Shown here one piece after another: positions 1 to 64,000 of a stretch of 64,000 nt of DNA. The DNA is from Granulicella sp. L46 (GTDB lineage: Bacteria > Acidobacteriota > Terriglobia > Terriglobales > Acidobacteriaceae): NCBI RefSeq assembly GCF_009765785.1, contig NZ_LMUT01000025.1, positions 1 through 64,000 of the forward strand, given 5' to 3'. The notes under the pieces are model-generated. The model saw only the letters and a list, made by a program, of their open reading frames with translations. It was not told the origin of the DNA and made no database searches. The stretch's first letter is position 1. Each line of letters begins with the position of its first letter. A program made the position numbers and the translations under genes.

Positions 1-1100
1 GGATTGTGACCGGGTTGACGCTGCCGCAGAACTGCAGGAAACATTTTTCGCGGAAGGCGAGTGTGTGCCTGTGGCTGTGCGCCGAGGTGTCTGCGGTGGC
101 GACGGATTTGGCGGAATTTCTGGGCGCGGCGCTGGGGCTCGATCTGTTGATTGGGCCGGCGTTGATGGCGCATGGAATTTCGCTGACGGGTGGGCTGTTT
201 GTGTCGGCGCTGATTGCGACGGTGGCGGTGGTTGGAATTTTGGCGCTGGATCTGATGGGGTTTCAGTGGCTGGAGCGCGGCATCATGGCGTTCGTTGGGA
301 TCATTGGATTGTGCTACGGGTTTGAGGTTTTCCTGGTGCATCCGGACTGGCATCGCGCGTTTGTGGCGACGATTTTGCCGACGTTCGATATGCATCATGG
401 GGCCTTCGCACTCAGGGGCAGCGTGTTTGCGGCGGTGGGGATGCTGGGTGCGACGGTGATGCCGCATGTGATCTATTTGCACTCGGCACTGGTGCAGCCG
501 CGGTTGAACGAATTGGAGCCGGCGAGTAAAAAGGCGCGGCCGGGGATGCTGCGGAAGTATCTTCGGTTTGAGCTGGTGGATGTGTTTGTGGCGATGAATG
601 GGGCGTGGCTGATTAACTCCGCGATGATCATCATGGCGGCGGTGGTGATGTATAAGGGGCCGGCGTATTACCCGACGATTCAGGATGCGTTTCACACGCT
701 GGGGCCGCTGCTCGGGCGGGGTGCGGCGGTGGTGTTTGCGGTGGCGCTGCTGTGCTCGGGGCTGTCCAGCTCGACGGTGGGGGTGATGGCGGGGCAGGTG
801 ATTATCGAAGGATTTCTGGGGATTAAATTTCCGATTTTTTTGCGGCGGTTTATCACGGTGGTTCCGGCGCTGATCGTGATTGGGGTGGGCAGCGATCCGC
901 TGAAGATTCTGAATGACTCGCAGGTGCTGCTGAGCTTTACGCTGCCGGCGGCGCTGATTCCGCTGCTGCTGCTGACCAATCGGGCTGGGGTGATGGGAGA
1001 GTTTCGGAGCGCGGTGCGGATGAAGGTTGCGGGATGGACCGTGGCGGGGATTATCTTGGCGCTGAATGCGGTGCTGCTGGTGGAGATGGCGATGGGGTGA
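1..1100 (+). CDS. Nramp-family divalent metal (Mn2+/Fe2+) transporter, 5'-truncated by window
   Basis: This is an inner-membrane proton-coupled divalent metal transporter of the Nramp/MntH type. The reading frame is open to the first base of the window, so the real start, including the helix carrying the DPGN motif, lies upstream. A GTG at 6 is not a credible start because homologous sequence is already under way there. Visible family marks are the AE...ATDLAEFLGAALGL segment of TM3 and the TM6 signature MPHVIYLHS, which keeps the metal-site Met and His although Nramp usually has Asn after the His. About ten hydrophobic segments follow to the C-terminus. It converges on the YXWGXW gene across a shared hairpin at 1141-1169. 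The family assignment is secure; the exact metal is inferred. Confidence 0.9.
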   Translation, partial: IVTGLTLPQNCRKHFSRKASVCLWLCAEVSAVATDLAEFLGAALGLDLLIGPALMAHGISLTGGLFVSALIATVAVVGILALDLMGFQWLERGIMAFVGIIGLCYGFEVFLVHPDWHRAFVATILPTFDMHHGAFALRGSVFAAVGMLGATVMPHVIYLHSALVQPRLNELEPASKKARPGMLRKYLRFELVDVFVAMNGAWLINSAMIIMAAVVMYKGPAYYPTIQDAFHTLGPLLGRGAAVVFAVALLCSGLSSSTVGVMAGQVIIEGFLGIKFPIFLRRFITVVPALIVIGVGSDPLKILNDSQVLLSFTLPAALIPLLLLTNRAGVMGEFRSAVRMKVAGWTVAGIILALNAVLLVEMAMG

Positions 1101-1140
1101 GGGCAGGAGATAGAGGGTAGGGGTTAGGAGTTAGAAAGTC

Positions 1141-1169
1141 GAAGGGCTCGCCTTGGTGGCGAGCCCTTC
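1141..1169. terminator. Perfect 12-bp hairpin between convergent genes (bidirectional terminator candidate)
   Basis: GAAGGGCTCGCC (1141-1152) pairs perfectly with GGCGAGCCCTTC (1158-1169) around a 5-nt loop. It sits between the stop of the Nramp gene (1100) and the stop of the minus-strand YXWGXW gene (1197), where a shared terminator is expected. Flanking T-tracts are weak on both strands. Confidence 0.7.
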
Positions 1170-1196
1170 CTGGTTGAATTAAGTTGACGTGATGGC

Positions 1197-2939
1197 TTAG
1201 TGCGGTTTGTTGTCGCCGTGCGGTTGTTGCGGCGCCGGGTGGGACTGTTGCTGCGGCGCTGGGCGGGACTGCTGTTGGGGGGCAGGACGAGATTGCGGCT
1301 GGGGTGCGGGCCGCGATTGCTGTTGCGGCTGCGGCCGGGGCTGCTGCTGTGGTTCAGGACGAGGAGCAGGTGCGGGCCGCGACTGCTGTTGTGGCGCGGG
1401 CCGAGCCTCGGGAGCGGGTCTGTATTGTGGCTGGGGTGCAGGCCGCGTCTGGGGTTGAGGCATGGGGCGAGTCTGCGGTTGCGGCGCAGGACGGGTCTCG
1501 GGTATGGGGCGCGTCTGCGGCTGGGGAGTGGGCCGGGTTTGCGGCTGAGGGGCTGGGCGGGTTTCCGGACGGGCGCCGGGGTTTGGCTGGCCGGGGCGTT
1601 GTTCCGGAGTTCCCGGTGCCGGGCGTTGGCCATTTACGGGACGCTGCTGGTTTCCGGGTTGGCCAGGTAAGGGACGTGCGGGCTGGATTGCGGGTTGGCC
1701 AGGTAAGGGACGTGCGGGCTGGATTGCGGGTTGGCCATGGGTGGGGCGCGTCTCGGGCATCGGACGGCCTTCATTTCCGGGTTGGCCGGGGCGGGTGGGC
1801 TGCGTCGCGGGTTGGCCGGGGCGCTGCTCATTTACCGGCTGACCTGGGCGCTGACCGCCATTGACGGGTCGGGCCATGTTCTGGCGCGTCAGCTGGGCTT
1901 GCTGCTGTTCGCGTGCCACGGCTGGGGGTGTCGCCGCGATGGGACGAGTGGCGGCGATGGGTCGGGCCATAGCAGCCTCGGCCGGTCTGCCGCGGTTGGC
2001 TGAGTAGAACTGCTGCTTGTTCTGCGCAGCGCTCTGAGCCATTTGACGCTGCTCTGGCAGAGCCGCGGTGCGATATTGGCCGCGGGCAGCTAATTCCGAG
2101 GGACGTGGCTGGACGTTGATTCCGCCGCGTCCGCCGTTGTAGCTCACGTTGTTGTGAATGCGGCCGGTGTAGGTGACGTTGTTGTAGACAACTGGGCGGT
2201 TATAGACGTAGCCGACGCGGCCAACGTTGGTCACACTGCGGTTGTAGTAGAAGTTATTGTGGTTCCAGTAGCCACCGAAGTAGCCGATGCCGATGTAGCC
2301 GAAGCCGTAGTCGACACCACCGTAGTAGCCGATGTGGGCGCCCCAATAACCGTGGTGGAAGCCATAGCGACCGCCGTAATAGCCCCAGTAGGGAGGGGTC
2401 CAGAGGGCGCCGTAGTAAGGGGGCGGGCACCATACGCCGGGAACCCAGTAGTAGCCTCCAGGACCCCATGCCCAGTAGCCGGGCGTCCACATGTAATTGG
2501 GTTCGGGAGCGGGTGGCTGGTCGTACTGGGGCAGCGGCGGCGGGGGCTGGTCGGCGTATTCGGCGACAGCATCTTCGCCAGCGTATTCAGCAGATTGATC
2601 CTGGTCGTTATAGCCCTGGACGACAGGGGCGGGCGCTTGCTGCTGGTAGTTTTCGGGCGGCGGCGCTTGCTGCTGTTGATAGGTTTCGCCCTGCTGCTGA
2701 GGAGTGTAGGAGGAGTTGGCGGCGAGAACCTGGGTGTTGGAGGCCGGCGCGGTGCTGGAGGCTGGCGCGAGGTTGGCGTCGGCGGGGTCTGCGTCGCCGC
2801 TGGGAGGAGCAGTGCCGTCGTTGATAGCGGCGGTGTTCGCGGCGTTGGCCGAGCTATTCTTGCAGCCTACAAAACAGACGGCGAGCAAGGCGGAGGCGCT
2901 GATGAGGCCAAACGTACGTAGGATCGTGCGGTTTTCCAT
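1197..2939 (-). CDS. YXWGXW-repeat lipoprotein with Pro/Gln-rich repetitive tail
   Basis: An exported protein of about 580 residues whose function I do not know. The ATG at 2939 was chosen because it gives a compact signal peptide ending in a lipobox (FVGC) and has a CGGAG sequence about 11 nt upstream; an earlier in-frame start at 2966 would add nine residues. The middle carries the aromatic YXWGXW-type region (GYWAWGPGGYYWVPGVW, then many Gly/Tyr/Trp-rich turns), a family common in Acidobacteriota and often annotated only by the motif. The last third is low-complexity, dominated by QPAIQPARPLPGQ and QQQSRPAPQ-like units, suggesting an extended, perhaps surface-exposed tail. Part of that tail is an exact DNA tandem repeat (1655-1736). 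The many long ORFs on the other strand here are shadows of this GC-rich repetitive sequence. Confidence 0.8.
   Translation of the reverse strand: MENRTILRTFGLISASALLAVCFVGCKNSSANAANTAAINDGTAPPSGDADPADANLAPASSTAPASNTQVLAANSSYTPQQQGETYQQQQAPPPENYQQQAPAPVVQGYNDQDQSAEYAGEDAVAEYADQPPPPLPQYDQPPAPEPNYMWTPGYWAWGPGGYYWVPGVWCPPPYYGALWTPPYWGYYGGRYGFHHGYWGAHIGYYGGVDYGFGYIGIGYFGGYWNHNNFYYNRSVTNVGRVGYVYNRPVVYNNVTYTGRIHNNVSYNGGRGGINVQPRPSELAARGQYRTAALPEQRQMAQSAAQNKQQFYSANRGRPAEAAMARPIAATRPIAATPPAVAREQQQAQLTRQNMARPVNGGQRPGQPVNEQRPGQPATQPTRPGQPGNEGRPMPETRPTHGQPAIQPARPLPGQPAIQPARPLPGQPGNQQRPVNGQRPAPGTPEQRPGQPNPGARPETRPAPQPQTRPTPQPQTRPIPETRPAPQPQTRPMPQPQTRPAPQPQYRPAPEARPAPQQQSRPAPAPRPEPQQQPRPQPQQQSRPAPQPQSRPAPQQQSRPAPQQQSHPAPQQPHGDNKPH
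1655..1736. repeat. Exact 36-bp tandem repeat, 2.3 copies, inside the YXWGXW gene
   Basis: The 36-bp unit beginning CGGGTTGGCCAGGTAAGG occurs at 1655-1690 and 1691-1726 without a mismatch, and a third partial copy runs to 1736. Because 36 is divisible by 3, copy-number change would lengthen or shorten the proline-rich tail by 12 residues without a frameshift. Confidence 0.9.
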
Positions 2940-3337
2940 AATCGTTCTAACTCCGGCGCGGCGCAAAAGTTTCTATTGGCGGGCGCGCATTGTCAGTGAG
3001 ATGCCGAGATTTGGGCTGAGGCTGTTTGTTGGCAACATTTTGCGGGGAAATGGGATGCGAGGGCCATGCCAAAGGTGAGGCTGTGAGCGTAAAATTCCTT
3101 GCATGCACGATGGTGTCCTCCAGATACGCGCTTATAACGTGACCCGGTCACGCAAGGCGAAGCGGTTTCTACGGGGCCGGCGTGATCGCGGCCGTTCCTG
3201 CTAAGACCGCGCAGTTGTTGAGCGCGACCCTCTCCCGCACAAGATGAATTCCAGCCGCGCGCGATTTTGCGGTGCGCTGGTACGCCACGAAACGCGACGC
3301 ACATCCATTCGTTCCAGCCAAACAGGAGAAGAGAGCA
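2940..3337. other. Divergent intergenic region between YXWGXW gene and acnA
   Basis: About 400 bp separating two outward-facing genes, so it should hold both promoters. The only clear structure is the palindrome at 3138-3152. No convincing -35/-10 pair was found, and no small ORF with a ribosome-binding site. Confidence 0.5.
3138..3152. promoter_or_regulatory. 15-bp perfect palindrome upstream of acnA (operator candidate)
   Basis: CGTGACC-C-GGTCACG is a perfect 7+7 inverted repeat with a 1-nt centre, 186 bp before the acnA start. Its dyad form suggests a dimeric repressor site. No regulator is identified, and chance occurrence in GC-rich DNA cannot be excluded. Confidence 0.35.
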
Positions 3338-6196
3338 ATGCCGAACACGACGCATGCGAACACCACGCACCCGAACAGCTTCAACGCCGCCGCCACACTG
3401 GAGAGCGGCGCGAAGAAGGTGAACTACTACAAACTGAGCGCGCTTGAGGGAGTGAATCTCTCGCGCCTGCCGTACTCGCTGCGGATATTGCTGGAAAACC
3501 TGTTGCGCTGCGAAGACGGCAAGACCGTGACGGCGGACGACATTCGCTTTCTGGCGAGCTGGGATCCGAAGGCGGAGCCGTCGCGTGAGATTGCGTTCAT
3601 GCCTGCGCGTGTGCTGATGCAGGACTTTACGGGTGTACCCGCGGTGGTGGATCTGGCCGCGATGCGCGATGCGATGAAGGCGCTGGGCGGCGGGCAGGCG
3701 GAGATCGAGAAGATCAATCCGCTGGTGCCGGCCGAGTTGGTGATCGACCACAGCGTGCAGGTGGATGAGTATGGCAGCCCGTACTCGTATGACTTGAATG
3801 CGGCGCTGGAGTTTACGCGTAACCGCGAGCGCTATGCGTTTCTGAAGTGGGGGCAGACGGCGTTCCATAATTTTTCTGCAGTGCCGCCGGGGATGGGGAT
3901 CTGTCACCAAGTGAATTTGGAGTACCTGGCGCGCGTTACGTTTACGAAGACTGAGGCCGATGGAAGCGTGACGGCGTATCCGGATACGTTGGTGGGGACG
4001 GACTCGCACACGACGATGATCAATGGGCTGGGTGTGCTGGGGTGGGGCGTTGGCGGCATTGAAGCAGAGGCTGCGATGCTGGGTCAGCCGGTAAGCATGC
4101 TGGTGCCGCAGGTGGTTGGCTTCCGGCTGGAAGGGAAGTTGAAGGAAGGGACTACTGCCACGGATTTGGTGCTGACGGTTACGGAAGCGCTGCGCAAGCA
4201 TGGTGTTGTGGGCAAGTTTGTGGAGTTCTATGGGCCGGGCATCAGCGAGCTGCCGTTGGCGGATCGCGCGACGATTGCGAACATGGCCCCGGAGTATGGG
4301 GCGACGTGCGGGATCTTCCCGGTAGATGCGGAGACGTTGAAGTATCTGCGGCTGACGGGGCGGAGCGACGAGCAGATTGCGCTGGTCGAGGCTTATTACA
4401 AGGCGCAGGGATTGTTCCATACGGCGGGTGCTCCGGAGGCGGAGTACAGCGCTACGCTGAATTTGGATTTGAGCACGGTGGAGCCGAGCGTGGCGGGGCC
4501 GAAGCGGCCGCAGGATCGGGTGCTGTTGTCGCAGACTCCGAAGAGCTTTGCTTCAAAACTGGCCGAGCTGCAGGGTCCGAATGCGAACAAGAGCGTGGTG
4601 CGGCAGATGGTTCGCTGGGAGGGCGAGGGCGGGCATGCGTCGAAGGGCGGCGAGCTGGAGAGCTCGGTTGGCGTGATGGAGGCGGAAGGCGACGACGATG
4701 CGATGCACTCGGTGGAGAGACGGTTCGGTGTGAATCCGGAGAAGTATTTGACCGATGGCTCGATTGTGATTGCGGCGATTACGAGCTGTACGAATACGAG
4801 CAATCCGTACGTGATGGTGGCGGCGGGATTGCTGGCGAAGAAAGCTGTCGAGGCTGGATTGACGATGCCACCGTGGGTGAAGACGTCGCTGGCGCCGGGT
4901 TCGCGCGTGGTGACGGATTACTACACGCGGGCGGGGCTGCTGCCGTACCTGGAGGCGCTGCGGTTCAACGTGGTCGGATATGGATGCACGACGTGCATTG
5001 GCAACTCGGGACCGCTGCCTACGGATGTGTCGAAGGCGATTGAAGAGCATGGGCTGGTTGCGGTGTCAGTGTTGAGCGGGAATCGGAATTTTGAGGGACG
5101 GATCTCGCCGGAGGTAAGAGCGAATTATTTGATGAGTCCGCCGCTGGTGGTGGCGTATGCGCTGGCTGGACATATCTCGCATGACTTCGATCATGATGCG
5201 CTGGGCACAGGCAAGGATGGTCGGCGGGTTTACCTGAAGGACATCTGGCCGTCGCAGAAAGAGGTGTCGGATACGGTGGCTAGCTGCATTGACTCGACTA
5301 TGTTCCGGACGCAGTATGCGACGGTGAGCGATGGCGATACCAACTGGCAGCACTTGAAGTTTCCGCTGGGCGAGACGTATGGGTGGGAGAAGGATTCCAC
5401 GTATATCCGGAAGGCTCCTTACTTTGATGGCATGCCTGCGACGCCGGCCGAGGTAAAGGATATTGTCGACGCGCGGGTGCTGGCGGTGCTGGGCGATTCG
5501 GTGACGACGGACCATATTTCTCCGGCGGGATCGATCAAGCTGAACGGGCCGGCGGGGCAGTATCTGACTGAGCATGGGGTGAAGCCTTCGGACTTCAATT
5601 CGTATGGCTCGCGGCGCGGGAACCATGAGGTGATGGTGCGTGGAACGTTTGCCAATGTGCGGCTCCGGAACAAGTTGGCTCCGGGAACGGAAGGTGGCGT
5701 GACGCGGTTGCTGCCTGAGGGGACGGGGATGTCGATTTACGACGCTAGTGTTGAGTACGCGAAGCGCGGAACGCCGCTGGCGATTCTGGCGGGCAAGGAG
5801 TATGGGTCGGGGTCGAGCCGAGATTGGGCTGCGAAGGGTCCGTGTTTGCTGGGAATTCGGTTTGTGATTGCGGAGAGCTATGAGCGCATTCACCGGTCGA
5901 ACCTGGTGGGCATGGGGATTCTGCCGCTGCAGTTTGAGGAGGGCGCGAGCGTGGAATCGCTTGGATTGACGGGCGAGGAGACGTTTACGCTGGGCACGAA
6001 GACGGGTGAACTGAAGGCGATGCTGGACTCGAAGTTTGGGGGCGGCAAGGCGCTGACGGTGGTTGCGACGGCGGCCGATGGGACGAAAAAGACGTTCCCG
6101 GCGATGGTGCGCATTGATACGCCACAGGAGATCCTCTACTACCAGCACGGCGGGATTTTGCAGTACGTACTGCGGCAGTTGGCGGGGAAGGCGTAA
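3338..6196 (+). CDS. acnA: Aconitate hydratase A
   Basis: Interconverts citrate and isocitrate in the TCA cycle in the cytosol using a [4Fe-4S] cluster. The 952-residue protein starts at ATG 3338 ([15 protein letters not shown]), preceded by AGGAG 12 nt upstream; an in-frame start 22 codons earlier lacks such a site. The cluster ligands are visible: Cys484 in SCTNTSNP, then Cys550 and Cys553 in [12 protein letters not shown]. The 66- and 3-residue spacings are those of AcnA/IRP1-type aconitases. The C-terminal swivel domain has [17 protein letters not shown] and [13 protein letters not shown]. Length and order match AcnA rather than AcnB. The gene stands alone and ends in an intrinsic terminator at 6239-6267. 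Confidence 0.97.
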
Positions 6197-6238
6197 GGGG
6201 CGGTAACCAGAGTCGCAAATAACCATGTAGGGAACGGA

Positions 6239-6267
6239 CGGCGAGCTTGGCTTGGGCTCGCTGTTTT
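6239..6267 (+). terminator. Intrinsic terminator after acnA
   Basis: CGGCGAGC (6239-6246) pairs with GCTCGCTG (6256-6263) with one G-T wobble and a 9-nt loop, followed at once by TTTT. It lies 43 bp after the acnA stop and before trpC. Confidence 0.7.
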
Positions 6268-6298
6268 CCGTTGGGGGAGTACCGCGTTCAGGGGTAGC

Positions 6299-7138
6299 AT
6301 GGAGGGAATGCTGACGGATAGCTCAGAGCCGACGCTGTATCTGCCGGAGATTCTTGCGCATACGCGCGCGGTGGTGGCGGAACGGAAGGCGGCGGCAGAC
6401 ATGCGTTCGCTGGAGGCGGCGGCGGCGCGGCATGTTCCGCGTGGGTTTGCGAGGGCGCTGCGGGCGCGCAGTGGGCGTGGGGCGGCGGTGATTGCGGAGT
6501 TGAAGAAGGCGTCGCCGTCGAAGGGGCTGATCCGGGAGATGTTTGAGCCGGTAGAGATTGCGCTGCAGCTGGAGGCAGGCGGAGCGACGGCGCTGTCGGT
6601 GCTGACCGATGAGAAATTCTTCCAGGGGTCACTGGAGAATCTGCGACGGGCGAGTGCGGCGGTTTGGCTGCCGTGTCTGCGCAAGGACTTTATGGTGGAT
6701 GAGTTTCAGATGCTGGAGGCGCGGGCAAATCGAGCAGATGCGATTTTGCTGATTGTGGCGGCGCTTACAGATGCGGAGTTGAAAAGGCTGCGGGCGAGTG
6801 CGCGGTCGTATGGGCTGGATGTGTTGTGCGAGGTGCATGACGCGGAAGAGTTGAATCGCGCGCTTGAGCTGGAATGTGAGTGCGTCGGCGTGAATAGCCG
6901 CGATCTGCGAACGTTTGACGTGTCGCTCGAACGCGCATGCGAGCTGGCCGAGAAGCTGCCGAAGAGTGCTGTGCGCGTGGCGGAGAGCGGGATCCATACG
7001 CAGGCGGACATGCGCAAGCTGAGCGCGGCGGGGTACGAGGCGTTTTTGATTGGCGAGTCGCTGATGCGGGAGTCGCGACCGGGTGGGGCCCTGGCGAGTC
7101 TACTGCGTGGCGGTCTGAACCAAGTCAATGTTTATTAA
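6299..7138 (+). CDS. trpC: Indole-3-glycerol phosphate synthase
   Basis: Converts carboxyphenylamino-deoxyribulose phosphate to indole-3-glycerol phosphate in tryptophan synthesis. The 279-residue protein is a complete (beta/alpha)8 barrel: AVIAELKKASPSKGLI near residues 62-77 holds the catalytic Lys, CLRKDFMVDEFQ the second Lys, and NSRDLRTFDV and ESGIHT the phosphate-binding end. It is a monofunctional TrpC, not a TrpC-TrpF fusion. ATG 6299 follows AGGGG; a second in-frame ATG at 6308 would be too close to the GGAGGG. It overlaps trpF by 11 nt and opens the aromatic gene series. Confidence 0.96.
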   Translation: MEGMLTDSSEPTLYLPEILAHTRAVVAERKAAADMRSLEAAAARHVPRGFARALRARSGRGAAVIAELKKASPSKGLIREMFEPVEIALQLEAGGATALSVLTDEKFFQGSLENLRRASAAVWLPCLRKDFMVDEFQMLEARANRADAILLIVAALTDAELKRLRASARSYGLDVLCEVHDAEELNRALELECECVGVNSRDLRTFDVSLERACELAEKLPKSAVRVAESGIHTQADMRKLSAAGYEAFLIGESLMRESRPGGALASLLRGGLNQVNVY

Positions 7139-7808
7139 GATCTGTGCCAATACGAACCTGGAAGACGCGCGCCTGGCGGCGGAGCTTGGCGTGGATGCGG
7201 TAGGGTTTGTGTTTGCGGCGAGCAAGAGACGGGTGACTCCGGAGCAGGTGGCGGAGATTACGCGCGAGCTCCCGGCGGAGTTGGCAAAGGTGGGTGTGTT
7301 TACGTCGACCGATGCGGCAGAGATTGTGCGGACAGCGAGGGTTGCGGGGTTGACCGCGGTGCAGTTGCATAGCAGGTTTGATCCGAAGCTGGTGGATGCG
7401 ATTGATGCTGGGAGTGGCAGTGCGTTGCACGTGGTGCAAGTGGTCGACGTTCAGGTGGGAATGGATCTGGAGGAGCTGCAGTGGGTGTTGACGGCGGTGT
7501 TGTCGCACCCCTATGTGCTGGTGGCGTTGCTAGATGCTTCGCATGGGGGTGTATCGGGAGGGACGGGGATGAGCTTTGACTGGGACCGCACGGCGGCGGT
7601 GGTGCGGGAGGTGCAGGAGGCGACGGGGGGGTGGGTGATCGTGGCCGGAGGGCTGAATGCCGAGAATGTCGGCGAGGCGATTGAGGCGTTTGCGCCGTGG
7701 GGCGTGGATGTCGCGAGTGGGGTGGAGAGTGCGCCGGGGAAGAAGGATCCGGAGCGGCTGCGGGCGTTTGTGGCGGCGGCGAGGGCGGCCGGACAACGAG
7801 ATAGCTAG
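7128..7808 (+). CDS. trpF: Phosphoribosylanthranilate isomerase
   Basis: Catalyses the Amadori rearrangement of N-(5-phosphoribosyl)anthranilate, the step before TrpC. The 226-residue barrel starts with KICANTNLEDA, carrying the catalytic Cys in the usual KICG-like position, and has VGFVFAASKRRVT and a C-terminal AGGLNAENV / GVDVASGVES phosphate site with the late catalytic Asp. It overlaps the end of trpC by 11 nt, so translation is probably coupled. The next gene does not follow directly: a 224-bp control region with leader peptide and attenuator separates trpF from trpB. Confidence 0.95.
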   Translation: MFIKICANTNLEDARLAAELGVDAVGFVFAASKRRVTPEQVAEITRELPAELAKVGVFTSTDAAEIVRTARVAGLTAVQLHSRFDPKLVDAIDAGSGSALHVVQVVDVQVGMDLEELQWVLTAVLSHPYVLVALLDASHGGVSGGTGMSFDWDRTAAVVREVQEATGGWVIVAGGLNAENVGEAIEAFAPWGVDVASGVESAPGKKDPERLRAFVAAARAAGQRDS

Positions 7809-7837
7809 TTGCAGAGCTTTGGTTGCCGGTGTACATT
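7809..7837 (+). promoter_or_regulatory. Internal promoter candidate for the trpB-led segment
   Basis: TTGCAG (7809-7814) and TACATT (7832-7837) are separated by exactly 17 nt, starting at the base after the trpF stop. Each hexamer is only a partial consensus match. The predicted start, about 7 nt after the -10, falls on or next to the leader-peptide ATG at 7845, so the leader mRNA could be leaderless, which would explain the lack of a Shine-Dalgarno there. Confidence 0.5.
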
Positions 7838-7844
7838 GAAACCC

Positions 7845-7919
7845 ATGAAGTTTTTCTTCAGCCCGCGATTTACCCCGTCGTACCGCTACTGGCCTATCGT
7901 AGCGGCATCGGTGGAGTAG
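7845..7919 (+). CDS. Aromatic leader peptide (24 codons; Phe-, Tyr- and Trp-rich)
   Basis: A short ORF between trpF and trpB encoding MKFFFSPRF-TPSYRYWP and then seven more residues. Seven of 24 residues are aromatic: Phe at 3, 4, 5 and 9, Tyr at 13 and 15, Trp at 16. Such enrichment just ahead of an intrinsic terminator is the hallmark of ribosome-mediated attenuation (trpL, pheL). The Tyr13-Arg-Tyr15-Trp16 codons lie in or beside the first strand of the attenuator hairpin, so stalling there would change downstream folding. There is no Shine-Dalgarno; a -10-like TACATT ends 7 nt before the ATG, suggesting leaderless translation. The genes behind it make Trp, Phe and Tyr precursors, which fits a sensor of all three. 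Confidence 0.75.
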   Translation: MKFFFSPRFTPSYRYWPIVAASVE

Positions 7920-8000
7920 TTTCGCACGGACTGAAGCGTAGAACCTGCGATCTCTAGATTCCCCGAGCCGCGACCCTAAAGGTTGCGGCTTTCGTGTTTT
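7883..8000 (+). promoter_or_regulatory. Transcription attenuator (pause hairpin, antiterminator, terminator) before trpB
   Basis: Four pairing segments can be traced by hand. Segment 1, CCGCTAC (7883-7889, over Arg-Tyr codons), pairs with segment 2, GTAGCGG (7899-7905), leaving the Trp codon in the loop. Segment 2 can instead pair with segment 3: GCGGC (7902-7906) with GCCGC (7967-7971), and TCGG (7908-7911) with CCGA (7963-7966). Segment 3, AGCCGCGACC (7966-7975), forms the terminator with segment 4, GGTTGCGGCT (7981-7990), with one G-T pair, loop CTAAA and the T-rich tail TTCGTGTTTT. The 1:2 and 3:4 forms exclude the 2:3 form, as in enterobacterial trp attenuation. A ribosome stalled at Tyr15/Trp16 would mask segment 1 and favour read-through. 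Confidence 0.75.
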
Positions 8001-8032
8001 GTGGCAGCGGTTGTGATGAGGATGAAAACGTT

Positions 8033-9283
8033 ATGGGCACTACTGCATCGATGACTCGGCCGGCGGGTGTGGCGGCGAATAGTACGCCGGGAAGGTTTGG
8101 CGCGTATGGCGGGCGGTATGTTCCGGAGACGCTGATGGCGGCGCTGCTGGAGCTCGATGCCGCGTATGCGGAGGCACAGGCGGATGCGGCGTTTCATGCG
8201 GAGTTAGATGGGTTGCTCAAGGATTATTGCGGGCGTCCTACGCCGCTGTACTTTGCGAAGCGGCTGACGGAGACGCTGGGTGGGGCGAAGATTTATTTGA
8301 AGCGCGAAGATCTGCTACACACGGGCGCGCACAAGATTAATAACGCGCTGGGGCAGGTGATGCTGGCTCGGCGAATGGGGAAACAGCGGATTATCGCGGA
8401 GACGGGCGCGGGGCAGCATGGGGTGGCGACGGCGACAGTGTGTGCGCTGTTTGGGCTGGAATGCGTGGTCTACATGGGCGAGGAAGACATGCGGCGGCAG
8501 GAGCTGAATGTGTTTCGGATGCGGCTGCTCGGCGCTGAGGTACGTGGGGTTGCGTCGGGGTCGGCGACGTTGAAGGACGCGATCAATGAGGCGATGCGGG
8601 ACTGGGTTACCAATGTCCGATCTACTTTTTATATTTTGGGGAGCGCCCTTGGGTCGCATCCGTATCCGACGATGGTTCGGGATTTTCAGCGTGTGATTTC
8701 GAAGGAGATGAAGCGGCAGATTTTGGAGCATGAAGGACGGTTGCCCGATACGGTGATTGCTTGCGTGGGTGGGGGATCGAATGCGATTGGTGCGTTCTAT
8801 GAGTTTTTGCCGGAGCCGAATGTTGCGCTGATTGGTGTGGAGGCTGGTGGTCGGGGGACGGCGCTGGGCGAACATGCGGCGCGGTTTGCGCCCAATGGCG
8901 GCGGCGTTCCGGGGGTGTTGCAGGGGACGTACAGCTATGTGCTGCAGGATGCGGCGGGACAGATTGCGGCTACGCACTCGGTGAGCGCGGGGTTGGATTA
9001 TGCGAGTGTGGGGCCGGAGCATGCGATGCTGCATGACTCGGGGCGGGCTACGTACACGAGTGCGACGGATGATGAGGCGCTGGAGGCGGTGAAGGTGCTG
9101 TCGCGGACGGAGGGGATTATTCCGGCGCTTGAGAGCGCGCATGCGATTGCCGAGGTGATGAAGCTGGCTCCGAAGGTGGGGAAAGAGAAGATTGTGATTG
9201 TGAATGTTAGCGGGCGCGGGGATAAGGACATCGGGATTTTGACGCGCGAGATGAAATTGGATGGAGCGGAGGTACGTCGATGA
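8033..9283 (+). CDS. trpB: Tryptophan synthase beta subunit
   Basis: Condenses indole with serine, using PLP, in the TrpA2B2 complex. With ATG 8033 the protein is 416 residues; GAGG 12 nt upstream supports this start, and an in-frame start at 7994 falls inside the attenuator tail. The PLP lysine is Lys101 in HTGAHKINN; the glutamate of the AETGAGQHG motif and the phosphate-binding GGGSNAIG are present. It begins 33 nt after the attenuator T-tract, so its transcription should depend on read-through or on the internal promoter. Its stop overlaps the next ATG (ATGA at 9280). Confidence 0.97.
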
Positions 9284-9651
9284 CCGCTGCTAGCAATGAC
9301 ACGCGAACTCTTGTGGCTGGATGGATTGAAAGCTGGAACGCGCGCGACCTGGACGGCATCATGACGCATTATGCGGACGGCGTTGTGTTTGAAGCGAGCA
9401 CCGTGGTGTCGCGTTGGAATCGGCCTGATGGTCGATTGCATGGCGCGGCTGAACTGCGAGAACATTTTCGGCATGGACTGGGGCTGGCGCCGACGCTGCA
9501 CTTCGAGTTGGAGGAAGTGTTTACTGCTCCCAGCGGATACGCAGCGCTCTACCGCCGCGATAACGATAACCGCGTCCTCGACGTTGTGGAATTAAACGAA
9601 GAAGGGAAGGCCATCGCAGTGAAGGCTTACTATCTTGAGGCGCAGGCCTGA
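9280..9651 (+). CDS. NTF2-like (SnoaL-like) fold protein embedded between trpB and trpA
   Basis: A 123-residue cytosolic protein of the NTF2/SnoaL-like fold: an N-terminal helix ([20 protein letters not shown]), then the [10 protein letters not shown] segment and beta strands ending in [19 protein letters not shown]. The ATG overlaps the trpB stop (ATGA), and trpA starts 2 nt after its stop, so it is translated as part of the unit. Members of this fold are small-molecule isomerases or binding proteins; nothing here tells which. Its place between two subunits of one enzyme suggests a role near tryptophan synthesis or simple hitch-hiking; this is inference. Confidence 0.8.
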
Positions 9652-9652
9652 T

Positions 9653-10429
9653 ATGCCGATTCGATTCTCAAAGCGTCCAGGTCTGGTGATTTACTTTACG
9701 GCGGGTGATCCTGATCTGGCGACTACGTGCGAGATGGCGATTGCGGCTATCGACAATGGGGCGGATGTGATTGAGCTGGGGGTGCCGTTCAGCGACCCGC
9801 TGGCGGATGGGCCGGTGATTCAGCGGGCTAGTGAGCGGGCGGTTGCGAAAGGAACGCGGCTTACCGATGTGCTGCGGATCTGCAGGGAGATTCGCGCGGC
9901 GCGAGCTGAGGCTGGGATTATTTTGTTCAGCTACTTGAACCCGGTGTTGCAGATGGGGCTGGAGAAGTTTGCGAAGGCGGCGAAAGAGGCGGGCGCGGAT
10001 GGGGTTCTGCTGACCGACATGATCGTCGAAGAGGCCGAGGAGTATTTGAAGGTGATGCACGCGACGGGGCTGATGCCGGTGTTCCTGGCGGCGCCTACTT
10101 CGCCGGATGAGCGGTTGAAGGCGATTGCGGAGAACTCGCAGGGGTTTGTGTATGCAATTTCGCGGGTGGGGATTACGGGAACGCAGACGGAGCTGGCGTC
10201 GGATGCGAAGGGGCTGGTCGAGAGGCTAAGGAAGTTTACGAAGCTGCCGATTGCGTTGGGGTTTGGGGTGTCGACGCCGGGGCATGTGCGGGCGGTGGGA
10301 GAGTTTGCGGATGCGGCGGTAGTGGGCAGCGCGATTGTGGGGTTGATAGAGAAGACGCCAGCGACTGAGGCGCCGCGGGCGGTTGGAGAGTTTGTTCGCA
10401 GCTTGTGCGGCGGAGTGAAAAGCGCATGA
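9653..10429 (+). CDS. trpA: Tryptophan synthase alpha subunit
   Basis: Cleaves indole-3-glycerol phosphate to indole, which is channelled to TrpB. ATG 9653 (MPIRFSKRPGLVIYFTAGDPD) is preceded by GAGG about 12 nt upstream and gives a 258-residue barrel; an in-frame TTG at 9635 lies inside the previous gene. The catalytic region ELGVPFSDPLADGPVIQ carries the conserved Glu and Asp, and GFGVSTPGHV is the phosphate loop. It follows the NTF2-like gene with almost no gap. Confidence 0.96.
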   Translation: MPIRFSKRPGLVIYFTAGDPDLATTCEMAIAAIDNGADVIELGVPFSDPLADGPVIQRASERAVAKGTRLTDVLRICREIRAARAEAGIILFSYLNPVLQMGLEKFAKAAKEAGADGVLLTDMIVEEAEEYLKVMHATGLMPVFLAAPTSPDERLKAIAENSQGFVYAISRVGITGTQTELASDAKGLVERLRKFTKLPIALGFGVSTPGHVRAVGEFADAAVVGSAIVGLIEKTPATEAPRAVGEFVRSLCGGVKSA

Positions 10430-10502
10430 GAGCGGCGTGTAACACGTATCATTATGTCAGGCCATTGAACGCGCGGCGGCTGTTGGTTCCGCGCCTTAAC
10501 CC

Positions 10503-10539
10503 AGTCTGGAAAGCAACTACAGGGCGTCACTTCCAGACT
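10503..10539. repeat. Inverted repeat between trpA and aroQ
   Basis: AGTCTGGAA (10503-10511) pairs perfectly with TTCCAGACT (10531-10539) around a 19-nt loop in the 166-bp gap before aroQ. There is no following T-tract, so a processing site, regulator site or mRNA stability hairpin is as likely as a terminator. Confidence 0.55.
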
Positions 10540-10595
10540 AGCTTTGCAGGCACAACTATCTTTGCGAGCAGAGAGCGCTCGCGGCATGAGGCAGC

Positions 10596-10859
10596 ATGGA
10601 CATTTCGGATTGGCGGGACAAGATTGATGGGCTGGATGAGCAGATCGTCCGGTTGCTTTCTCAACGAGCGGCAGCGGCGGTTGAGATTGGGAAGTTGAAG
10701 GCAAAGATCAACGTTCCGATCTACGAACCGATGCGGGAGCAGACTGTGTTTGATCACGTGCGGAGTGTGAATCCGGGACCGCTTACGGACGCGCAGGTGC
10801 AGGACATTTATGAACGGGTGATGGACGTGATGCGTGCGTTACAGCGTCAGCAGCCTTGA
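10596..10859 (+). CDS. aroQ: Chorismate mutase, AroQ class
   Basis: Rearranges chorismate to prephenate, the branch leading to Phe and Tyr. The 87-residue protein is the minimal all-alpha AroQ fold: WRDKIDGLDEQIVRLLSQR supplies the first active-site Arg/Asp helix, KLKAKINVPIYEPMRE the central Lys/Arg segment, and the C-terminal helix ends VMDVMRALQ. It is not fused to DAHP synthase or a dehydrogenase, but it lies directly upstream of an aroF-type DAHP synthase, and such pairs can form complexes. The start ATG 10596 has only a weak upstream purine stretch. Confidence 0.92.
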   Translation: MDISDWRDKIDGLDEQIVRLLSQRAAAAVEIGKLKAKINVPIYEPMREQTVFDHVRSVNPGPLTDAQVQDIYERVMDVMRALQRQQP

Positions 10860-10945
10860 TTTGAGATGTGCGGACGCGGCCCTGGGTTGTTGGCCGCGCT
10901 GCCAAGCAGTGAAAATTTTATTGAGGACTACAGAGGGATCCAGTG

Positions 10946-11989
10946 ATGATCGTCGCGATGCAGGACCAAGCCACCGATGAACAGATTCAGCATGTGATTG
11001 AGCGGATGGTTGAGTTGGGATTCAATGTCCACCGGACAACGGGTGAGACGCAGACCATTCTTGCGGGCGTGGGAACGCCGGCGCACTTTGAGGTGACGGA
11101 GTTCCAGGTGCTGTCGGGCGTGCACCAGGCTTACCGCATCTCGTCGCCGTATAAGCTGGCGGGACGCGGATTCCGGCCGGAGGGAACGCGGATTACGTTT
11201 CCGAATGGGCTGGTGGTGGGTGGCGATGAGGTCGTCATCATGTCCGGGCCGTGCTCGGTCGAGAGTCGCGAGCAGATTCGCCTGAGTGCGCAGCAGGTGG
11301 CTGCGGCGGGCGCACAGTTTTTGCGTGGCGGCGCGTTCAAGCCGCGCAGCTCTCCGTACAGCTTCCAGGGTATGGGTTTGGAAGGGCTGAAGCTGCTGCG
11401 CGAAGTGTCCGATGAATTTGGACTGCTGGTGATCACCGAGGTGATGGAGATCTCGCAGATTGAGTTGATGCTGCCGTACATCGATTGCTTCCAGGTAGGC
11501 GCGCGCAACATGCAGAACTTTAATCTACTGCGCGAGCTTGGCCATGTGCGCAAGCCGGTGCTGCTGAAGCGCGGCATTGCGGCGACGATTGAAGAGGTGC
11601 TGTTGAGCGCGGAATATATTCTGTCGGGCGGCAATTACGATTTGATGTTGTGCGAGCGCGGCATTCGTACCTTCGAGACGTACACGCGGAATACGTATGA
11701 TGTGTCGGCGATTCCGGTGCTGAAGAAGTTGACACATCTGCCGGTGCTGGGCGATCCGTCGCACGGCGTGGGCAAGCGCGATTTGGTTCCGCCGATGGCG
11801 TTGGCGAGCGTGGCTGCGGGTGCGGATGGATTGCTGATGGAGATGCATCCGAATCCGGATAAGGCGCTGTCGGATGGTGCGCAGTCGTTGTATCCGGAGC
11901 AGTTGACGAAACTGGTGGAGAAGCTGCGGCGGCTGGCGCCGATTGTCGATCGAACGATTGCACCGGCTGTTTCGCAGATCCATGCGTAG
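10946..11989 (+). CDS. aroF: 3-deoxy-7-phosphoheptulonate (DAHP) synthase with N-terminal regulatory domain
   Basis: Condenses phosphoenolpyruvate and erythrose-4-phosphate, the first step of the shikimate pathway. The 347-residue protein has an N-terminal ferredoxin-like/ACT-like domain (roughly residues 1-70, MIVAMQDQATDEQIQHVIER) that in this subfamily mediates feedback control, then the barrel with SGPCSVESREQI, GARNMQNFNLLRE, KRG and GDPSHGVGKRDLV. ATG 10946 is used because AGAGGG lies 8 nt upstream; a GTG overlaps it at 10943. Together with aroQ and tyrA it makes the segment behind the attenuator relevant to Phe, Tyr and Trp. Confidence 0.95.
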   Translation: MIVAMQDQATDEQIQHVIERMVELGFNVHRTTGETQTILAGVGTPAHFEVTEFQVLSGVHQAYRISSPYKLAGRGFRPEGTRITFPNGLVVGGDEVVIMSGPCSVESREQIRLSAQQVAAAGAQFLRGGAFKPRSSPYSFQGMGLEGLKLLREVSDEFGLLVITEVMEISQIELMLPYIDCFQVGARNMQNFNLLRELGHVRKPVLLKRGIAATIEEVLLSAEYILSGGNYDLMLCERGIRTFETYTRNTYDVSAIPVLKKLTHLPVLGDPSHGVGKRDLVPPMALASVAAGADGLLMEMHPNPDKALSDGAQSLYPEQLTKLVEKLRRLAPIVDRTIAPAVSQIHA

Positions 11990-12008
11990 GAATTATTAGG
12001 AGAAGGCC

Positions 12009-12839
12009 TTGCATCGGATTGTCGTCAAACTTGGAACGAATGTGATCATGCGGCACGACGGCAAAGTTGCGCTGGGGCTGCTGTGCGGGCTGGTAGAGCA
12101 GGTTGCCGAGTTGCGCGCGCAGGGTATCGAAGTGCTGCTGGTAAGCTCCGGCGCGGTCGGCTTGGGGATGGAGCGACTGGGGTTGCTGGAGCGACCTACG
12201 GTGGTGGCGCAGATCCAGGCGTGCGCGGCGATTGGGCAGTCGCGGCTGATGTCGCTTTATGACGATGCGTTCGATCGGCTGGGGTGTCCGATTGCGCAGG
12301 TGCTGCTGACCGAGGATGATTTTCGCGATGCTACGCGGCATGCGAATCTGCGCGCGGCGTTGGATGCGCTGCTGACGATGGGCGTGATTCCGATTGTGAA
12401 TGAGAACGATACGGTGTCGACGATTGAGCTGGATCGGGCAACGGATTTGCGGCCGCGGGAGAGAATTTTTGGGGACAACGATAAGCTGTCGGCGCTGCTG
12501 CTGAAGCATATCGGTGGGGATCTGCTGGTGCTGTTGTCGGATGTGGATGGGTTGTATGACCGCAATCCGACGGAGCCCGGGGCAGTGGTGTTGAAGCAGG
12601 TGGATGCGGTCGACGACGCTATTCTGGCGCTGGCGGATGGGGTGAATGGGCGTGGGCGCGGAGGGATGATCTCGAAGCTCGAGTCGGCGCGCATTGTGCT
12701 GCATGCGGGCAAGCAGGTGATTATTGCCAATGGCCGGACGCCGCATGTGCTGGAGCGGATTGTTGCGGGTGAGAGGGTGGGCACGCTGTTTGCGGCGGTG
12801 AAGATGCAGGAGCCGTCGCAGGAGAAAGTGGCGCGATGA
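12009..12839 (+). CDS. proB: Glutamate 5-kinase, short form without PUA domain
   Basis: Phosphorylates glutamate in the first step of proline synthesis. The start is TTG 12009, immediately after AGGAGAAGG with about 6 nt spacing. The 276-residue protein holds the complete amino-acid-kinase domain (VVKLGTN, LLVSSGAVGLG, NENDTVST, FGDNDKLSALL, DVDGLYDRNP, GRGGMISKLESAR) but stops before the C-terminal PUA domain present in longer enzymes such as that of E. coli (about 367 residues). It overlaps proA by ATGA. Its position inside an aromatic cluster is unusual. Confidence 0.93.
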   Translation: MHRIVVKLGTNVIMRHDGKVALGLLCGLVEQVAELRAQGIEVLLVSSGAVGLGMERLGLLERPTVVAQIQACAAIGQSRLMSLYDDAFDRLGCPIAQVLLTEDDFRDATRHANLRAALDALLTMGVIPIVNENDTVSTIELDRATDLRPRERIFGDNDKLSALLLKHIGGDLLVLLSDVDGLYDRNPTEPGAVVLKQVDAVDDAILALADGVNGRGRGGMISKLESARIVLHAGKQVIIANGRTPHVLERIVAGERVGTLFAAVKMQEPSQEKVAR

Positions 12840-14170
12840 GCGCGGCGGCTTCTTCGGAGGGGAGCGGGCAGGGTGTGCGCGCGATGGCCGAGGCGGCGAA
12901 GGGTGCTTCGCGAGTGCTTGCGGCGCTGGATGGAGCGAAGAGGAATGCTGCGCTCGAGGAGATGGCGCTGGCTGTTGAAGGTGCGAGTGCGGAGTTGCTG
13001 GCTGCGAATGCGGAGGACGTGCGGGCTGAGGGTGGAAGTTTAAGTGCAGCTACGTTGGCGCGGCTGAAGCTGGATGCCGCGAAGCTTGCGGAGATGGCGG
13101 AGCAGGTGTGGTCGGTGGCGCGGTTGCCTGATCCGCTTGGGCGAAGGCTGGATGCAATCGAACTGGATGAAGGGCTTAATCTTACGAAGATCAGCGTGCC
13201 GCTGGGAGTGCTGGCCGTGATCTTTGAGGCGCGGCCGGATGCGGTGACGCAGATTGTGGCGCTGGCGATTAAGAGCGGGAATTCGGTGTTGCTGAAGGCG
13301 GGGAAAGAGGTGGAGAGGACGGCGGGCGTGCTGGTGCGGGTGCTTCGCGAAGCGCTAGTGGGGGAGGGATTGCCTGCGGATGCGGTGTCGCTGGTGGTGG
13401 GACGGGAGCGAGTGCAGGAGTTGCTCGGGATGCATGGGCTGGTGGACCTGGTGATCCCACGCGGGTCGAAGGAGTTGGTGGAGTATGTGCAGGCGAACAC
13501 GCGGATACCGGTGCTGGGGCATGCAGAGGGAGTTTGCCATATCTACGTGGATGAGAGCGCGGATGAGGCGCTGGCGCTGCAGGTGATTGAGGATGCCAAG
13601 ACCGACTATCCGGCGGCGTGCAATGCGGTGGAGACCGTGCTGGTGCATCGCGGGATTGCGGCTGAGTTTCTGCCGAAGCTGGCAGAGCATCTTAGGGCGA
13701 AGGGCGTCAGGCTGCACGGAGATGCTACGGTGCGGGAGTTGTTGCGCGGGGTCGAGGTGGAGGCGGTCGAGGATTGGCATACAGAGTATGGCGAGTTGGC
13801 GGTTTCGTTGGGGGTCGTGACGGGGGTGGAGGGCGCGATGGAGCACATTCATGCGCACGGGTCGTCGCATACGGAGAGTGTTATCGCCGAGGATGCGGTT
13901 GTGGCGGAGCGGTTCCTGCGCGAGGTGGATGCGGCGAGCGTGATGCATAACGCGTCGACTCGGTTTGCGGATGGGTTTCGGTATGGGTTCGGCGCGGAGG
14001 TGGGGATCAGCACGAGCAAGCTGCATGCGCGCGGGCCGGTTGGGTTGGAAGGATTGACGACATATAAGTATGTGCTGCGTGGGAAGGGTCAGGTTGCGGG
14101 AGATTATCGGGTCTCGAAAGAGACGGGTGAGCATGTAAAGGCGTTCACTCACAGGCGGGAGGCGCGATGA
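12836..14170 (+). CDS. proA: Gamma-glutamyl phosphate reductase
   Basis: NADPH-dependent reduction of gamma-glutamyl phosphate to glutamate semialdehyde, the second proline step. The 444-residue protein has the aldehyde-dehydrogenase fold; the catalytic Cys lies in DYPAACNAVETVLVH, with IFEARPDAVTQI and KAGKE in the cofactor region. It overlaps proB upstream and tyrA downstream, each by ATGA, so the three are translationally coupled. Confidence 0.96.
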   Translation: MSAAASSEGSGQGVRAMAEAAKGASRVLAALDGAKRNAALEEMALAVEGASAELLAANAEDVRAEGGSLSAATLARLKLDAAKLAEMAEQVWSVARLPDPLGRRLDAIELDEGLNLTKISVPLGVLAVIFEARPDAVTQIVALAIKSGNSVLLKAGKEVERTAGVLVRVLREALVGEGLPADAVSLVVGRERVQELLGMHGLVDLVIPRGSKELVEYVQANTRIPVLGHAEGVCHIYVDESADEALALQVIEDAKTDYPAACNAVETVLVHRGIAAEFLPKLAEHLRAKGVRLHGDATVRELLRGVEVEAVEDWHTEYGELAVSLGVVTGVEGAMEHIHAHGSSHTESVIAEDAVVAERFLREVDAASVMHNASTRFADGFRYGFGAEVGISTSKLHARGPVGLEGLTTYKYVLRGKGQVAGDYRVSKETGEHVKAFTHRREAR

Positions 14171-15051
14171 ACAAGGTGCTGATTGTGGGGACAGGATTGA
14201 TTGGGGCTTCCGTGGGATTGGCCCTGAAGGCCAATGGATTTGAGGGTGAGGTCGCGGGGTGGGATGCGAACGCGGAGGAGTTGAAGAAGGCGCTCGAGTG
14301 CAAGGCGATTGATCGGGCGCTGGAGCGGCGTGAGGCCGTGCTGGAGACGGACGCGGATGTTGTCGTGCTGGCCACTCCGGTGCTGCCGATATTGGACTGG
14401 ATGCAGCAGCTGGCTCCGAAGCTGAAGGAGACGCAGCTGGTGACCGATGTGGGGAGCACGAAGGGCGAGATTACTGCGTTGGCGGGGAAGCTGTTCAATC
14501 AACCTGAAGGCGCGCAGACTGGCCGGGCGCGGTTCTTGCCGGGACATCCGATGGCGGGGAAGGAGTCGGGCGGCGCTGCGCTGGCGGAGGCGGATTTGTT
14601 TCGCGGGGCGACTTGGCTGTTTTGCTCGGGCGCGGGATGGATGGCCGGGGGTGAGTTGGAGATGGAGTGGCGGAAGTGGGTGGTGCGGATGGGCGCGGTG
14701 ATGCGGGAGCTGGATCCGGCGCGGCACGACGAGGTGTGCGCATGGGTGAGCCATCTGCCGCAGATGCTGGCTACTGCGCTGTCTGCTGAGCTTCAAGACC
14801 GATTTGCGGATGACCGCGAGGGGATGGCAGCGGTGCAGGCGATTGGCGGGCGGGCGCTGCGGGAGATGACTCGGCTGGGAGCTAGCCCGTATAGCATGTG
14901 GCGCGATGTGGCGATGACGAATACGAAGGCGATTGCGGAGACGCTGGGGGCGCTCGAACAACGTCTGGCGCATGTGCGCGAGAATTTGAAGACTCCTGAG
15001 CTGCGGGATGAGTTTGCTAAGGCGAACAAGTTTCGAGCGACGCGCAGCTAA
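14167..15051 (+). CDS. tyrA: Prephenate dehydrogenase
   Basis: Oxidative decarboxylation of prephenate to 4-hydroxyphenylpyruvate for tyrosine synthesis. The N-terminal Rossmann motif is GTGLIGASVGLALK (residues 8-21), followed by VVVLATPVLPILDW, VTDVGSTKGEI and the substrate-site FLPGHPMAGKESGGA, then the helical dimer domain. The 294-residue length fits a TyrA without an ACT domain; aroQ is a separate gene upstream. It is the last gene of the coupled series. Confidence 0.94.
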   Translation: MNKVLIVGTGLIGASVGLALKANGFEGEVAGWDANAEELKKALECKAIDRALERREAVLETDADVVVLATPVLPILDWMQQLAPKLKETQLVTDVGSTKGEITALAGKLFNQPEGAQTGRARFLPGHPMAGKESGGAALAEADLFRGATWLFCSGAGWMAGGELEMEWRKWVVRMGAVMRELDPARHDEVCAWVSHLPQMLATALSAELQDRFADDREGMAAVQAIGGRALREMTRLGASPYSMWRDVAMTNTKAIAETLGALEQRLAHVRENLKTPELRDEFAKANKFRATRS

Positions 15052-15054
15052 CGG

Positions 15055-15118
15055 GGTCCTGCGCGGACGGTGACGGACTTCACGTAGTGAGACCGCGGAA
15101 GAGAGAGGCGGCTAGAAT
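15055..15118 (+). repeat. Dispersed repeat copy A (GTCC-N5-GGAC hairpin through TAGAAT box)
   Basis: Starts with GGTCCTGCGCGGACGG, which recurs exactly at 16654, and ends in TAGAAT 58 nt later. The first part can fold as GTCC/GGAC, and the end resembles a -10 box for the hydrolase gene at 15184. The copy begins just after the tyrA stop. Confidence 0.55.
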
Positions 15119-15183
15119 TGGTGCGCCAATGCAGTGGATAGTTGGGCGCTGCGAACAGATCCTGATTTTGCGGAGTGAAGCTT

Positions 15184-16653
15184 ATGCGTTTGGGATGCGG
15201 GCGAGGGTTGGCGGCGGTTTTCTTGTGGGCGGGGGTTCCTGCTCTTGTGGCGCAGACGGCCGCGCCTTCTGCTGAGACGCGGCGGCACATTGAGCGGGTG
15301 GAGGCGGGGTTGGTGGAGCCGGTCATTCTGAAGGGCGATGCGCATGCTGCGCACACGTTGCAGGAACGGATGGCGGCGCTGCATGTCCCGGGGGTGAGCA
15401 TCGCCGTGATTCATCATGGCGTGATTGAGTGGGCGCAGGGGTTCGGGGTGATGAAGGTCGGTGGGCCTGCCGTGACGGCCGAGACGTTGTTCCAGGCTGG
15501 GTCGATCAGCAAGCCGGTGGCGGCGATGGCGGCGTTGAAGCTGGTGCAGGAGGGGAAGCTATCGCTGGATGCGGATGTGAATACGGAGCTGAAGAGTTGG
15601 AAGCTGCCGTATGGACCTGAGGCGAAGGGTAAGGTGGTGACGCTGAGGGAGCTGCTGACGCATACCGGCGGGACTACGGTGCACGGGTTTCCCGGGTATG
15701 CGCTTGGGGAGCCGGTGCCGACGCTGGTGCAAGTGCTGAATGGGGAGAAGCCGGCGAACACTCCGGCGATTCGTGTGGAGGCGGAGCCGGGGACGAGGTG
15801 GAATTATTCGGGTGGTGGGATCACGATCATGCAGTTGATGATGATCGACGCGAGCGGTGAGGCGTTTCCGAAACTGCTGCACGATACTGTGCTGGCGCCG
15901 ATTGGGATGACGCATAGTACGTATCAACAGCCGCTGCCGGAGGATTGGAAAGCGATGGCGGCGACCCCGTACGAGCACGATGGGACGCCGGTTGTAGGGG
16001 GAGCGCATACGTATCCGGAGATGGCGGCGGCTGGATTATGGACGACGCCTACGGATTTGGCGAAGTATGAGATTGAGGTGGAGCGGTCGTTGGTGGGGGA
16101 GGCGAATCATGTGCTGTCGAAAGAGATGACGGTGCAGATGCTTACGCCGGGCATGGGCGATTGGGGGCTGGGAGTTCAGATCGGCGGGAGCAAGACTGAT
16201 CCGTACTTTGCGCATGGCGGGGTGAATGAGGGCTTCGAGTCTAACTTTACTGCGTATGAGAAAGGTGGCGAGGGCGCAGTGGTGATGACCAATGCGCAGG
16301 GCGGAGGAAGGCTGGCCGATGAAGTGATGCGTAGTATTGCCGCGGAGTATGGGTGGGCCGATTTGAAGCCGGAGGTGCGGACCGCGGTGACCGTAGATCC
16401 GAAGATTCTTGCGGAGTATGTGGGGACGTATGAGGTGCGGCCGGGGTTTGAAATTGTGCTCGCGATGAAGGTCGGACACCTGGTGGCAAGCGCGACGGGG
16501 GAGAGCGAGGCGGCGGTAATTGCGGAGTCGCCGACGAAGTTCCTGGTGCCGGAGGTTGGCGCAGAGTTCGAGTTCGTTCCGGATGCGCAGGGGAAGGTGA
16601 CCTACCTTGTTCTGAACCCGGGCGGCCGGAACATGAAGGCCATGAAGAAGTAG
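15184..16653 (+). CDS. Exported class C beta-lactamase-fold serine hydrolase
   Basis: A periplasmic or secreted penicillin-binding-protein-like hydrolase (beta-lactamase/esterase family); the substrate is unknown. ATG 15184 follows GGAG with 8-nt spacing and gives 489 residues with a signal peptide ending near VPALVAQT. The catalytic SxxK is S107-I-S-K110, the tyrosine motif is Y208-S-G, and HGGVNEGF takes the place of the third active-site box. A C-terminal extension after about residue 380 (DUF3471-like position) is typical of esterase-type members. It is transcribed alone, behind a TAGAAT box. Confidence 0.88.
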   Translation: MRLGCGRGLAAVFLWAGVPALVAQTAAPSAETRRHIERVEAGLVEPVILKGDAHAAHTLQERMAALHVPGVSIAVIHHGVIEWAQGFGVMKVGGPAVTAETLFQAGSISKPVAAMAALKLVQEGKLSLDADVNTELKSWKLPYGPEAKGKVVTLRELLTHTGGTTVHGFPGYALGEPVPTLVQVLNGEKPANTPAIRVEAEPGTRWNYSGGGITIMQLMMIDASGEAFPKLLHDTVLAPIGMTHSTYQQPLPEDWKAMAATPYEHDGTPVVGGAHTYPEMAAAGLWTTPTDLAKYEIEVERSLVGEANHVLSKEMTVQMLTPGMGDWGLGVQIGGSKTDPYFAHGGVNEGFESNFTAYEKGGEGAVVMTNAQGGGRLADEVMRSIAAEYGWADLKPEVRTAVTVDPKILAEYVGTYEVRPGFEIVLAMKVGHLVASATGESEAAVIAESPTKFLVPEVGAEFEFVPDAQGKVTYLVLNPGGRNMKAMKK

Positions 16654-16720
16654 GGTCCTGCGCGGACGGCGAGGGCGCTTCGCGTGGCGGTACTAAGGAA
16701 GCGGGGGATTGGGTTAGAAT
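16654..16720 (+). repeat. Dispersed repeat copy B (partner of 15055-15118)
   Basis: Begins with the same GGTCCTGCGCGGACGG immediately after the hydrolase stop and ends in TAGAAT 61 nt later. The middle is similar to copy A but diverged (CTTC[A/G]CGT and GGAAG are shared). Both copies lie between a stop codon and the next gene's start. Confidence 0.55.
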
Positions 16721-16745
16721 TTCGGGAGGGAAGGTTGGTGTTGGG

Positions 16746-16853
16746 ATGAGCTCGAAGAAGGATTCTTGGATTGATCGTTGGTGGCCGCTGTTGGTGATCA
16801 CGTTTGGGGTTTGTTGCGTGGGGATTTTGGTACTGTTTCACCCGTCGTACTAG
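16746..16853 (+). CDS. Small single-pass membrane peptide, 35 residues
   Basis: A short ORF with a polar N-terminus (MSSKKDSWIDRWW) followed by one hydrophobic helix of about 20 residues (PLLVITFGVCCVGILVLF) and a HPSY tail. GGAGGGAAGG lies about 13-20 nt upstream and a TAGAAT -10-like box is at 16715-16720, so transcription and translation signals are plausible. The positive-inside residues place the N-terminus in the cytoplasm. Its function is unknown. Confidence 0.5.
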   Translation: MSSKKDSWIDRWWPLLVITFGVCCVGILVLFHPSY

Positions 16854-16933
16854 GGGCCACGGGCTCAGGGCTTAGCGCCCAGGGCATGCGTGGAGAAGCG
16901 GATTCCCGAAGGGAATGACAGCAAGAAAAGCAA

Positions 16934-16960
16934 AGGCCAGAGCTACGTGTGCTCTGGCCT
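16934..16960 (-). terminator. Intrinsic terminator of obgE
   Basis: AGGCCAGAGC (16934-16943) pairs perfectly with GCTCTGGCCT (16951-16960) around a 7-nt loop. Read on the minus strand the hairpin is followed by TTTGCTTTTCTTG, and it lies 20 bp past the obgE stop. Confidence 0.8.
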
Positions 16961-16979
16961 GATTTGTCTCCCAGGAGTC

Positions 16980-18116
16980 TTAGCGGGAACGCGTTTTGGC
17001 GCTGGGGGCTGGGGGTGGGTAGTTGGGTCTGCGCTTGGCTGGCTTGAAGACGGCTGGCTCGGTGTCGGGCTTGGCGGTGAGGTCGATGGTGCGGTGGGCC
17101 TCGACCGCGTCGGCCATGGCGTACTTTAGTTTTTCAATGCCTTCGCCGGTGACGGCTGAGATTAAATAGAGCGGCAGCTTCTTTCGCTTGGCGAAGGTGG
17201 TTAGCTTTTTGAGCTTGGCGGGGTTGGCCACGTCGGCCTTGGCGGCTACGAGGATGGTGGGCTTGGCGGCCAGGGCGGGGTCGAAGGATTTTAGCTCGGC
17301 GGTGATGACGTTGTAGTCGGCGACGGGGTCGGGGCGGGCGCTGCCGCTGGTGGAGTCGGCTGCGTCGGAGACGTCGATGAGATGGGCGAGGACGCTGGTG
17401 CGCTCGATGTGTTTGAGGAACTGGACGCCGAGGCCGGCGCCGAGGTGCGCGCCTTCGATGAGGCCCGGCATGTCGGCTACGGTGAAGCTGCGCTCATAGG
17501 GAGCGTCGCCGATTTGGACGACGCCGAGGTTGGGCTCGAGGGTGGTGAAGGCGTAGTTGGCGATCTTGGGGCGGGCGGCGGAGAGGCGCGAGATCAGCGT
17601 GGACTTGCCGACGTTGGGATAGCCTACGAGGCCGACGTCGGCGAGGAGGCGGAGTTCGAGGCGATAGTTGTGGGCGTCGCCGAGGCGGCCGAGCTCATGT
17701 TCGCGCGGGGCTTGATGCGTAGAGGTGGCGAAGTGCTGGTTGCCACGGCCACCGCGACCGCCGCGGGCGATGACGATCTCGTCGTCGGGGTGGGTGAAAT
17801 CGTGGATGACCTCGCCGGTGTCGTCGTCGTAGAGGACGGTGCCGACGGGGACTTTGAGCACGGTGTGTTCGCCGGCGGCGCCGGACATGTTGGAGCCGAG
17901 GCCGTGACCGCCGCGCTCGGATTTCCATTCGGGGTTGAAGCGGAAGTGGACGAGGGTGTTGTGGGAGAGCGAGGAGCGCATGAGGATGTCGCCGCCGTGG
18001 CCGCCGTCGCCGCCGGAGGGGCCGCCGCGGGGGACAAATTTCTCGCGGCGGAAGGCCATGCAGCCATTGCCGCCATCGCCTGCCTTGATCCGGATTCGTG
18101 CTTCATCGATGAACAT
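16980..18116 (-). CDS. obgE: Obg/CgtA ribosome-assembly GTPase
   Basis: An essential GTPase that binds the 50S subunit and links ribosome assembly to growth control. The 378-residue protein has the glycine-rich N-terminal Obg fold (residues 1-157, [33 protein letters not shown]) and the G domain: G1 GYPNVGKS near 165-172, G2 region [10 protein letters not shown]3 DMPG near 215-218, and a G4 reading AKAD in place of NKxD. It lacks the OCT domain of some Gram-positive members. ATG 18116 has GAGG 8 nt upstream. Confidence 0.96.
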
Positions 18117-18440
18117 TAACGTGCCTCAACTCAAAGTTTACAGAAAGGAGGGTGGTTGGGCGGTATCCGGCCGGAGTTGAGCGGGATGGGACGGGGAGAG
18201 TGAAAAATTACAGTTCGTTCACAGGATTTCCAAAGCCCGTCGCGTAAGGTTAAGACATTCATCCATCACGCTGGTGAGCAGCGCCGCCAGCTGTCTTGTT
18301 TGCGGGGAAGCAAGCAAGGCTTTTTAATCGAAAACCCCATTGGGGAACGCTCCTGGGAGATCGTCGCGGCACCAGACGGAATGTCGGGTCGCAGAGTGAA
18401 TCTCAGGACTACGTCGCAGCACAATTTCAGGAGGAACCGA
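18117..18440. other. Divergent intergenic region, obgE / TonB-dependent receptor
   Basis: About 320 bp that must contain both outward promoters. Only short dyads (CCCCATTGGGG near 18335-18345) and a strong AGGAGG ribosome-binding site for the receptor (18429-18434) were seen. No ORF starting here has its own ribosome-binding site. Confidence 0.4.
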
Positions 18441-21400
18441 ATGTTGTTAAGGATACGTGTTTCGCACAAGCTTTCAGCTTGGTGCGCAGCCGCGGTATTT
18501 GGCTTTGCGGGCATGATGGCGAATGGCCAATCGACGACCCAGGGCGGCATTGCAGGAACGGTGGAAGACGTCACAAGCGCGGTGATCCCCGGCGCGGCCA
18601 TTACCGTTCATAATGACGGGACCAATGCAGAGCAGCATCTGACAGCAGATAGCAGCGGCTACTTCAAGGCTCCACTATTGGAGCCGGGCACCTATACGGT
18701 GACAGTTTCGGCCGCGGGGTTTGGCGATTTCAGGTCGAGCTCGGTGATTGTGCAGGTCGGCCAGGTTACATCTCTGGAACCGCATTTGAAGGCGGGCGCC
18801 ACGAATCAGACGGTAGAGGTTTCGGCGGAGACTCCGTTGGTGAATCTTGAGTCGCCGGACTTTTCGTCCAATCTGAACAAGCAGGCCCTGGACAATATTC
18901 CAATCAACAACCGCCGGTGGTCGAGTCTTGCGATGACGACGCCGGGTGTGGTGTCGGACTCGAATGGATTTGGACTTGTCAGCGTTCGCGGCATCAGCCC
19001 GATTCTGAATAACGTGCTGATCGACGGCGCGGATGACAACCAGGCTTATTACTCGGAAGAGCGTGGACGTACGCGTGAGGCGTATTCGACCTCGGCGAGC
19101 GCGGTGCGTGAGTTCGCGGTGAACACGGGCGTGTATGGCGCAGAGTATGGCCGGGCGGCGGGCGCGGTGATCAACTCGGTGACCACAAGCGGTTCCAACC
19201 AGTTGCATGGCGAGGCGTACTTCTACGACCGCGAGAGCAAATGGAATGCTTACAATTCTTTCAGCACAATCACGACCTTGGATCCGACGACAGGGAAGTA
19301 CGTCGCGAATCCGTTGAAGCCTGAAGACTTGCGCAAGATTTACGGTTTCACCGTTGACGGCGCCATCATCAAGAACAAACTGTTCTGGGTGTACACCTTC
19401 GATCAGCATCACCGTACCTTCCCTGGTGTTGCAGTGCCGAGCTCGCCGAGTACGTTCTATTCGCTGCCGAATGCGACGCTCGCGCCGGCTGCAAGCTGTA
19501 GCCAGACGACCGGCTACTTGTCAGGCGATACCAATTCAATTGATCAACAAGTCTGCTTGCTGGCAGCCCGTCAGGGGATCAGCTATGCACAGGCGGCAAC
19601 GGATTGGGACAACGGCATTAGCGGTCTGAATAGCGACCTCGGAACCGTTCCTCGTGTTGGCGATCAAGAGATTAATACGCCGAAGCTTGATTGGCAGGTC
19701 AATAGCAAGGAACATGTCAGCTTCCTTTATCACCGTCTGCGTTGGGACTCTCCCGGTGGTGTGCAGACTGCGGCCACGGACAACTATGGTGTCGACACGT
19801 GGGGCAATGACTACGTGAAACTAGATTACGGTGTGGCCAAACTGACCAGCTTGGTCTCAACGAACATCAGCAATGAGTTGCTGTATCAGTATGGGCGCGA
19901 GCTGAATAACGAAAGTCAGCAGCCTTACAGTGCTTACACGTTGGCGAATCTGGTCGGAAGCGGAAACTCGGCGGGTAATGTTCCAGAGGTATCGATCGAT
20001 ACGAGCGTGTTTGCGAACATCGGTTCTCCTTATTATTCCTACCGCAAGGCGCTGCCGGATGAACGCAAGTGGCAGGTCGCGGATGTGCTGCACTACAACC
20101 GCGGTAATCACACCTTCACCTTCGGTGGCGATGTGGTTCACAACTACGACCTGATCAACAATACGTATGAGAGCAATGGGGATTACAGCTACACCTATCT
20201 CGGTACGTACTTCAATGATCTGTTGAATAAGACCGCTGGCACGTCGAACTCCACCTGCGGTTCCTCTACATCCCAAACCTCCAGCTCCACCACGACTGCG
20301 GCGCAGGCTGTCGGTAAGCTACCCTGCTACGCGAATTTTTATCAAGGTTTCGGAAATCCAGTGTTTGCGATCAGTACGCTGGACTACAGCGGGTTCGTGC
20401 AGGACAACTGGAAGGTGTCTCCACGGCTCACTCTAGAACTTGGCGTGCGTTATGACTACGAGTTCTTGCCGTCGCCAGTACCCAACCTTATTACTCCAAC
20501 AACCGGCTTCACGCCGTATGCGCAATTGGGCAATCACCCGAGTGACAAGAACAATATTGGGCCGCGCGTCGGCTTCTCTTACGACGCTTTCGGAGATGGG
20601 AAGACGGTTGTCCGTGGGGGATATGGCATGTTCTATGGCCGTGTCACCAATGGCGTTCTGCTGAATGTGCTGCTGAACACGGGTAGCCCGAATGGGCAGT
20701 ACACGACGACGTATAAGAATACTTACTATTGCAATGGAACCACCGTGGCTTGTACTGGCAGCAACACGCTGTCGGGTTCTGGTCCGTTGCTTCCGAACAT
20801 TGTTCAAGCAGGTGCGGCACCGAAGCCGAGTTCGTACTATCTTGCCAAGAATCTTCAGAATCCGATGGTGCATGAGTTCGATCTGATCGTTCAGCAGCAG
20901 ATGGGAAGAGGCACGGTGTTCTCTGTCAGCTATCTCGGAGCGATGGGCCGGGAACTGCCTAACTTCCTTGATGTGAATCTCGATCCGACGACAGTCACAC
21001 CCACAACGATCACGCTTCAGCCATATAGCGCCAGCCTTCCTTCGCTGGGGCCTGCTGTAAAACTTAATACAACATTTGTTGTGCCGACTTACACCAAATA
21101 CGGTAACCAGGCTCTGTTTGGACCAACTGCCACTGCATACCAGTCGATCACACAGGTAACCAGCAACATCAATTCCAGCTACAACGCCGCAGTGTTTGAA
21201 ATTCAGAACCGCTCGATCCGCAACCTGCAGTTTGACTTCAACTACACGTGGTCTCACGCGCTGGACTTCAACCAGAATGCTACGACAACCGTTACGGGGA
21301 ATAACTGGTATGACCCGTATTCCAACCCGCGTGTCAATTACGGCAACTCCGGCTATAACGTACCTAACCGGTTTGTCGGATATGTTCTCTACAAACTTCC

Positions 21401-21866
21401 ACAACTCAGCGGGCACAGTTGGTATACCTATCTGAGCAATGGATGGAGCGTGGATACGTCGTTCCAGATGCAGAGTGGGTTGCCTTATAGCGCCAATGTA
21501 AGCAGCTTTGCGGGCAATGGCATTGTTTCCGATTGGAATGGTTCGGGTGGATTGTCAATCATTCCGGGTCTTGGCATCAATACGTACAAGACGCCTCGCA
21601 AGATCGTGGACGATCTCCGTGTGCAGAAGGAGTTTACCTTCGCGGGTAAATACAACCTGCAGTTCATGGCGAACATGTTCAACGTGGCCAACCATCAGAA
21701 CATCGATGGAGTGGGTACGACCGCGTACAAGCTGGCAAGTACGGGAGCTACGACGGGCACGGCTACCTTCCAGGCACCTACCTTCCAGGTACCAACGAGC
21801 AGTAACAACAGTGGTTTTCTCTACACTCCTCGTCAGATAGAGATTGCCACCCGTTTCACCTTCTAA
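18441..21866 (+). CDS. TonB-dependent receptor with N-terminal carboxypeptidase-regulatory domain (Oar-like)
   Basis: An outer-membrane receptor of the large family expanded in Acidobacteriota, thought to take up oligosaccharides or other large ligands; the ligand is unknown. ATG 18441 has AGGAGG with 6-nt spacing and gives 1,141 residues; an open frame from 18300 lacks such support. Order: signal peptide (to about residue 30, ending ANGQS), Ig-like CarboxypepD_reg domain (GGIAGTVEDVTSAVIPGAAITV, about 35-110), plug domain with the VRGISPILNNVLIDGADDN segment (about 185-200), then a beta-barrel ending in aromatic F at the C-terminus (RFTF). It is a single-gene unit closed by a terminator at 21890-21922. 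Confidence 0.93.
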   Translation: MLLRIRVSHKLSAWCAAAVFGFAGMMANGQSTTQGGIAGTVEDVTSAVIPGAAITVHNDGTNAEQHLTADSSGYFKAPLLEPGTYTVTVSAAGFGDFRSSSVIVQVGQVTSLEPHLKAGATNQTVEVSAETPLVNLESPDFSSNLNKQALDNIPINNRRWSSLAMTTPGVVSDSNGFGLVSVRGISPILNNVLIDGADDNQAYYSEERGRTREAYSTSASAVREFAVNTGVYGAEYGRAAGAVINSVTTSGSNQLHGEAYFYDRESKWNAYNSFSTITTLDPTTGKYVANPLKPEDLRKIYGFTVDGAIIKNKLFWVYTFDQHHRTFPGVAVPSSPSTFYSLPNATLAPAASCSQTTGYLSGDTNSIDQQVCLLAARQGISYAQAATDWDNGISGLNSDLGTVPRVGDQEINTPKLDWQVNSKEHVSFLYHRLRWDSPGGVQTAATDNYGVDTWGNDYVKLDYGVAKLTSLVSTNISNELLYQYGRELNNESQQPYSAYTLANLVGSGNSAGNVPEVSIDTSVFANIGSPYYSYRKALPDERKWQVADVLHYNRGNHTFTFGGDVVHNYDLINNTYESNGDYSYTYLGTYFNDLLNKTAGTSNSTCGSSTSQTSSSTTTAAQAVGKLPCYANFYQGFGNPVFAISTLDYSGFVQDNWKVSPRLTLELGVRYDYEFLPSPVPNLITPTTGFTPYAQLGNHPSDKNNIGPRVGFSYDAFGDGKTVVRGGYGMFYGRVTNGVLLNVLLNTGSPNGQYTTTYKNTYYCNGTTVACTGSNTLSGSGPLLPNIVQAGAAPKPSSYYLAKNLQNPMVHEFDLIVQQQMGRGTVFSVSYLGAMGRELPNFLDVNLDPTTVTPTTITLQPYSASLPSLGPAVKLNTTFVVPTYTKYGNQALFGPTATAYQSITQVTSNINSSYNAAVFEIQNRSIRNLQFDFNYTWSHALDFNQNATTTVTGNNWYDPYSNPRVNYGNSGYNVPNRFVGYVLYKLPQLSGHSWYTYLSNGWSVDTSFQMQSGLPYSANVSSFAGNGIVSDWNGSGGLSIIPGLGINTYKTPRKIVDDLRVQKEFTFAGKYNLQFMANMFNVANHQNIDGVGTTAYKLASTGATTGTATFQAPTFQVPTSSNNSGFLYTPRQIEIATRFTF

Positions 21867-21889
21867 AGTAACTAGAGCGTAAGCAATGC

Positions 21890-21922
21890 AGGGCGATGGC
21901 TTCGGCTATCGCCCTGTTTTTT
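21890..21922 (+). terminator. Intrinsic terminator after the first TonB-dependent receptor
   Basis: AGGGCGATGGC (21890-21900) pairs with GCTATCGCCCT (21905-21915), with one G-T wobble and a TTCG tetraloop, followed by G and six T residues. Confidence 0.92.
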
Positions 21923-22163
21923 GTGCAGAAATGTTAGTTCGAGGCCGGCACTTCGATAAAAAGCGCGCAAATAAGTTGCCATTTACAGGACTGACATGAT
22001 GTACAGTCATAGTATTCAAAGACCTTGTACCTACCTTAGCGGGATGATGCGCATTTCGACGCATTGACATTTCTGCTTTCAGACGAGAGTCGGCACCTAT
22101 TAAACGCTACCGATACGGCATGTATCGAGGCCAGCTTTAATCACCTCCAGGAGAGTCAGACCT

Positions 22164-25100
22164 ATGCGCAAACTTCTTTCTTTGCTGTTGTTTTGCTGTT
22201 TTCTGGCCCCGGGTTTAGCGGCGAAGGCGCAGCAGACCTTAGGTTCGCTGAACGGAACAGTGCTCGACAGCTCGGGCGCGGCGGTTCCGGGATCCACGGT
22301 GACCGCGACGGACGCGGCGATCGGCGTGACGCGCACGACCAAGGCGCAGTCGAACGGATTTTTCCAGATATTCAACTTGCCGGTGGGCACCTATTCGGTG
22401 AAGGCTACGCATGAAGGTTTCGAGACGACGGAGCTGGCGGGCGTCGAGGTACAGGAGGCCGGGGCGAAGACGTTGAACCTGGCGCTCAAGGTGGGTAATG
22501 TTTCTACCTCAGTAACTGTGACGGCGACACCGCTGCTGAATGCGACCGACGATACCAACGGATACACGCTGGATAAAGCGCAGATTGCCTTGACGCCATT
22601 GGCGACGGGTAGCTTTACGCAGCTGGCAGTGCTGAGCCCGGGCGTGAGCGCGGAACTTTTGAGCAACCTGGATACGAACTCGGGGTTGGGTAACCAACCG
22701 ATCTGGGCGAATGGGCAGCGGGATACGTCGAACACGTTCCAGGTGAATGGTGTGGACGCAACCAATCTCTTCAACGGCAAGAGCTCGAGCGGATCGAACT
22801 CGCAGCGGTATGCGTTCAATATTGGACAGAGTTCTGCTGTGGGTGGCGCGGCGGGCGTGGGCACGTCGGTGTATGGCTCGAACGGAAACAGCTTGCCTTC
22901 TCCTCCTCCGGAGTTTTTGCAGGAGTTGCGCGTGAATACGTCGATGTATGACGCGCAGCAGGGCGCGACGAGCGGCGCGCAGATCGATGCGAACACGAAC
23001 AGCGGAACGAATAATTTTCATGGCCAGGTGTATGGGTCGTTTGCCAACAACTCGCTGAATGCCTCACCGTTCTTCTTCAACCAGCAGGCGCAGCTTGCAA
23101 CCATTGGCGTAGGCGCGTTTCCGGCGAGTTTGGCAAACCCGGCGTTGCATCGTTGGTCTACGGGCTTCACGCTCGGTGGCCCTATTGTCAAGGACAAGCT
23201 GTTCTTCTTCGTGGCGTATCAGCACCGGTATAACAGCGATCAGTCAACTGGGCTCTCACAGATGACGGTGCCGGAGGATCTGACGGACGACCGATCGACT
23301 GCGGGTCTTGAAGCTGCAGCAAATTCATGGAAGGGCTCAGGTAGTTTCACCAGCCCGATTGGGCCAATCGCCACTGCACTGATGAATGCCAAGCTGCCTA
23401 ATGGGCAATACCTGATTCCGTCGAACCAGGCTCCGGGGCAGGCGATCCAGTATGGCGTGCCGAACGTGACGCTGCTTGGCACCTCGACGCTGGTTGCCGA
23501 CCAGGCGAACGTCGCCGTGGATTACGACGTGACGAAGACCGACCGACTATCGGCAAAGTATTACTACCAGAACGATCCGGTAAATAAGCCGTACGGGTTT
23601 TCGCAGACGGGCGGTTTTCCTGTGACGCAGAGCAATGGCGCGCAGGTGTTCGCTCTCGACAACACGATCACGATCGGGTCGAAGATCAATTGGGAGCAGC
23701 GGCTGGGCTTCGATCGTATGGGATCGTACAGCTTCTTCCGGCAGACTCTTCCACCGGACCCAGCGCTCGGCGCGAACTATGGCGTTGCTTCGGAAGGCTC
23801 GCCCGGAGAGTATGCTCCTGGCCTGGCTGGACTGGATCTAGTGGAGTTTGCGTATGATAATCCGGATTCGCCCTCGCTGGCGACGGGGCCGGATAGCGCG
23901 TTTGTGAACACCGGCTTTTTCCAAAACCGGATCAACCCCTCGACCAACGTGATTTTCGCGCTGGGCAAGCATACGATCGTCGCTGGCGGCGGGTATAGCT
24001 ACACGCAGCTGAACATCAAGAATAACCGGACGGGCATTGCGCAGATCAAGACAAAGAACTTCGAGACCTTCCTGGAGGATCAGTCAAAGAGCTCTGCGAT
24101 TCTCGAATCAGACTGCGTGGCCCCACAGTGCAGCACACCGCGAAACAATGCGAACCGCTACTATCGTTCCAATGAGATCGCAGGGTATGTGCAGGACAAG
24201 TGGCAGGCATTGCCGAACCTGAGCATTACGGCGGGCGTTCGTTACGACTATCATGGCGGGCTCACGGAGAAGTACGGCAACATGTTCAACTTCGATCCGA
24301 GCGCTTATGACGTAACGGGAACTTCGACGACTGGCTTCACTGTAGAGAATGCCGGCTTTGTGATTGCAGGCAATAACAAGTACCACCCGACGCCGGGGAC
24401 GTCTAATTCAACGTTGACGGGTCGGCAGTGGGGCATCTCGCCGCGGCTGGGCTTTGCCTATACGCCAAAGGCGCTGAGCAACAAGGTAGTCATCAACGGC
24501 GGCGCGGGCATGTATTACGATCGCGGCGAGCTATTCACTTATCTGTCTCAGCCCGCGGGTAGCGGCAACGGTGGGCCGTTTGGTGTGACCGAGTCGTCAC
24601 CGTTAGCCAGCTACATTATTGGCGCGGGAACGACTCTGGCGGATCCGATCGGCAGCGCATATGCGGCTGCCCCACCCCCGACTTCAGACCCTGGCGTTAT
24701 CAACATAGCGCTGCAGGATACGTTGAATGGGATGACGGGCACGACGCCCGGCGCGGGCCCCAATTGCGGCGGCAACAATCAACAGAATTCCACCTACTAT
24801 ACGTGCTCGGTCGCGCTGAACTTTGGCGCGTACGACAAGAACAACGTGCTGCCGTACACCGTCAATTTTGCGTTGAACATCCAGTGGCAGCCGACCAACG
24901 ATCTGGCCATCACGATTGGCTATAGCGGCAACCGCGGTCGCCACTCGATCATTCCTATTCCGTTCAACGAGCCGGGCCTTGCGACGGCAACGAACCCGAT
25001 CCATGGTGAGACGGACACGTATGGCTTTGAAGTCCTCAACCAAAACTCATTTATTGGTTACAACTATGCGCCGATTGGCAGTGAGCCGTGGGACACGGAA

Positions 25101-26261
25101 GACGGTGGCAACGTGGACTTCCGCGCTCCGTATGTTGGATTCAGTCCCAACGCGGCGTTGTTCAAATCAGTAGGAACTTCAGCGTATGACTCACTGCAGT
25201 TTCATGTGGAGAAGCGGCTCTCGCATCACTTCCAAGGCGGTGTGAGCTACACGTGGGGCCATGCGCTCGACGAGCAGAGCGATATTGGTCTGTTCTTCAC
25301 GGGCAACAACCCGAATGATCTGCATCAGTCGTACGCATCGTCTGACTTCGATCGCACGCACACGTTCACGATGAACTTCCAGGCGATGCTTCCAAACTTC
25401 GCCAAGGAGCATTCCGTCATGTCTTATTTTGTCAACGACTGGAGTTTGACGGGTCTTGCGGTTGTGCAGAGTGGCGAGCCGTATTCACTATATGAATTCT
25501 ATGGTGCAGTGGGCAGCGCGTATTTCGGCAATTTCCCAACGCTGATGAACCCCGTCCTCCCGATCGCGAATCCAAAGGCAGCGAAGACATCCGGCCTGAC
25601 CGGCAATCCGGGCGACTTCCGCGGTACGGGTGGCGACTACATTCCGACGGTCAACCCGGATGATATTGCCATCAACTACCTCGCGCCAGGCAGCAAGGGC
25701 GTTCCGACCGCGGCACAAGGTAATGAAGGCGATCCGGTGGACATCTACGAGACGGATTTCTCGCCAGGGAACCAGCGCAACATCTTCCGGCAGGCCATGC
25801 AGAAGCGCCTGGATATCTCAATCCGCAAGAACTTCCGTGTAAGTGACCGGATCACGATTCAGTACGAGTTCAACATTTTCAACTTGTTCAACACCACCAG
25901 CCTGGACATCCCGCAGAACCAGACGCAGATTCGCCAGAGCTTTGCCTGTTCGACCACGGCGAATGCGATCGAAGACAACAATTGCGCGGCGGGCTTTTTG
26001 GGGTTCGGACAAATTGCTACCAGTCCGGCGACGGCGGATCAACAGACTGCTTTGACCAACCTGGACCAGAAGCCGATTTTCAATGGTTCAGGGAAGACAA
26101 CCACGATTCCTACCACCCTCAATCCGGGTCAGGGATCCTGCACCGCGTTTGGCGCCGACCTCAGCGGAACGTGCCCGAACAACGGCGCGAACTTTGGGTC
26201 GGTCACGGGGACGATTGGCGGGAACCGGGCAATCACCATGGCGCTGCACGTGACGTTCTAA
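22164..26261 (+). CDS. TonB-dependent receptor with N-terminal carboxypeptidase-regulatory domain (Oar-like), second copy
   Basis: A 1,365-residue outer-membrane receptor. ATG 22164 is preceded by CAGGAGAG with about 9-nt spacing. The signal peptide is MRKLLSLLLFCCFLAPGLAAKA. The CarboxypepD_reg domain follows (LGSLNGTVLDSSGAAVPGST, about residues 28-110), then the plug with FQVNGVDATNLFNGKSS and the barrel, with many NN/aromatic strands and a final aromatic residue (LHVTF). It is clearly paralogous to the previous receptor but too diverged to be a recent duplication. It is separated from it by a terminator and about 240 bp containing a GACTG/CAGTC dyad near 21989-22008, so it is probably transcribed separately. 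Confidence 0.93.
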   Translation: MRKLLSLLLFCCFLAPGLAAKAQQTLGSLNGTVLDSSGAAVPGSTVTATDAAIGVTRTTKAQSNGFFQIFNLPVGTYSVKATHEGFETTELAGVEVQEAGAKTLNLALKVGNVSTSVTVTATPLLNATDDTNGYTLDKAQIALTPLATGSFTQLAVLSPGVSAELLSNLDTNSGLGNQPIWANGQRDTSNTFQVNGVDATNLFNGKSSSGSNSQRYAFNIGQSSAVGGAAGVGTSVYGSNGNSLPSPPPEFLQELRVNTSMYDAQQGATSGAQIDANTNSGTNNFHGQVYGSFANNSLNASPFFFNQQAQLATIGVGAFPASLANPALHRWSTGFTLGGPIVKDKLFFFVAYQHRYNSDQSTGLSQMTVPEDLTDDRSTAGLEAAANSWKGSGSFTSPIGPIATALMNAKLPNGQYLIPSNQAPGQAIQYGVPNVTLLGTSTLVADQANVAVDYDVTKTDRLSAKYYYQNDPVNKPYGFSQTGGFPVTQSNGAQVFALDNTITIGSKINWEQRLGFDRMGSYSFFRQTLPPDPALGANYGVASEGSPGEYAPGLAGLDLVEFAYDNPDSPSLATGPDSAFVNTGFFQNRINPSTNVIFALGKHTIVAGGGYSYTQLNIKNNRTGIAQIKTKNFETFLEDQSKSSAILESDCVAPQCSTPRNNANRYYRSNEIAGYVQDKWQALPNLSITAGVRYDYHGGLTEKYGNMFNFDPSAYDVTGTSTTGFTVENAGFVIAGNNKYHPTPGTSNSTLTGRQWGISPRLGFAYTPKALSNKVVINGGAGMYYDRGELFTYLSQPAGSGNGGPFGVTESSPLASYIIGAGTTLADPIGSAYAAAPPPTSDPGVINIALQDTLNGMTGTTPGAGPNCGGNNQQNSTYYTCSVALNFGAYDKNNVLPYTVNFALNIQWQPTNDLAITIGYSGNRGRHSIIPIPFNEPGLATATNPIHGETDTYGFEVLNQNSFIGYNYAPIGSEPWDTEDGGNVDFRAPYVGFSPNAALFKSVGTSAYDSLQFHVEKRLSHHFQGGVSYTWGHALDEQSDIGLFFTGNNPNDLHQSYASSDFDRTHTFTMNFQAMLPNFAKEHSVMSYFVNDWSLTGLAVVQSGEPYSLYEFYGAVGSAYFGNFPTLMNPVLPIANPKAAKTSGLTGNPGDFRGTGGDYIPTVNPDDIAINYLAPGSKGVPTAAQGNEGDPVDIYETDFSPGNQRNIFRQAMQKRLDISIRKNFRVSDRITIQYEFNIFNLFNTTSLDIPQNQTQIRQSFACSTTANAIEDNNCAAGFLGFGQIATSPATADQQTALTNLDQKPIFNGSGKTTTIPTTLNPGQGSCTAFGADLSGTCPNNGANFGSVTGTIGGNRAITMALHVTF

Positions 26262-26281
26262 CTCAACGTACAAACCGTACG

Positions 26282-26314
26282 TGGGCGGCAGCTTCGGCTG
26301 CCGCCCATTCTTTT
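26282..26314 (+). terminator. Intrinsic terminator after the second TonB-dependent receptor
   Basis: TGGGCGGCAGC (26282-26292) pairs perfectly with GCTGCCGCCCA (26297-26307) around a TTCG tetraloop, followed by TTCTTTTT. Confidence 0.95.
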
Positions 26315-26447
26315 TGCGAAGGCGGGTGCGTTGGTCAAGGCCTATGAGTGCATGACGATGGTTTAATTCCCGAAATGGGAATCCCAGCTCGCTTCCCATA
26401 TTGGTCGTAGTTCGTTAGGCTCGAAGTACACGGAATTTTATAGTTTT

Positions 26448-26519
26448 AGACTTTACGGATTTCGTTGGTCTACGGACTACGGATTTTGTTGATCTAGACT
26501 CTTTGGATTTTCTTATCTT
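26448..26519. repeat. Three 24-bp imperfect tandem repeats in the gap before the interrupted receptor gene
   Basis: Units at 26448-26471, 26472-26495 and 26496-26519 share the core GGATTT(C/T)-TT and end in TCT or CTT. The surrounding 26316-26611 stretch holds no gene and no other structure. The spacing is near two helical turns, so regulator binding is one possibility. Confidence 0.6.
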
Positions 26520-26611
26520 TTGATCGCCTGTCTGCCCAGGCGGTTACACATGTTCGGTCACTCCCCTCTGCGTTTCAGGAGCTCCGGCCTTCCCCGGAGC
26601 GGAGTTCGGCT

Positions 26612-28658
26612 GTGGTTTTTCTGGCTCGCTGCGTCGCGGCTTCGGCTGCGCAATCCAAGCAAAAACCTGCTCGTCTTTGTCGCGTGTGTGGTCGCGTGTG
26701 TGGTCGCGTTTGCGCGGTGTCACACGCGCATGCCGCACTGCGTGTGCGTGACTGCGTACGGTGGTTGCTGATCGCAGGAGTGACGGCGGTGAGTATGCGG
26801 CTGTGGGCGCAGGGACCGGTGGATGGTGCGATTCGCGGGCACGTCTCGGCGGTATGTGGGTCGTATCCGCAGCGATGCTTGGCGGGAGATTTGCGGGTGC
26901 ATCTGACGTCGCCGGACCAGGGCGTGGAACGCGATGTGAACGTAGATAGCGAGGGAGACTTTCTGCTGCTGCGGTTGCCGCCGGGGGAGTATGAGTTGAG
27001 GGCGACGTCGCGGATGGAGGGCGAGCGAGGGATCGGAGGGATTGCGGTTGCGCGACTCGATCTGGAGGGTGGAGATCTTGACGAGGTGACGCTGACGCTG
27101 GGTGCGCCTCGGTTGAGTGCGCAGGCGGGTGTGCCGGGGCTGTCGTTGACTGGACTCGGTGGGGAATCGTATGATCCGGCGGCGCTGGATCTGGCGAAGC
27201 AACTGGACTCGTTGCCGCTGGAGTCGCGGCAGTGGGAGGACCTGCTGGAGCTGGACTCCGAGTCGAGTGAAGAGACTTCGGCGACACAGACGGTTGAGAG
27301 TGCAAGCGATGATGAGGGCGATCCGGCAAGCCGAGTCAGCGCGCGGGATGGAGCGACGGCTACGGGGCTGAGTTATGCGGGGCTGTCGTCGACGCAGGGA
27401 GAGTTTTCGCTGGATGGACTGTCGGGGGATCAGAGCTTTCGCGCGGGGCCGAGGGGATCAGCGACCGGCGGCGCTAGTTCGGGGGCGAGCTATAACCAGG
27501 GATCGGTGAAGAGCTTTCGGGTGTTGCCGCGAAACTTCTCTGCGCAGTATGGGATGGTAGGCGGGATGGCGGTGATTACGCGCGAGGCGAGTTCGGTGCT
27601 GCATGGAGCCGCGTTCGTGCGGGCACGCGAGAGTGCGTGGGCGGCGACCAATCCGTTCTCGATTGCTTCGGACTACAACAATGGCGTGGCGATGAGTGAG
27701 GTGGTGAAGCCCGAGGGATCACAGCTCCAGTTTGGTGGGTCGGTGGGAGTACCGCTGGGGAAGAGTCGCGGCGCGAAGTCTCGACGGGGGCGATCGCGGT
27801 TTCAACGCGAGATGGAGGGCCGCGAGCCGCTTTCGCTGTTTGCGTCGGTGGAGGCGGTGCTGCGTGACGATCATATTGTGTCGACTCCGGCAACAGCGAA
27901 TTTTTACAACTTGTCGGATGATCAAAGGGCGCTGCTGGCGAATCGCGGCGTCGATGGCGCAGCAACGAATGCGGCGCTGGAGTACCTGGAGAGCCTGACG
28001 GGAACGACGGAGCGGCATGCGTATCGGGTGATGGGGACGGTGAGGCTTGATGCGTCGCCGACTGTGAGAGACCATTTGACGGCGAGCTACGCGGGCAATC
28101 GGTTTGATTCGCCGTCGGGTGCAGCGCTGGGACAGGCTTCGGATGCAGTGGTGGCGCGCGGGACGGGAAGCCTGGGCGATAGCGTGGTGCATGTCGATGT
28201 GGGGAGTGGACGCTGGTTGCACAGCTTTTCAAAGAACCTGAACAACGAGGTGCGAGGGCAGGTTGCGCATGACCTGGACTACCAGACACCGCATGCGCCA
28301 TTGCCGCAGGAGCCGGCGATTGGACCATATGGGTATGCGCCGCAGGTATCGATTGCGCCGAATGGGTTTTCGTTTGGAACGCCGTCGAGCCTGGCGCCGG
28401 GAGCGACAGGGGGAAGAAGTGCGTATCCGGATGAGACGCGGCTGGAGCTGGCAGATACGCTGCAGTGGCACATAGGACGGCATGTGCTGATTGTGGGTGC
28501 GGATTGGAGCCGGATACATGATCGGATCGACACGCTGAGCGCGGAGGAGGGCGCGTTCAGCTATGACAGTGGGACGACCAATGGCAAGGATGGCGGGCTG
28601 GTGGATTGGATTACGGACTACACGTTCAGCGTGCATGCGTATCCCAATGGAGCTTGTC
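26612..28658 (+). pseudogene. 5' part of a TonB-dependent receptor-like gene interrupted by the casposon-like element
   Basis: Encodes the export signal (WLLIAGVTAVSMRLWAQ), a CarboxypepD_reg-like domain (GAIRGHVSAVCGSYPQRCLAG...), a plug-like region (GEFSLDGLSGDQSFRAG) and the first barrel strands. It is then cut after codons for YPNGAC, where the 33-bp inverted repeat of the mobile element begins. The open frame runs 13 codons into the element. The missing 3' half is at 44857-46522 in the same frame: joining 28658 to 44871 gives a continuous ORF of 1,232 codons if the 26612 GTG is used. The true start is uncertain; several in-frame GTG codons between 26720 and 26815 would leave a normal signal peptide. 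The protein should be non-functional unless the element excises. Confidence 0.88.
28645..28658 (+). repeat. Target-site duplication, left copy (14 bp)
   Basis: CAATGGAGCTTGTC directly abuts the left inverted repeat and is repeated exactly at 44857-44870, directly abutting the right inverted repeat. Fourteen bp is the size reported for casposon integrations. The target DNA here belongs to the receptor gene. Confidence 0.93.
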
Positions 28659-28691
28659 GGGATAGGAGACAGAGGGCTTGGAAACTGCCCC
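28659..28691 (+). repeat. Left terminal inverted repeat (33 bp)
   Basis: Begins GGGATAGGAGACAGAGG and ends GGAAACTGCCCC. Compared with the reverse complement of 44824-44856, the first 17 and last 12 positions are identical. Only the internal four bases differ (GCTT here, ATCC in the other copy), all of them transitions. Confidence 0.95.
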
Positions 28692-28810
28692 ATTGAATCA
28701 AAACACTAAACTGATCTTGCAAATGGATTCAACGAAAAAGTTGCGTTTACCAAACTTCCTCCAGACTTGTCGCAGACTGTACTCTGGTATTCAACACGCT
28801 GAGGTTCTCC

Positions 28811-30601
28811 ATGTGTTTGCGTTCGCCGCTTGAATCAGTCGCGACCTGTGCCATTCTATTTTCGTTGCTTTCCTCCAGCGCTAGCTCTCAATCTGCCATC
28901 GCTAAGCGACTGCCCGCTGAGTTGACCCGACCCGAACTATTTCAGCCCCCATCAAAACTCACGCCGAACGAACAAGCTCTCTTGAGTGCGGTTGCCAAAC
29001 TAGACGCGAAGGACGAAGCAGCATCCGTCAAAACGATTTCCGAGTTCATCTCCAAGTACCCCACGGTCGGCTCGGGATATGCATTGAGAGCCTCTGAATA
29101 TGGGTGCGAAGCGGCTCAGCCAGATATCGAGAAGGCTTCCGAAGATGCGAATCGCGCTCTTAAGTTGCCGTCCGGCACCCTAAACTTTGGAACCAATTCC
29201 GTAGCTATTCTAGCGAAAGCCGATCTCCGCCTAAACAGGCCTAAAGAAGCAATTGCCGTCCTCGCCGACGCAATTGCTCACAACCTTAAAAATACGAACG
29301 ATCTTTTACAAAGCAAGACCGGAAAGATCGAACAGAATGACGCATCGTTGTGTACCTGGGGACTTTCCGATTTCGACACGATGGCCAACGCATCACCGAA
29401 CGATTGGCGAGTAGCTCTGATACGTGGTGTTTACTACTCGTCACTCGTAAATCTGACAGATCAAGCCATTTTCGCGAAGGCGATAGAACAGTATCGAAAA
29501 TCCGCGTCAATAAACCCTCGGTCAGCGGTGCCTGAATACCTTCTCGGGGACATCCAGACCAAGATGGCACTTTTTTCTGAGAAGAGTATGCGATCGCCTG
29601 AGGAAAGGCGAGTCGAGTATCTCAAAGCCGTTCCAGCCTTTACCGATGCTATTCGAAGAGACCCCGGACTAACGCTGGCTTATCTGGGAAGAGCTGAGGC
29701 GTTTCTTGAGGCTAAGGATCAAGTTCAAGCAGTTCGGGACTTCACGGTTGTCCTCAAGAGGGAGCCTGAAAACTCTTCTGCCTTGGCTGACAGAGGGATT
29801 GCATACGAAGACAATCATAACTATTACTCCGCTATCAGCGATTTCGGGGATGCGATTCAATTGAAATTGAAGACTGGGGATGTATATCTCAATGATCTTT
29901 ACGAAAATAGAGGCGACGCTTACCTCGCAGTAAAGGACATCTCGAAGGCGATCGATGACTACACCAATGCCATCAGCCTCACATTAGGAAGACAATTAAT
30001 CCTGATGACTCTCGCTCAGACACGTTCTCTCTATCCGGAGGTCCACTATCTATCTGACAAGGCCTTTTTGCACGTACTGTATGAGGGCTTCGCGCCAACT
30101 GAAAAGGAAGAAGATTTCGATAAGCTGATATCGGGAGAGAAGTCGTCATGGGAGGTGTCATTCATCTTAAGCAATCTCTATGAGAAGCGCGGCGACTCCT
30201 ATTTGCAAAGCAAGAACTACCCGTTGGCACTCAGGGATTTCAGGCGAATCTATGAAGGTGTACCGAACATGGCGAGTTCATTGGAGCGGTGGAGAAGTTT
30301 GGGATTCGATAACTATCTTTTGGACGTGAAGACGTCAAGCATCGCAGATAAAACAGCTAATCTTTGGGTGAAGAAAGTTGAGAAATCTGGTGCGACTTCC
30401 GTCATAAATTTCTCGATCGGCTGCGATGCGCGGCGGATCAAGCAAGCATCAAGTTATACCTACGACAGGGATGGAAATCTCAAGAACAAGGAGGATTCTG
30501 GCGTATGGGATGGAGTCATTCCCGATACATTCGGTGAATACCTATGGGAGGCCTCGTGCGAGAGTACAACAGCTCCGGAAGGCTCGAACTCGACCTCGTA
30601 A
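28811..30601 (+). CDS. Exported TPR-repeat protein (element cargo)
   Basis: A 596-residue protein with an N-terminal signal peptide (CAILFSLLSSSASSQS) followed by tetratricopeptide repeats. Recognisable TPR-like units include AFTDAIRRDPGLTLAYLGRA, VLKREPENSSALADRGIAY and AIDDYTNAISL (about residues 275-410), then SYLQSKNYPLALRDF near 470-485. The C-terminal 80 residues have no recognised domain. ATG 28811 has GAGG about 7 nt upstream. It lies just inside the left end, pointing inward, and converges on the DUF2971 gene with a 3-bp gap. It is probably a scaffold for protein-protein contacts outside the cytoplasm; no function can be named. Confidence 0.75.
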   Translation: MCLRSPLESVATCAILFSLLSSSASSQSAIAKRLPAELTRPELFQPPSKLTPNEQALLSAVAKLDAKDEAASVKTISEFISKYPTVGSGYALRASEYGCEAAQPDIEKASEDANRALKLPSGTLNFGTNSVAILAKADLRLNRPKEAIAVLADAIAHNLKNTNDLLQSKTGKIEQNDASLCTWGLSDFDTMANASPNDWRVALIRGVYYSSLVNLTDQAIFAKAIEQYRKSASINPRSAVPEYLLGDIQTKMALFSEKSMRSPEERRVEYLKAVPAFTDAIRRDPGLTLAYLGRAEAFLEAKDQVQAVRDFTVVLKREPENSSALADRGIAYEDNHNYYSAISDFGDAIQLKLKTGDVYLNDLYENRGDAYLAVKDISKAIDDYTNAISLTLGRQLILMTLAQTRSLYPEVHYLSDKAFLHVLYEGFAPTEKEEDFDKLISGEKSSWEVSFILSNLYEKRGDSYLQSKNYPLALRDFRRIYEGVPNMASSLERWRSLGFDNYLLDVKTSSIADKTANLWVKKVEKSGATSVINFSIGCDARRIKQASSYTYDRDGNLKNKEDSGVWDGVIPDTFGEYLWEASCESTTAPEGSNSTS

Positions 30602-30604
30602 GCC

Positions 30605-31381
30605 TCAGGCTTCGGAAACCAATTCGATGCGATCTTTCACTGCAATGGCCTGTTTGAACTCTGTCGAGAAGGGAAGGTTATTCTTTATATAAGCCTTGAC
30701 ATCATCGGACGTGCGACAGCCAAAGATGACTGCCTTGACCCATGTGGGGTCATATGGAACTTTCATAAATTTGGAACCTTTAGGCAGCTTCCCAATCTCG
30801 TTGCCTGCGATCAATCTATATTCATTTTCACTTGACCAACGGTTGAGTTTCACATGCAACGCATCAAGAATGCGATTGCCGAGTCCGCGATCTGTCGATC
30901 CAAACTGATAAAAGGCTGAGAGGAAGTCGAGCAACGGAATCGTTTCCAATTGGTCGCGATACTGGACTTGGGTTGGTTGAGCGCCTGGGAATTCAAATTC
31001 TATGCAGAACCCGGTATGAGACGCTGCATAATGGGCCCACAGTGGATCGTAGTTGTTGGATGTGCTCACGCAATATATGGGATAACTATCGATCGTTTCA
31101 TTGAACGCTCCCTCGAAGCTCTCAAGCGCGGATAATCCAAGAGGGGTGAATTGGCCTGAAGACACCCAACTCTTCATTGAGTCTGTAGAACCTTTGACGC
31201 CAGAACGTTTAAGCAAGTCTTCGATCTGCCCAGGGGTGGGGCGTGGAGTATGAATTTTGCTGTCGAAGAGATCGTTGAAATTTGTTCTGCTTGAAAAGAC
31301 AGCGTAGGACTTTAGCAAAGCATCGAGTGAATGATCCCCGACTAGATCTTTGCCGACTGCACGAAACTTATAGAAGCGCAC
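30605..31381 (-). CDS. DUF2971-domain protein (element cargo)
   Basis: A 258-residue cytosolic protein matching the DUF2971 pattern: N-terminal FYKFR, NFNDLFDSK (the NDPFD-like box), LWAHYAASHTGFCIEFEF (the W-HYA-H-G-C-EF core) and WSSENEYRLIAG (the W--E-E-R box). The conserved polar residues suggest an enzyme, but no reaction is established for the family. DUF2971 genes are often found in accessory and defence-rich regions; here it is cargo between the TPR gene and two small genes. Confidence 0.8.
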   Translation of the reverse strand: MRFYKFRAVGKDLVGDHSLDALLKSYAVFSSRTNFNDLFDSKIHTPRPTPGQIEDLLKRSGVKGSTDSMKSWVSSGQFTPLGLSALESFEGAFNETIDSYPIYCVSTSNNYDPLWAHYAASHTGFCIEFEFPGAQPTQVQYRDQLETIPLLDFLSAFYQFGSTDRGLGNRILDALHVKLNRWSSENEYRLIAGNEIGKLPKGSKFMKVPYDPTWVKAVIFGCRTSDDVKAYIKNNLPFSTEFKQAIAVKDRIELVSEA

Positions 31382-31448
31382 TCAATAATCTCCGGCGAGT
31401 CGGTTGCGAAATGCCACTAGCGATAACTTCGCCGTAGGGACCTGGATA

Positions 31449-31718
31449 TTACTGGCCATTTCTGGTCATTCGATCGCCCTCGGCATCCGCTTCATTGCGG
31501 CATACATACGCACCGTCTTTGGTGGCTCCATACCAGCGCTCTCCTTTTAGGTGATAAACGCCCGTTTTGGTGTTCACCCAGACAACCACATCTCGTGGAC
31601 AGTGCTGCTGGGCCTCTTGCTCCGTACGAAAATGAGGAGTAGGAGTTGGGTTTGCATAGGCGGGATATAGAGTTGAGAGGAAAATTGCGGTGGCCAAGAC
31701 TATCGATTTCAGCGACAT
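31449..31718 (-). CDS. Small exported protein, 89 residues (element cargo)
   Basis: Start ATG 31718 has GAGGG about 7 nt upstream and gives a signal peptide (MSLKSIVLATAIFLSTLYPAYA). The mature part of about 66 residues has two Cys and the pattern HCPRDVVVWVNTKTGVYHLKG then RWYGATKDGAYVC, seen in many small exported proteins of unknown function in Gram-negative bacteria. The two Cys could form a disulphide. I do not recognise a named family. Confidence 0.65.
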   Translation of the reverse strand: MSLKSIVLATAIFLSTLYPAYANPTPTPHFRTEQEAQQHCPRDVVVWVNTKTGVYHLKGERWYGATKDGAYVCRNEADAEGDRMTRNGQ

Positions 31719-31809
31719 GGTCGAACCCTCAAAATATTCGAGATGCCTACTATAGCGTCCTTGTCGTTCGCATGGGAAGGACATAAACCTTCACTCGTAA
31801 GTCTTATAC

Positions 31810-32139
31810 TCAGCCTTTCACGAGCTCTCCCAAACCATCCGCCACTCGCTTTGCATCTCCTGAGAAGCAGGCTCCGAGATGTGGATTCAATAAGAGATCA
31901 TCGAGTCGCTGGTCAGTTCGCGTACCTGCCCTGTCCATAACGCCTAGGATTCGGCCTTTATCTTCTGCCCTTGGATCTTCCAAGTCCACATAAAAGTACC
32001 AGTCCGGCGTTCCGTCCTGTCGGATAAGCAGGATGATCCCGGATCCGAAGATCAACCGGGGAGCTTCATCATCTAATTCGAGTGCAACTCGATAAGCTGC
32101 CTTCACGCTTGGCATCTGATGCACAAACTCAACTCTCAT
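31810..32139 (-). CDS. Hypothetical protein, 109 residues, integrase-operon neighbour
   Basis: A cytosolic protein (MRVEFVHQMPSVKAAYRVAL...) starting at ATG 32139, with GGGAG about 7 nt upstream; an ORF extension to 32208 lacks this. It is mixed alpha/beta with a central hydrophobic strand pair (LIFGSGIILLIRQDG, WYFYVDL). It lies downstream of and on the same strand as the recombinase pair, about 90 bp away, so it may be co-transcribed. No function recognised. Confidence 0.55.
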   Translation of the reverse strand: MRVEFVHQMPSVKAAYRVALELDDEAPRLIFGSGIILLIRQDGTPDWYFYVDLEDPRAEDKGRILGVMDRAGTRTDQRLDDLLLNPHLGACFSGDAKRVADGLGELVKG

Positions 32140-32230
32140 CGTGGCTCCCTGCAACGAGGCCTCAATAGTATTCCTATATAGGCATTGTGGATGAGCACAC
32201 GAGCACATATTGCGATCCAGCAGACCTGTA

Positions 32231-33199
32231 TCAGAGGTTTTCTAGAAACCTGACCAGTTCGGGGTCGTCCTTCCAATGGCCCGATTCTCCTCGTGGGCTG
32301 AGCTTATCGAGATCCTTCCTGAAACGCTCCGGAGCCAGTGCCAGATAACGGGCCGTCGACCCCAAGCCCACCTGCCCCATATAAGCAGCGAGGGCGGGAA
32401 GCAAGCGGTTTAGATCATCACCGTTTTCGATACCGGCTGAAATTCTGTGCACCGCGAATGTGAAACGAAGGTCTGAAATGCAAGGCTGATGGCGACTCCC
32501 AACTCGACGACGAACGCCGGAAGCGAGGCGAAGTGCACGAAACGATATTGAAATGCGTGCGCTGGTTGGTGGCTTACCTCGCCTGGTCAGAAATAAGTAG
32601 GGGCCTCCGGCATTTGGCTCGGCCCTAATGGCCTTGTACTCTCGAAGAACCCCACACAGGTCGGACCCAATTGGAATTCGCCGATTTCGGTGAGGTTGTT
32701 CGCTACGAATGTGAAGGAATCCGCCGTCCAGGTCTAGATCCGACTCGAGGATGGTAGGGATTTCACCAACGGGCAATCCCGTCGCATACAGAAGTACAAC
32801 GATTGTGCGTAGCGTTGGCTGATCCACAACATAATCCCACCGCCGATTGCGTTTTGTAGCATCTAATAGTGACCGGATCTCCGGGGTTGTAAAAACATGG
32901 GGCACGAAGGTCCTGCGGGGATTGACTCTCGGCGGTGGCATTTCAAAGGTGCGAATTACACCGCGCGCAAGCCAATGCTCGAAGAATCGACGGTACATCC
33001 AATATTTCCCCACCCAAGTCGAGTTTGCAATTGATATTCGATTGAGGCAGCTAAGCATCTGGTCGGGTGTCATATCGGCAACTTCGATGTTTCCAAGATG
33101 CTTCACCATCTGACGAAGAACGCCTTCAACCTTCCAGCATTTGTACCCGTTAGCTCGTTTCCACACCAAATACTGATCTATCGCTAAAGACAGCGTCAT
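32231..33199 (-). CDS. Tyrosine-recombinase-like protein with degenerate active site
   Basis: A 322-residue integrase-fold protein with an N-terminal SAM-like DNA-binding domain (residues 1-100) and a C-terminal catalytic-like domain. The catalytic set is damaged: the first Arg position of the YATG-R-GE box reads Pro143 (YATGLPVGEI), the HxxR box reads Ser242-Asp-Leu-Arg245, and the second His/Trp position reads Gln276 (YMGQVGLGSTARYL), whereas a Tyr (285) is kept. It is therefore probably catalytically inactive and may act as a partner of the upstream recombinase, whose gene it overlaps by 4 nt (ATGA). Such tandem recombinase sets are known from other multi-recombinase elements. Confidence 0.85.
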   Translation of the reverse strand: MTLSLAIDQYLVWKRANGYKCWKVEGVLRQMVKHLGNIEVADMTPDQMLSCLNRISIANSTWVGKYWMYRRFFEHWLARGVIRTFEMPPPRVNPRRTFVPHVFTTPEIRSLLDATKRNRRWDYVVDQPTLRTIVVLLYATGLPVGEIPTILESDLDLDGGFLHIRSEQPHRNRRIPIGSDLCGVLREYKAIRAEPNAGGPYLFLTRRGKPPTSARISISFRALRLASGVRRRVGSRHQPCISDLRFTFAVHRISAGIENGDDLNRLLPALAAYMGQVGLGSTARYLALAPERFRKDLDKLSPRGESGHWKDDPELVRFLENL

Positions 33200-34551
33200 A
33201 GAATTCCTTTCAGGTCGATTGCAGCAATTCTCCTGAGAGCTTCCATGTCGTGCTTGGCATAGATGCTGACGGATCTTAGATTGCTGTGACCTAAGAAGTC
33301 AGCGATATCTTTTAGCGATGTTCCCTGGTGCAGCAGATGCGTCGCGCATGCATGGCGAAGAGCATGCACACCGTAGTTTTTCGAAGAGATTCCGAGAAGC
33401 TTTAATCTGTTCGCCACGATCACCCATAAAGTAGTCGAGTCAACTTCGCGGTAAGGTGGGTTCAGAGAAACGAAAAGATTTCTATGTTTGCATTTTGGCC
33501 TAGCCTCTTTGAGATAACGGATGACTTTGTTGCCAACCTCCAGTTGGATTGGGAATTGCTGGACGCGGGCATTTTTCGAACGACGAATCGTAATGATCTC
33601 GTTGCGCCAATCGAAGTCACCAAGTTTCAAGTTCACGACCTCACTACTGCGCAATGCGTAGATGGATCCAAGTGCTGTAATCGCGGATGCTCGTAGCGCT
33701 GCAGGATTCGACCCGAAATCGTGATCGAGGAGTCTCCGAACATCCGCCCACTCCGGCCCCTTGGGAGCTGAATCAACTCGAGGGATACGTGGACGGCTTA
33801 TTCCCTCCGCTATTCTGGGCTGAGTCCATTTTCGTATCTCCCCAAACTGGAAGAACAGCACCAGTGAATGACAAATGGACCTGACATAAGCGGGCTTATG
33901 CCCGCTTTCCAATTTGAGCAAGATATAGCCGTCAACGTCGATCAATGTGAGGGCTGCAAGAGGTCGTCCACACTCGGTGTTCCACTTCAGAAATGCTCGA
34001 ACGCGAAGACGATGGGCACGCACGGTTAGCGTGCCCATGCCTCGCACGGTCTGAATGAAGTGCACAAACTGCTCAGCGTAAGAGTCGTCCGGTTCAACCC
34101 GTATTATTTTCGTGACGTACATAGCACTAAAGCGCAGCCACTTTATCGCGATGTATGTGAAGTGCCTTCCCGTTTTCGCATGACCGTTCTTAGTTCGGAA
34201 CTCAATATCGTGAGCCCATTTGACGGCACCTTCTTTGACTTCGGAAAGTTCTACGGGTCGCGCTTCCTTTAGGTCCATTAATCGAATGATGTGAAGCAGC
34301 ATGGTCCCGATAGATCGCAAACGTCGAACGCTGGTTCCTTGCGCCATCATGTGGGAAAGGAATTTCTCTCTTGATTCCAGTAGCGGCGCTTCTCGATGGC
34401 GGATCAGGGAGCTATTGAACGAAAAGATGAGTTCCAGACCGGAGGCATTTGGTATAGGCGGATTACGGCGCTTCGGGATTGCTTTTGGAGCGAGCTTTAC
34501 AGGGTCAGATAGCTTGTGAGTCAATGAGTTACCACCTAAAGGTTGTCCCAT
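33196..34551 (-). CDS. Tyrosine recombinase / site-specific integrase
   Basis: A 451-residue protein using ATG 34551 (an in-frame start at 34590 adds 13 residues; neither has a strong ribosome-binding site). It has a long N-terminal arm and SAM-like domain, then the full catalytic set: Arg301 in YALRSSEVVNL, a Lys in the following beta hairpin, His396-x-x-Arg399 in HALRHACATHLL, His422 in FLGHSNLRS and Tyr431 in SIYAKHD. All catalytic residues needed for strand exchange are present. It is the first gene of a coupled pair and is divergent from the KH gene with about 64 bp between. It could excise or resolve the element, or be a secondary passenger. Confidence 0.9.
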   Translation of the reverse strand: MGQPLGGNSLTHKLSDPVKLAPKAIPKRRNPPIPNASGLELIFSFNSSLIRHREAPLLESREKFLSHMMAQGTSVRRLRSIGTMLLHIIRLMDLKEARPVELSEVKEGAVKWAHDIEFRTKNGHAKTGRHFTYIAIKWLRFSAMYVTKIIRVEPDDSYAEQFVHFIQTVRGMGTLTVRAHRLRVRAFLKWNTECGRPLAALTLIDVDGYILLKLESGHKPAYVRSICHSLVLFFQFGEIRKWTQPRIAEGISRPRIPRVDSAPKGPEWADVRRLLDHDFGSNPAALRASAITALGSIYALRSSEVVNLKLGDFDWRNEIITIRRSKNARVQQFPIQLEVGNKVIRYLKEARPKCKHRNLFVSLNPPYREVDSTTLWVIVANRLKLLGISSKNYGVHALRHACATHLLHQGTSLKDIADFLGHSNLRSVSIYAKHDMEALRRIAAIDLKGIL

Positions 34552-34615
34552 GATGCCAACTTCTTGAGTGATCAGTATCACCAAGGCCAACGACGACGGG
34601 AGTTAGACTTCGACT

Positions 34616-34864
34616 ATGGATCGGCTAACCGACATCACGGACGCAGTCAGAGCGAGCGTGAAACTCATGGTCGACAACCCAAAAGATGCCATCGTCGAGT
34701 GCAGCCCGACTGAAGGTGGAGCATCGCTGCGCATTACTGTAGCTCGAGCGGATCTAGGTAAGATTATCGGCCAACAAGGCCGCACTGCACGATCCTTGCG
34801 TGTGCTGGCGAGCGCGATGGGTATGGCCGCGAAGCTACGGATTAACCTGGACATACAGGATTAG
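34616..34864 (+). CDS. KH-domain RNA/ssDNA-binding protein (KhpA-like)
   Basis: An 82-residue single KH domain. The N-terminal part has LTDITDAVRASVKLMVDNPKDA, and the nucleic-acid-gripping loop is GKIIGQQGRTARSLR, a type II KH GxxG motif (I-G-Q-Q-G). It resembles KhpA/YlqC, which in chromosomes normally sits beside rpsP and rimM, but here it is inside the element, between the integrase pair and the cas1 operon. Its stop overlaps the stop of the convergent 93-residue gene by 4 nt. A role in nucleic-acid handling during replication or integration is inference. Confidence 0.85.
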   Translation: MDRLTDITDAVRASVKLMVDNPKDAIVECSPTEGGASLRITVARADLGKIIGQQGRTARSLRVLASAMGMAAKLRINLDIQD

Positions 34865-35142
34865 GCGACGCTCCTCCTGCTCGGGCGAGCCGCTGTTGCT
34901 GACTTCGTAGTTTCAGATAAGTCGGCAATAAGAGGGATTGCCTCTCGACATGGTCTCAACCTGAGCAACTCTTCCGCCACGTATCCCGTTATCGTGCCAT
35001 CCGAAAATGTCACTATGAGACCATCGTCGCCGTCTCGATTCGCTGTGATGATCGATACGTAGTCTCTCATGCGGTGAAGCCTAGGCCGTTGCCTGTCTTG
35101 GGTCTGTTCAATATTGCTCAGCGCTTCGTTTGAGGTCGTCAA
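34861..35142 (-). CDS. Hypothetical protein downstream of cas1, 93 residues
   Basis: Starts 19 bp after the cas1 stop on the same strand, so it is likely co-transcribed. The core DGLIVTFSDGTITGYVAEELLRLRP predicts a small beta-hairpin plus helix module. It does not show the ferredoxin-like N-terminal strand or the catalytic Asp pattern of Cas2, which was the obvious thing to test in this position. Function unknown. Confidence 0.6.
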   Translation of the reverse strand: MTTSNEALSNIEQTQDRQRPRLHRMRDYVSIITANRDGDDGLIVTFSDGTITGYVAEELLRLRPCREAIPLIADLSETTKSATAARPSRRSVA

Positions 35143-35161
35143 GTCCCATACACGTCTGTAA

Positions 35162-36742
35162 TTATTTGGGTAGCATCAAAAGCTTTGCCAATGCTTGCCA
35201 ATGCCGGGGATGCGGCACGACGCGACCATGCCTGATCTGAATCGCATAGCTACGCGAAACATGGAGTTCCCGGGCAATCCCCCTACTCGACTGAGCGGCA
35301 AGTTTGGGTTGCATCTTCGACAAATAGAATTCTTGCGTCAACCAGTCGGGCTGATCTGAGGCTGACCACGCGCGGCGGGCGGTATGAAGAGCGTGATGCT
35401 TCTTCGATCGTTTCGCCTGGGCTTCGGGAGTATGGGACGCGATCAGACCCTTCGCAGCGACCGCTGTAATTCGTTCAGTTGACGGGATCAACGAACAGGC
35501 GAGGCAGCTCTTTTGGCGACGGGCAATTTCACTGCCGCATACATTGCACATATTGGGCTGACGGACTTTAGCTTTGGGCTCAGGCCGAACCTCCCCACCG
35601 GATACAGCGCGCCTGTGATTCTGCGTCAGCCGAGTCGTCGAAATGGATTTCCTAGTCCGGGTCGTTGAGGCAATCTCTTTCATGGCCCATTCCGCGACAG
35701 GGGCAACCAAGCGAGCCCAGGTCGAAGTTGTTTCGGCGAGCTGGGTGGCCAAGTCCGCCATCAGGCGGCAGTTCCCATTTCGCTCCTCAAAGAACCAACT
35801 TCTTTTCAGAGGCTGCCGTGTGATCCAGTTGAGCACATACGCGTCGACTTCGGGACGTATTGCCTCCATCAGATCGCAAGCGAAACTATCTCGCGTGGGC
35901 TTGTCCATGTGGAGTACACCCATCTCTGGGTCCAGCCCCAAGGTTGCACAGGCAAGTCGGCACTCCGCTTCCAATAGTGCATAGAGATAATTCAAGATCG
36001 AGTTCACAGGGTTAGCGGCAAGTCGAGGTGAGCCCGAAAGAGTGGATGCGCGCGTGTCAAAACTACGCCAGTGTTCAGGCACGCGTGGCAGATCCTTTTC
36101 AGGGAAGTTGATCGGGACACCTTGCCACGCTTTCCAATAGACTCTGGCAGCCCGAGGTTCCACTGAGCGGATCGCGTCGATGGTCTCGACCTCAGCTAGT
36201 TCTGAGCGAATTTCGTGAATGAGCTTGGACACCGTGAAATCTGCGAGTGACTGCCGTACCACTCGCTCTTGGCCCGCAAGTTTTCTATCGATCAGCTCGC
36301 GGCTAATTCGAAAAGCCGCGCCCGATTGATGCGCCAGCGCCTGGGCGCGCCGCAATCGCACATCGGATGGTCGCACCGGACCGGTCGTAGCTAGAACTGT
36401 TCCATCGCGCTCGAGCATAACGAACGATGCGTTTTGGTCTGCAAGCCAGCGTACTGCTGCCAGGGAGACGATACCGTTAGCGCCGACTACGACCAGCCGC
36501 TCAAGCCCGTGCCCGACCCGGGAGAAGCGGCCCTTAAATCGATCCGACCCAATTCCATCTTCGACAATCAAATGTCCACGCTCAACACGAACGCTCGAGC
36601 CGTAGCCATAGAGCACGATTACTCCTCGACGCGGTCGCATCACACTGGGGATGGCGCGGTCGGTTGGCTTGATTCGCAGGGGGACACCGCTGCCAGATTT
36701 GCGGAACGGCGAAGCTTGCGCTACGGTCTGAGTAGCTGCCAT
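35162..36742 (-). CDS. cas1: Cas1-family integrase (casposase) with C-terminal zinc-ribbon and HTH extension
   Basis: A 526-residue Cas1 homologue proposed to integrate the element. Residues about 35-120 form the beta-rich N-terminal domain; the helical catalytic domain follows. Metal-binding catalytic residues are intact: Glu195 in VEPRAARVYW, His278 in GVLHMDKP and Asp290 in FACDLMEAIRP, with the LNYLYALLEAE helix between. About 150 extra residues follow: CNVC at 399-402 and CLAC at 413-416 (four-Cys zinc-ribbon-like), then an HTH-like end, GIARELHVSRSYAIQIRHGR then HPRHW. CRISPR Cas1 proteins are usually about 300-340 residues and lack this tail; casposases commonly carry C-terminal DNA-binding extensions. 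The ATG has GGGAGG about 10 nt upstream. No CRISPR array or cas2 is nearby, supporting a transposase role. Confidence 0.93.
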   Translation of the reverse strand: MAATQTVAQASPFRKSGSGVPLRIKPTDRAIPSVMRPRRGVIVLYGYGSSVRVERGHLIVEDGIGSDRFKGRFSRVGHGLERLVVVGANGIVSLAAVRWLADQNASFVMLERDGTVLATTGPVRPSDVRLRRAQALAHQSGAAFRISRELIDRKLAGQERVVRQSLADFTVSKLIHEIRSELAEVETIDAIRSVEPRAARVYWKAWQGVPINFPEKDLPRVPEHWRSFDTRASTLSGSPRLAANPVNSILNYLYALLEAECRLACATLGLDPEMGVLHMDKPTRDSFACDLMEAIRPEVDAYVLNWITRQPLKRSWFFEERNGNCRLMADLATQLAETTSTWARLVAPVAEWAMKEIASTTRTRKSISTTRLTQNHRRAVSGGEVRPEPKAKVRQPNMCNVCGSEIARRQKSCLACSLIPSTERITAVAAKGLIASHTPEAQAKRSKKHHALHTARRAWSASDQPDWLTQEFYLSKMQPKLAAQSSRGIARELHVSRSYAIQIRHGRVVPHPRHWQALAKLLMLPK

Positions 36743-36825
36743 TGGAGTCCAACCTCCCTTGGTTGTTAGGGCTTGTCGACTGCTAGTAACAGTTGGCGAG
36801 CCCGGTATAAGTTACATTTTATCAA

Positions 36826-37383
36826 CTATTTGGGCCGCTTCCCCCATATTTTATGAACCATCCAAATGTTTAGACCGTGCTCGTCTGCCGCACGTTGTTG
36901 GGCGATTGCCATGCCTACGCCAGCCCGATGCAGAGCGCTAACCTTGTCACAAATCTCCCTGCACACTTCTTCGCTTGGCCACTTCGTCGGCCTTCCTCCC
37001 GGATCGTGCGGACGATGTGCGGCTAATGTCTCTAGATCCTTCCGCTGATCAGGCAAGGCTTTTTTTAGAAGATGGTCGAAGAAACCTTGAATTGCCGGTT
37101 CGGCCTCGTCCGGCATGGCTGCGAACAATGAAAAGATCTTCTCCTTCGTGCTGATCTTTTCGAAATTCTCAATGGAAAACTCTGGTGAGACGAACTCCTG
37201 TCCGGTTGGAACCATAGCTCGCAAGTTAGCTGACAAGATCGCAATCAAGAACGGGTCTTGGTGCCGAATATAAGGTTCGAGGATGGCCATGCCGTCATCC
37301 ACGCTAATCCCCCCCGCCGGGCTAATGCAGCCGATCACCTCATCAAACCTGATTCTCAGTCTCGCGAGCCGTTCAGGATCCAT
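36826..37383 (-). CDS. Hypothetical element protein with C-terminal HTH-like segment, 185 residues
   Basis: A cytosolic protein starting at MDPERLARLRIRFDEV (ATG 37383; an earlier in-frame start at 37413 exists). The N-terminal two thirds are helical. After a linker with GGRPTKWPSEEV, the C-terminal 55 residues (VCREICDKVSALHRAG... AADEHGLNIWMVHKIWGKR) look like a small helix-turn-helix. It lies 83 bp upstream of cas1 on the same strand and is divergent from the polymerase operon, a typical place for a regulator or accessory DNA-binding protein. No family recognised. Confidence 0.6.
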   Translation of the reverse strand: MDPERLARLRIRFDEVIGCISPAGGISVDDGMAILEPYIRHQDPFLIAILSANLRAMVPTGQEFVSPEFSIENFEKISTKEKIFSLFAAMPDEAEPAIQGFFDHLLKKALPDQRKDLETLAAHRPHDPGGRPTKWPSEEVCREICDKVSALHRAGVGMAIAQQRAADEHGLNIWMVHKIWGKRPK

Positions 37384-37469
37384 TTGCGAAAACTCCCCCA
37401 CCAGTTTAGGCAAAACTTAGCTAAAACGCTCGCCTTGTACAACCGAGTGCACCGGGCCAAGCTTTGCAA

Positions 37470-38039
37470 ATGGGCCTTAATAGATCAGTCAAACGTAAAG
37501 CGACTAAGAAGCCTGCCACCCGCCGCCGTGCAGGAAAGAAACCTACTGCACCCAGAAACGAAGCGCAATATCTCGCTAAGCCAGAGACCTTCAAAGATAC
37601 CTGGGAGCGCGTCATCGAAGCCATTTCGAAGATGCGTAATGGGAGGGTTTCGCTCACTCAAGCTGCGCGTGAAGCACGTGTCAGTCCTCGCACTGTGACC
37701 AAGTATGGAAAGTCAGCATTGCGCAAGGGTAAGAGTGGAAAGTACGTCGTCACGAAAAACGACAATCTTCTCCGAATCCTCTCGATCCCAACAGTCAACG
37801 GACCGCAATCAATTGCAGTACGCGGATCAAAGCAAGCCAGTCTCCTCGGTGAGTACTGGAACGCAGTTCATCGCTATCTCCAGACCGGTGACACCTCAAG
37901 GCTGAGAGAGTTTCACGGTCAAAAGATCACAGATGCAAGTGGTGTAGAGATTCCCCTGCTGGTCGATCCAGCTGCTCTGAATCACTTGGGATCTGCCGGT
38001 GTGTTGTCGTTTGAATCCATCTACGCGAGGACCACATGA
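37470..38039 (+). CDS. HTH-containing element protein, first gene of the polymerase operon
   Basis: A 189-residue protein with a very basic N-terminus (SVKRKATKKPATRRRAGKKP) followed by a helix-turn-helix, VSLTQAAREARVSPRTVTKYG (about residues 60-80), and a C-terminal half of unknown fold ending LSFESIYART. A TTG two codons earlier is an alternative start; no strong ribosome-binding site is seen for either. Its stop overlaps the next ATG by ATGA, and that gene overlaps the polymerase gene, so the three are translationally coupled. Probably a DNA-binding accessory or regulator of replication; this is inference. Confidence 0.65.
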   Translation: MGLNRSVKRKATKKPATRRRAGKKPTAPRNEAQYLAKPETFKDTWERVIEAISKMRNGRVSLTQAAREARVSPRTVTKYGKSALRKGKSGKYVVTKNDNLLRILSIPTVNGPQSIAVRGSKQASLLGEYWNAVHRYLQTGDTSRLREFHGQKITDASGVEIPLLVDPAALNHLGSAGVLSFESIYARTT

Positions 38040-38524
38040 ATCAGCACGAAGCACAATTCGATCCGTTTGCAGTCACTCGACGCAAGGCCGTAAAGACGCG
38101 AAGCGCTGGAAAGCACATTCGCTGCGTGTGTGGCGAATCACGAATAGAAACTCTCATCGCGAACACCGGAGTGTGCATGCGATGCCAACGAAGAAAGGAA
38201 AGGAAAAACACTTTGGACGACCATCATGTAGCAGGAAAGAATAATAGCTCGGTGACAGTGCCTACTGACGTGAACGATCACCGAGCGCTCAGCGAGGCTC
38301 AACGGTTATGGCCCCGAAAAACAATCGAGAATCCCCACGGCTGTCCGCTCATATCAGCAGCTGGGAGCATTCGTGGTTTCGCTGATTATGTTCTCTATCT
38401 CATCGATCACGTCTTGCGGTGGATTGCAGAGTTGCTGGAACTGCTCAGTCAATACCTGGAAGAACAACGCGGGCCTAAATGGTGGATAAACACACCCCTT
38501 AACCGATTCTCGAAAGGAAAGTGA
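38036..38524 (+). CDS. Zinc-finger-like element protein coupled to the polymerase, 162 residues
   Basis: A small protein with a four-Cys zinc-ribbon-like pair, CVCGES and then CMRCQRRKERK (about residues 30-52), in a basic context suited to nucleic-acid binding. A hydrophobic/amphipathic helix follows (FADYVLYLIDHVLRWIAELLELL, about 114-136) that could mediate membrane or protein contact. It overlaps the upstream HTH gene (ATGA) and the polymerase gene (GTGA). The arrangement suggests an accessory factor of the polymerase. No family recognised. Confidence 0.6.
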   Translation: MNQHEAQFDPFAVTRRKAVKTRSAGKHIRCVCGESRIETLIANTGVCMRCQRRKERKNTLDDHHVAGKNNSSVTVPTDVNDHRALSEAQRLWPRKTIENPHGCPLISAAGSIRGFADYVLYLIDHVLRWIAELLELLSQYLEEQRGPKWWINTPLNRFSKGK

Positions 38525-41500
38525 AAACAATGTCGAATCCTAAGCCTCTCCCAATCGCCGTTCGCGTCTATCCAGAGGCCTCCAGCGCAGAGCCAGCGTC
38601 CGGGATTTCCCGCATTATCAATCGAAAGGCATGGCGGCTACCGAATGCGATGCTCGTATTCGACACGGAGACGTGCGTCGATCCAACTCAGCGGCTCACG
38701 TTCGGAAGCTATCGATACATTGTTGAAGGTGTATGCCTTGAGGAAGGGATATTCTATGCGCCCGATCTCCTGGAAGCTGATCTCAAGATCCTAGAGAACT
38801 ATGCGTGGATTCATCCGGCAAATGCCGCAAACAAGATATTGAAGCTGGTCACACTGAAGGAGTTTCTCAAGAAATTCTATTCGGCTGTGTACCAACAGCG
38901 TTGTCTGCTCGTCGGCTTCAACGTCCCATTCGATCTCTCCCGACTCGCTTGTGGGTTCTCTGCCGCTCGCGGACGGTTTGCCGGTGGATTTTCTCTAGAG
39001 CTGTGGTCATACACAGATCCAAATGGCAACGAGGTGAAACATCAGTATCGGCCACGGATCGCAATAAAGCACGTCGACAGCAAACGAGCGTTGAAGGGTT
39101 TTACCGGGCGGAGTAGCTGTGACGAGGTCGATCTGATTCCGGAAGGCTCTGAATCGGGAGATCCTGAGAAGGGCTACAAGTTTCGTGGTCATTTCTTGGA
39201 TCTCCGAACATTGGCGTTTTCTTTGACCGACAGAGGGTACTCGCTCACAAGCGCATGCGAGGCTTTCGACGTGGAACATCCAAAACAGACGATCCACACT
39301 CACGGTGTGATCAACGATGAATATATCGATTACAACCGCCGCGACACTCTGGCTACTGAAGAGCTAGCCGTGAAACTGCTTGCTGAATATCACAAGCATC
39401 CCATCAATCTTCAGCCAACCAAGGCCTACTCTCCGGCTTCGATTGGTAAGGCATACCTGCACAAGATGGGAATTCAACCGATCCTCGAACGTCAGTCCGA
39501 TTTCCCAAAAACATATTTGGGCTATACACAGTCTTCTTTCTTTGGAGGTCGGGCGAGCGCTCATCTACGAAAGATCCCGGTTCCAGTCGTGTACACCGAT
39601 TTCCTTTCAATGTATCCGACCGTGAACAGTCTCATGGGGCTATGGGCTTTCGTCACCGCCAAAGAAATCAAGGTCCTTGAGCATTGCGAGAAGGCCATCA
39701 CAAAACTGCTCAAGGAAATTTCGGTCGATCGTCTGTTTGATCCCAGAACGTGGCCACAGCTGATCGGCTTCGTCCAAGTCGTTCCGGATGGCGACGTCCT
39801 TCCATCGCGCAGCAAGTACAGCGCAGTCAGCAATGACTGGCAAGTCGGCGTCAATCACCTTTATAGCGACCCTGCCAACCCAACTGCACTCTGGTATTCA
39901 CTCCCTGACATCGTCGCCTCGGTTCTCCTAACTGGCCACGTTCCAAAGATTGTCGACGCATTTCGACTGAAAGCTGTCGGCAAGGTGACTGGCTTGAAAA
40001 GCGTCTCCTTGCGTAGTGAGATCGACGTCGTTCCGAGCTGCGAAGACTTCTTCAAGGTCGTTATCGAGCAGCGTAAGCGACTCGTACGACGCTCGGACTT
40101 GCCACCAGCTGAAAGAGCCAAGCTCGACAAGGCCCTGAAGGTCATTGCAAACGCCACGAGCTACGGGATCTATGCCGAGATGAACCGGCAGGAATCCGAT
40201 GAAAAGGTCTCGGTGACCTGTCATGGAATTGATTCTGATTCATTCACCTGCAGCGTGACGCATCCCGAAGTTCCTGGGAAATACTATTTCCCTCCGCTAG
40301 CGTCCCTGATCACGGGTGGCGCACGGCTCATGCTCGCGTTGCTGGAGAGGTGCATTGTTGATCAGGGTGGGACCTATGCGATGGAAGACACCGATTCGAT
40401 GGCCATCGTTGCCACAGAACGAGGCGGGCTGATTCCGTGTCCAGGCGGATCATCCATGCTCCGCAAAACCGCTGCGATCAAAGCGTTGTCCTGGAAGCAA
40501 GTCCAGGAAATTCGAGATCGATTTGCATCCCTCAACCCTTACGATCAGACAGCCATCCTCGGATCGATCCTCAAGATCGAGGATGACAACTTCGATCCGA
40601 AATCGGGCAAGCAAAGACAGCTCTACTGTTTGGCCATCTCGGCTAAACGATACGCGCTCTTTCTCAAAGGTAAACGGGGAGCTCCGGAGCTCCTTCGCAA
40701 GGGTGTGAACAATCCTGTCGATCGTTGGTCTGAGCATGGTCTCGGCCATCTGCTTAACCCCACAGATCCTGATAGTGACGATCGTCAGTGGATCGCTCAG
40801 GCTTGGCTACAAATGATCCACAAAGCAATGGGCTTGCCCGTAGAAAGTTTGGGATTCGAAGACCGCCCAGCCGCCGGTCGAGTCACCGTGAGCAGTCCGG
40901 CTGTTATCCATTCCTTGAGAAGCCTGAATGAGAACAAAGCATATCCGGACCAAATCAAGCCTTTCAACTTCCTGCTGACTTGCCAGGTAAAGCCACTAGG
41001 ATTTCCGAAAGGCGCGGATCCAGAACACTTCCATCTCATATCGCCATATAGCAATGACCCGGCCCAATGGGTTAGGAACGACTGGACAGACCAGTACTCC
41101 GGCAATACTTACCGAATCACGACAACCAGGCACAGCGGCACCAGACGAACAGCACTCGTCAAGACTTACGGAGATGTGTTGTGCGAATACGAATTCCATC
41201 CCGAGGCCAAATGCTCTGACGCGACTGGAGATCCCTGCAACAAGCAGACGGTGGGCTTGCTTCAGCGTCGGCAGATCTGCGTTGAACTTGTTAGGTTCAT
41301 CGGCAAAGAATCGAACCAGCTGGAGTCCGTGGATGCTGGCCTCGTGCATTCCGACGGGGAGATCTATACCGAATACGTCGACAAAAGCCGCGACGAATGG
41401 ACGTTGAAAATTCTGCCGGTGCTGAAGGAAATGCCCCTTGCGGTGCTGATTCGTGAGACTGGGTTGTCTAAGCGTGGACTGCTGGATATTCGGGCAGGGC

Positions 41501-41565
41501 GAAGCAGGTCACACCCGGGCAACCGGGCGCGATTGATTTCCATTGCTTGCAGGATGGGCAAATGA
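38521..41565 (+). CDS. Family B DNA polymerase with proofreading exonuclease and C-terminal HTH-like tail
   Basis: A 1,014-residue replicative polymerase of the element. Exonuclease motifs: ExoI Asp48-Thr-Glu50, ExoII Asn134...Phe137-Asp138, ExoIII Tyr271...Asp275. Polymerase motifs: A, Asp360-FLSMYP; B, Lys540...Asn544...Tyr548-Gly549; C, Asp623-Thr-Asp625-Ser. All catalytic residues are present, so it should both copy and proofread DNA. About 60 residues between motif A and the fingers could be an insertion, but whether this is a protein-primed or RNA/DNA-primed type cannot be judged by eye. The last 45 residues (LIRETGLSKRGLLDIRAGRS then HPGNRARL) resemble the Cas1 tail. Translation begins at GTG 38521, overlapping the previous stop; ATG 38530 is an alternative. 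Confidence 0.93.
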   Translation: MKTMSNPKPLPIAVRVYPEASSAEPASGISRIINRKAWRLPNAMLVFDTETCVDPTQRLTFGSYRYIVEGVCLEEGIFYAPDLLEADLKILENYAWIHPANAANKILKLVTLKEFLKKFYSAVYQQRCLLVGFNVPFDLSRLACGFSAARGRFAGGFSLELWSYTDPNGNEVKHQYRPRIAIKHVDSKRALKGFTGRSSCDEVDLIPEGSESGDPEKGYKFRGHFLDLRTLAFSLTDRGYSLTSACEAFDVEHPKQTIHTHGVINDEYIDYNRRDTLATEELAVKLLAEYHKHPINLQPTKAYSPASIGKAYLHKMGIQPILERQSDFPKTYLGYTQSSFFGGRASAHLRKIPVPVVYTDFLSMYPTVNSLMGLWAFVTAKEIKVLEHCEKAITKLLKEISVDRLFDPRTWPQLIGFVQVVPDGDVLPSRSKYSAVSNDWQVGVNHLYSDPANPTALWYSLPDIVASVLLTGHVPKIVDAFRLKAVGKVTGLKSVSLRSEIDVVPSCEDFFKVVIEQRKRLVRRSDLPPAERAKLDKALKVIANATSYGIYAEMNRQESDEKVSVTCHGIDSDSFTCSVTHPEVPGKYYFPPLASLITGGARLMLALLERCIVDQGGTYAMEDTDSMAIVATERGGLIPCPGGSSMLRKTAAIKALSWKQVQEIRDRFASLNPYDQTAILGSILKIEDDNFDPKSGKQRQLYCLAISAKRYALFLKGKRGAPELLRKGVNNPVDRWSEHGLGHLLNPTDPDSDDRQWIAQAWLQMIHKAMGLPVESLGFEDRPAAGRVTVSSPAVIHSLRSLNENKAYPDQIKPFNFLLTCQVKPLGFPKGADPEHFHLISPYSNDPAQWVRNDWTDQYSGNTYRITTTRHSGTRRTALVKTYGDVLCEYEFHPEAKCSDATGDPCNKQTVGLLQRRQICVELVRFIGKESNQLESVDAGLVHSDGEIYTEYVDKSRDEWTLKILPVLKEMPLAVLIRETGLSKRGLLDIRAGRSRSHPGNRARLISIACRMGK

Positions 41566-41690
41566 GCCTCTCGAACTCAGCGGATGTGAACACGGAAACC
41601 TTGTCGACACCAAGAAGAGGTTCATCAAACCACGCGTTCAGTGTCATCAATTCTCATCTTGTTTCTGATGGAAGAGAGCACGATCATACT

Positions 41691-42623
41691 TCACTGTGAA
41701 ATTGGGTTTTTCCAAAATTCCATTGGGCCAACCTCAGAAGATATCCCTTCGGTCCAGGATGGACAAGGCTCTTTCGCGACGAACTCATAGCCGGTTTCTT
41801 GCGTTTTCGATTTCCGGACATGGACGATTGTGTAAGGCGGCCCGACTCCCTTTGGGTCTTGGTCGTGTGCCTTGTTAAGAATCTCTGTTAGTGCTTCATG
41901 CGGGTGTAGCAGGACCCAGTCGTCGGGCCGATCGTATTGGACGGGGTGACCAAACATGTGGACTGAGGGGGGGAAAGTTATGGTTCCATTCGGCGTATTC
42001 ACGATGGGCTTCAAGTCTTGAATCGGATGCCATCCTGAAACCGATGGTGCCCAATATTTGTACTGCACCTGGCCTAGCCAGTTTCTTGATACCGGTTGAC
42101 CCATGGGCTCGACTTGCAGGAGCTCGCCACCTCCATCGGTGGGGTCTGAGGGTAACAGAACGATGCTTCTTGAAAGCTCCGCAACGAACTCATCTTGCAA
42201 GGGGATCTGAAAGGGTGTGGATTCTAGATTGTCTAACGTGACCGTTGGATCGTTTATCACGTAAACCATTTCAGCTTCAATGTCTCGCTTAAAAGTCAAT
42301 CTGAGCCGCTCCTTAAACTCGGTCGCGAGCGTCGTGGTAGACAGAAGGTCCTCGACCTCCTTGTCTGTTGAATACAAAGTGCCGTCGCTGCGCGTTCCCA
42401 CTGTATTCCCGCTTTTCAAGAGCCAACCAAACTTCGTTAGGTGAACTTTGCATACCGTTTGAGTGCGGTCGTTTCCTAACGTCCGAACACTGTCGGAACC
42501 TATCCAATAGCCGTCCGGGGTATAGATGACAACGATAATCGTCGCGTAAGCGCGGCATACACCAAATAAGAGGAGACAAGCACTAAATAGACGACTAGCC
42601 TTCATAATCATTGACCCACGCAT
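41691..42623 (-). CDS. Exported protein with proteasome-like (Ntn-hydrolase) N-terminal pattern, 310 residues
   Basis: The ATG at 42623 is tied to the stop of the upstream gene (TGATG). A signal peptide (SRLFSACLLLFGVCRAYA) precedes TIIVVIYTPDGYWIGSDSVR, which resembles the start of secreted proteasome-beta-like Ntn-fold proteins, where a Thr follows the cleavage site. A CKVH box about 30 residues later is shared with the upstream gene product. The C-terminal half is unassigned. The two genes look like diverged paralogues forming a coupled pair. The Ntn assignment is tentative, and peptidase activity is unproven. Confidence 0.55.
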   Translation of the reverse strand: MRGSMIMKASRLFSACLLLFGVCRAYATIIVVIYTPDGYWIGSDSVRTLGNDRTQTVCKVHLTKFGWLLKSGNTVGTRSDGTLYSTDKEVEDLLSTTTLATEFKERLRLTFKRDIEAEMVYVINDPTVTLDNLESTPFQIPLQDEFVAELSRSIVLLPSDPTDGGGELLQVEPMGQPVSRNWLGQVQYKYWAPSVSGWHPIQDLKPIVNTPNGTITFPPSVHMFGHPVQYDRPDDWVLLHPHEALTEILNKAHDQDPKGVGPPYTIVHVRKSKTQETGYEFVAKEPCPSWTEGISSEVGPMEFWKNPISQ

Positions 42624-43405
42624 CAGTCGTTCGGGACCATCGGACAAAAAGCGGGCCGGCGCACCCACCGAAAATCTCCATCAGAGTCTACTGTTGCGAC
42701 TTGGACTGGACCCATAAGTTCACTGTCGCGATGCTCCTTGGTAGCAACATTTTCTTCATTGACGATGTCGCTCTCGACTTTGCCAGTGGTGTCGTCCACA
42801 GCGTGTCCGGTCATTCTCATAGCAGGTGGCTTCAGGGTTATGTTCTTGTAACCAGTCGGGCATATGCCAGGGCAGGACACAATCTTGGGAAACAGAAAAC
42901 CCTTGTTGCCCTCATAGTGAACGATGAATTCGATTGCGTGAAGATATGGAACTTTCGAATCCGCTCCTGCCATAGCTACCTGGAGTACTGAGGAGCCTTC
43001 CGGAAATTTTGAGGAGACCCCTTTACTCGCGAGCGCTGTGCCGAGACCGGTAGTCAGAGCAGCTATCATCACTGGTTCTTTTTGTTGCCACGAGCCTTTC
43101 GACGCGAGGATACTTCCTACTGTCTTAGATACGTCAAAGACTCGATGTTTGTGAGAATCATAGTTGTAGATCCCCGCAATGACAAATACGACCGCGGAGC
43201 TGATGTGCACTTTGCAAATAGGACCGTTTTGTATTTCTTTTGATGTTGCAGCATCCACCGTCGAACTAGAGCTGTCAATCGCGATCGCTACAAGTGCGGG
43301 AGTTCGTTCGACCGCAAATGTGGTGCCGTGCCTGGCACTCTGAGAATGTGTTGGCGAAACGGCTAAGAGTAAAGTGAATAGAACAATAAGCAGCGAACAT
43401 TTCAT
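42623..43405 (-). CDS. Exported proteasome-like (Ntn-hydrolase-like) protein, 260 residues, paralogue of neighbour
   Basis: ATG 43405 has GAGGAG about 8 nt upstream. A signal peptide (MKCSLLIVLFTLLLAVSPTHS) is followed by RTPALVAIAIDSSSS, a beta strand/turn pattern like that of Ntn-fold proteins, and ICKVHISSAVVFVIAGI, sharing the CKVH box with the next gene. Glycine-rich strands and an AGADSKVPYLHAIEF segment fit the same fold. It overlaps the downstream gene by one base at TGATG, so the pair is translationally coupled. The fold call is tentative; the relationship between the two genes is better supported. Confidence 0.55.
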   Translation of the reverse strand: MKCSLLIVLFTLLLAVSPTHSQSARHGTTFAVERTPALVAIAIDSSSSTVDAATSKEIQNGPICKVHISSAVVFVIAGIYNYDSHKHRVFDVSKTVGSILASKGSWQQKEPVMIAALTTGLGTALASKGVSSKFPEGSSVLQVAMAGADSKVPYLHAIEFIVHYEGNKGFLFPKIVSCPGICPTGYKNITLKPPAMRMTGHAVDDTTGKVESDIVNEENVATKEHRDSELMGPVQVATVDSDGDFRWVRRPAFCPMVPND

Positions 43406-43577
43406 GAGGTCTCCTCGCTAATAGCAGATCGCAAGCACTGTCATTAAAGTCCCGGTATCATTTTGTGAACGGCTAGAGAATAGCAGATTGTGGAGGGCGA
43501 AGGCCGTGATACATAAGGTAGAAAGTCTCAAAATATCTTTGAATTTAACTCAAAAAGGCAATCGGAACCGAGCCAGG

Positions 43578-43865
43578 ATGAGACTTCGTTTCTTGCTCTT
43601 GACAGCCGTACTTGTCTTCGGGTGTGGAACCGGAATTCTGGCACAGTCATCGATTGCACAAACCGAGATACAGTCCGCATTGACGCACGGATGTGACACA
43701 TCCCTATTCAGAATTACCGATCAAGTTCAGTCAATGCCTACCGTGTTTTTTCAGCCGACCTCCCTTGAGCAAAGGCGTATATGTGCTCAACAGACACCGC
43801 AGATCCGGAACCGGCACTCAAGTATGCATCTAAGACGCCGATCAACTGCAAAAGCGAAGCATTAG
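43578..43865 (+). CDS. Short exported ORF, probably truncated, 95 residues
   Basis: ATG 43578 opens a clear signal peptide (MRLRFLLLTAVLVFGCGTGILAQSS), followed by IAQTEIQSALTHGCDTSLF. After about residue 55 the sequence becomes Arg/His-rich and runs antisense into the 3' end of the protease gene, as if an originally longer gene had been cut. It may be a relic from cargo exchange. No family recognised. Confidence 0.4.
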   Translation: MRLRFLLLTAVLVFGCGTGILAQSSIAQTEIQSALTHGCDTSLFRITDQVQSMPTVFFQPTSLEQRRICAQQTPQIRNRHSSMHLRRRSTAKAKH

Positions 43866-44634
43866 GATCCACCCCCATGATGGATACACTCGAACCGCTT
43901 TGTTGTCCTCGTTGAATTTGTTGAGCGACGTTTTGCAGATTCTCATTGATTCCTCCGATCTTTATCTCGACGATTCCGATTACTTCGCTTGTCTTGTAAT
44001 CCACAAGCGCGGAGCCCGAGAAGCCCTTTGCAATCGGAGCTTGGACTTGAATCATACTTTTGCTAAAAACTTTGCCGTTCAAGGTACCCGCCGGTAGCTG
44101 GTAATGCGACGCGATGGTTCCTGTATAGGTGACAGCATTCGGAAGATCTAAAGGGAACCCCATTAGCAAAACAGGAGTGCCGTCTTCGCGAGCTTTGGTA
44201 CTAAGTTTTAAAAAGTTTGGGGTGACTCGGTCGACCTTAAGCATCGCGGAGTCGTCGAATGCGGCGATGTCGACGGGAACATCCACAGTTGTCGCGGGCA
44301 ACCTGGTGCCATCGCTGAATACAACCTCGATATTAGTATCGTACTTTACTGCTAGAGTGCCTTGTGGCGTGGCATAGGGCGTACCAATGACGTGTGTCGC
44401 CGTCATAATGTCTCCCGAGCTGCTGACGACAAATCCACTCCCATTTCTCTTTCCACCCACCCAAATAGACACGACGGAGGGACGTAATTGCTTAATCTTG
44501 CTCGTCAGGTCCTCGGCACCTGCGCCCAGTCCTGAGGACTTTTGAGCTGACAGGGTTGAAGATGCGATTAGAAGGAGTGCTGCCGCGTAAAAGTGCTGTC
44601 GCCACAATGCTCTGCTTAGCGCGAAGATGTTCAC
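43738..44634 (-). CDS. Exported trypsin-like serine protease (S1-fold, cargo)
   Basis: A 298-residue protein starting with GTG 44634, preceded by AAGGAA. The signal peptide (AAALLLIASSTLSAQ) is followed by a chymotrypsin-fold domain: GSGFVVSSSGDIMTATHVI with the catalytic His, VDIAAFDDSAMLKV containing the likely catalytic Asp, and APIAKGFSGSALVD with the catalytic Ser in GFSGS. There is no PDZ domain, so it is smaller than DegP/HtrA. It lies near the right end pointing inward, with mature activity expected in the periplasm. Its partner or substrate is unknown. Confidence 0.85.
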   Translation of the reverse strand: MNIFALSRALWRQHFYAAALLLIASSTLSAQKSSGLGAGAEDLTSKIKQLRPSVVSIWVGGKRNGSGFVVSSSGDIMTATHVIGTPYATPQGTLAVKYDTNIEVVFSDGTRLPATTVDVPVDIAAFDDSAMLKVDRVTPNFLKLSTKAREDGTPVLLMGFPLDLPNAVTYTGTIASHYQLPAGTLNGKVFSKSMIQVQAPIAKGFSGSALVDYKTSEVIGIVEIKIGGINENLQNVAQQIQRGQQSGSSVSIMGVDPNASLLQLIGVLDAYLSAGSGSAVSVEHIYAFAQGRSAEKTR

Positions 44635-44823
44635 AGGATTCCTTGAAGCTAGATTTCAATGCTTGCTCAAGGACTATATTCCATGATGGCCGTTAGGGAC
44701 ACTCTTATTTCACAGAGTTGTAATGAAAACCCTCGGGCTTTGTCATGCCCCTGTACGTAAAGTTGATGCCAAACCAATTTAGCGGCACCGCTTGTTTGAA
44801 CTTCGTAACACTAATTTGGTGGA

Positions 44824-44856
44824 GGGGCAGTTTCCGGATCCTCTGTCTCCTATCCC
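44824..44856 (-). repeat. Right terminal inverted repeat (33 bp)
   Basis: Begins GGGGCAGTTTCC and ends CTCTGTCTCCTATCCC, the reverse complement of the left end except for four internal transitions (29 of 33 match). It is followed without a gap by the 14-bp host duplication. Confidence 0.95.
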
Positions 44857-44870
44857 CAATGGAGCTTGTC
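44857..44870 (+). repeat. Target-site duplication, right copy (14 bp)
   Basis: CAATGGAGCTTGTC, identical to 28645-28658. From here the host receptor frame continues with CGAGTATTG. Confidence 0.93.
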
Positions 44871-46522
44871 CGAGTATTGTCGCGACGGTGCACTACTTTT
44901 GCTTTCGCAGTTTCACGCAGAGCTTTGGAGCAACGGACACTCAGTTTGTGACGCACAATGTTTCGGGCTTTGTGGAGGACGCGATACGGGTGCGGAGCGA
45001 TCTTTCGGTGACGCTCGGATTGCGTTACGACTACACGCTGCTGCCGAAACCGCAGACGGCGAATCCGCTGCTGGATGAAGATATTGAGGCGATCGGAGGC
45101 GCGATCCATGGGGCTACCGGCACATTTCCCGAGGATCGGAATAATTTTGGGCCGCGGCTAGCGGTGGTTTGGTCGCCGAGTGCGGTGTGGGGGTTGCCAA
45201 AGCGATGGAAGCCGAAGACTGGGCAGATGTTCACTTTGCGTCTGGGGTATGGAGTGTTCTATAGCCACATTCCGGGGGCAACGGTTCGGGCGGCGCTGGT
45301 GGATACGGCACTGTCTTCGACGACGACCCACGTGCGGATACGGCCGACGACGATCACGGACTGTCCACAGATAACAGCGGTGCAGCAAGGGTTTGGATAT
45401 CCGTGCGCCTACACGTCGGCGCCGCCGGCAGCGGTTGCGACGACGACTTCCGCGACGGTGTTTGCGAGCGGTTACCGGGTACCGATGGTGCAGCGCGGGG
45501 AGCTCGCGGTGGAGCGAGGGTTGGGGCATCACGCGAGTGTGCGGTTGAACTATGTGATGGCGATGGCGATTCAGTTGCCAGGCGCCACGGACATTAATAT
45601 TTCGCCATCGCCGGGCATGGTGAGTTACGAGTTGCAGAGTGTGGATGGCGCGCTGAACCGGTACAAGGGGCTGCAGGAGGGTGAGACGTTTGAGGTGCCG
45701 TTGTATGACCAGCGGCCGATTGCGAACGTTGGACCGGTGACGGCGCTGGTATCGAATGCGAATGCAACGTATCACGCGGTGACGGCGGAGGTGCAGGCAC
45801 ATGGGCTACGGTGGGTTGGGCTGCGCGAGCTGGAGCTGCGCGGGAGTTATACGTATTCGCGGTCGATCGATTATGCGCCGCAGGCGTCGGCGACACCTTT
45901 GCTTGATGGGCAGTTCGATCCGTTTCGTAATGGCTATGACAAGGGGCTTTCGAACCAGCAGTTTCCGCAGAGGTTTGCGGGGGTGATGGCGCTTCCGCTT
46001 CATGAAAGGAAGGGGCCCAAGGCTGTGAGGCTCGTGCTGGATGGGTGGCGCGTGTCGGCGATCGGGACGGCGAGCAGTGGGGCGCCGTATAGCTACAAGA
46101 TCTTTGGGGGAACGTATTTGAAGGGTGGGCGTGAGTCGATCAATGGATCGGGGGGAGCGACGTACCTGCCGACCGTGGGTCGGAATACGCTGCGGCTGGC
46201 GCCGCGGGGGAAGGTAGATCTGCGGCTGGGGCGAGAGGTGAAGCTGGGACACGGGATGAATTTGAATGGGTTTGCTGAAGCCTTCAACTTGTTCAATGCC
46301 GAGAACATTTCGAGCGTGGAGACGCGTGCGTTCCAAGTGGGGACGGCGAATACGATCGGAAATTCCACAGCGACGGGGCCTACGCCGCTGGTGTTTCAGA
46401 ATGCGGCGGCGATTGCCATCGAAGGGCTGACGACGGAGGTGCCGTTTGGGACGCCGAGCTCGTCGACGACGGGAACGAGCCGGGAGCGGCAGCTGGAGCT
46501 CGGGGTGCGGCTGCAGTTCTGA
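44857..46522 (+). pseudogene. 3' part of the interrupted TonB-dependent receptor-like gene
   Basis: Continues the frame broken at 28658: NGAC, then PSIVATVHYFCFRSF, and the remaining barrel (LGLRYDYTLLPKP, NNFGPRLAVVWSP, LRLGYGVFYSHIPG, SFTYSRSID-like strands), ending in a terminal aromatic residue (LGVRLQF), as outer-membrane barrels do. The open frame seems to begin at 44792, but its first 20 or so codons are mobile-element sequence and have no ribosome-binding site. High GC and third-position bias match the 5' half and differ from the intervening element. The C-terminal half alone lacks a signal peptide and plug and cannot be functional. Confidence 0.9.
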
Positions 46523-46612
46523 CGGAAGAAGTGTCGGATGGAGATAATTGGTGGCGCAGGTGGCAGGTAACGGCATAGTATCCCGGTAGCTAAGTCGTCG
46601 GGAGTGTGGCTT

Positions 46613-47602
46613 ATGAACCTGCTGGAGTTGGTCGGTCACCATGGCTATGCGGTGACATCGATCGTTGTGTTCAGCGCGTGTTGCGGTTTGCCGCTGCCAT
46701 TGTCTGTGGTGTTGTTAACGGCGGGTGCGGCGGCGCATGGTGGGTCGCTGAATCTGGGGTTGGTGATTGTGTGCGCGTGGAGTGCCGCGCTCGCGGGCGA
46801 TATGCTGATGTACCTAGGGGGACGTTATACAGGTTGGTGGTTGCTGACGAATATCTGTAAGTTCAGCATGAACCAGGAGGCGTGCGTGTTCGGGTCGGCG
46901 CAGCAGTTCTACAAGCGCGGATCGAAAGCCCTGCTGGTAGCGAAGTTTGTGCCGGGATTGGCGGAGGTGTCGTCGGTGCTGGCGGGCAGCCTGAGCATGC
47001 GGCCGCGCAGATTTCTGATGCTCGACGGGCTGGGGATCCTGGCGTATGTGACGGTTTGGAGCGTGGCGGGGTTTGTGTTTGCGCGGTTCCTGCGCGTGGC
47101 GATTGGATGGGTGGAGCGCGTGGGTCATGTGACCGCGGCCATGGTGGGTGGGATCGTTGTGCTCTATGTGTTGTGGATGATACTGAGCCTGCTGCGCGAG
47201 ACAAGGCTTCCGAAGGTGGAAAAGATCAGGGCGAGGGACTTGCAGAGACATCTGAAGACGGCGAGGCCGGATCGGCTGCTGATTATTGCGGATGTGCGCT
47301 CGCGGGGATATTACGACCCGGGAATGCAGAGGATTAAAAACTCGATTCGCGTGGATCCGGGTCGATTGAGGGAGGATCTCGAGGTGTTGCAGGAGTTCAT
47401 GTTGCCGCAGCCGGACTGCGAGATCTATCTTTACTGCTCGTGCGCGCACGAGGCGACGAGCATGCGGGTGGCGCGGATGCTGCAACGGGAAAACTGTACG
47501 ACCAAGGTCATTCGGGGTGGGCTGAAGGCGTGGGTGAAGGCGGGAGGGCCGGTGGAACCGGTGCCGCACGACGATGTGGAGCACCTGCCTCGCTTCGATT
47601 GA
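46613..47602 (+). CDS. DedA-family membrane protein fused to a rhodanese domain (first tandem copy)
   Basis: A 329-residue fusion. Residues about 1-205 are a DedA/SNARE-associated (VTT) transporter domain with GYAVTSIVVFSACCGLPLP, GGRYTGWWLL and KFVPGLAEVSSVLAGSLSM. Residues about 215-325 are a cytosolic rhodanese domain with IADVRSRGYYDPGMQRIKNS, the Cys loop YCSCAHEATS and IRGGLKAWVKAGGP. DedA proteins act in lipid-carrier or membrane homeostasis; the coupled sulphur-transfer-like domain has unknown purpose. ATG 46613 has GGGAG 8 nt upstream. A close paralogue follows 137 bp downstream. Confidence 0.9.
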   Translation: MNLLELVGHHGYAVTSIVVFSACCGLPLPLSVVLLTAGAAAHGGSLNLGLVIVCAWSAALAGDMLMYLGGRYTGWWLLTNICKFSMNQEACVFGSAQQFYKRGSKALLVAKFVPGLAEVSSVLAGSLSMRPRRFLMLDGLGILAYVTVWSVAGFVFARFLRVAIGWVERVGHVTAAMVGGIVVLYVLWMILSLLRETRLPKVEKIRARDLQRHLKTARPDRLLIIADVRSRGYYDPGMQRIKNSIRVDPGRLREDLEVLQEFMLPQPDCEIYLYCSCAHEATSMRVARMLQRENCTTKVIRGGLKAWVKAGGPVEPVPHDDVEHLPRFD

Positions 47603-47739
47603 GGGGTACAAATCCGGCAAGCCACACAAAGTACGCGGGCGCACTGAGTTTGGGTAGTGGGGTGTGACGCGGGTGGGCGGGGATGCATCCAACGGCGTAG
47701 CATCGACGTATACACACAAGACCCCTGGGAGTTGTACAG

Positions 47740-48723
47740 ATGAACCTGTTGAACGTGATTGCTCACCATGGGTACGCGGTGACATCGATCGCGCTCTTTG
47801 CGGCTTGCTGCGGTTTGCCGATGCCGATTTCGGTGGTGTTGTTGACGGCCGGTGCGGCAGCGCATGGCGGGTCGCTCAACCTGGGGGTGGTGATCCTGTG
47901 CGCGGCCAGTTCTGCGCTGCTGGGCGACACGCTGATGTACCTGGGCGGGCGCTTTACGGGATGGTGGATGCTGACGAATATCTGCAGGTTCAGTATGAAT
48001 CCCGAGCTATGCGTGTTTGCGTCGGCGCGGCAGTTTTACAAGCGTGGACCGCGGGTGCTGATATTTGCGAAGTTTATACCGGGTCTGGCGACGGTGGCGG
48101 CGATCCTGGCGGGCAGTTTAAACATGCGACTGCGGCGCTTCCTATTAACGGATGGGTTTGGGGTGTTGCTGTATGTGAGTGCGTGGACGTTGGGCGGCTA
48201 TCTTTTTGCGCATGTTTTGCGGATGGTGATTGCGGGGGTCGAACGGTTAGCGCACTTTACGGCGGCGACGGTGGCGGCAATTATTTTGCTATACGTGCTG
48301 TGGCTGGTGCTGAGTGCGCTCCGCGAGTCGCGGCTGTCGGCGGTGGAGAAGGTGGCGGCGCAGGATCTGTTCGAGATGATGCGCACCGCGACGCATGATC
48401 GGCTGCTGATTATTGCGGATGTGCGCTCGCACGGGTACTACGATCCGGGCATGCAGCGGATCAAGAACTCGATACGCGTGGAGCCGAGCCGGCTGAAGGA
48501 AGAGTTGGTGGCGTTGCGCGAGTTCATGCAGCCGGAGTGCGAGATCTATCTCTATTGCTCGTGCGCGCATGAGGCGACAAGCGTGCGCGTGGCGCGGATG
48601 CTGGAGAAAGAGAACTGCGCGACCAAGGTGATTCGCGGGGGGATGAAGGCGTGGGTGAAGGCCGGCGGGCCTACCGAGCCGGTGCCGCTTGGAGATGTGG
48701 AGCATCTGCCGCGGTTTGAGTAG
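47740..48723 (+). CDS. DedA-rhodanese fusion (second tandem copy)
   Basis: A 327-residue paralogue of the preceding gene, nearly identical in the rhodanese half (IADVRSHGYYDPGMQRIKNS, YCSCAHEATS, HLPRFE C-terminus) and more diverged in the membrane segments (KFIPGLATVAAILAGSLNM). ATG 47740 has GGGAG about 8 nt upstream. The two genes clearly arose by tandem duplication; both frames and both putative catalytic Cys residues are intact, so both are likely active. Confidence 0.9.
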   Translation: MNLLNVIAHHGYAVTSIALFAACCGLPMPISVVLLTAGAAAHGGSLNLGVVILCAASSALLGDTLMYLGGRFTGWWMLTNICRFSMNPELCVFASARQFYKRGPRVLIFAKFIPGLATVAAILAGSLNMRLRRFLLTDGFGVLLYVSAWTLGGYLFAHVLRMVIAGVERLAHFTAATVAAIILLYVLWLVLSALRESRLSAVEKVAAQDLFEMMRTATHDRLLIIADVRSHGYYDPGMQRIKNSIRVEPSRLKEELVALREFMQPECEIYLYCSCAHEATSVRVARMLEKENCATKVIRGGMKAWVKAGGPTEPVPLGDVEHLPRFE

Positions 48724-48758
48724 GGGCAAGCGGGTGCTGATCCTTCATTCAGGCGCGC

Positions 48759-48764
48759 TATAAT
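48759..48764 (+). promoter_or_regulatory. Perfect -10 box just upstream of the DoxX-like gene (leaderless mRNA candidate)
   Basis: TATAAT ends only 5 nt before the GTG at 48770, so transcription would start on or beside the first codon. No good -35 was found (the best candidate, TGCTGA, is weak). There is no Shine-Dalgarno, which fits leaderless translation. Confidence 0.5.
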
Positions 48765-48769
48765 CTCGC

Positions 48770-49816
48770 GTGGCTTCTACTGACACCGTCGAAGAAAACA
48801 TCGGTCGACCCTGGGCATGGTGGCAGCGCGCATTGTTCCGATTTGCAGCGTTATTCTGGGGCTATTGTTGTCTGTTCAACCCGATTGTCCTTTCGCAGGT
48901 TACATCGCTTGGGTCTTGGATTAACCGGTGGATTCTATCCTGGACGGTCTTTGCATTGCTGCGTCCTCCTAAGATGCTCGAGGATTGGTTTGCAACACAT
49001 GTGTTTTACCTGACCGGCGTTGCGGCGACTCGTCATCCTACAGGTTCGGGTGATACTGCGCTGGACTGGATTGGGATGCTGTCGTTACTCGTATTTGCGG
49101 CGGCAGGGGCAGCGATCTGGAGTACGATCGGCGAGTGGGGAATTGCACGGCGCGGATGGCGAAGGGACTATCGAACGCTGTATGCGTGGTTGCTGCTGGC
49201 GATGCGTTTCACCCTGGTCAGTATTTTGTTTGCCTACGGAATCTCGAAGGTATTCGATTTGCAGTTTTCACCGCCAGGCGTCCGAGTGCTGAACGAGCGA
49301 TATGGAGATTCCTCGCCGATGGAATTGATGTGGACGTTTGTGGGTTTCTCTGTGCCCTACACGATCTTTTCGGGCTTGGTTGAGGTCATACCAGGAATTC
49401 TGTTGTTGTTTCGCCGGACGGCGGTCCTGGGGGCGTTGATGGCCGTTGCCGTTATGCTCAACGTGGCCTTGTTGAACTTCTGCTACGACGTGCCAGTGAA
49501 ACTGTATTCCAGTTTGTATGTTCTTATGGCGCTGTTTCTCCTGCTGCCGGATGTGCCGGCCCTGTTCCAATTTTTTCTGCGACGACGTGATGCACGACTG
49601 GGCGGTGTCTGGGTAAGGCGTCCGAAACGCAGGTCGCTTAGGGTAGCGGGATACTGCCTTTGGGTGTTGGTGATTGGACATCTGCTCTATATGCAAGTGA
49701 GTGCTGACGCCAAACGATGGGGTCAGAGGAGAACGAGCCCTGCTGAGACGAACGCTGGATATCCCCTGATGACAAGGGGATTTCATTGGGTGCAGGAGTA
49801 TCCGTATAGTCGGTAA
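48770..49816 (+). CDS. Multi-pass membrane protein, DoxX/HTTM-like
   Basis: A 348-residue protein with a short cytosolic head and about eight hydrophobic helices (FAALFWGYCCLF, LSLLVFAAAGAAIWSTIG, MRFTLVSILFAYGISKVF, YTIFSGLVEVIPGILLLF, SLYVLMALFLLLPDV, VAGYCLWVLVIGHLLYMQV). The YGISKVFDLQF and GLVEVIPGILLLFRR segments resemble the core of DoxX-like quinone/redox membrane proteins. Function unknown. The GTG start directly behind TATAAT suggests a leaderless message. It converges on the reductase gene with a 3-bp gap. Confidence 0.7.
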   Translation: MASTDTVEENIGRPWAWWQRALFRFAALFWGYCCLFNPIVLSQVTSLGSWINRWILSWTVFALLRPPKMLEDWFATHVFYLTGVAATRHPTGSGDTALDWIGMLSLLVFAAAGAAIWSTIGEWGIARRGWRRDYRTLYAWLLLAMRFTLVSILFAYGISKVFDLQFSPPGVRVLNERYGDSSPMELMWTFVGFSVPYTIFSGLVEVIPGILLLFRRTAVLGALMAVAVMLNVALLNFCYDVPVKLYSSLYVLMALFLLLPDVPALFQFFLRRRDARLGGVWVRRPKRRSLRVAGYCLWVLVIGHLLYMQVSADAKRWGQRRTSPAETNAGYPLMTRGFHWVQEYPYSR

Positions 49817-49819
49817 ATG

Positions 49820-51085
49820 CTAGACGAGTTTTGCCAGTGCGGTGATTAGGCTGGTGTGGGGCAGGCCGTCGGCGTAGGTTTTTAAGATGAGGCCGCGCAT
49901 GAAGGGGAGGCGCATGGCTTTGAAGCCGCGCTCTGGTTGGGCGTAGAAGGCTCTGGCTGCGCGGTGGGAGAAGGTGAGGGTTTTGAGGAGTGGGGCGAGG
50001 TGGTGGGCGTAAGCGGCGGCTACGTCGTTGGGGTGATCGTTGAGGTCGCATTCGAGGATCGCGGCTGCGGCGGCTTGGCCACTAACGATGGCGGAATGGA
50101 TGCCTTCGCCGGTGAGCGGGTCGACGAGGCCGGCCGCGTCGCCGACGAGTAGAATGCGGCCACGGGGGATGTAGGTATGGCCACCCATGCCGAGTTGCTG
50201 TCCGGTGATGTGAGCGAGGTCGGTGACGCCGAGTTTTTGCTGTGCGTAGTCGAGGAGAAGGGCGCGAGTGACCTGCTTAAGCTGCGCGTGGGACGCGCCA
50301 GTCGCGGGTGCGAACGCGCCGACGCCGATGTTGATGTGGTCAGCCTTGGGAAAGAGCCAGCCATAGCCGCCGGGTAGGGGCGCGAAGTCGAAGACGAGGT
50401 CGTGGGGCGCTGCGCCGTTGGGGAGGGTTGCGGGGAGCGAGGTGTAAGGGACGGTGGCTTCTAATGCGAAGCCGTCCTCCTGCGCGGAGGGCGAGGGGGC
50501 TTCGCCGTGACAGTCCTGACGATGGAGGCGGCGGGTTTGGCCGTTGGAGCCGTCGGCGCCGAGGAGGATGGGGGCGCGGAGGGTTTCGGGGCCGCGGGGA
50601 GTGGCGACGTCCAGCTCGACGAAGTCGGGGGATTCGTGGAGGGCAACGATGCGTTCAACCTTGCGGAGTTCGACGCTGCCGCCCTGGCGCGCGGCGAGCA
50701 GTGTTTGCTGGAGGCAGAAGTTGTCGAAGCGCTCACGCACAGCCATTGCGCAGATGGGGTTGCGGGTTTTGACGCGCACGTCGGCAGACTTATCGGCTGC
50801 GGGGGGACTCGTGGAATCCCATGTCCCAGAAGCGGGACGTGGGGCACCCGGATTGCTGGCGGATTGAAGCACGATCTCGTGGCAGACGCGCTCGATGACG
50901 GGGTCTATGGAGTAGCGGAGGGCCTTGAGGGTTTTGCGGGTGAGGCCGCAGGCGCAGGGTTTGTGGCGCGGAAAGCTGCGCTTGTCGAGCAGGATAACGT
51001 GCTTGCCGGCTTGCGCGAGGTCGTAGGCTGCGGCGCAGCCTGCGGGTCCTGCCCCGGCAATGAGGATGTCAACTTCGCGAATCAT
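49820..51085 (-). CDS. Geranylgeranyl-reductase-family FAD-dependent oxidoreductase
   Basis: A 421-residue flavoprotein of the geranylgeranyl reductase/digeranylgeranylglycerophospholipid reductase group, which saturates prenyl chains. The N-terminal FAD Rossmann motif is DILIAGAGPAGCAAAYDLA (residues 6-24), the family RHKPCACGLT box follows near 43, ADGSNGQTRR the middle site, and GDAAGLVDPLTGEGIHSA the second FAD site near 316. The substrate is inferred from the family only; candidates are menaquinone or carotenoid side chains. Confidence 0.9.
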   Translation of the reverse strand: MIREVDILIAGAGPAGCAAAYDLAQAGKHVILLDKRSFPRHKPCACGLTRKTLKALRYSIDPVIERVCHEIVLQSASNPGAPRPASGTWDSTSPPAADKSADVRVKTRNPICAMAVRERFDNFCLQQTLLAARQGGSVELRKVERIVALHESPDFVELDVATPRGPETLRAPILLGADGSNGQTRRLHRQDCHGEAPSPSAQEDGFALEATVPYTSLPATLPNGAAPHDLVFDFAPLPGGYGWLFPKADHINIGVGAFAPATGASHAQLKQVTRALLLDYAQQKLGVTDLAHITGQQLGMGGHTYIPRGRILLVGDAAGLVDPLTGEGIHSAIVSGQAAAAAILECDLNDHPNDVAAAYAHHLAPLLKTLTFSHRAARAFYAQPERGFKAMRLPFMRGLILKTYADGLPHTSLITALAKLV

Positions 51086-51260
51086 TTGTTTGGTATGAGT
51101 TTAGTCCGTTCGACCGGAGATGGGCGACCCTTTGTTTCGCGGGCTTGATTCGCGCCGGGGAGACGCGTGAGCGAGGTCGCATAGCGCCGTGCACCGAAAT
51201 GAGGGGAACAAAGTTGAAGTGCTCGCCGTACACCCCGGTGCAACTCAAGAACGGAGACAT

Positions 51261-52034
51261 ATGCCCAGAAATACTCTTGCAAGTGAAATCGGGAAACGCG
51301 CGGTTGTGTCCGCACTGTTAACGCTGGGCATTTTGGTAGTCGTGAAGCCTGCGTCGGCGCAGGCCGCATTTGACGTTGCGGTGATTCGGCCGAGCAGTGG
51401 GGAAGTGAAGTTCGAGCGTAATGGGAAGACCGAGGCTGCGTTCGGGACGCTGAAGATGCACGATGTCACGATCAGCAGCTGTATCCAGTGGGCGTATGGG
51501 AAACCGCAGGTGTTGATCACCGGGCCGGCTGCGCTGACGGGGGCGCGCTATGACATTACCGCGAAGACGGATCCGCATGCGACCAAGGAGCAAATGCAGG
51601 AGATGCTGCGGACGTTGTTGAGGGAGCGGTTCAAGTTGGCGTTCCATGCCGAGAAAAAAGAGATGCGAGTGTATACGCTCACCGTCGCGAAGAGTGGGAT
51701 CAAGATGAAGCCATCGGCTCCGGGCGTGGAGATGCATCACGAAAACAGCGCAACCGGGATGGTTGCGCAAGCGATCACGATGCAGGAGTTGGCGGACTAT
51801 CTGTCGGATCCGCTGGATGCTCCGCTGACGGACAACACGGGGCTTACGGGCCGATACGACTTCATCATCGACTTCACGCCGTACGTGAACATGGAGCAAT
51901 CGGATGTGAGGCCCGATCCGGCGGCGGTGCTGAAGTCAGCGCTGAGGGGCGATTTGGGGCTTGATTTGGTGCAGGGTAAGGCGGTGGTGGATGTGATGGT
52001 GGTTGATCATGTGGAGGCGCCGTCGGAGAACTGA
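51261..52034 (+). CDS. TIGR03435-family exported protein
   Basis: A 257-residue protein of the family found in large numbers in soil Acidobacteriota, of unknown function. ATG 51261 follows CGGAGA closely; the ORF extension to 51189 lacks a site. A signal peptide (VVSALLTLGILVVVKPASAQA) precedes the conserved body: FDVAVIRPSSG, WAYGKPQVLITGP, YDITAKTDPHATKEQMQEMLRTLLRERFKL, then ITMQELADYLS and NTGLTGRYDFIIDFTP. Family membership is clear. Confidence 0.93.
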   Translation: MPRNTLASEIGKRAVVSALLTLGILVVVKPASAQAAFDVAVIRPSSGEVKFERNGKTEAAFGTLKMHDVTISSCIQWAYGKPQVLITGPAALTGARYDITAKTDPHATKEQMQEMLRTLLRERFKLAFHAEKKEMRVYTLTVAKSGIKMKPSAPGVEMHHENSATGMVAQAITMQELADYLSDPLDAPLTDNTGLTGRYDFIIDFTPYVNMEQSDVRPDPAAVLKSALRGDLGLDLVQGKAVVDVMVVDHVEAPSEN

Positions 52035-52044
52035 TCGTTGCGGG

Positions 52045-53136
52045 TTAGGCGGCGGCGTTTAGGCCGATGGCTTTGGCGAGGAGGGAGTAGCTGCGTTTGC
52101 GGGCTTCATGGTCGTGGGTGATGGTGTTGATGATGATTTCTTTGAGGTGGATTTCCTGGGCGAGGTTGCGGAGTTGGGCGGCGACTTTGTCGGGAGTGCC
52201 TACGAAGTAAGTGGGCCACTCGTTATCTTCGGGGGCGTCAAAGCTGCCGGCGGTGAAGGGGATCAGTGGGTTGGGTGCGGCGGGTAGGGCATCGAGCTCG
52301 CGGAGAGCATCTTCGGGGGTGGCGACGGGGCGGCGGTCGTCCATGCGGATGCGGCGCTGGAGGAGGCGGACGGAGGCGTGGAGGCGCTGGGCTTCGGCGT
52401 CGGTGTCGGCGGCGATGACGCCGATGGCGAGGGTGGCTTCGGGAGCGGAGCGGTCAGGGCTGGGTTGGAAGTTGGCTTGGTAGTACTCGATGGCGCGGCG
52501 GGTTTGGATGGGTGAGAAGAAGTGGGCGAAGGCGTAGGGCAGGCCTTGTTGCGCGGCGGTCACGGCCGACCACATCGAGGAGCCGAGCAGCCAGATGTCG
52601 GGCGCGCCGGGGGCGTCGGGCGCGACGCGGATGCGAGCGAAGGGGTGGTTGGTGCCGAGGAGATCGGGGAAGCGCTCAGGATGGAGGAAGGCGCGGAGCT
52701 CGGCTAACTGCTGTGGGAAATCATCGGGGACGGGGGACTTGCGATCGCGGCGAAGGGCGAAGGCTTCGAGCTGGCCGCCGCCGGGTGCGCGGCCGATGCC
52801 GAGATCGATGCGGTTGGGGAACATGGCGTGGAGGGTGCGAAAGACTTCGGCGATCTTGAGCGCGGAGTAGTGTGGGAGCATGATGCCGCCGGTGCCTACG
52901 CGGATACGTTTGGTTTCGGCGGCGGCGCGGGCGACGAGGATCTCGGGCGCGGTGGAGGCGAGGAGATCCATCGCGTGGTGCTCGGAGTACCAGAGGCGCG
53001 TGTAGCCGAGAGCGTCGACGTGGCGGGCCAGGTCGAGGGAGTTGGCCAGCGCCTGCGAGGGCGTGAAGCCGGCGGGGACGGGAGATTGGTCGAGAACCGA
53101 GAGGCGGAGAGGGAATTGACTGGCGGAAGTGCCCAT
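52045..53136 (-). CDS. LLM-class flavin-dependent oxidoreductase (luciferase-like)
   Basis: A 363-residue luciferase-like TIM-barrel monooxygenase; ATG 53136 gives the usual N-terminus (RLSVLDQSPVPAGFTPSQAL), while the longer frame to 53445 has no family sequence before it. Visible are GYTRLWYSEHHAM, RIRVGTGGIMLPHYSALKIAE, DLGIGRAPGG and WLLGSS. This is the MsnO8-like branch, with no assigned substrate. It converges on the TIGR03435 gene with a 10-bp gap. Confidence 0.9.
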   Translation of the reverse strand: MGTSASQFPLRLSVLDQSPVPAGFTPSQALANSLDLARHVDALGYTRLWYSEHHAMDLLASTAPEILVARAAAETKRIRVGTGGIMLPHYSALKIAEVFRTLHAMFPNRIDLGIGRAPGGGQLEAFALRRDRKSPVPDDFPQQLAELRAFLHPERFPDLLGTNHPFARIRVAPDAPGAPDIWLLGSSMWSAVTAAQQGLPYAFAHFFSPIQTRRAIEYYQANFQPSPDRSAPEATLAIGVIAADTDAEAQRLHASVRLLQRRIRMDDRRPVATPEDALRELDALPAAPNPLIPFTAGSFDAPEDNEWPTYFVGTPDKVAAQLRNLAQEIHLKEIIINTITHDHEARKRSYSLLAKAIGLNAAA

Positions 53137-53304
53137 GAATCTTAGATGATGGTGAGCACGCTCCGGATGGGACGATCTCGTAGGCAATCTCGGATGCATC
53201 TGACGAATGGGTGAGATTTGTGAAACATTCGCGCGGGCAGGGCGTCCAATCCTGCATTGGACGGGCAGGATGATTTGTTCTGCAGAGGCGTCTTGGAGGC
53301 GGCC

Positions 53305-55038
53305 TTGAAAGTTTCGTTGAAGGCCTGGTTGAAGGATTCGTTGACGAGTCGACAGTGCGTGGCAGGAGTCGCGTCGGCGATGTTGCTGATGTGCGCCGGT
53401 GCGCTGTACTCGCAGGACCCGGATCCGTTGGGCGCCTTGCGGCATGGGCCGTTGGTGGTCTGGTACCTGGCGGCGTCTACGCGGCCGCCTCAGTCAAATC
53501 TGAATGCGATTGCTGCTTTGCACAATGCGACGCCCTTGAACTACAGCGAGCGGAGTACCGGGAACTTTGGGCAGAACGCCTCCACCTTCGGACAGAATGC
53601 AGGAAGTTATGGCGTGGACGCGGATAGCCGCACCATCAGCACGCCTTCGATACCACCCGATCAGAACGCAACGACCGCAAAGCCCAACGGCATTGGATAT
53701 CAGCAGAAGGATTTGAGTAACTTCGGTCAGAATTCGGCGGGGTATGGAACGGCCGCGAGCAACTACGGGCAGAATGGCAGCACTGCCGGCCAAAACGCGG
53801 CGAGTTATGGGACCGAGGCAAGCCGCTATGGAACGGCGGCGAGCAATGTGGGGCAGAATGCGTCGGATTTTGGAAACACGAACGGCAGTGGTGCGCCGAC
53901 AGAGGCAGCAAATTCCGTCGCGCCGGCCCAACAGCAGGGGCCTTTGAGAAATGCGCAGGCGGAGCAGGTGAAGGAGGGTCTGCGTGAGGCCTTCCCTGAC
54001 CTGCAGATGCGGTTTATCGCGGTCGATCCGGACCAACTGAAGGCGAGGCTGATGGGGGCGCGCGGGACAGTGGACTATCCGGATGTGCTGCTGGGAACGT
54101 TGCCCGCTGCGTGGTGGAGCGGCATGGACACGGACTTTGGGCTAGGCATGTTGCAGCCCGCAGTCTTCTATCCGAATGGCGTCACGGATAACTCCGAGGG
54201 CGAGCCGGAGGTTGCGATTCTGATGCATGCGCCACATATGCAGGCGGCGCGCGCCTTTGCGCTGTGGATGAGCGAACCAACGTCGGACTGTCCAGGATGC
54301 GTGCAGGCAAGTCTCGCTGGCAAAGAGGCCACTGCGGCGACGGTGGCGAAGGCTGCCATGGAGCGGCTGCTCAACGGCGATCCGCTGGGCGGTGCGGCCG
54401 ATCCGGATCTGGTGATGGACTCTTCGCGCGGTGTGCGGAGGATGCTGGCCATTATGGGCAGCGCTTCGGGCAGCACGGCGGCGCCGAATGATGGTGTGCG
54501 TGTGCAGGTGGCGGAAGTTTCGGCGAACGGCGGCCTGGCGGCGGTTGCGCTGCGCGTGGTGGTGTCGTCGCCCGGGGGGTATGGTGTGGCGCATCCGTTG
54601 GTGGTGCTGCGCGCAGGAAAAGATGGGCAGTGGAAGGTGCTGCAGATGTCGCTCGACATGCCGCAACACGAGCAATCCAATGTGCGCCAGGCGCTGATGG
54701 TGAGCAGTCCGCCGACGTCCGCAGAGCAGAGTTCCGGAGTGAAGGGTATTGCGCAGGCTTCGCCGCAGGATGGGCAGAATGTGGGGCAGATACCGCAGCT
54801 GGTATGGGATAACCGTGGTGGTGCGGGACTGCAGGTGGTGGAATGGCAGCGCGGTGAGGGCGGTGCGTGGTCCGACGCGCGACTGTACCTGGTGGAGGAC
54901 CGCAATCCGACGCTGCGTACGCAGGTGATGGCGGAGTTCGCCAATGCCAATGGCCGCTATCGATGGCGAGTGTGGAGTGTGGGCGCTCATGGCGCGGTAG
55001 AGATCAGCCCATGGCGAAGCTTCCGGTTGATTCAGTAA
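53305..55038 (+). CDS. Exported protein with GQNA/YG repeat region and C-terminal Fn3-like strand set
   Basis: The start is probably TTG 53305, with GGAGG 5 nt upstream, giving 577 residues and a signal peptide (VAGVASAMLLMCAGALYSQ); a TTG at 53257 is an alternative. Residues about 80-200 are low-complexity, built from units such as NFGQNAS, SYGTEAS and NYGQNGS. The following 200 residues contain a DVLLGTLPAAWWSGM segment and Cys-x-x-Cys (DCPGC) without a recognised domain. The C-terminal 90 residues (PQLVWDNRGGAGLQVVEWQ... YRWRVWSVGAHGAVEISPW) look like a fibronectin-III-type sandwich. The function is not recognised; a cell-surface or periplasmic adhesive protein is a guess. Confidence 0.65.
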   Translation: MKVSLKAWLKDSLTSRQCVAGVASAMLLMCAGALYSQDPDPLGALRHGPLVVWYLAASTRPPQSNLNAIAALHNATPLNYSERSTGNFGQNASTFGQNAGSYGVDADSRTISTPSIPPDQNATTAKPNGIGYQQKDLSNFGQNSAGYGTAASNYGQNGSTAGQNAASYGTEASRYGTAASNVGQNASDFGNTNGSGAPTEAANSVAPAQQQGPLRNAQAEQVKEGLREAFPDLQMRFIAVDPDQLKARLMGARGTVDYPDVLLGTLPAAWWSGMDTDFGLGMLQPAVFYPNGVTDNSEGEPEVAILMHAPHMQAARAFALWMSEPTSDCPGCVQASLAGKEATAATVAKAAMERLLNGDPLGGAADPDLVMDSSRGVRRMLAIMGSASGSTAAPNDGVRVQVAEVSANGGLAAVALRVVVSSPGGYGVAHPLVVLRAGKDGQWKVLQMSLDMPQHEQSNVRQALMVSSPPTSAEQSSGVKGIAQASPQDGQNVGQIPQLVWDNRGGAGLQVVEWQRGEGGAWSDARLYLVEDRNPTLRTQVMAEFANANGRYRWRVWSVGAHGAVEISPWRSFRLIQ

Positions 55039-55085
55039 GAACAGCGTTCCGCGAGATTGTCCGCGCGATCCGCTATGCTCGAAGA

Positions 55086-55946
55086 GTGAGTGTAGATCCA
55101 CAGAATGTTGCTTCGTCGCTGCTGGCCGTTAAGGACTTGAGGATCGCTTTCTCCGGTCAGGAGGCCGTGCGGGGGATCTCGTTCGACATTGCGCCGGGAG
55201 AGACGCTGGGGCTGGTGGGTGAGTCTGGTTCAGGGAAGTCTGCAACGTCGTTAGCGCTGCTGCGGCTGCTGCCACCGAGTGCGGCGATCAGCGGCTGCAT
55301 TCAATTTCTACGCGTGGATGGTGCCGTGGAGGAGCTGCTGAGCCTGCCCGAGGAGGCGATGCGGCGGCATCGCGGACAATCGATTGCGATGATCTTTCAA
55401 GAGCCAATGACGGCGCTGAATCCCGTGATGAAGGTGGGGCGGCAGATTGCAGAGGCGCTGCTGGCGCATGCTCCGCGAACGCCGCGAGCACAAGTGCGTG
55501 AGCGAGTGCTCGCGGCGATGCGTGAGGTCGCGCTACCGGATCCGGAGCGGAGGATGGAGGATTATCCGCACCAGTTTTCCGGTGGCCAGAGGCAGAGAAT
55601 CGTGATTGCGATGGCGCTGATCTGTAAACCGCGTCTGCTCATCGCAGACGAATGCACCACGGCGCTCGATGTGACGGTGCAGGCGCAGATATTGGAACTG
55701 CTGAAGACGCTGAAGCGCGAGCACAACCTGTCGATGCTGTTTATCTCGCACGATTTAGCGGTGGTGGCACAGGTGGCGGACCGCGTTGCGGTGATGCGGC
55801 ACGGCGAGATCGTGGAGCAGGGCAGTGTTGTCCAGGTGCTGACGCGGCCGCAGCACGACTACACACGTAACCTTCTGGCTTCGGCGCCGACGATGCATAC
55901 TCTTCGGGACCGACCTCTTGCTACGATGGTGCGGTCGGGCGTCTAA
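55086..55946 (+). CDS. ABC transporter ATP-binding protein, oligopeptide/dipeptide (DppD/OppD) type
   Basis: The GTG at 55086 gives 286 residues. Walker A is GESGSGKS (45-52), the Q-loop is MIFQEPMTALNPVMKVG, the signature is FSGGQRQRIVIAMALI, Walker B is LLIADECTTALDV (with Cys where Pro is usual after Asp-Glu), and the H-loop is FISHDLAVVAQVADR. The EPMTALNP box is typical of peptide/nickel importers. It is shorter than usual DppD (about 320-330), lacking most of the C-terminal oligopeptide-binding extension. No permease or binding-protein gene is adjacent, so it may serve distant partners. TATGCT ends 6 nt before the GTG, hinting at a leaderless message. Confidence 0.88.
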   Translation: MSVDPQNVASSLLAVKDLRIAFSGQEAVRGISFDIAPGETLGLVGESGSGKSATSLALLRLLPPSAAISGCIQFLRVDGAVEELLSLPEEAMRRHRGQSIAMIFQEPMTALNPVMKVGRQIAEALLAHAPRTPRAQVRERVLAAMREVALPDPERRMEDYPHQFSGGQRQRIVIAMALICKPRLLIADECTTALDVTVQAQILELLKTLKREHNLSMLFISHDLAVVAQVADRVAVMRHGEIVEQGSVVQVLTRPQHDYTRNLLASAPTMHTLRDRPLATMVRSGV

Positions 55947-55989
55947 TCATTTTCGGACTGGTTGTTTTTGGTCTTCAGACTGGTTGTCT

Positions 55990-56769
55990 ATGCGCGCGCT
56001 CGTGATTTCGGACATTCACGGAAATTTGCAGGCTCTTGAAGCAGTGCTCAGAGTAGCGCGAAGCCGCATCGGTGGAGGGTTCGATCAGCTTTGGAACCTG
56101 GGCGATGTGGTGGGATACGGAGCTCGACCCAATGAAGTGATTGACACGCTGCGGACGCTTGAGACCCAGCGATCGATTCATGTCCGGGGTAATCATGATC
56201 GCGTGTGCTGCGGTCTAAGCAGCTCGCAGGGTTTCAATCCCGTTGCGGCTGCGGCAGCTGCGTGGACTCGTCAGAATCTGCGGCCGGACAATCGGGAGTG
56301 GCTGCGCGAGCTCCCGATGGGACCCATCCAGGCGACGGAGCGAGCCCTGTGCGCACACGGTTCGCCGCTGCATGAGGATCAATACATCGCCTCGATGCGC
56401 GATGCGTGGTCGCCGCTGCAGAGGATGCCGTCGGAGCTTGCATTCTTCGGGCACACGCATCTGCAAGGCGGGTTTTCGCGATGCGATGAAGACTGGGCGG
56501 AAGATTATCCAGCGTATGACCCTGACAACAGCGAAGGGGTTGAGCAGTACACCATGGAGGTGCCGCTGGGTTCGCGACATCTGATCAATCCCGGCGCTGT
56601 AGGGCAGCCGAGGGATGGAGACTGGCGCGCCGCCTTCGCGATCTATGATGAGGCGCTGGCCAAGGTCACGTTCTTCCGAACGCCGTATGATGTCGCCGAA
56701 TCGCAGACAGCGATTCGTGATGCGCACCTGCCGGAGCGGCTGGCCGTGAGACTGAGCGCAGGGAGATAG
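55990..56769 (+). CDS. Metallophosphoesterase (calcineurin-like, YfcE/diadenosine-type)
   Basis: A 259-residue enzyme with every metal-ligand motif of the family: DIHGNLQALEAVL (8-20), LWNLGDVVGYGARP, VRGNHDRV, FFGHTHLQGGF, plus a closing LINPGAVGQPRDG. It is predicted to hydrolyse phosphodi- or monoesters with a two-metal centre; the substrate is not known. The ATG at 55990 gives the normal MRALVISDIHG start. It lies 43 bp after the ABC gene on the same strand and ends at a shared hairpin (56801-56838). Confidence 0.92.
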   Translation: MRALVISDIHGNLQALEAVLRVARSRIGGGFDQLWNLGDVVGYGARPNEVIDTLRTLETQRSIHVRGNHDRVCCGLSSSQGFNPVAAAAAAWTRQNLRPDNREWLRELPMGPIQATERALCAHGSPLHEDQYIASMRDAWSPLQRMPSELAFFGHTHLQGGFSRCDEDWAEDYPAYDPDNSEGVEQYTMEVPLGSRHLINPGAVGQPRDGDWRAAFAIYDEALAKVTFFRTPYDVAESQTAIRDAHLPERLAVRLSAGR

Positions 56770-56800
56770 AAACAGGGGATAGGGGATAGGGGCTAGAGTG

Positions 56801-56838
56801 TAGAGGATAGAGAAGATAAAGATTTTCTCTATCCTCTA
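56801..56838. terminator. 14-bp perfect hairpin between convergent genes (bidirectional terminator)
   Basis: TAGAGGATAGAGAA (56801-56814) pairs perfectly with TTCTCTATCCTCTA (56825-56838) around a 10-nt loop. It separates the phosphoesterase gene from the patatin gene, which is read from the other strand. A tract of GGGATAG-like units precedes it on the left. Confidence 0.75.
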
Positions 56839-56851
56839 TCCCCTGCACTCT

Positions 56852-59311
56852 TTAAAAGAACTTGCCGATGGTGAAGACCAGCTTGCGCTCGTCGTTCGTT
56901 CCAAAGGCAGGACCGATTGAGATAAGGCCGAACGGTGTCTCTGCGAAGAGCCCGAAATAGACGTCCTGCTGCGTGATGGTGGAAGCGTCGGGTGCACGCA
57001 TCTGCCCGGCCTCATAGAAGCCGCCGAGGTAGAGGTTGCTGCTTAGCGGTGCGGGTAGAGATTTAATGCGGCGCAGATAGCCGGGCGTGATCAGGAAGTA
57101 GTCGGTACCGCGATATTGGTCGATGGCGCTTGCACTGAGGCGCAACGGCCCGCCAAGGGTGAAGCGGAACGGTTGCGCGACATCCCGATTCAACATCGTT
57201 CCTCCCTCCATATCCATCAGCAGGACATTCTTCTTGCTGATGGTGTGGGATACGGAGAACTGGCTGAACAACTGGGGCGCCCTGGGGCTGTCAGGCGTTC
57301 CGTACAGATAGCCGATGTCCGTCTGCCAACGAATGCCGAACTCCGGCACCAGCGCGCGGTCCTGCGAGTCATAGATGTACTGCAGCCGACCGATCTGTGC
57401 ATTGCCGTAATAGTTGGGCATGCCATCGAACCCCGTCGTGACGTACCAGCGAACGTTCTCAAGTTGCCAGCCGGCGCGAAATTCCTGTGTGCTTCCATTG
57501 CTCCAGCCGAAGTCTGCGCCGCCCCCCGCGTTCTGGTCCAGACGCTCCGAGAGCCGCGTGTTGCCGCTATAGATGTAATACGGTGTGCGCGTGATGTTGG
57601 CGCGGGGCGCAACAAAAAATCCAGCCCAGTTAATCTTTCGGTAGTACTCGGTTGCAATGCGCGAGGCGAAACCGAAGTCGATATGCGTGCGCCACTCTGA
57701 ACCGTAGCCACCCAGGTCCTGGTAGAGCAGGATGGTGTTGACGCTGGCGCGCGTGACGCCCGACGTCTGCGCCTCGAGATTGAAGCCTGCTATGAGAAAA
57801 GGTGGCCCGGTAGGCTTGTCTTTCACGTCGACGAGAAGAATCGGGCGGCCTCGAACGTTGCGATCATAGCCGACCGTGTAATCCGCATCGTAGCGACCGT
57901 CGCTGCGTAGTTGCGAGAGCAGGCTTACGATCTTGTCTGTATCCACAGGCTGATCGACGAGTGGAGCGAAGAGGCGCTCGGCAGCAGCCTTGACCGCGGC
58001 ATTAGGAGCGTCGACTTCCACGCGCAGAACGTTGCCTGGAGGTCCGTGAAGACGGGCGTTGCGCTGCGCCAGATATTGCTCCCATTCGTCTTCGGGCAGC
58101 GAGTACTTCAGCAGGGTTGCCTTGTTGGCTTCGGCAGCCGCGTACCCCCGCTGAGCAAGCTGATACACCTTGCTATAGCTGCCCGCGTTGAAGCCGTCGA
58201 CGTCGGGTGTGATGACGACGTTTGCCAGTTTTCGATCGCGTGCTTCGTTCACTTCGATACCTACGGCAAAGGCACGCTGCAGAACGCCGAGGATGTTATT
58301 GAGATCGCCGTTGCCAACTGGCGCGAGCTCGAGGCTCACTGCAAGCACGACGTTCGCGCCCATGGCTTTGACCTCGGGCGTGGGAAGGTTCTCGAGGATC
58401 GCTCCATCCACGTAATCATGGCCATCCATCTGGAATGGTTTGAAAACGCCGGGGATGGAAGCAGACGCTAGAACAGCATCGCGTAGAGAGCCGCGCGCAA
58501 AGGTGACGGTCGTGGCGTCGGTGAGGTCGGTGGCCTGTGCACGAAAGGGGATGGGTAGATTGTTGAAGTCGACCGCATCGTTGTAACGCAGGAACTGCTT
58601 TTCGAGCAGCTCGTTGAGGCCGGCCTCGGTGAGAAGACTGTTGCGGAACCCAACGCCATGCTTGAGGCCAACCGTGATGCCGTTGGGAACGTCGCGGCTG
58701 TCTTCACGGCGCCGAAAGCTTTGCGCGCTGTAAGCCTGGTTGATGCGAAAGACCGAGTTGATGGAATCCTCGGTGAGGATCTGCTTCATTTCTTCCGGTG
58801 TGTGGCCAGTGGCGTACAGCGCCGAGATGATGGAACCCATGCTGGTGCCGGCGATTACATCGACCGGAATGTGGTGGTCTTCAAACCATTGGAGGACACC
58901 GATCTCGCTCATGGCCGGCGCACCGCCTCCGCCCAGCGCGAGGCCAATCACGGGACGGTTGGTGGGAAGGTTCTTCGGAGGAGTGGAAGGATCGAGTGGC
59001 CCGAGCGCGAGCCTTGTGGCGCTGGCTGCTTCTTCGCCGTTTTGTCCGGGAGTTTCCTTGGATTGTGGCTTCTGCTCCGATGTTTTGCCGGTTGGATCGG
59101 GTTTCTTGGCAGGATGGTTGGCTTCTGCCTGCTTTGCTGCTTGATCAGGAGTGGTAGGAGTTTGCGTGACCGTCTGCGCGTTAGCTAGGGGAGGCAGAAA
59201 AAGCGTCGCAGCGATCAGCATCGCGCTGAACATCACCGTCTGATGAGTCGACCTATAGGTTTCCGGCAGAAAGCAGCTTGGTCGCGCACACAGTCCCATT
59301 CGTCCATCCAT
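56852..59311 (-). CDS. Patatin-like phospholipase fused to an outer-membrane BamA/FhaC-type barrel
   Basis: An exported protein of about 819 residues. The signal peptide region is FSAMLIAATLFLPPLANAQ; several ATGs (59233, 59299, 59311) could start it, and the last was taken because a GGAACGA stretch precedes it. A Pro/Lys-rich linker follows. The patatin domain has the oxyanion GGGGAPAMSEIG, the nucleophile elbow GTSMGSIISALYATG and the catalytic Asp in YVDGAILENLPT, so a Ser-Asp lipase dyad is intact. Residues from about 420 carry a POTRA-like segment and the C-terminal surface-antigen barrel with a final aromatic residue (FTIGKFF). This layout is that of PlpD-type secreted phospholipases. 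Confidence 0.92.
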   Translation of the reverse strand: MDGRMGLCARPSCFLPETYRSTHQTVMFSAMLIAATLFLPPLANAQTVTQTPTTPDQAAKQAEANHPAKKPDPTGKTSEQKPQSKETPGQNGEEAASATRLALGPLDPSTPPKNLPTNRPVIGLALGGGGAPAMSEIGVLQWFEDHHIPVDVIAGTSMGSIISALYATGHTPEEMKQILTEDSINSVFRINQAYSAQSFRRREDSRDVPNGITVGLKHGVGFRNSLLTEAGLNELLEKQFLRYNDAVDFNNLPIPFRAQATDLTDATTVTFARGSLRDAVLASASIPGVFKPFQMDGHDYVDGAILENLPTPEVKAMGANVVLAVSLELAPVGNGDLNNILGVLQRAFAVGIEVNEARDRKLANVVITPDVDGFNAGSYSKVYQLAQRGYAAAEANKATLLKYSLPEDEWEQYLAQRNARLHGPPGNVLRVEVDAPNAAVKAAAERLFAPLVDQPVDTDKIVSLLSQLRSDGRYDADYTVGYDRNVRGRPILLVDVKDKPTGPPFLIAGFNLEAQTSGVTRASVNTILLYQDLGGYGSEWRTHIDFGFASRIATEYYRKINWAGFFVAPRANITRTPYYIYSGNTRLSERLDQNAGGGADFGWSNGSTQEFRAGWQLENVRWYVTTGFDGMPNYYGNAQIGRLQYIYDSQDRALVPEFGIRWQTDIGYLYGTPDSPRAPQLFSQFSVSHTISKKNVLLMDMEGGTMLNRDVAQPFRFTLGGPLRLSASAIDQYRGTDYFLITPGYLRRIKSLPAPLSSNLYLGGFYEAGQMRAPDASTITQQDVYFGLFAETPFGLISIGPAFGTNDERKLVFTIGKFF

Positions 59312-59426
59312 TCGTTCCAATGGTCTTGAGAGCGAGATCAAGGCCCGCTCACCTACCTTTTAGCATAGGCGGTTGGACGCGGATGAAACTTGCCTGTATG
59401 GATAGCAGGACGAGTTGATGTGCCTT

Positions 59427-60044
59427 TTATCGGACGTAGTCCTGGAACAAATCGGGAAACTGCTGCTCGAGCGCTGCGATCTTGGGGATGTCGCAGACTT
59501 GAATGTAAGGGTTGTGCGGATTCTTGATGGCATAGTCCTGGTGGTAGTCCTCACCAGCGTAGAACGCGACGAGCGGCGTGATCTGGGTGACGATGGGCTT
59601 TGGGTAGATATGCTCCGCGTCGAGTTGTTGCACGTAGGCTTGTGCAATCTCACGCTGTGACTCATCGGTATAGAAGATGGCCGAGCGGTAACTGGTGCCG
59701 ACATCCGCGCCCTGACGATTCAACTGCGTGGGGTCATGCACGACAGAAAAGAACACGCGCAGCAGTGTGCCATAGCTGACCAGCGAAGGATCGTAGAGGA
59801 TCTCGATCGCCTCGGCGTGCCCTGTACCTTCACCGCAGACCGTTCGGTAATTGGCAGTCTCCGCATCGCCGCCCGAATAGCCGACGACAGTTTTCTCAAC
59901 GCCCTTCACACGTTGGAAGACGGACTGCACTCCCCAAAAACATCCGCCAGCAAAGACGGCTTTCTCACGATGTCCCGCAGACCATCCGCCGACAGGAGCG
60001 GTGGTGTCTTGGAGCGGAACTGGAACTGGTTGTTTCAATGCCAT
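59427..60044 (-). CDS. msrA: Peptide-methionine (S)-S-oxide reductase
   Basis: Reduces methionine-S-sulphoxide in proteins. The catalytic Cys is in AVFAGGCFWGVQSVFQRV (GCFWG box), with GYSGGDAETANYRTVCGEGTGHAEAIEI following, and the C-terminal part includes YHQDYAIKNPHNPY. ATG 60044 has GGAGGA about 10 nt upstream and gives 205 residues; the ORF extension to 60110 lacks family similarity. It stands alone. Confidence 0.96.
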   Translation of the reverse strand: MALKQPVPVPLQDTTAPVGGWSAGHREKAVFAGGCFWGVQSVFQRVKGVEKTVVGYSGGDAETANYRTVCGEGTGHAEAIEILYDPSLVSYGTLLRVFFSVVHDPTQLNRQGADVGTSYRSAIFYTDESQREIAQAYVQQLDAEHIYPKPIVTQITPLVAFYAGEDYHQDYAIKNPHNPYIQVCDIPKIAALEQQFPDLFQDYVR

Positions 60045-60382
60045 CGTTGCGTGTCCTCCAACAGAATTTCCACATTCGCACAGGCCGGCGATTACCGAAC
60101 GGTCAGACAATCTTGTCTATTCGCACTGGCAATACGCGTCTCATCACCATCACTTCGCATTGGACGCTCGCAGGAGTTGTAACGACGCTTAAGCTGCGTA
60201 ACGAGCGGGTTGTGCAGCGTGAACCAACCTAGTTAACTCGACCTCATCCCACACTTGAAGTGTTAGTAGTCGCTAAGGTTCATGAGTTACTCGGTGGCCG
60301 AAGTGATGTTACTTCGCACGAAGAATGTGCGTTACTCAGTGCTGCATCTCGTAACCATTTTCTGATGACCTTGGTCGAATGC

Positions 60383-60733
60383 TTAGCCTGGTGGCCAATG
60401 CATCTGCCTTCCTCCCAACAGATGCACGTGAAGATGATCGACGGTCTGTCCGCCGTCGGGGCCGGTGTTGATCACGACTCGAAAACCGTTGTCGAGGTGT
60501 TGCAGCTGTGCAACTTTATTTGCCGCGAGAAGGAGTTCATTGAGGAGTTCGGCTTCAGTGGAGGACGTGTGAGCTAGTGAAGCGAAGTGTTGCTTGGGGA
60601 TGACCAAGATATGCACAGGCGCTTGTGGATTGATGTCGGGAAACGCGAGCACAGCTTTGTTCTCATACACACGCGTGACCGGGATCACACCGTCGGCGAT
60701 CTTGCAGAAGAGGCAGTCAGGAGTAGTAGCCAT
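60383..60733 (-). CDS. HIT-family nucleotide hydrolase/transferase
   Basis: A 116-residue histidine-triad protein (HINT branch): CLFCKIADGVIPVTRVYENK at the N-terminus, AFPDINPQAPVHILVIPK in the middle, the triad HLHVHLLGG near the C-terminus. Acts on purine nucleotide phosphoramidates or related adducts. Starts at ATG 60733. The upstream metalloprotease gene ends 24 bp away in the same direction, but the pairing is unlikely to be functional. Confidence 0.94.
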   Translation of the reverse strand: MATTPDCLFCKIADGVIPVTRVYENKAVLAFPDINPQAPVHILVIPKQHFASLAHTSSTEAELLNELLLAANKVAQLQHLDNGFRVVINTGPDGGQTVDHLHVHLLGGRQMHWPPG

Positions 60734-60756
60734 GTGCGCATGCTAAACCTGCCCGG

Positions 60757-62103
60757 CTACTTCTTGAAATACTTCGGTTCCATTCCGGGAATCCACGGGT
60801 TGTACGCTTTTCCAAAAGCAGCGCGCCGCCCGATGGAGGGGTGGGAGTAGGTCCAGAACTCATAAAGCGGGTTTGGGTTCGGATCGGCGAAAGAGGTTTT
60901 GCCGAGAACGTTGAAGGCGCCGATGGCGGTGGTCTGCGGATCGGGGACAAGACCGTGGACAGCCTCCTGGCCGTAGACGTCCGCGGCATGCTCATGCATT
61001 CGGCTGTAGGTGTTCTCAATTGGCTCAAGCAGAATTCCAAAAAGGGAGAACGCGAGCAGGAGGACGGCGAGTGCGGCCCAGTCGTTTTGAGAGCTCACGC
61101 CCCACCGCGTACCGAATTTTGAGAGAGCGCCCCGCACGAAGTGGTACCCGAGATAGAACGTGACGAAGAGGATGGCGAAGGTGAAGACGAGGGTGCTGCC
61201 GATGTGGCCAAGAACGTAGTGGCCGGACTCATGGCCGAAGACGAAGACGATTTCGTCGGGCGTCATCTTGGCGATCGTGGTATCCCATACGATCACGCGC
61301 TTGGAGGCGCCAAAGCCCTCGACGTCGGCGTTGAGCGTGGTGAGCTTGGCGCTGGCCTTCATGAGAAACATGCGCTCGGGTGGGATGTTCATGTGACCCT
61401 TCTCGACGACCTGCTCGAGCTGCGCGACGAGTGCCGGATTGGTTTTCTCGAGGGGCTGATATTTGAAGAAGATCGGCTCGATATACGGCGCGGCAAAGAT
61501 GCCGAAGAGCACGATGGGGATGGAGGCGCACCAGAAGGCGAACCACCAGCTGCGCGGCAGCTTGCGGATGATCCAGAAGAGCAGCATGAGCAGCAGGCCG
61601 CCGATGACCCAGGCGAGCGCGAAGGCCTTGGCCTGGTCACCAAACCAGCTTGGCCAGCTTTGTACCGAGAGACCGTACTGGAGCGAGAGATGCTGGGCGT
61701 AAAGATCGAGGGGAAGGCTGAGGAGGGTGCCGGCGAGGAGATAGAGCAGAAGGAACAAGTAGCCTTGTGCCCAGCGGTTGGCGGTCACCTTCATGGCGGT
61801 GTCGCGCATCCAGGCGATGGCGCCGAAGCCGAGCAGCAGCAGGAGGCTGATGATTCCCCAGGCCTCGTCGCCGAAGTGCAGAGTTTCGTGCACGATGCTG
61901 AGGTGCTGCGCTTTGGCGAGGTCCGAGGGGTTGAGCGAGTAGTCGGGGATGTTCCCGTGGGGCGGAGCGGCGGCCAGTTCCTGCGCAGCGTAGACGTTGG
62001 CGGCGTGCTCGGCGGCCGTTTCGCTGGCGCAGCCGGCGAGGTTAACCGTGAGAACAAGGAAAATACAGGCGACAAACACCAAGGGCAAACGACGCAGTCT
62101 CAT
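60757..62103 (-). CDS. M48-family membrane-anchored zinc metalloprotease (Ste24/HtpX-like lipoprotein)
   Basis: A 448-residue protein from ATG 62103, which has AGGAAG 4 nt upstream. It has a lipoprotein-type signal (FVACIFLVLTVNLAGC, Cys25 as lipobox), then about five hydrophobic segments, then the zinc site HESGH (His291-Glu292-x-x-His295) followed by the third ligand region EHAADVYGQEAV. The arrangement resembles Ste24/CAAX protease 1 and HtpX, which clear damaged membrane proteins. The lipobox combined with a multi-pass body is unusual for the family. Confidence 0.85.
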   Translation of the reverse strand: MRLRRLPLVFVACIFLVLTVNLAGCASETAAEHAANVYAAQELAAAPPHGNIPDYSLNPSDLAKAQHLSIVHETLHFGDEAWGIISLLLLLGFGAIAWMRDTAMKVTANRWAQGYLFLLLYLLAGTLLSLPLDLYAQHLSLQYGLSVQSWPSWFGDQAKAFALAWVIGGLLLMLLFWIIRKLPRSWWFAFWCASIPIVLFGIFAAPYIEPIFFKYQPLEKTNPALVAQLEQVVEKGHMNIPPERMFLMKASAKLTTLNADVEGFGASKRVIVWDTTIAKMTPDEIVFVFGHESGHYVLGHIGSTLVFTFAILFVTFYLGYHFVRGALSKFGTRWGVSSQNDWAALAVLLLAFSLFGILLEPIENTYSRMHEHAADVYGQEAVHGLVPDPQTTAIGAFNVLGKTSFADPNPNPLYEFWTYSHPSIGRRAAFGKAYNPWIPGMEPKYFKK

Positions 62104-62288
62104 AGACTTCCTTGCTGAGAATTTCTGGTGGCTCAAGTCTGCACGTTTGTAGCCAAGCGGGCAAGCTTCCTCGTCTTAAGTAGTTGCGCCATGTGATGGC
62201 GTGCGCATGAGCAGCAAATGCGGGCAATTCGATACACTCAAAGCATATCGCGCTCCATGATCCGCACAGACTGGAAGTTGACCACTCC

Positions 62289-64000
62289 TTGACCTCACCC
62301 GATTCGCCCCGCCCCGTTGTTGCCCGCTTCGATTCCGTCCAAACGATACTTCGTCACACTCTGGTCGCCAGCCTGTGCGCGCCGGCGTTTGCACTGGTTC
62401 CACCGGTGTCGGCCCAGGACGCGACTCCCGCTCAAAGCGCGACCGCTGCGCAGCAACCGCCGCTGATGGATGCGATGGCAACGGAGCTGCATCGCGCGAT
62501 CGCCGAGCTTGGGAGTGCAATTGAACCGGTGGCATCTACCAAAGAGAAAATCCCGCCGCAGAAGCCGTACTTCATCAGCTACTCGGTGGCGGATGCGGAG
62601 AGTGTCACGATCACGTCGCAGTATGGGGCGATCATGAACTCGAACGAGACCCATGAGCGGACGGCGGATGTGCAGGTGCGGCTGGGATCGCCGGCGCAGG
62701 ACAACACGCATGATGCGCACCGCACCAGCGCGCTCACGACGATGGCGCTGCCGTTGACCGACGATCGTGCGGCCATTGAGCGGACGCTTTGGTATGCAAC
62801 CAATCGTGGTTATGGCAAGGCGCTGGATGCGCTGGAGAAGGTGAAAACGGAGCAGCAGGTGCGTGCGCGCGAAGAGGATTCGTCGCCTGACTTTACCGTG
62901 GAACGGGCACATGTGGACATCCTGCCGACTCAGCCCCCGCTTACCGTGGATCGCAGCGCATGGGAGTCGCGGCTGCGAGAGATCTCCGGGGTTTTTCGCC
63001 AGTACCCAAATATTTTTTATGACACTGCAGTTTTGCAGGCCACCCACGAGACAGATTATTTTGTGTCGAGCGACGGGACGAGAGTAGCAGCGCCGAATCA
63101 TGTGGCGCGTTTGATCGTCGCGGCACGAACGCGCGCTTCGGACGGCATGGACATGTTCCGCGACGAGACGTTTGAGGCGGACTCAACGGGTCACTTGCCG
63201 AGTCAGGCAGAGGTGATGGCGAAGACCCAGGCGATGGCGAAGGGACTCAACGATCTGAGGACTGCGCCGATCACGGAGCCCTATAACGGACCGGCAATTC
63301 TCTCCGGGCGCGCCGCGGCAGTATTCTTTCACGAGGTGCTGGGGCATCGTCTGGAGGGTCAGCGGCAGCGCGGCGATGAAGAGGGCGAGACGTTTACCAA
63401 GCTGCTGGGTAAGCCGATTCTGCCTGACTTTCTTTCGGTTGCGGACGATCCTACGCTAACGCAGTACAACGGTGCTCCGCTGAGCGGGCACTATCTCTTT
63501 GACGACGAAGGCCAGCCGGCGCAACGAGTGCAGCTGGTTCAGGACGGCGTGCTGCAGACGTTCCTGATGTCGCGGCTACCGATCGCGGGATTCGCAAACT
63601 CCAATGGACATGGGCGCGCGGAAACGGGCAAGATGCCGACGGGGCGACAAGGAAATTTGATTGTGACGTCGACCAAGGCGGTGAGCGATGCAAAGCTGCG
63701 GCAAATGCTGAAGGAGGCGGCTCGCAAGCAGGGCAAGACCTACGGGCTGTACTTTGAGGACATCAGCTCGGGCTTTGCGGTAACGACGCGCCGCTCGCCA
63801 CAGGCGTTCCAGGTGATCCCGCTGGTGGTATATCGCGTGTATGTCGATGGAAGGCCGGACGAGCTGGTGCGCGGCGTGTCGATCGTGGGAACACCGCAGG
63901 CTGCGCTGCGCAGCATCGTCGCGACCGATGATCAGCCGCAGATCTTCAACGGGTTGTGTGGGGCGGAGTCGGGAACGATTCCGGTGAGTGCCGTGGCGCC
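62289..64000 (+). CDS. TldD/PmbA-family metalloprotease, 3'-truncated by window end
   Basis: The frame is open from 62289 to the window edge, so the C-terminus is missing. The start is uncertain: TTG 62289 is the first in-frame start and is followed by a plausible export signal (TLVASLCAPAFALVPPVSAQD), while ATG 62466 would leave no signal. The body shows the TldD/PmbA pattern: YFISYSVADAESVTITSQYG, then VFFHEVLGHRLEGQRQRGDE, which holds the HExxxH zinc motif, then SVADDPTLTQYNGAPLSGHYLFDDEG, the usual downstream segment. A signal peptide suggests an extracytoplasmic variant of a family that is normally cytosolic. Confidence 0.85.
   Translation, partial: MTSPDSPRPVVARFDSVQTILRHTLVASLCAPAFALVPPVSAQDATPAQSATAAQQPPLMDAMATELHRAIAELGSAIEPVASTKEKIPPQKPYFISYSVADAESVTITSQYGAIMNSNETHERTADVQVRLGSPAQDNTHDAHRTSALTTMALPLTDDRAAIERTLWYATNRGYGKALDALEKVKTEQQVRAREEDSSPDFTVERAHVDILPTQPPLTVDRSAWESRLREISGVFRQYPNIFYDTAVLQATHETDYFVSSDGTRVAAPNHVARLIVAARTRASDGMDMFRDETFEADSTGHLPSQAEVMAKTQAMAKGLNDLRTAPITEPYNGPAILSGRAAAVFFHEVLGHRLEGQRQRGDEEGETFTKLLGKPILPDFLSVADDPTLTQYNGAPLSGHYLFDDEGQPAQRVQLVQDGVLQTFLMSRLPIAGFANSNGHGRAETGKMPTGRQGNLIVTSTKAVSDAKLRQMLKEAARKQGKTYGLYFEDISSGFAVTTRRSPQAFQVIPLVVYRVYVDGRPDELVRGVSIVGTPQAALRSIVATDDQPQIFNGLCGAESGTIPVSAVA

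Follow-up and report, generated by a model that had tools for sequence, protein, structure and literature searches.

A predicted leaderless, mixed-aromatic transcription attenuator upstream of trpB in Granulicella and its relatives among the Acidobacteriota

The trpB gene of Granulicella sp. L46 is very probably preceded by a ribosome-mediated transcription attenuator of the classical type, in a mixed-aromatic and leaderless form. Classical attenuation is a textbook mechanism, in which a short leader reading frame, a set of alternative RNA pairings and an intrinsic terminator act together. The site (7809-8033) lies within a 64-kb stretch of genomic DNA that was analysed as a whole (hereafter, the window), and its features are listed in Table 1.

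Table 1. Coordinates of the attenuator, the genes behind it and a second attenuator of the same genome.
Feature	Coordinates	Strand	Remarks
Predicted attenuator promoter	7809-7837	+	TTGCAG 7809-7814, 17 nt spacer, TACATT 7832-7837
Leader ORF	7845-7919	+	ATG at 7845, TAG at 7917-7919
Strand 1, CCGCTAC	7883-7889	+	Over codons 13-15 (Tyr-Arg-Tyr); partner strand 2
Strand 2, GTAGCGGCATCGGTGGAG	7899-7916	+	Partner strand 1 or strand 3 (antiterminator)
Strand 3, CCCCGAGCCGCGACC	7961-7975	+	Partner strand 2 (antiterminator) or strand 4 (terminator, whose 5' arm starts at 7965)
Strand 4 and T-rich tail	7981-8000	+	Strand 4 is 7981-7991; 3' half of the intrinsic terminator (whole terminator 7965-8000; stem 7965-7991, 11 pairs, then T-rich tail)
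trpB	8033-9283	+	Tryptophan synthase beta; first structural gene
SnoaL-like ORF	9280-9651	+	Between trpB and trpA
trpA	9635-10429	+	TTG-started ORF; true start may be slightly further in
aroQ	10596-10859	+	Chorismate mutase type II
aroF	10946-11989	+	DAHP synthase
proB	12009-12839	+	Amino acid kinase family
proA	12836-14170	+	Aldehyde dehydrogenase family
tyrA	14167-15051	+	Prephenate dehydrogenase
Second own-genome attenuator (L196)	G000:C37:116602-116753	-	Before aroK (shikimate kinase); leader MNLRPTTGRFSYCYWYPQRPGGLVRFSDHP

The leader ORF, MKFFFSPRFTPSYRYWPIVAASVE, contains four Phe, two Tyr and one Trp codon among its 24 codons, just as the original prediction had it, and the candidate control codons are Phe3-5, Phe9, Tyr13, Tyr15 and Trp16. 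The mutually exclusive hairpins and the intrinsic terminator that had been proposed are likewise present, with 33 nt between the T-rich tail and the trpB ATG (8033). Strand 1 pairs with strand 2 (1:2; 7883-7889 with 7899-7905; duplex -10.6 kcal/mol), strand 2 with strand 3 (2:3; 7899-7906 with 7967-7974, with one mismatch, extended by 7910-7914 with 7961-7964; duplex -22.3 kcal/mol), and strand 3 with strand 4 (3:4; 7965-7975 with 7981-7991; duplex -19.5 kcal/mol). The 2:3 antiterminator is exclusive with 3:4, and the 1:2 protector overlaps the control codons.

The segment 7840-8005 folds better than its dinucleotide shuffles (z -3.4), with 1 of 200 shuffles equally good. The binomial probability of at least seven aromatic residues in 23 codons is 2.4e-4 (at the aromatic frequency of 5.8% in nine nearby CDS); at least seven aromatics are also present in 4 of 533 ATG ORFs of 15-40 codons on both strands of the 64-kb window, and chance is expected to yield one terminator-like site in the 1.1 kb scanned. 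Because of these four ORFs and the one chance terminator expected, neither an aromatic-rich ORF nor a terminator suffices singly as proof, and it is comparative conservation that decides. Searches against Rfam returned no match at the gathering threshold in the window and none at E up to 1 in 7780-8060, riboswitches, the T-box and any leader included; the attenuator RNA family is absent from Rfam 15.

We propose that RNA polymerase would start at or next to the leader ATG, and that the ribosome would load at the 5' end of the resulting leaderless mRNA. With Phe-, Tyr- and Trp-tRNAs charged, the ribosome would pass Trp16 and cover strand 2, 3:4 would form, and transcription would stop near 7995-8000. 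A ribosome waiting at an aromatic codon up to and including Trp16 would cover strand 1 or its outer arm and leave strand 2 free, such that 2:3 would form before strand 4 is made and transcription would read through into trpB-trpA-aroQ-aroF-proBA-tyrA. If no ribosome loads, 1:2 would mostly form in the window leader and the default would be termination. Equilibrium folding of the full-length leader always prefers the terminator, so the switch must be kinetic, with 2:3 forming before strand 4 exists. Known attenuation systems are likewise kinetic.

Conservation was examined with TrpB as bait in 101 genomes (that of the window included), 95 of which gave a match; since the loci were found by TrpB, their upstream regions are unselected for a leader. 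Among the 28 genomes of the genus a TrpB locus was found in 23 (one of them in two pieces), and one more has a weak match only. The leader is present at all 22 congeneric trpB loci with a readable start. At the remaining locus (L019) the leader start is masked by N and the rest is visible; L019 was left out of the genus alignment (A1) and of the leader tables, and L032 was left out of A1. The leader peptide and the pairings are kept in the genus, which supports the attenuator reading. In other genera recovered by the same search the leader is often missing, being present at one of seven trpB loci inspected by eye and by ORF scan (L032, genome G058). A detector of a short ORF plus terminator found no terminator upstream of trpB at 40 loci of other genera and families, but this detector is uncalibrated and demands 6 T in 8, and its negative result is given no weight here. 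The genome of the window carries a second ATGAARTTYTTYTTY match (C37:189140), which was set aside, there being no sign of a leader in the sequence viewed. The Trp repressor family PF01371 has no match in the 28 genus genomes, with the control matching in E. coli and B. subtilis, and regulation of the trp genes by TrpR is accordingly disfavoured.

The placement of the aromatic codons was evaluated by a stall scan, in which the ribosome footprint was masked for each A-site codon, the transcript was folded before strand 4 is made, and only strand 2 was scored as a partner of the terminator arm. In the window leader the probability of 2:3 pairing, P(2:3), ranges from 0.50 to 1.00 when the ribosome stalls at codons 1-15 (0.96-1.00 at codons 8-15) and is 0.79 at Trp16, 0.03 at Pro17 and 0 after that; with a mask one nt shorter and the maximum taken instead of the mean, the permissive edge shifts to Pro17. 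A stall at the leader stop codon gives a P(2:3) of 0, so a finishing ribosome would permit the terminator. Without a ribosome the window leader has a P(2:3) of 0.26; across leaders, values under 0.5 are reached by only 71 of 130, so the default state is not uniform. Among the TrpB-found leaders (21 distinct, 20 of them congeneric plus that of G058) the permissive side, which extends up to and includes the last permissive codon, contains 127 of the 137 aromatic codons versus 185 of 346 others, and permutation gives a mean of 89.5 (sd 4.7) and a maximum of 107 of 137 in 5000. Across 120 distinct leaders of the wider family described below, 700 of 794 aromatic and 1067 of 2361 other codons are permissive (permutation maximum 483 in 2000), and the aromatic fraction, 0.75 and 0.66 over the final two permissive codons, drops to 0.38 at the next and to at most 0.05 for the following seven. 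The 21-leader set is the clean test, as the larger set came from a model containing the codon sequence; the scan comprises 130 leaders when L163 (N in the leader) is omitted, and 128 when L222 and L227 (no permissive run) are omitted too. In these simulations the control codons sit where a stalled ribosome would free strand 2, and the aromatics end where coverage of strand 2 starts.

Which of the three amino acids would be sensed was considered by aligning 23 congeneric leaders on the Trp codon, including a G003 leader found by the model. The TGG codon is kept in all 23 and is unpaired in all three states, and the codon at -1 is Tyr in 22 of the 23. The element might sense Trp and Tyr only, with Tyr13, Tyr15 and Trp16 as control codons and the 5' Phe codons reflecting the U-rich, unstructured start of a leaderless message; we regard this as a genuine possibility, if clearly the less probable one. 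Phe3-5 vary among the congeners, in contrast to a nearly fixed R-Y-W end, and one congeneric leader (G026) has a single Phe, Phe9, all of which would fit such a sensor. However, the codon at -3 is Phe in 15 leaders, Tyr in 7 and Leu in 1, indicating that a control position can take either Phe or Tyr, and the aromatic codons are enriched across the whole permissive stretch. Codon placement and conservation therefore favour the mixed sensor that had been suggested at the outset: Phe, Tyr and Trp are likely all sensed by the MKFFFSPRFTPSYRYWPIVAASVE leader, with the response to Tyr and Trp probably stronger than that to Phe, given the lesser conservation of Phe3-5.

Transcription is predicted to start at 7845 or within a few nt, i.e. 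at the leader ATG. In the 50 nt 5' of this ATG only six positions are invariant at 22 of 22 congeneric loci, TTG and TAnnnT, and their spacing is that of a sigma-70 pair (17-18 nt by hand count). The distance from the end of the -10-like hexamer to the leader ATG is 6-9 nt at 21 of the 22 loci; in G014 it is 12 nt, or 9 nt to another ATG three nt upstream. Neither the consensus promoter scan of the window called the 7809-7837 promoter nor is its sequence close to consensus (7/12 by eye), and since the scan missed it the assignment rests on conservation. Among 131 pooled leaders, TTG-N16..19-TAnnnT is present 4-10 nt before the ATG in 75, versus 0.6% of mononucleotide-shuffled upstream sequence, and its frequency differs by target (trpB 53/57, aroK 11/22, aroF 9/30, pheA 1/19). 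AGGA or GAGG within 5-14 nt of the leader start is present in 5 of the 131. These sequences support the leaderless design well for the trpB leaders, partly for those of aroK and aroF, and not for those of pheA.

A leaderless trp attenuator has a counterpart in Sinorhizobium meliloti, where the RNA 5' end of trpL-trpE(G) coincides with the leader ATG, the peptide has 14 aa, and Trp alone is concerned (PMC7298713). The likeness to the Granulicella element is in the leaderless form, which is predicted here; the differences are that the S. meliloti element is a Trp-only device, lies before trpE(G) and belongs to the Alphaproteobacteria. The S. meliloti attenuator also gives rise to a trans-acting sRNA and peptide (rnTrpL and peTrpL; PMC7298713), raising the prospect that in Granulicella, too, the leader peptide or the short RNA left by termination acts in trans, possibly besides a role in cis. 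Nothing in the sequence demands a trans role, however, and we consider one improbable.

The pairings of the attenuator are reflected in the alignments of its relatives. In the genus alignment (21 distinct rows) 1:2 and 3:4 are paired in 96% of cells versus 29-50% in slid controls. Three cells are changed on both sides, all of them belonging to the same pair of 3:4, and 1:2 has no compensatory change; 2:3 is paired in 88% versus 39-57% when slid, with no covariation among these 21 rows, the core strands being near-invariant. Such near-invariance is expected, as each strand has two partners and one strand is also coding, but it is not positive covariation. In the family alignment (98 elements, 97 distinct; structure 1:2 plus 3:4) 95.5% of cells are paired and both sides are changed in 78 cells, versus 18.3 +- 3.2 in shuffles (none of 500 reaching 78) and at most 24 when slid; this alignment was fitted to the covariance model and is thus biased to the model structure, the shuffles ignore relatedness, and only 1:2 and 3:4 were counted. 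Twenty family sequences have a change from C-G to U-A at the inner pair of 1:2, for instance L114 and L139, in which a Tyr codon changed from TAC to TAT is matched by a change from GTA to ATA in strand 2. The expectation of compensatory changes in relatives is thus borne out for 1:2 and 3:4 in the wider family and not for 2:3, which has none in the genus; the alignments support the former two by covariation and the latter by its near-invariance and the slid control.

Codon usage within the strands reflects the same constraint. In 18 of 19 congeneric leaders the Val of strand 2 is encoded by GTA, a codon making up 5% of the Val codons in nine nearby CDS, and CGC encodes the Arg of strand 1 in all 23, a bias that reflects an RNA-level constraint. 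This bears on the idea that the peptide itself stalls the ribosome in response to a free aromatic amino acid, in the manner of TnaC, for which conservation of the peptide beyond its aromatic codons (RYW..VAA) would speak. The conserved non-aromatic residues fall mostly in the paired strands 1 and 2 and use these odd codons (GTA, CGC), the unpaired residues after Trp vary (six and eight different amino acids at the two codons that follow it in the 23 congeneric leaders) and the C-terminal part differs across the family, which makes a nascent-peptide arrest most unlikely.

The attenuator was originally placed between trpF and trpB, and this describes the window, where the -35 hexamer (7809) directly follows the trpF stop codon (7806-7808), and not the genus as a rule: trpF ends within ~120 nt of the leader at 5 of the 23 congeneric loci, and at the other 18 it is more distant or absent from the up to 1.5 kb viewed. 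As trpF adjoins at so few loci, the element belongs with trpB. An ordinary trpCF terminator followed by an independent trpB promoter and a chance ORF, to which the position just behind trpF and the one chance site expected in 1.1 kb would lend themselves, has very little probability, since leader, spacing and pairings persist where trpF does not adjoin and the conserved promoter is 5' of the terminator and not 3' of it. Rather than lying inside a trp series, as first thought, the attenuator, with its own conserved promoter, appears to head a transcription unit of its own, trpB-trpA-aroQ-aroF-proBA-tyrA, and for an attenuator before trpB there is a precedent in the candidate attenuator of the trpB2A operon of Corynebacterium diphtheriae (PMC1262725). 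TrpF (7128-7808) is ~49-58% identical to its congeners over at least 200 residues, compared with 81-89% over at least 130 residues for TrpC and 83-95% for TrpB, from which it follows that trpF evolves fast or was exchanged.

The downstream genes anticipated for the unit (trpB, trpA, aroQ, aroF, tyrA) are all there, and proB and proA lie inside it too. These two proline genes are situated between aroF and tyrA in the same series, and their names are an interpretation going beyond the Pfam class. The 5' end of the SnoaL-like ORF overlaps trpB, and its 3' end may overlap trpA as well. A perfect 9-bp inverted repeat (AGTCTGGAA / TTCCAGACT), found by eye, is present at 10503-10539 in the trpA-aroQ gap. 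Transcription may be continuous to tyrA, but weak terminator-like sites lie inside the series, a scan of 6000-15400 giving 7 sites versus 6.1 in shuffles. For 41 of the 42 genomes queried, the top DAHP synthase match is located 2.5-3.9 kb behind a trpB leader and on its strand; G289 has no trpB leader among the matches listed. No second DAHP synthase match at E up to 1e-30 is present in 40 of the 42. The window genome encodes a second, divergent DAHP synthase (G000:C5:322836-323573) that is 50% identical over 238 residues, and one other of the 42 also has a second match at this threshold.

The attenuator is part of a wider family. Genomes with a match to a covariance model (R1) number 27 of 28 in the genus and 136 of 300 in the family, the latter representing 31 of 79 genera; a second model built from the 98 elements (R2) has matches in 111 of the 399 genomes of the class and 33 of the 297 of the phylum, 26 of these 33 belonging to the window's own family. 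From the opened part of these matches (60 regions, then 40, plus some further loci) we assembled 131 leaders; many further listed matches, most second matches in the genus included, lie outside the opened set. The pooled set was freed of L115 (the leader of L114 in another genome) and L123 (the same place as L117), and the 131 exclude L224 (cut at a contig end) and L209, whose start codon is too far upstream for the rule and which has a chorismate mutase-like frame downstream. Outside the counts are also the repeats L082-L105, except L087, and the further loci L183-L195. Six model matches (L197-L201 and L203; E 3.9e-4 to 0.004) were rejected as plain terminators or coding sequence and not leaders.

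By downstream gene the 131 leaders comprise 57 before trpB, 30 before aroF, 22 before aroK and 19 before pheA, with none of these in view for 3. All but two (129/131) precede trpB, aroK, aroF (DAHP synthase), pheA or aroQ-pheA/aroF, and the two without a gene (L087 and L220) are at contig ends. The chorismate mutase gene aroQ is the first gene in 18 of the 131, these being 14 of the 19 leaders before pheA, 3 of those before aroF, and L177. For the leaders found by the models, trpB, aroK, aroF, pheA or aroQ is behind 106 of 108, two being at contig ends, and as the downstream gene is outside the model this gives independent support. The window genome itself contains a second attenuator, L196, of the same design as that of trpB.

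The codon content of the leaders varies with the target gene. Trp is present in 57 of 57 trpB leaders, 22 of 22 aroK leaders, 24 of 30 aroF leaders and 4 of 19 pheA leaders (Fisher's test, trpB versus pheA 1.4e-12 and aroF versus pheA 7.8e-5, phylogeny being ignored and 18 of the 19 pheA cases coming from other families). Those 18 (L205, L210-L212, L214-L219, L222, L223, L225, L226, L228 and L233-L235), from other Acidobacteriota families, are Phe/Tyr-rich leaders before prephenate dehydratase (e.g. FAFTYRF, FYFYFYF), often with chorismate mutase as the first gene and with Trp in 4 of 18. Leaders far from the family (f27, f30 and f34; e.g. FYFYFYF) may be independent inventions.

The trp and pheA attenuators of E. 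coli have a leader ORF with cognate codons, strands pairing as 1:2, 2:3 and 3:4, an intrinsic terminator before the first structural gene, and a single cognate amino acid. The Granulicella element resembles them in its leader with cognate codons, its three pairings and its terminator before the first structural gene. It differs from both in that its leader has Phe, Tyr and Trp codons, probably no Shine-Dalgarno sequence, and a stop codon behind strand 2, and in that the series it precedes mixes trp, common-pathway and tyr genes. The E. coli pheST leader is Phe-rich and controls a tRNA synthetase; it is not a mixed sensor that includes Trp, unlike the Granulicella leader. The pheST operon is named in PMC1262725, which describes candidate classical trp attenuators in Corynebacterium and Streptomyces, with a conserved complementary triple in the strands and UGG repeats; ahead of operons for phenylalanine or tyrosine its authors saw no RNA structure that was conserved. 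The candidate attenuator before a trpB-type operon and the complementary triple are shared with Granulicella, and the UGG repeats and the absence of such structures at phenylalanine and tyrosine operons are the differences. PMC4833913 covers leader-gene distances in many phyla including Acidobacteria, its main text being without the words Granulicella, trpB and aromatic, and the regulated operons of Shewanella include pheA, aroF and aroH (PMC2659441). We found no description of an aromatic attenuator in the Acidobacteriota in the literature covered, most subscription journals being outside that coverage, such that absence is not proven. New, as far as we can tell, are a leader that combines Phe, Tyr and Trp codons, a predicted leaderless design within the Acidobacteriota, the trp-aro-tyr series downstream, and a dispersed family of such elements.

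On balance we think it probable that in much of the Acidobacteriota the aromatic pathway is under a dispersed and largely leaderless family of attenuators with one architecture, without TrpR where tested, and with a codon mix tuned per operon (Phe, Tyr and Trp for the trpB-aroF-tyrA series and for aroK, Phe and Tyr with Trp mostly absent for aroQ-pheA, and a mixture for aroF). One leader would integrate the charging of three tRNAs, and a shortage of any one would open the common pathway. If a single leader with the codons of all three aromatic amino acids heads a series of trp, common-pathway and tyr genes, it would serve as an integrating sensor; with this element also placed before aroK, aroF and pheA, attenuation would bind these genes into a regulon. 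This gives a testable account of aromatic control in the Acidobacteriota, with natural variants whose codon content follows the target gene.
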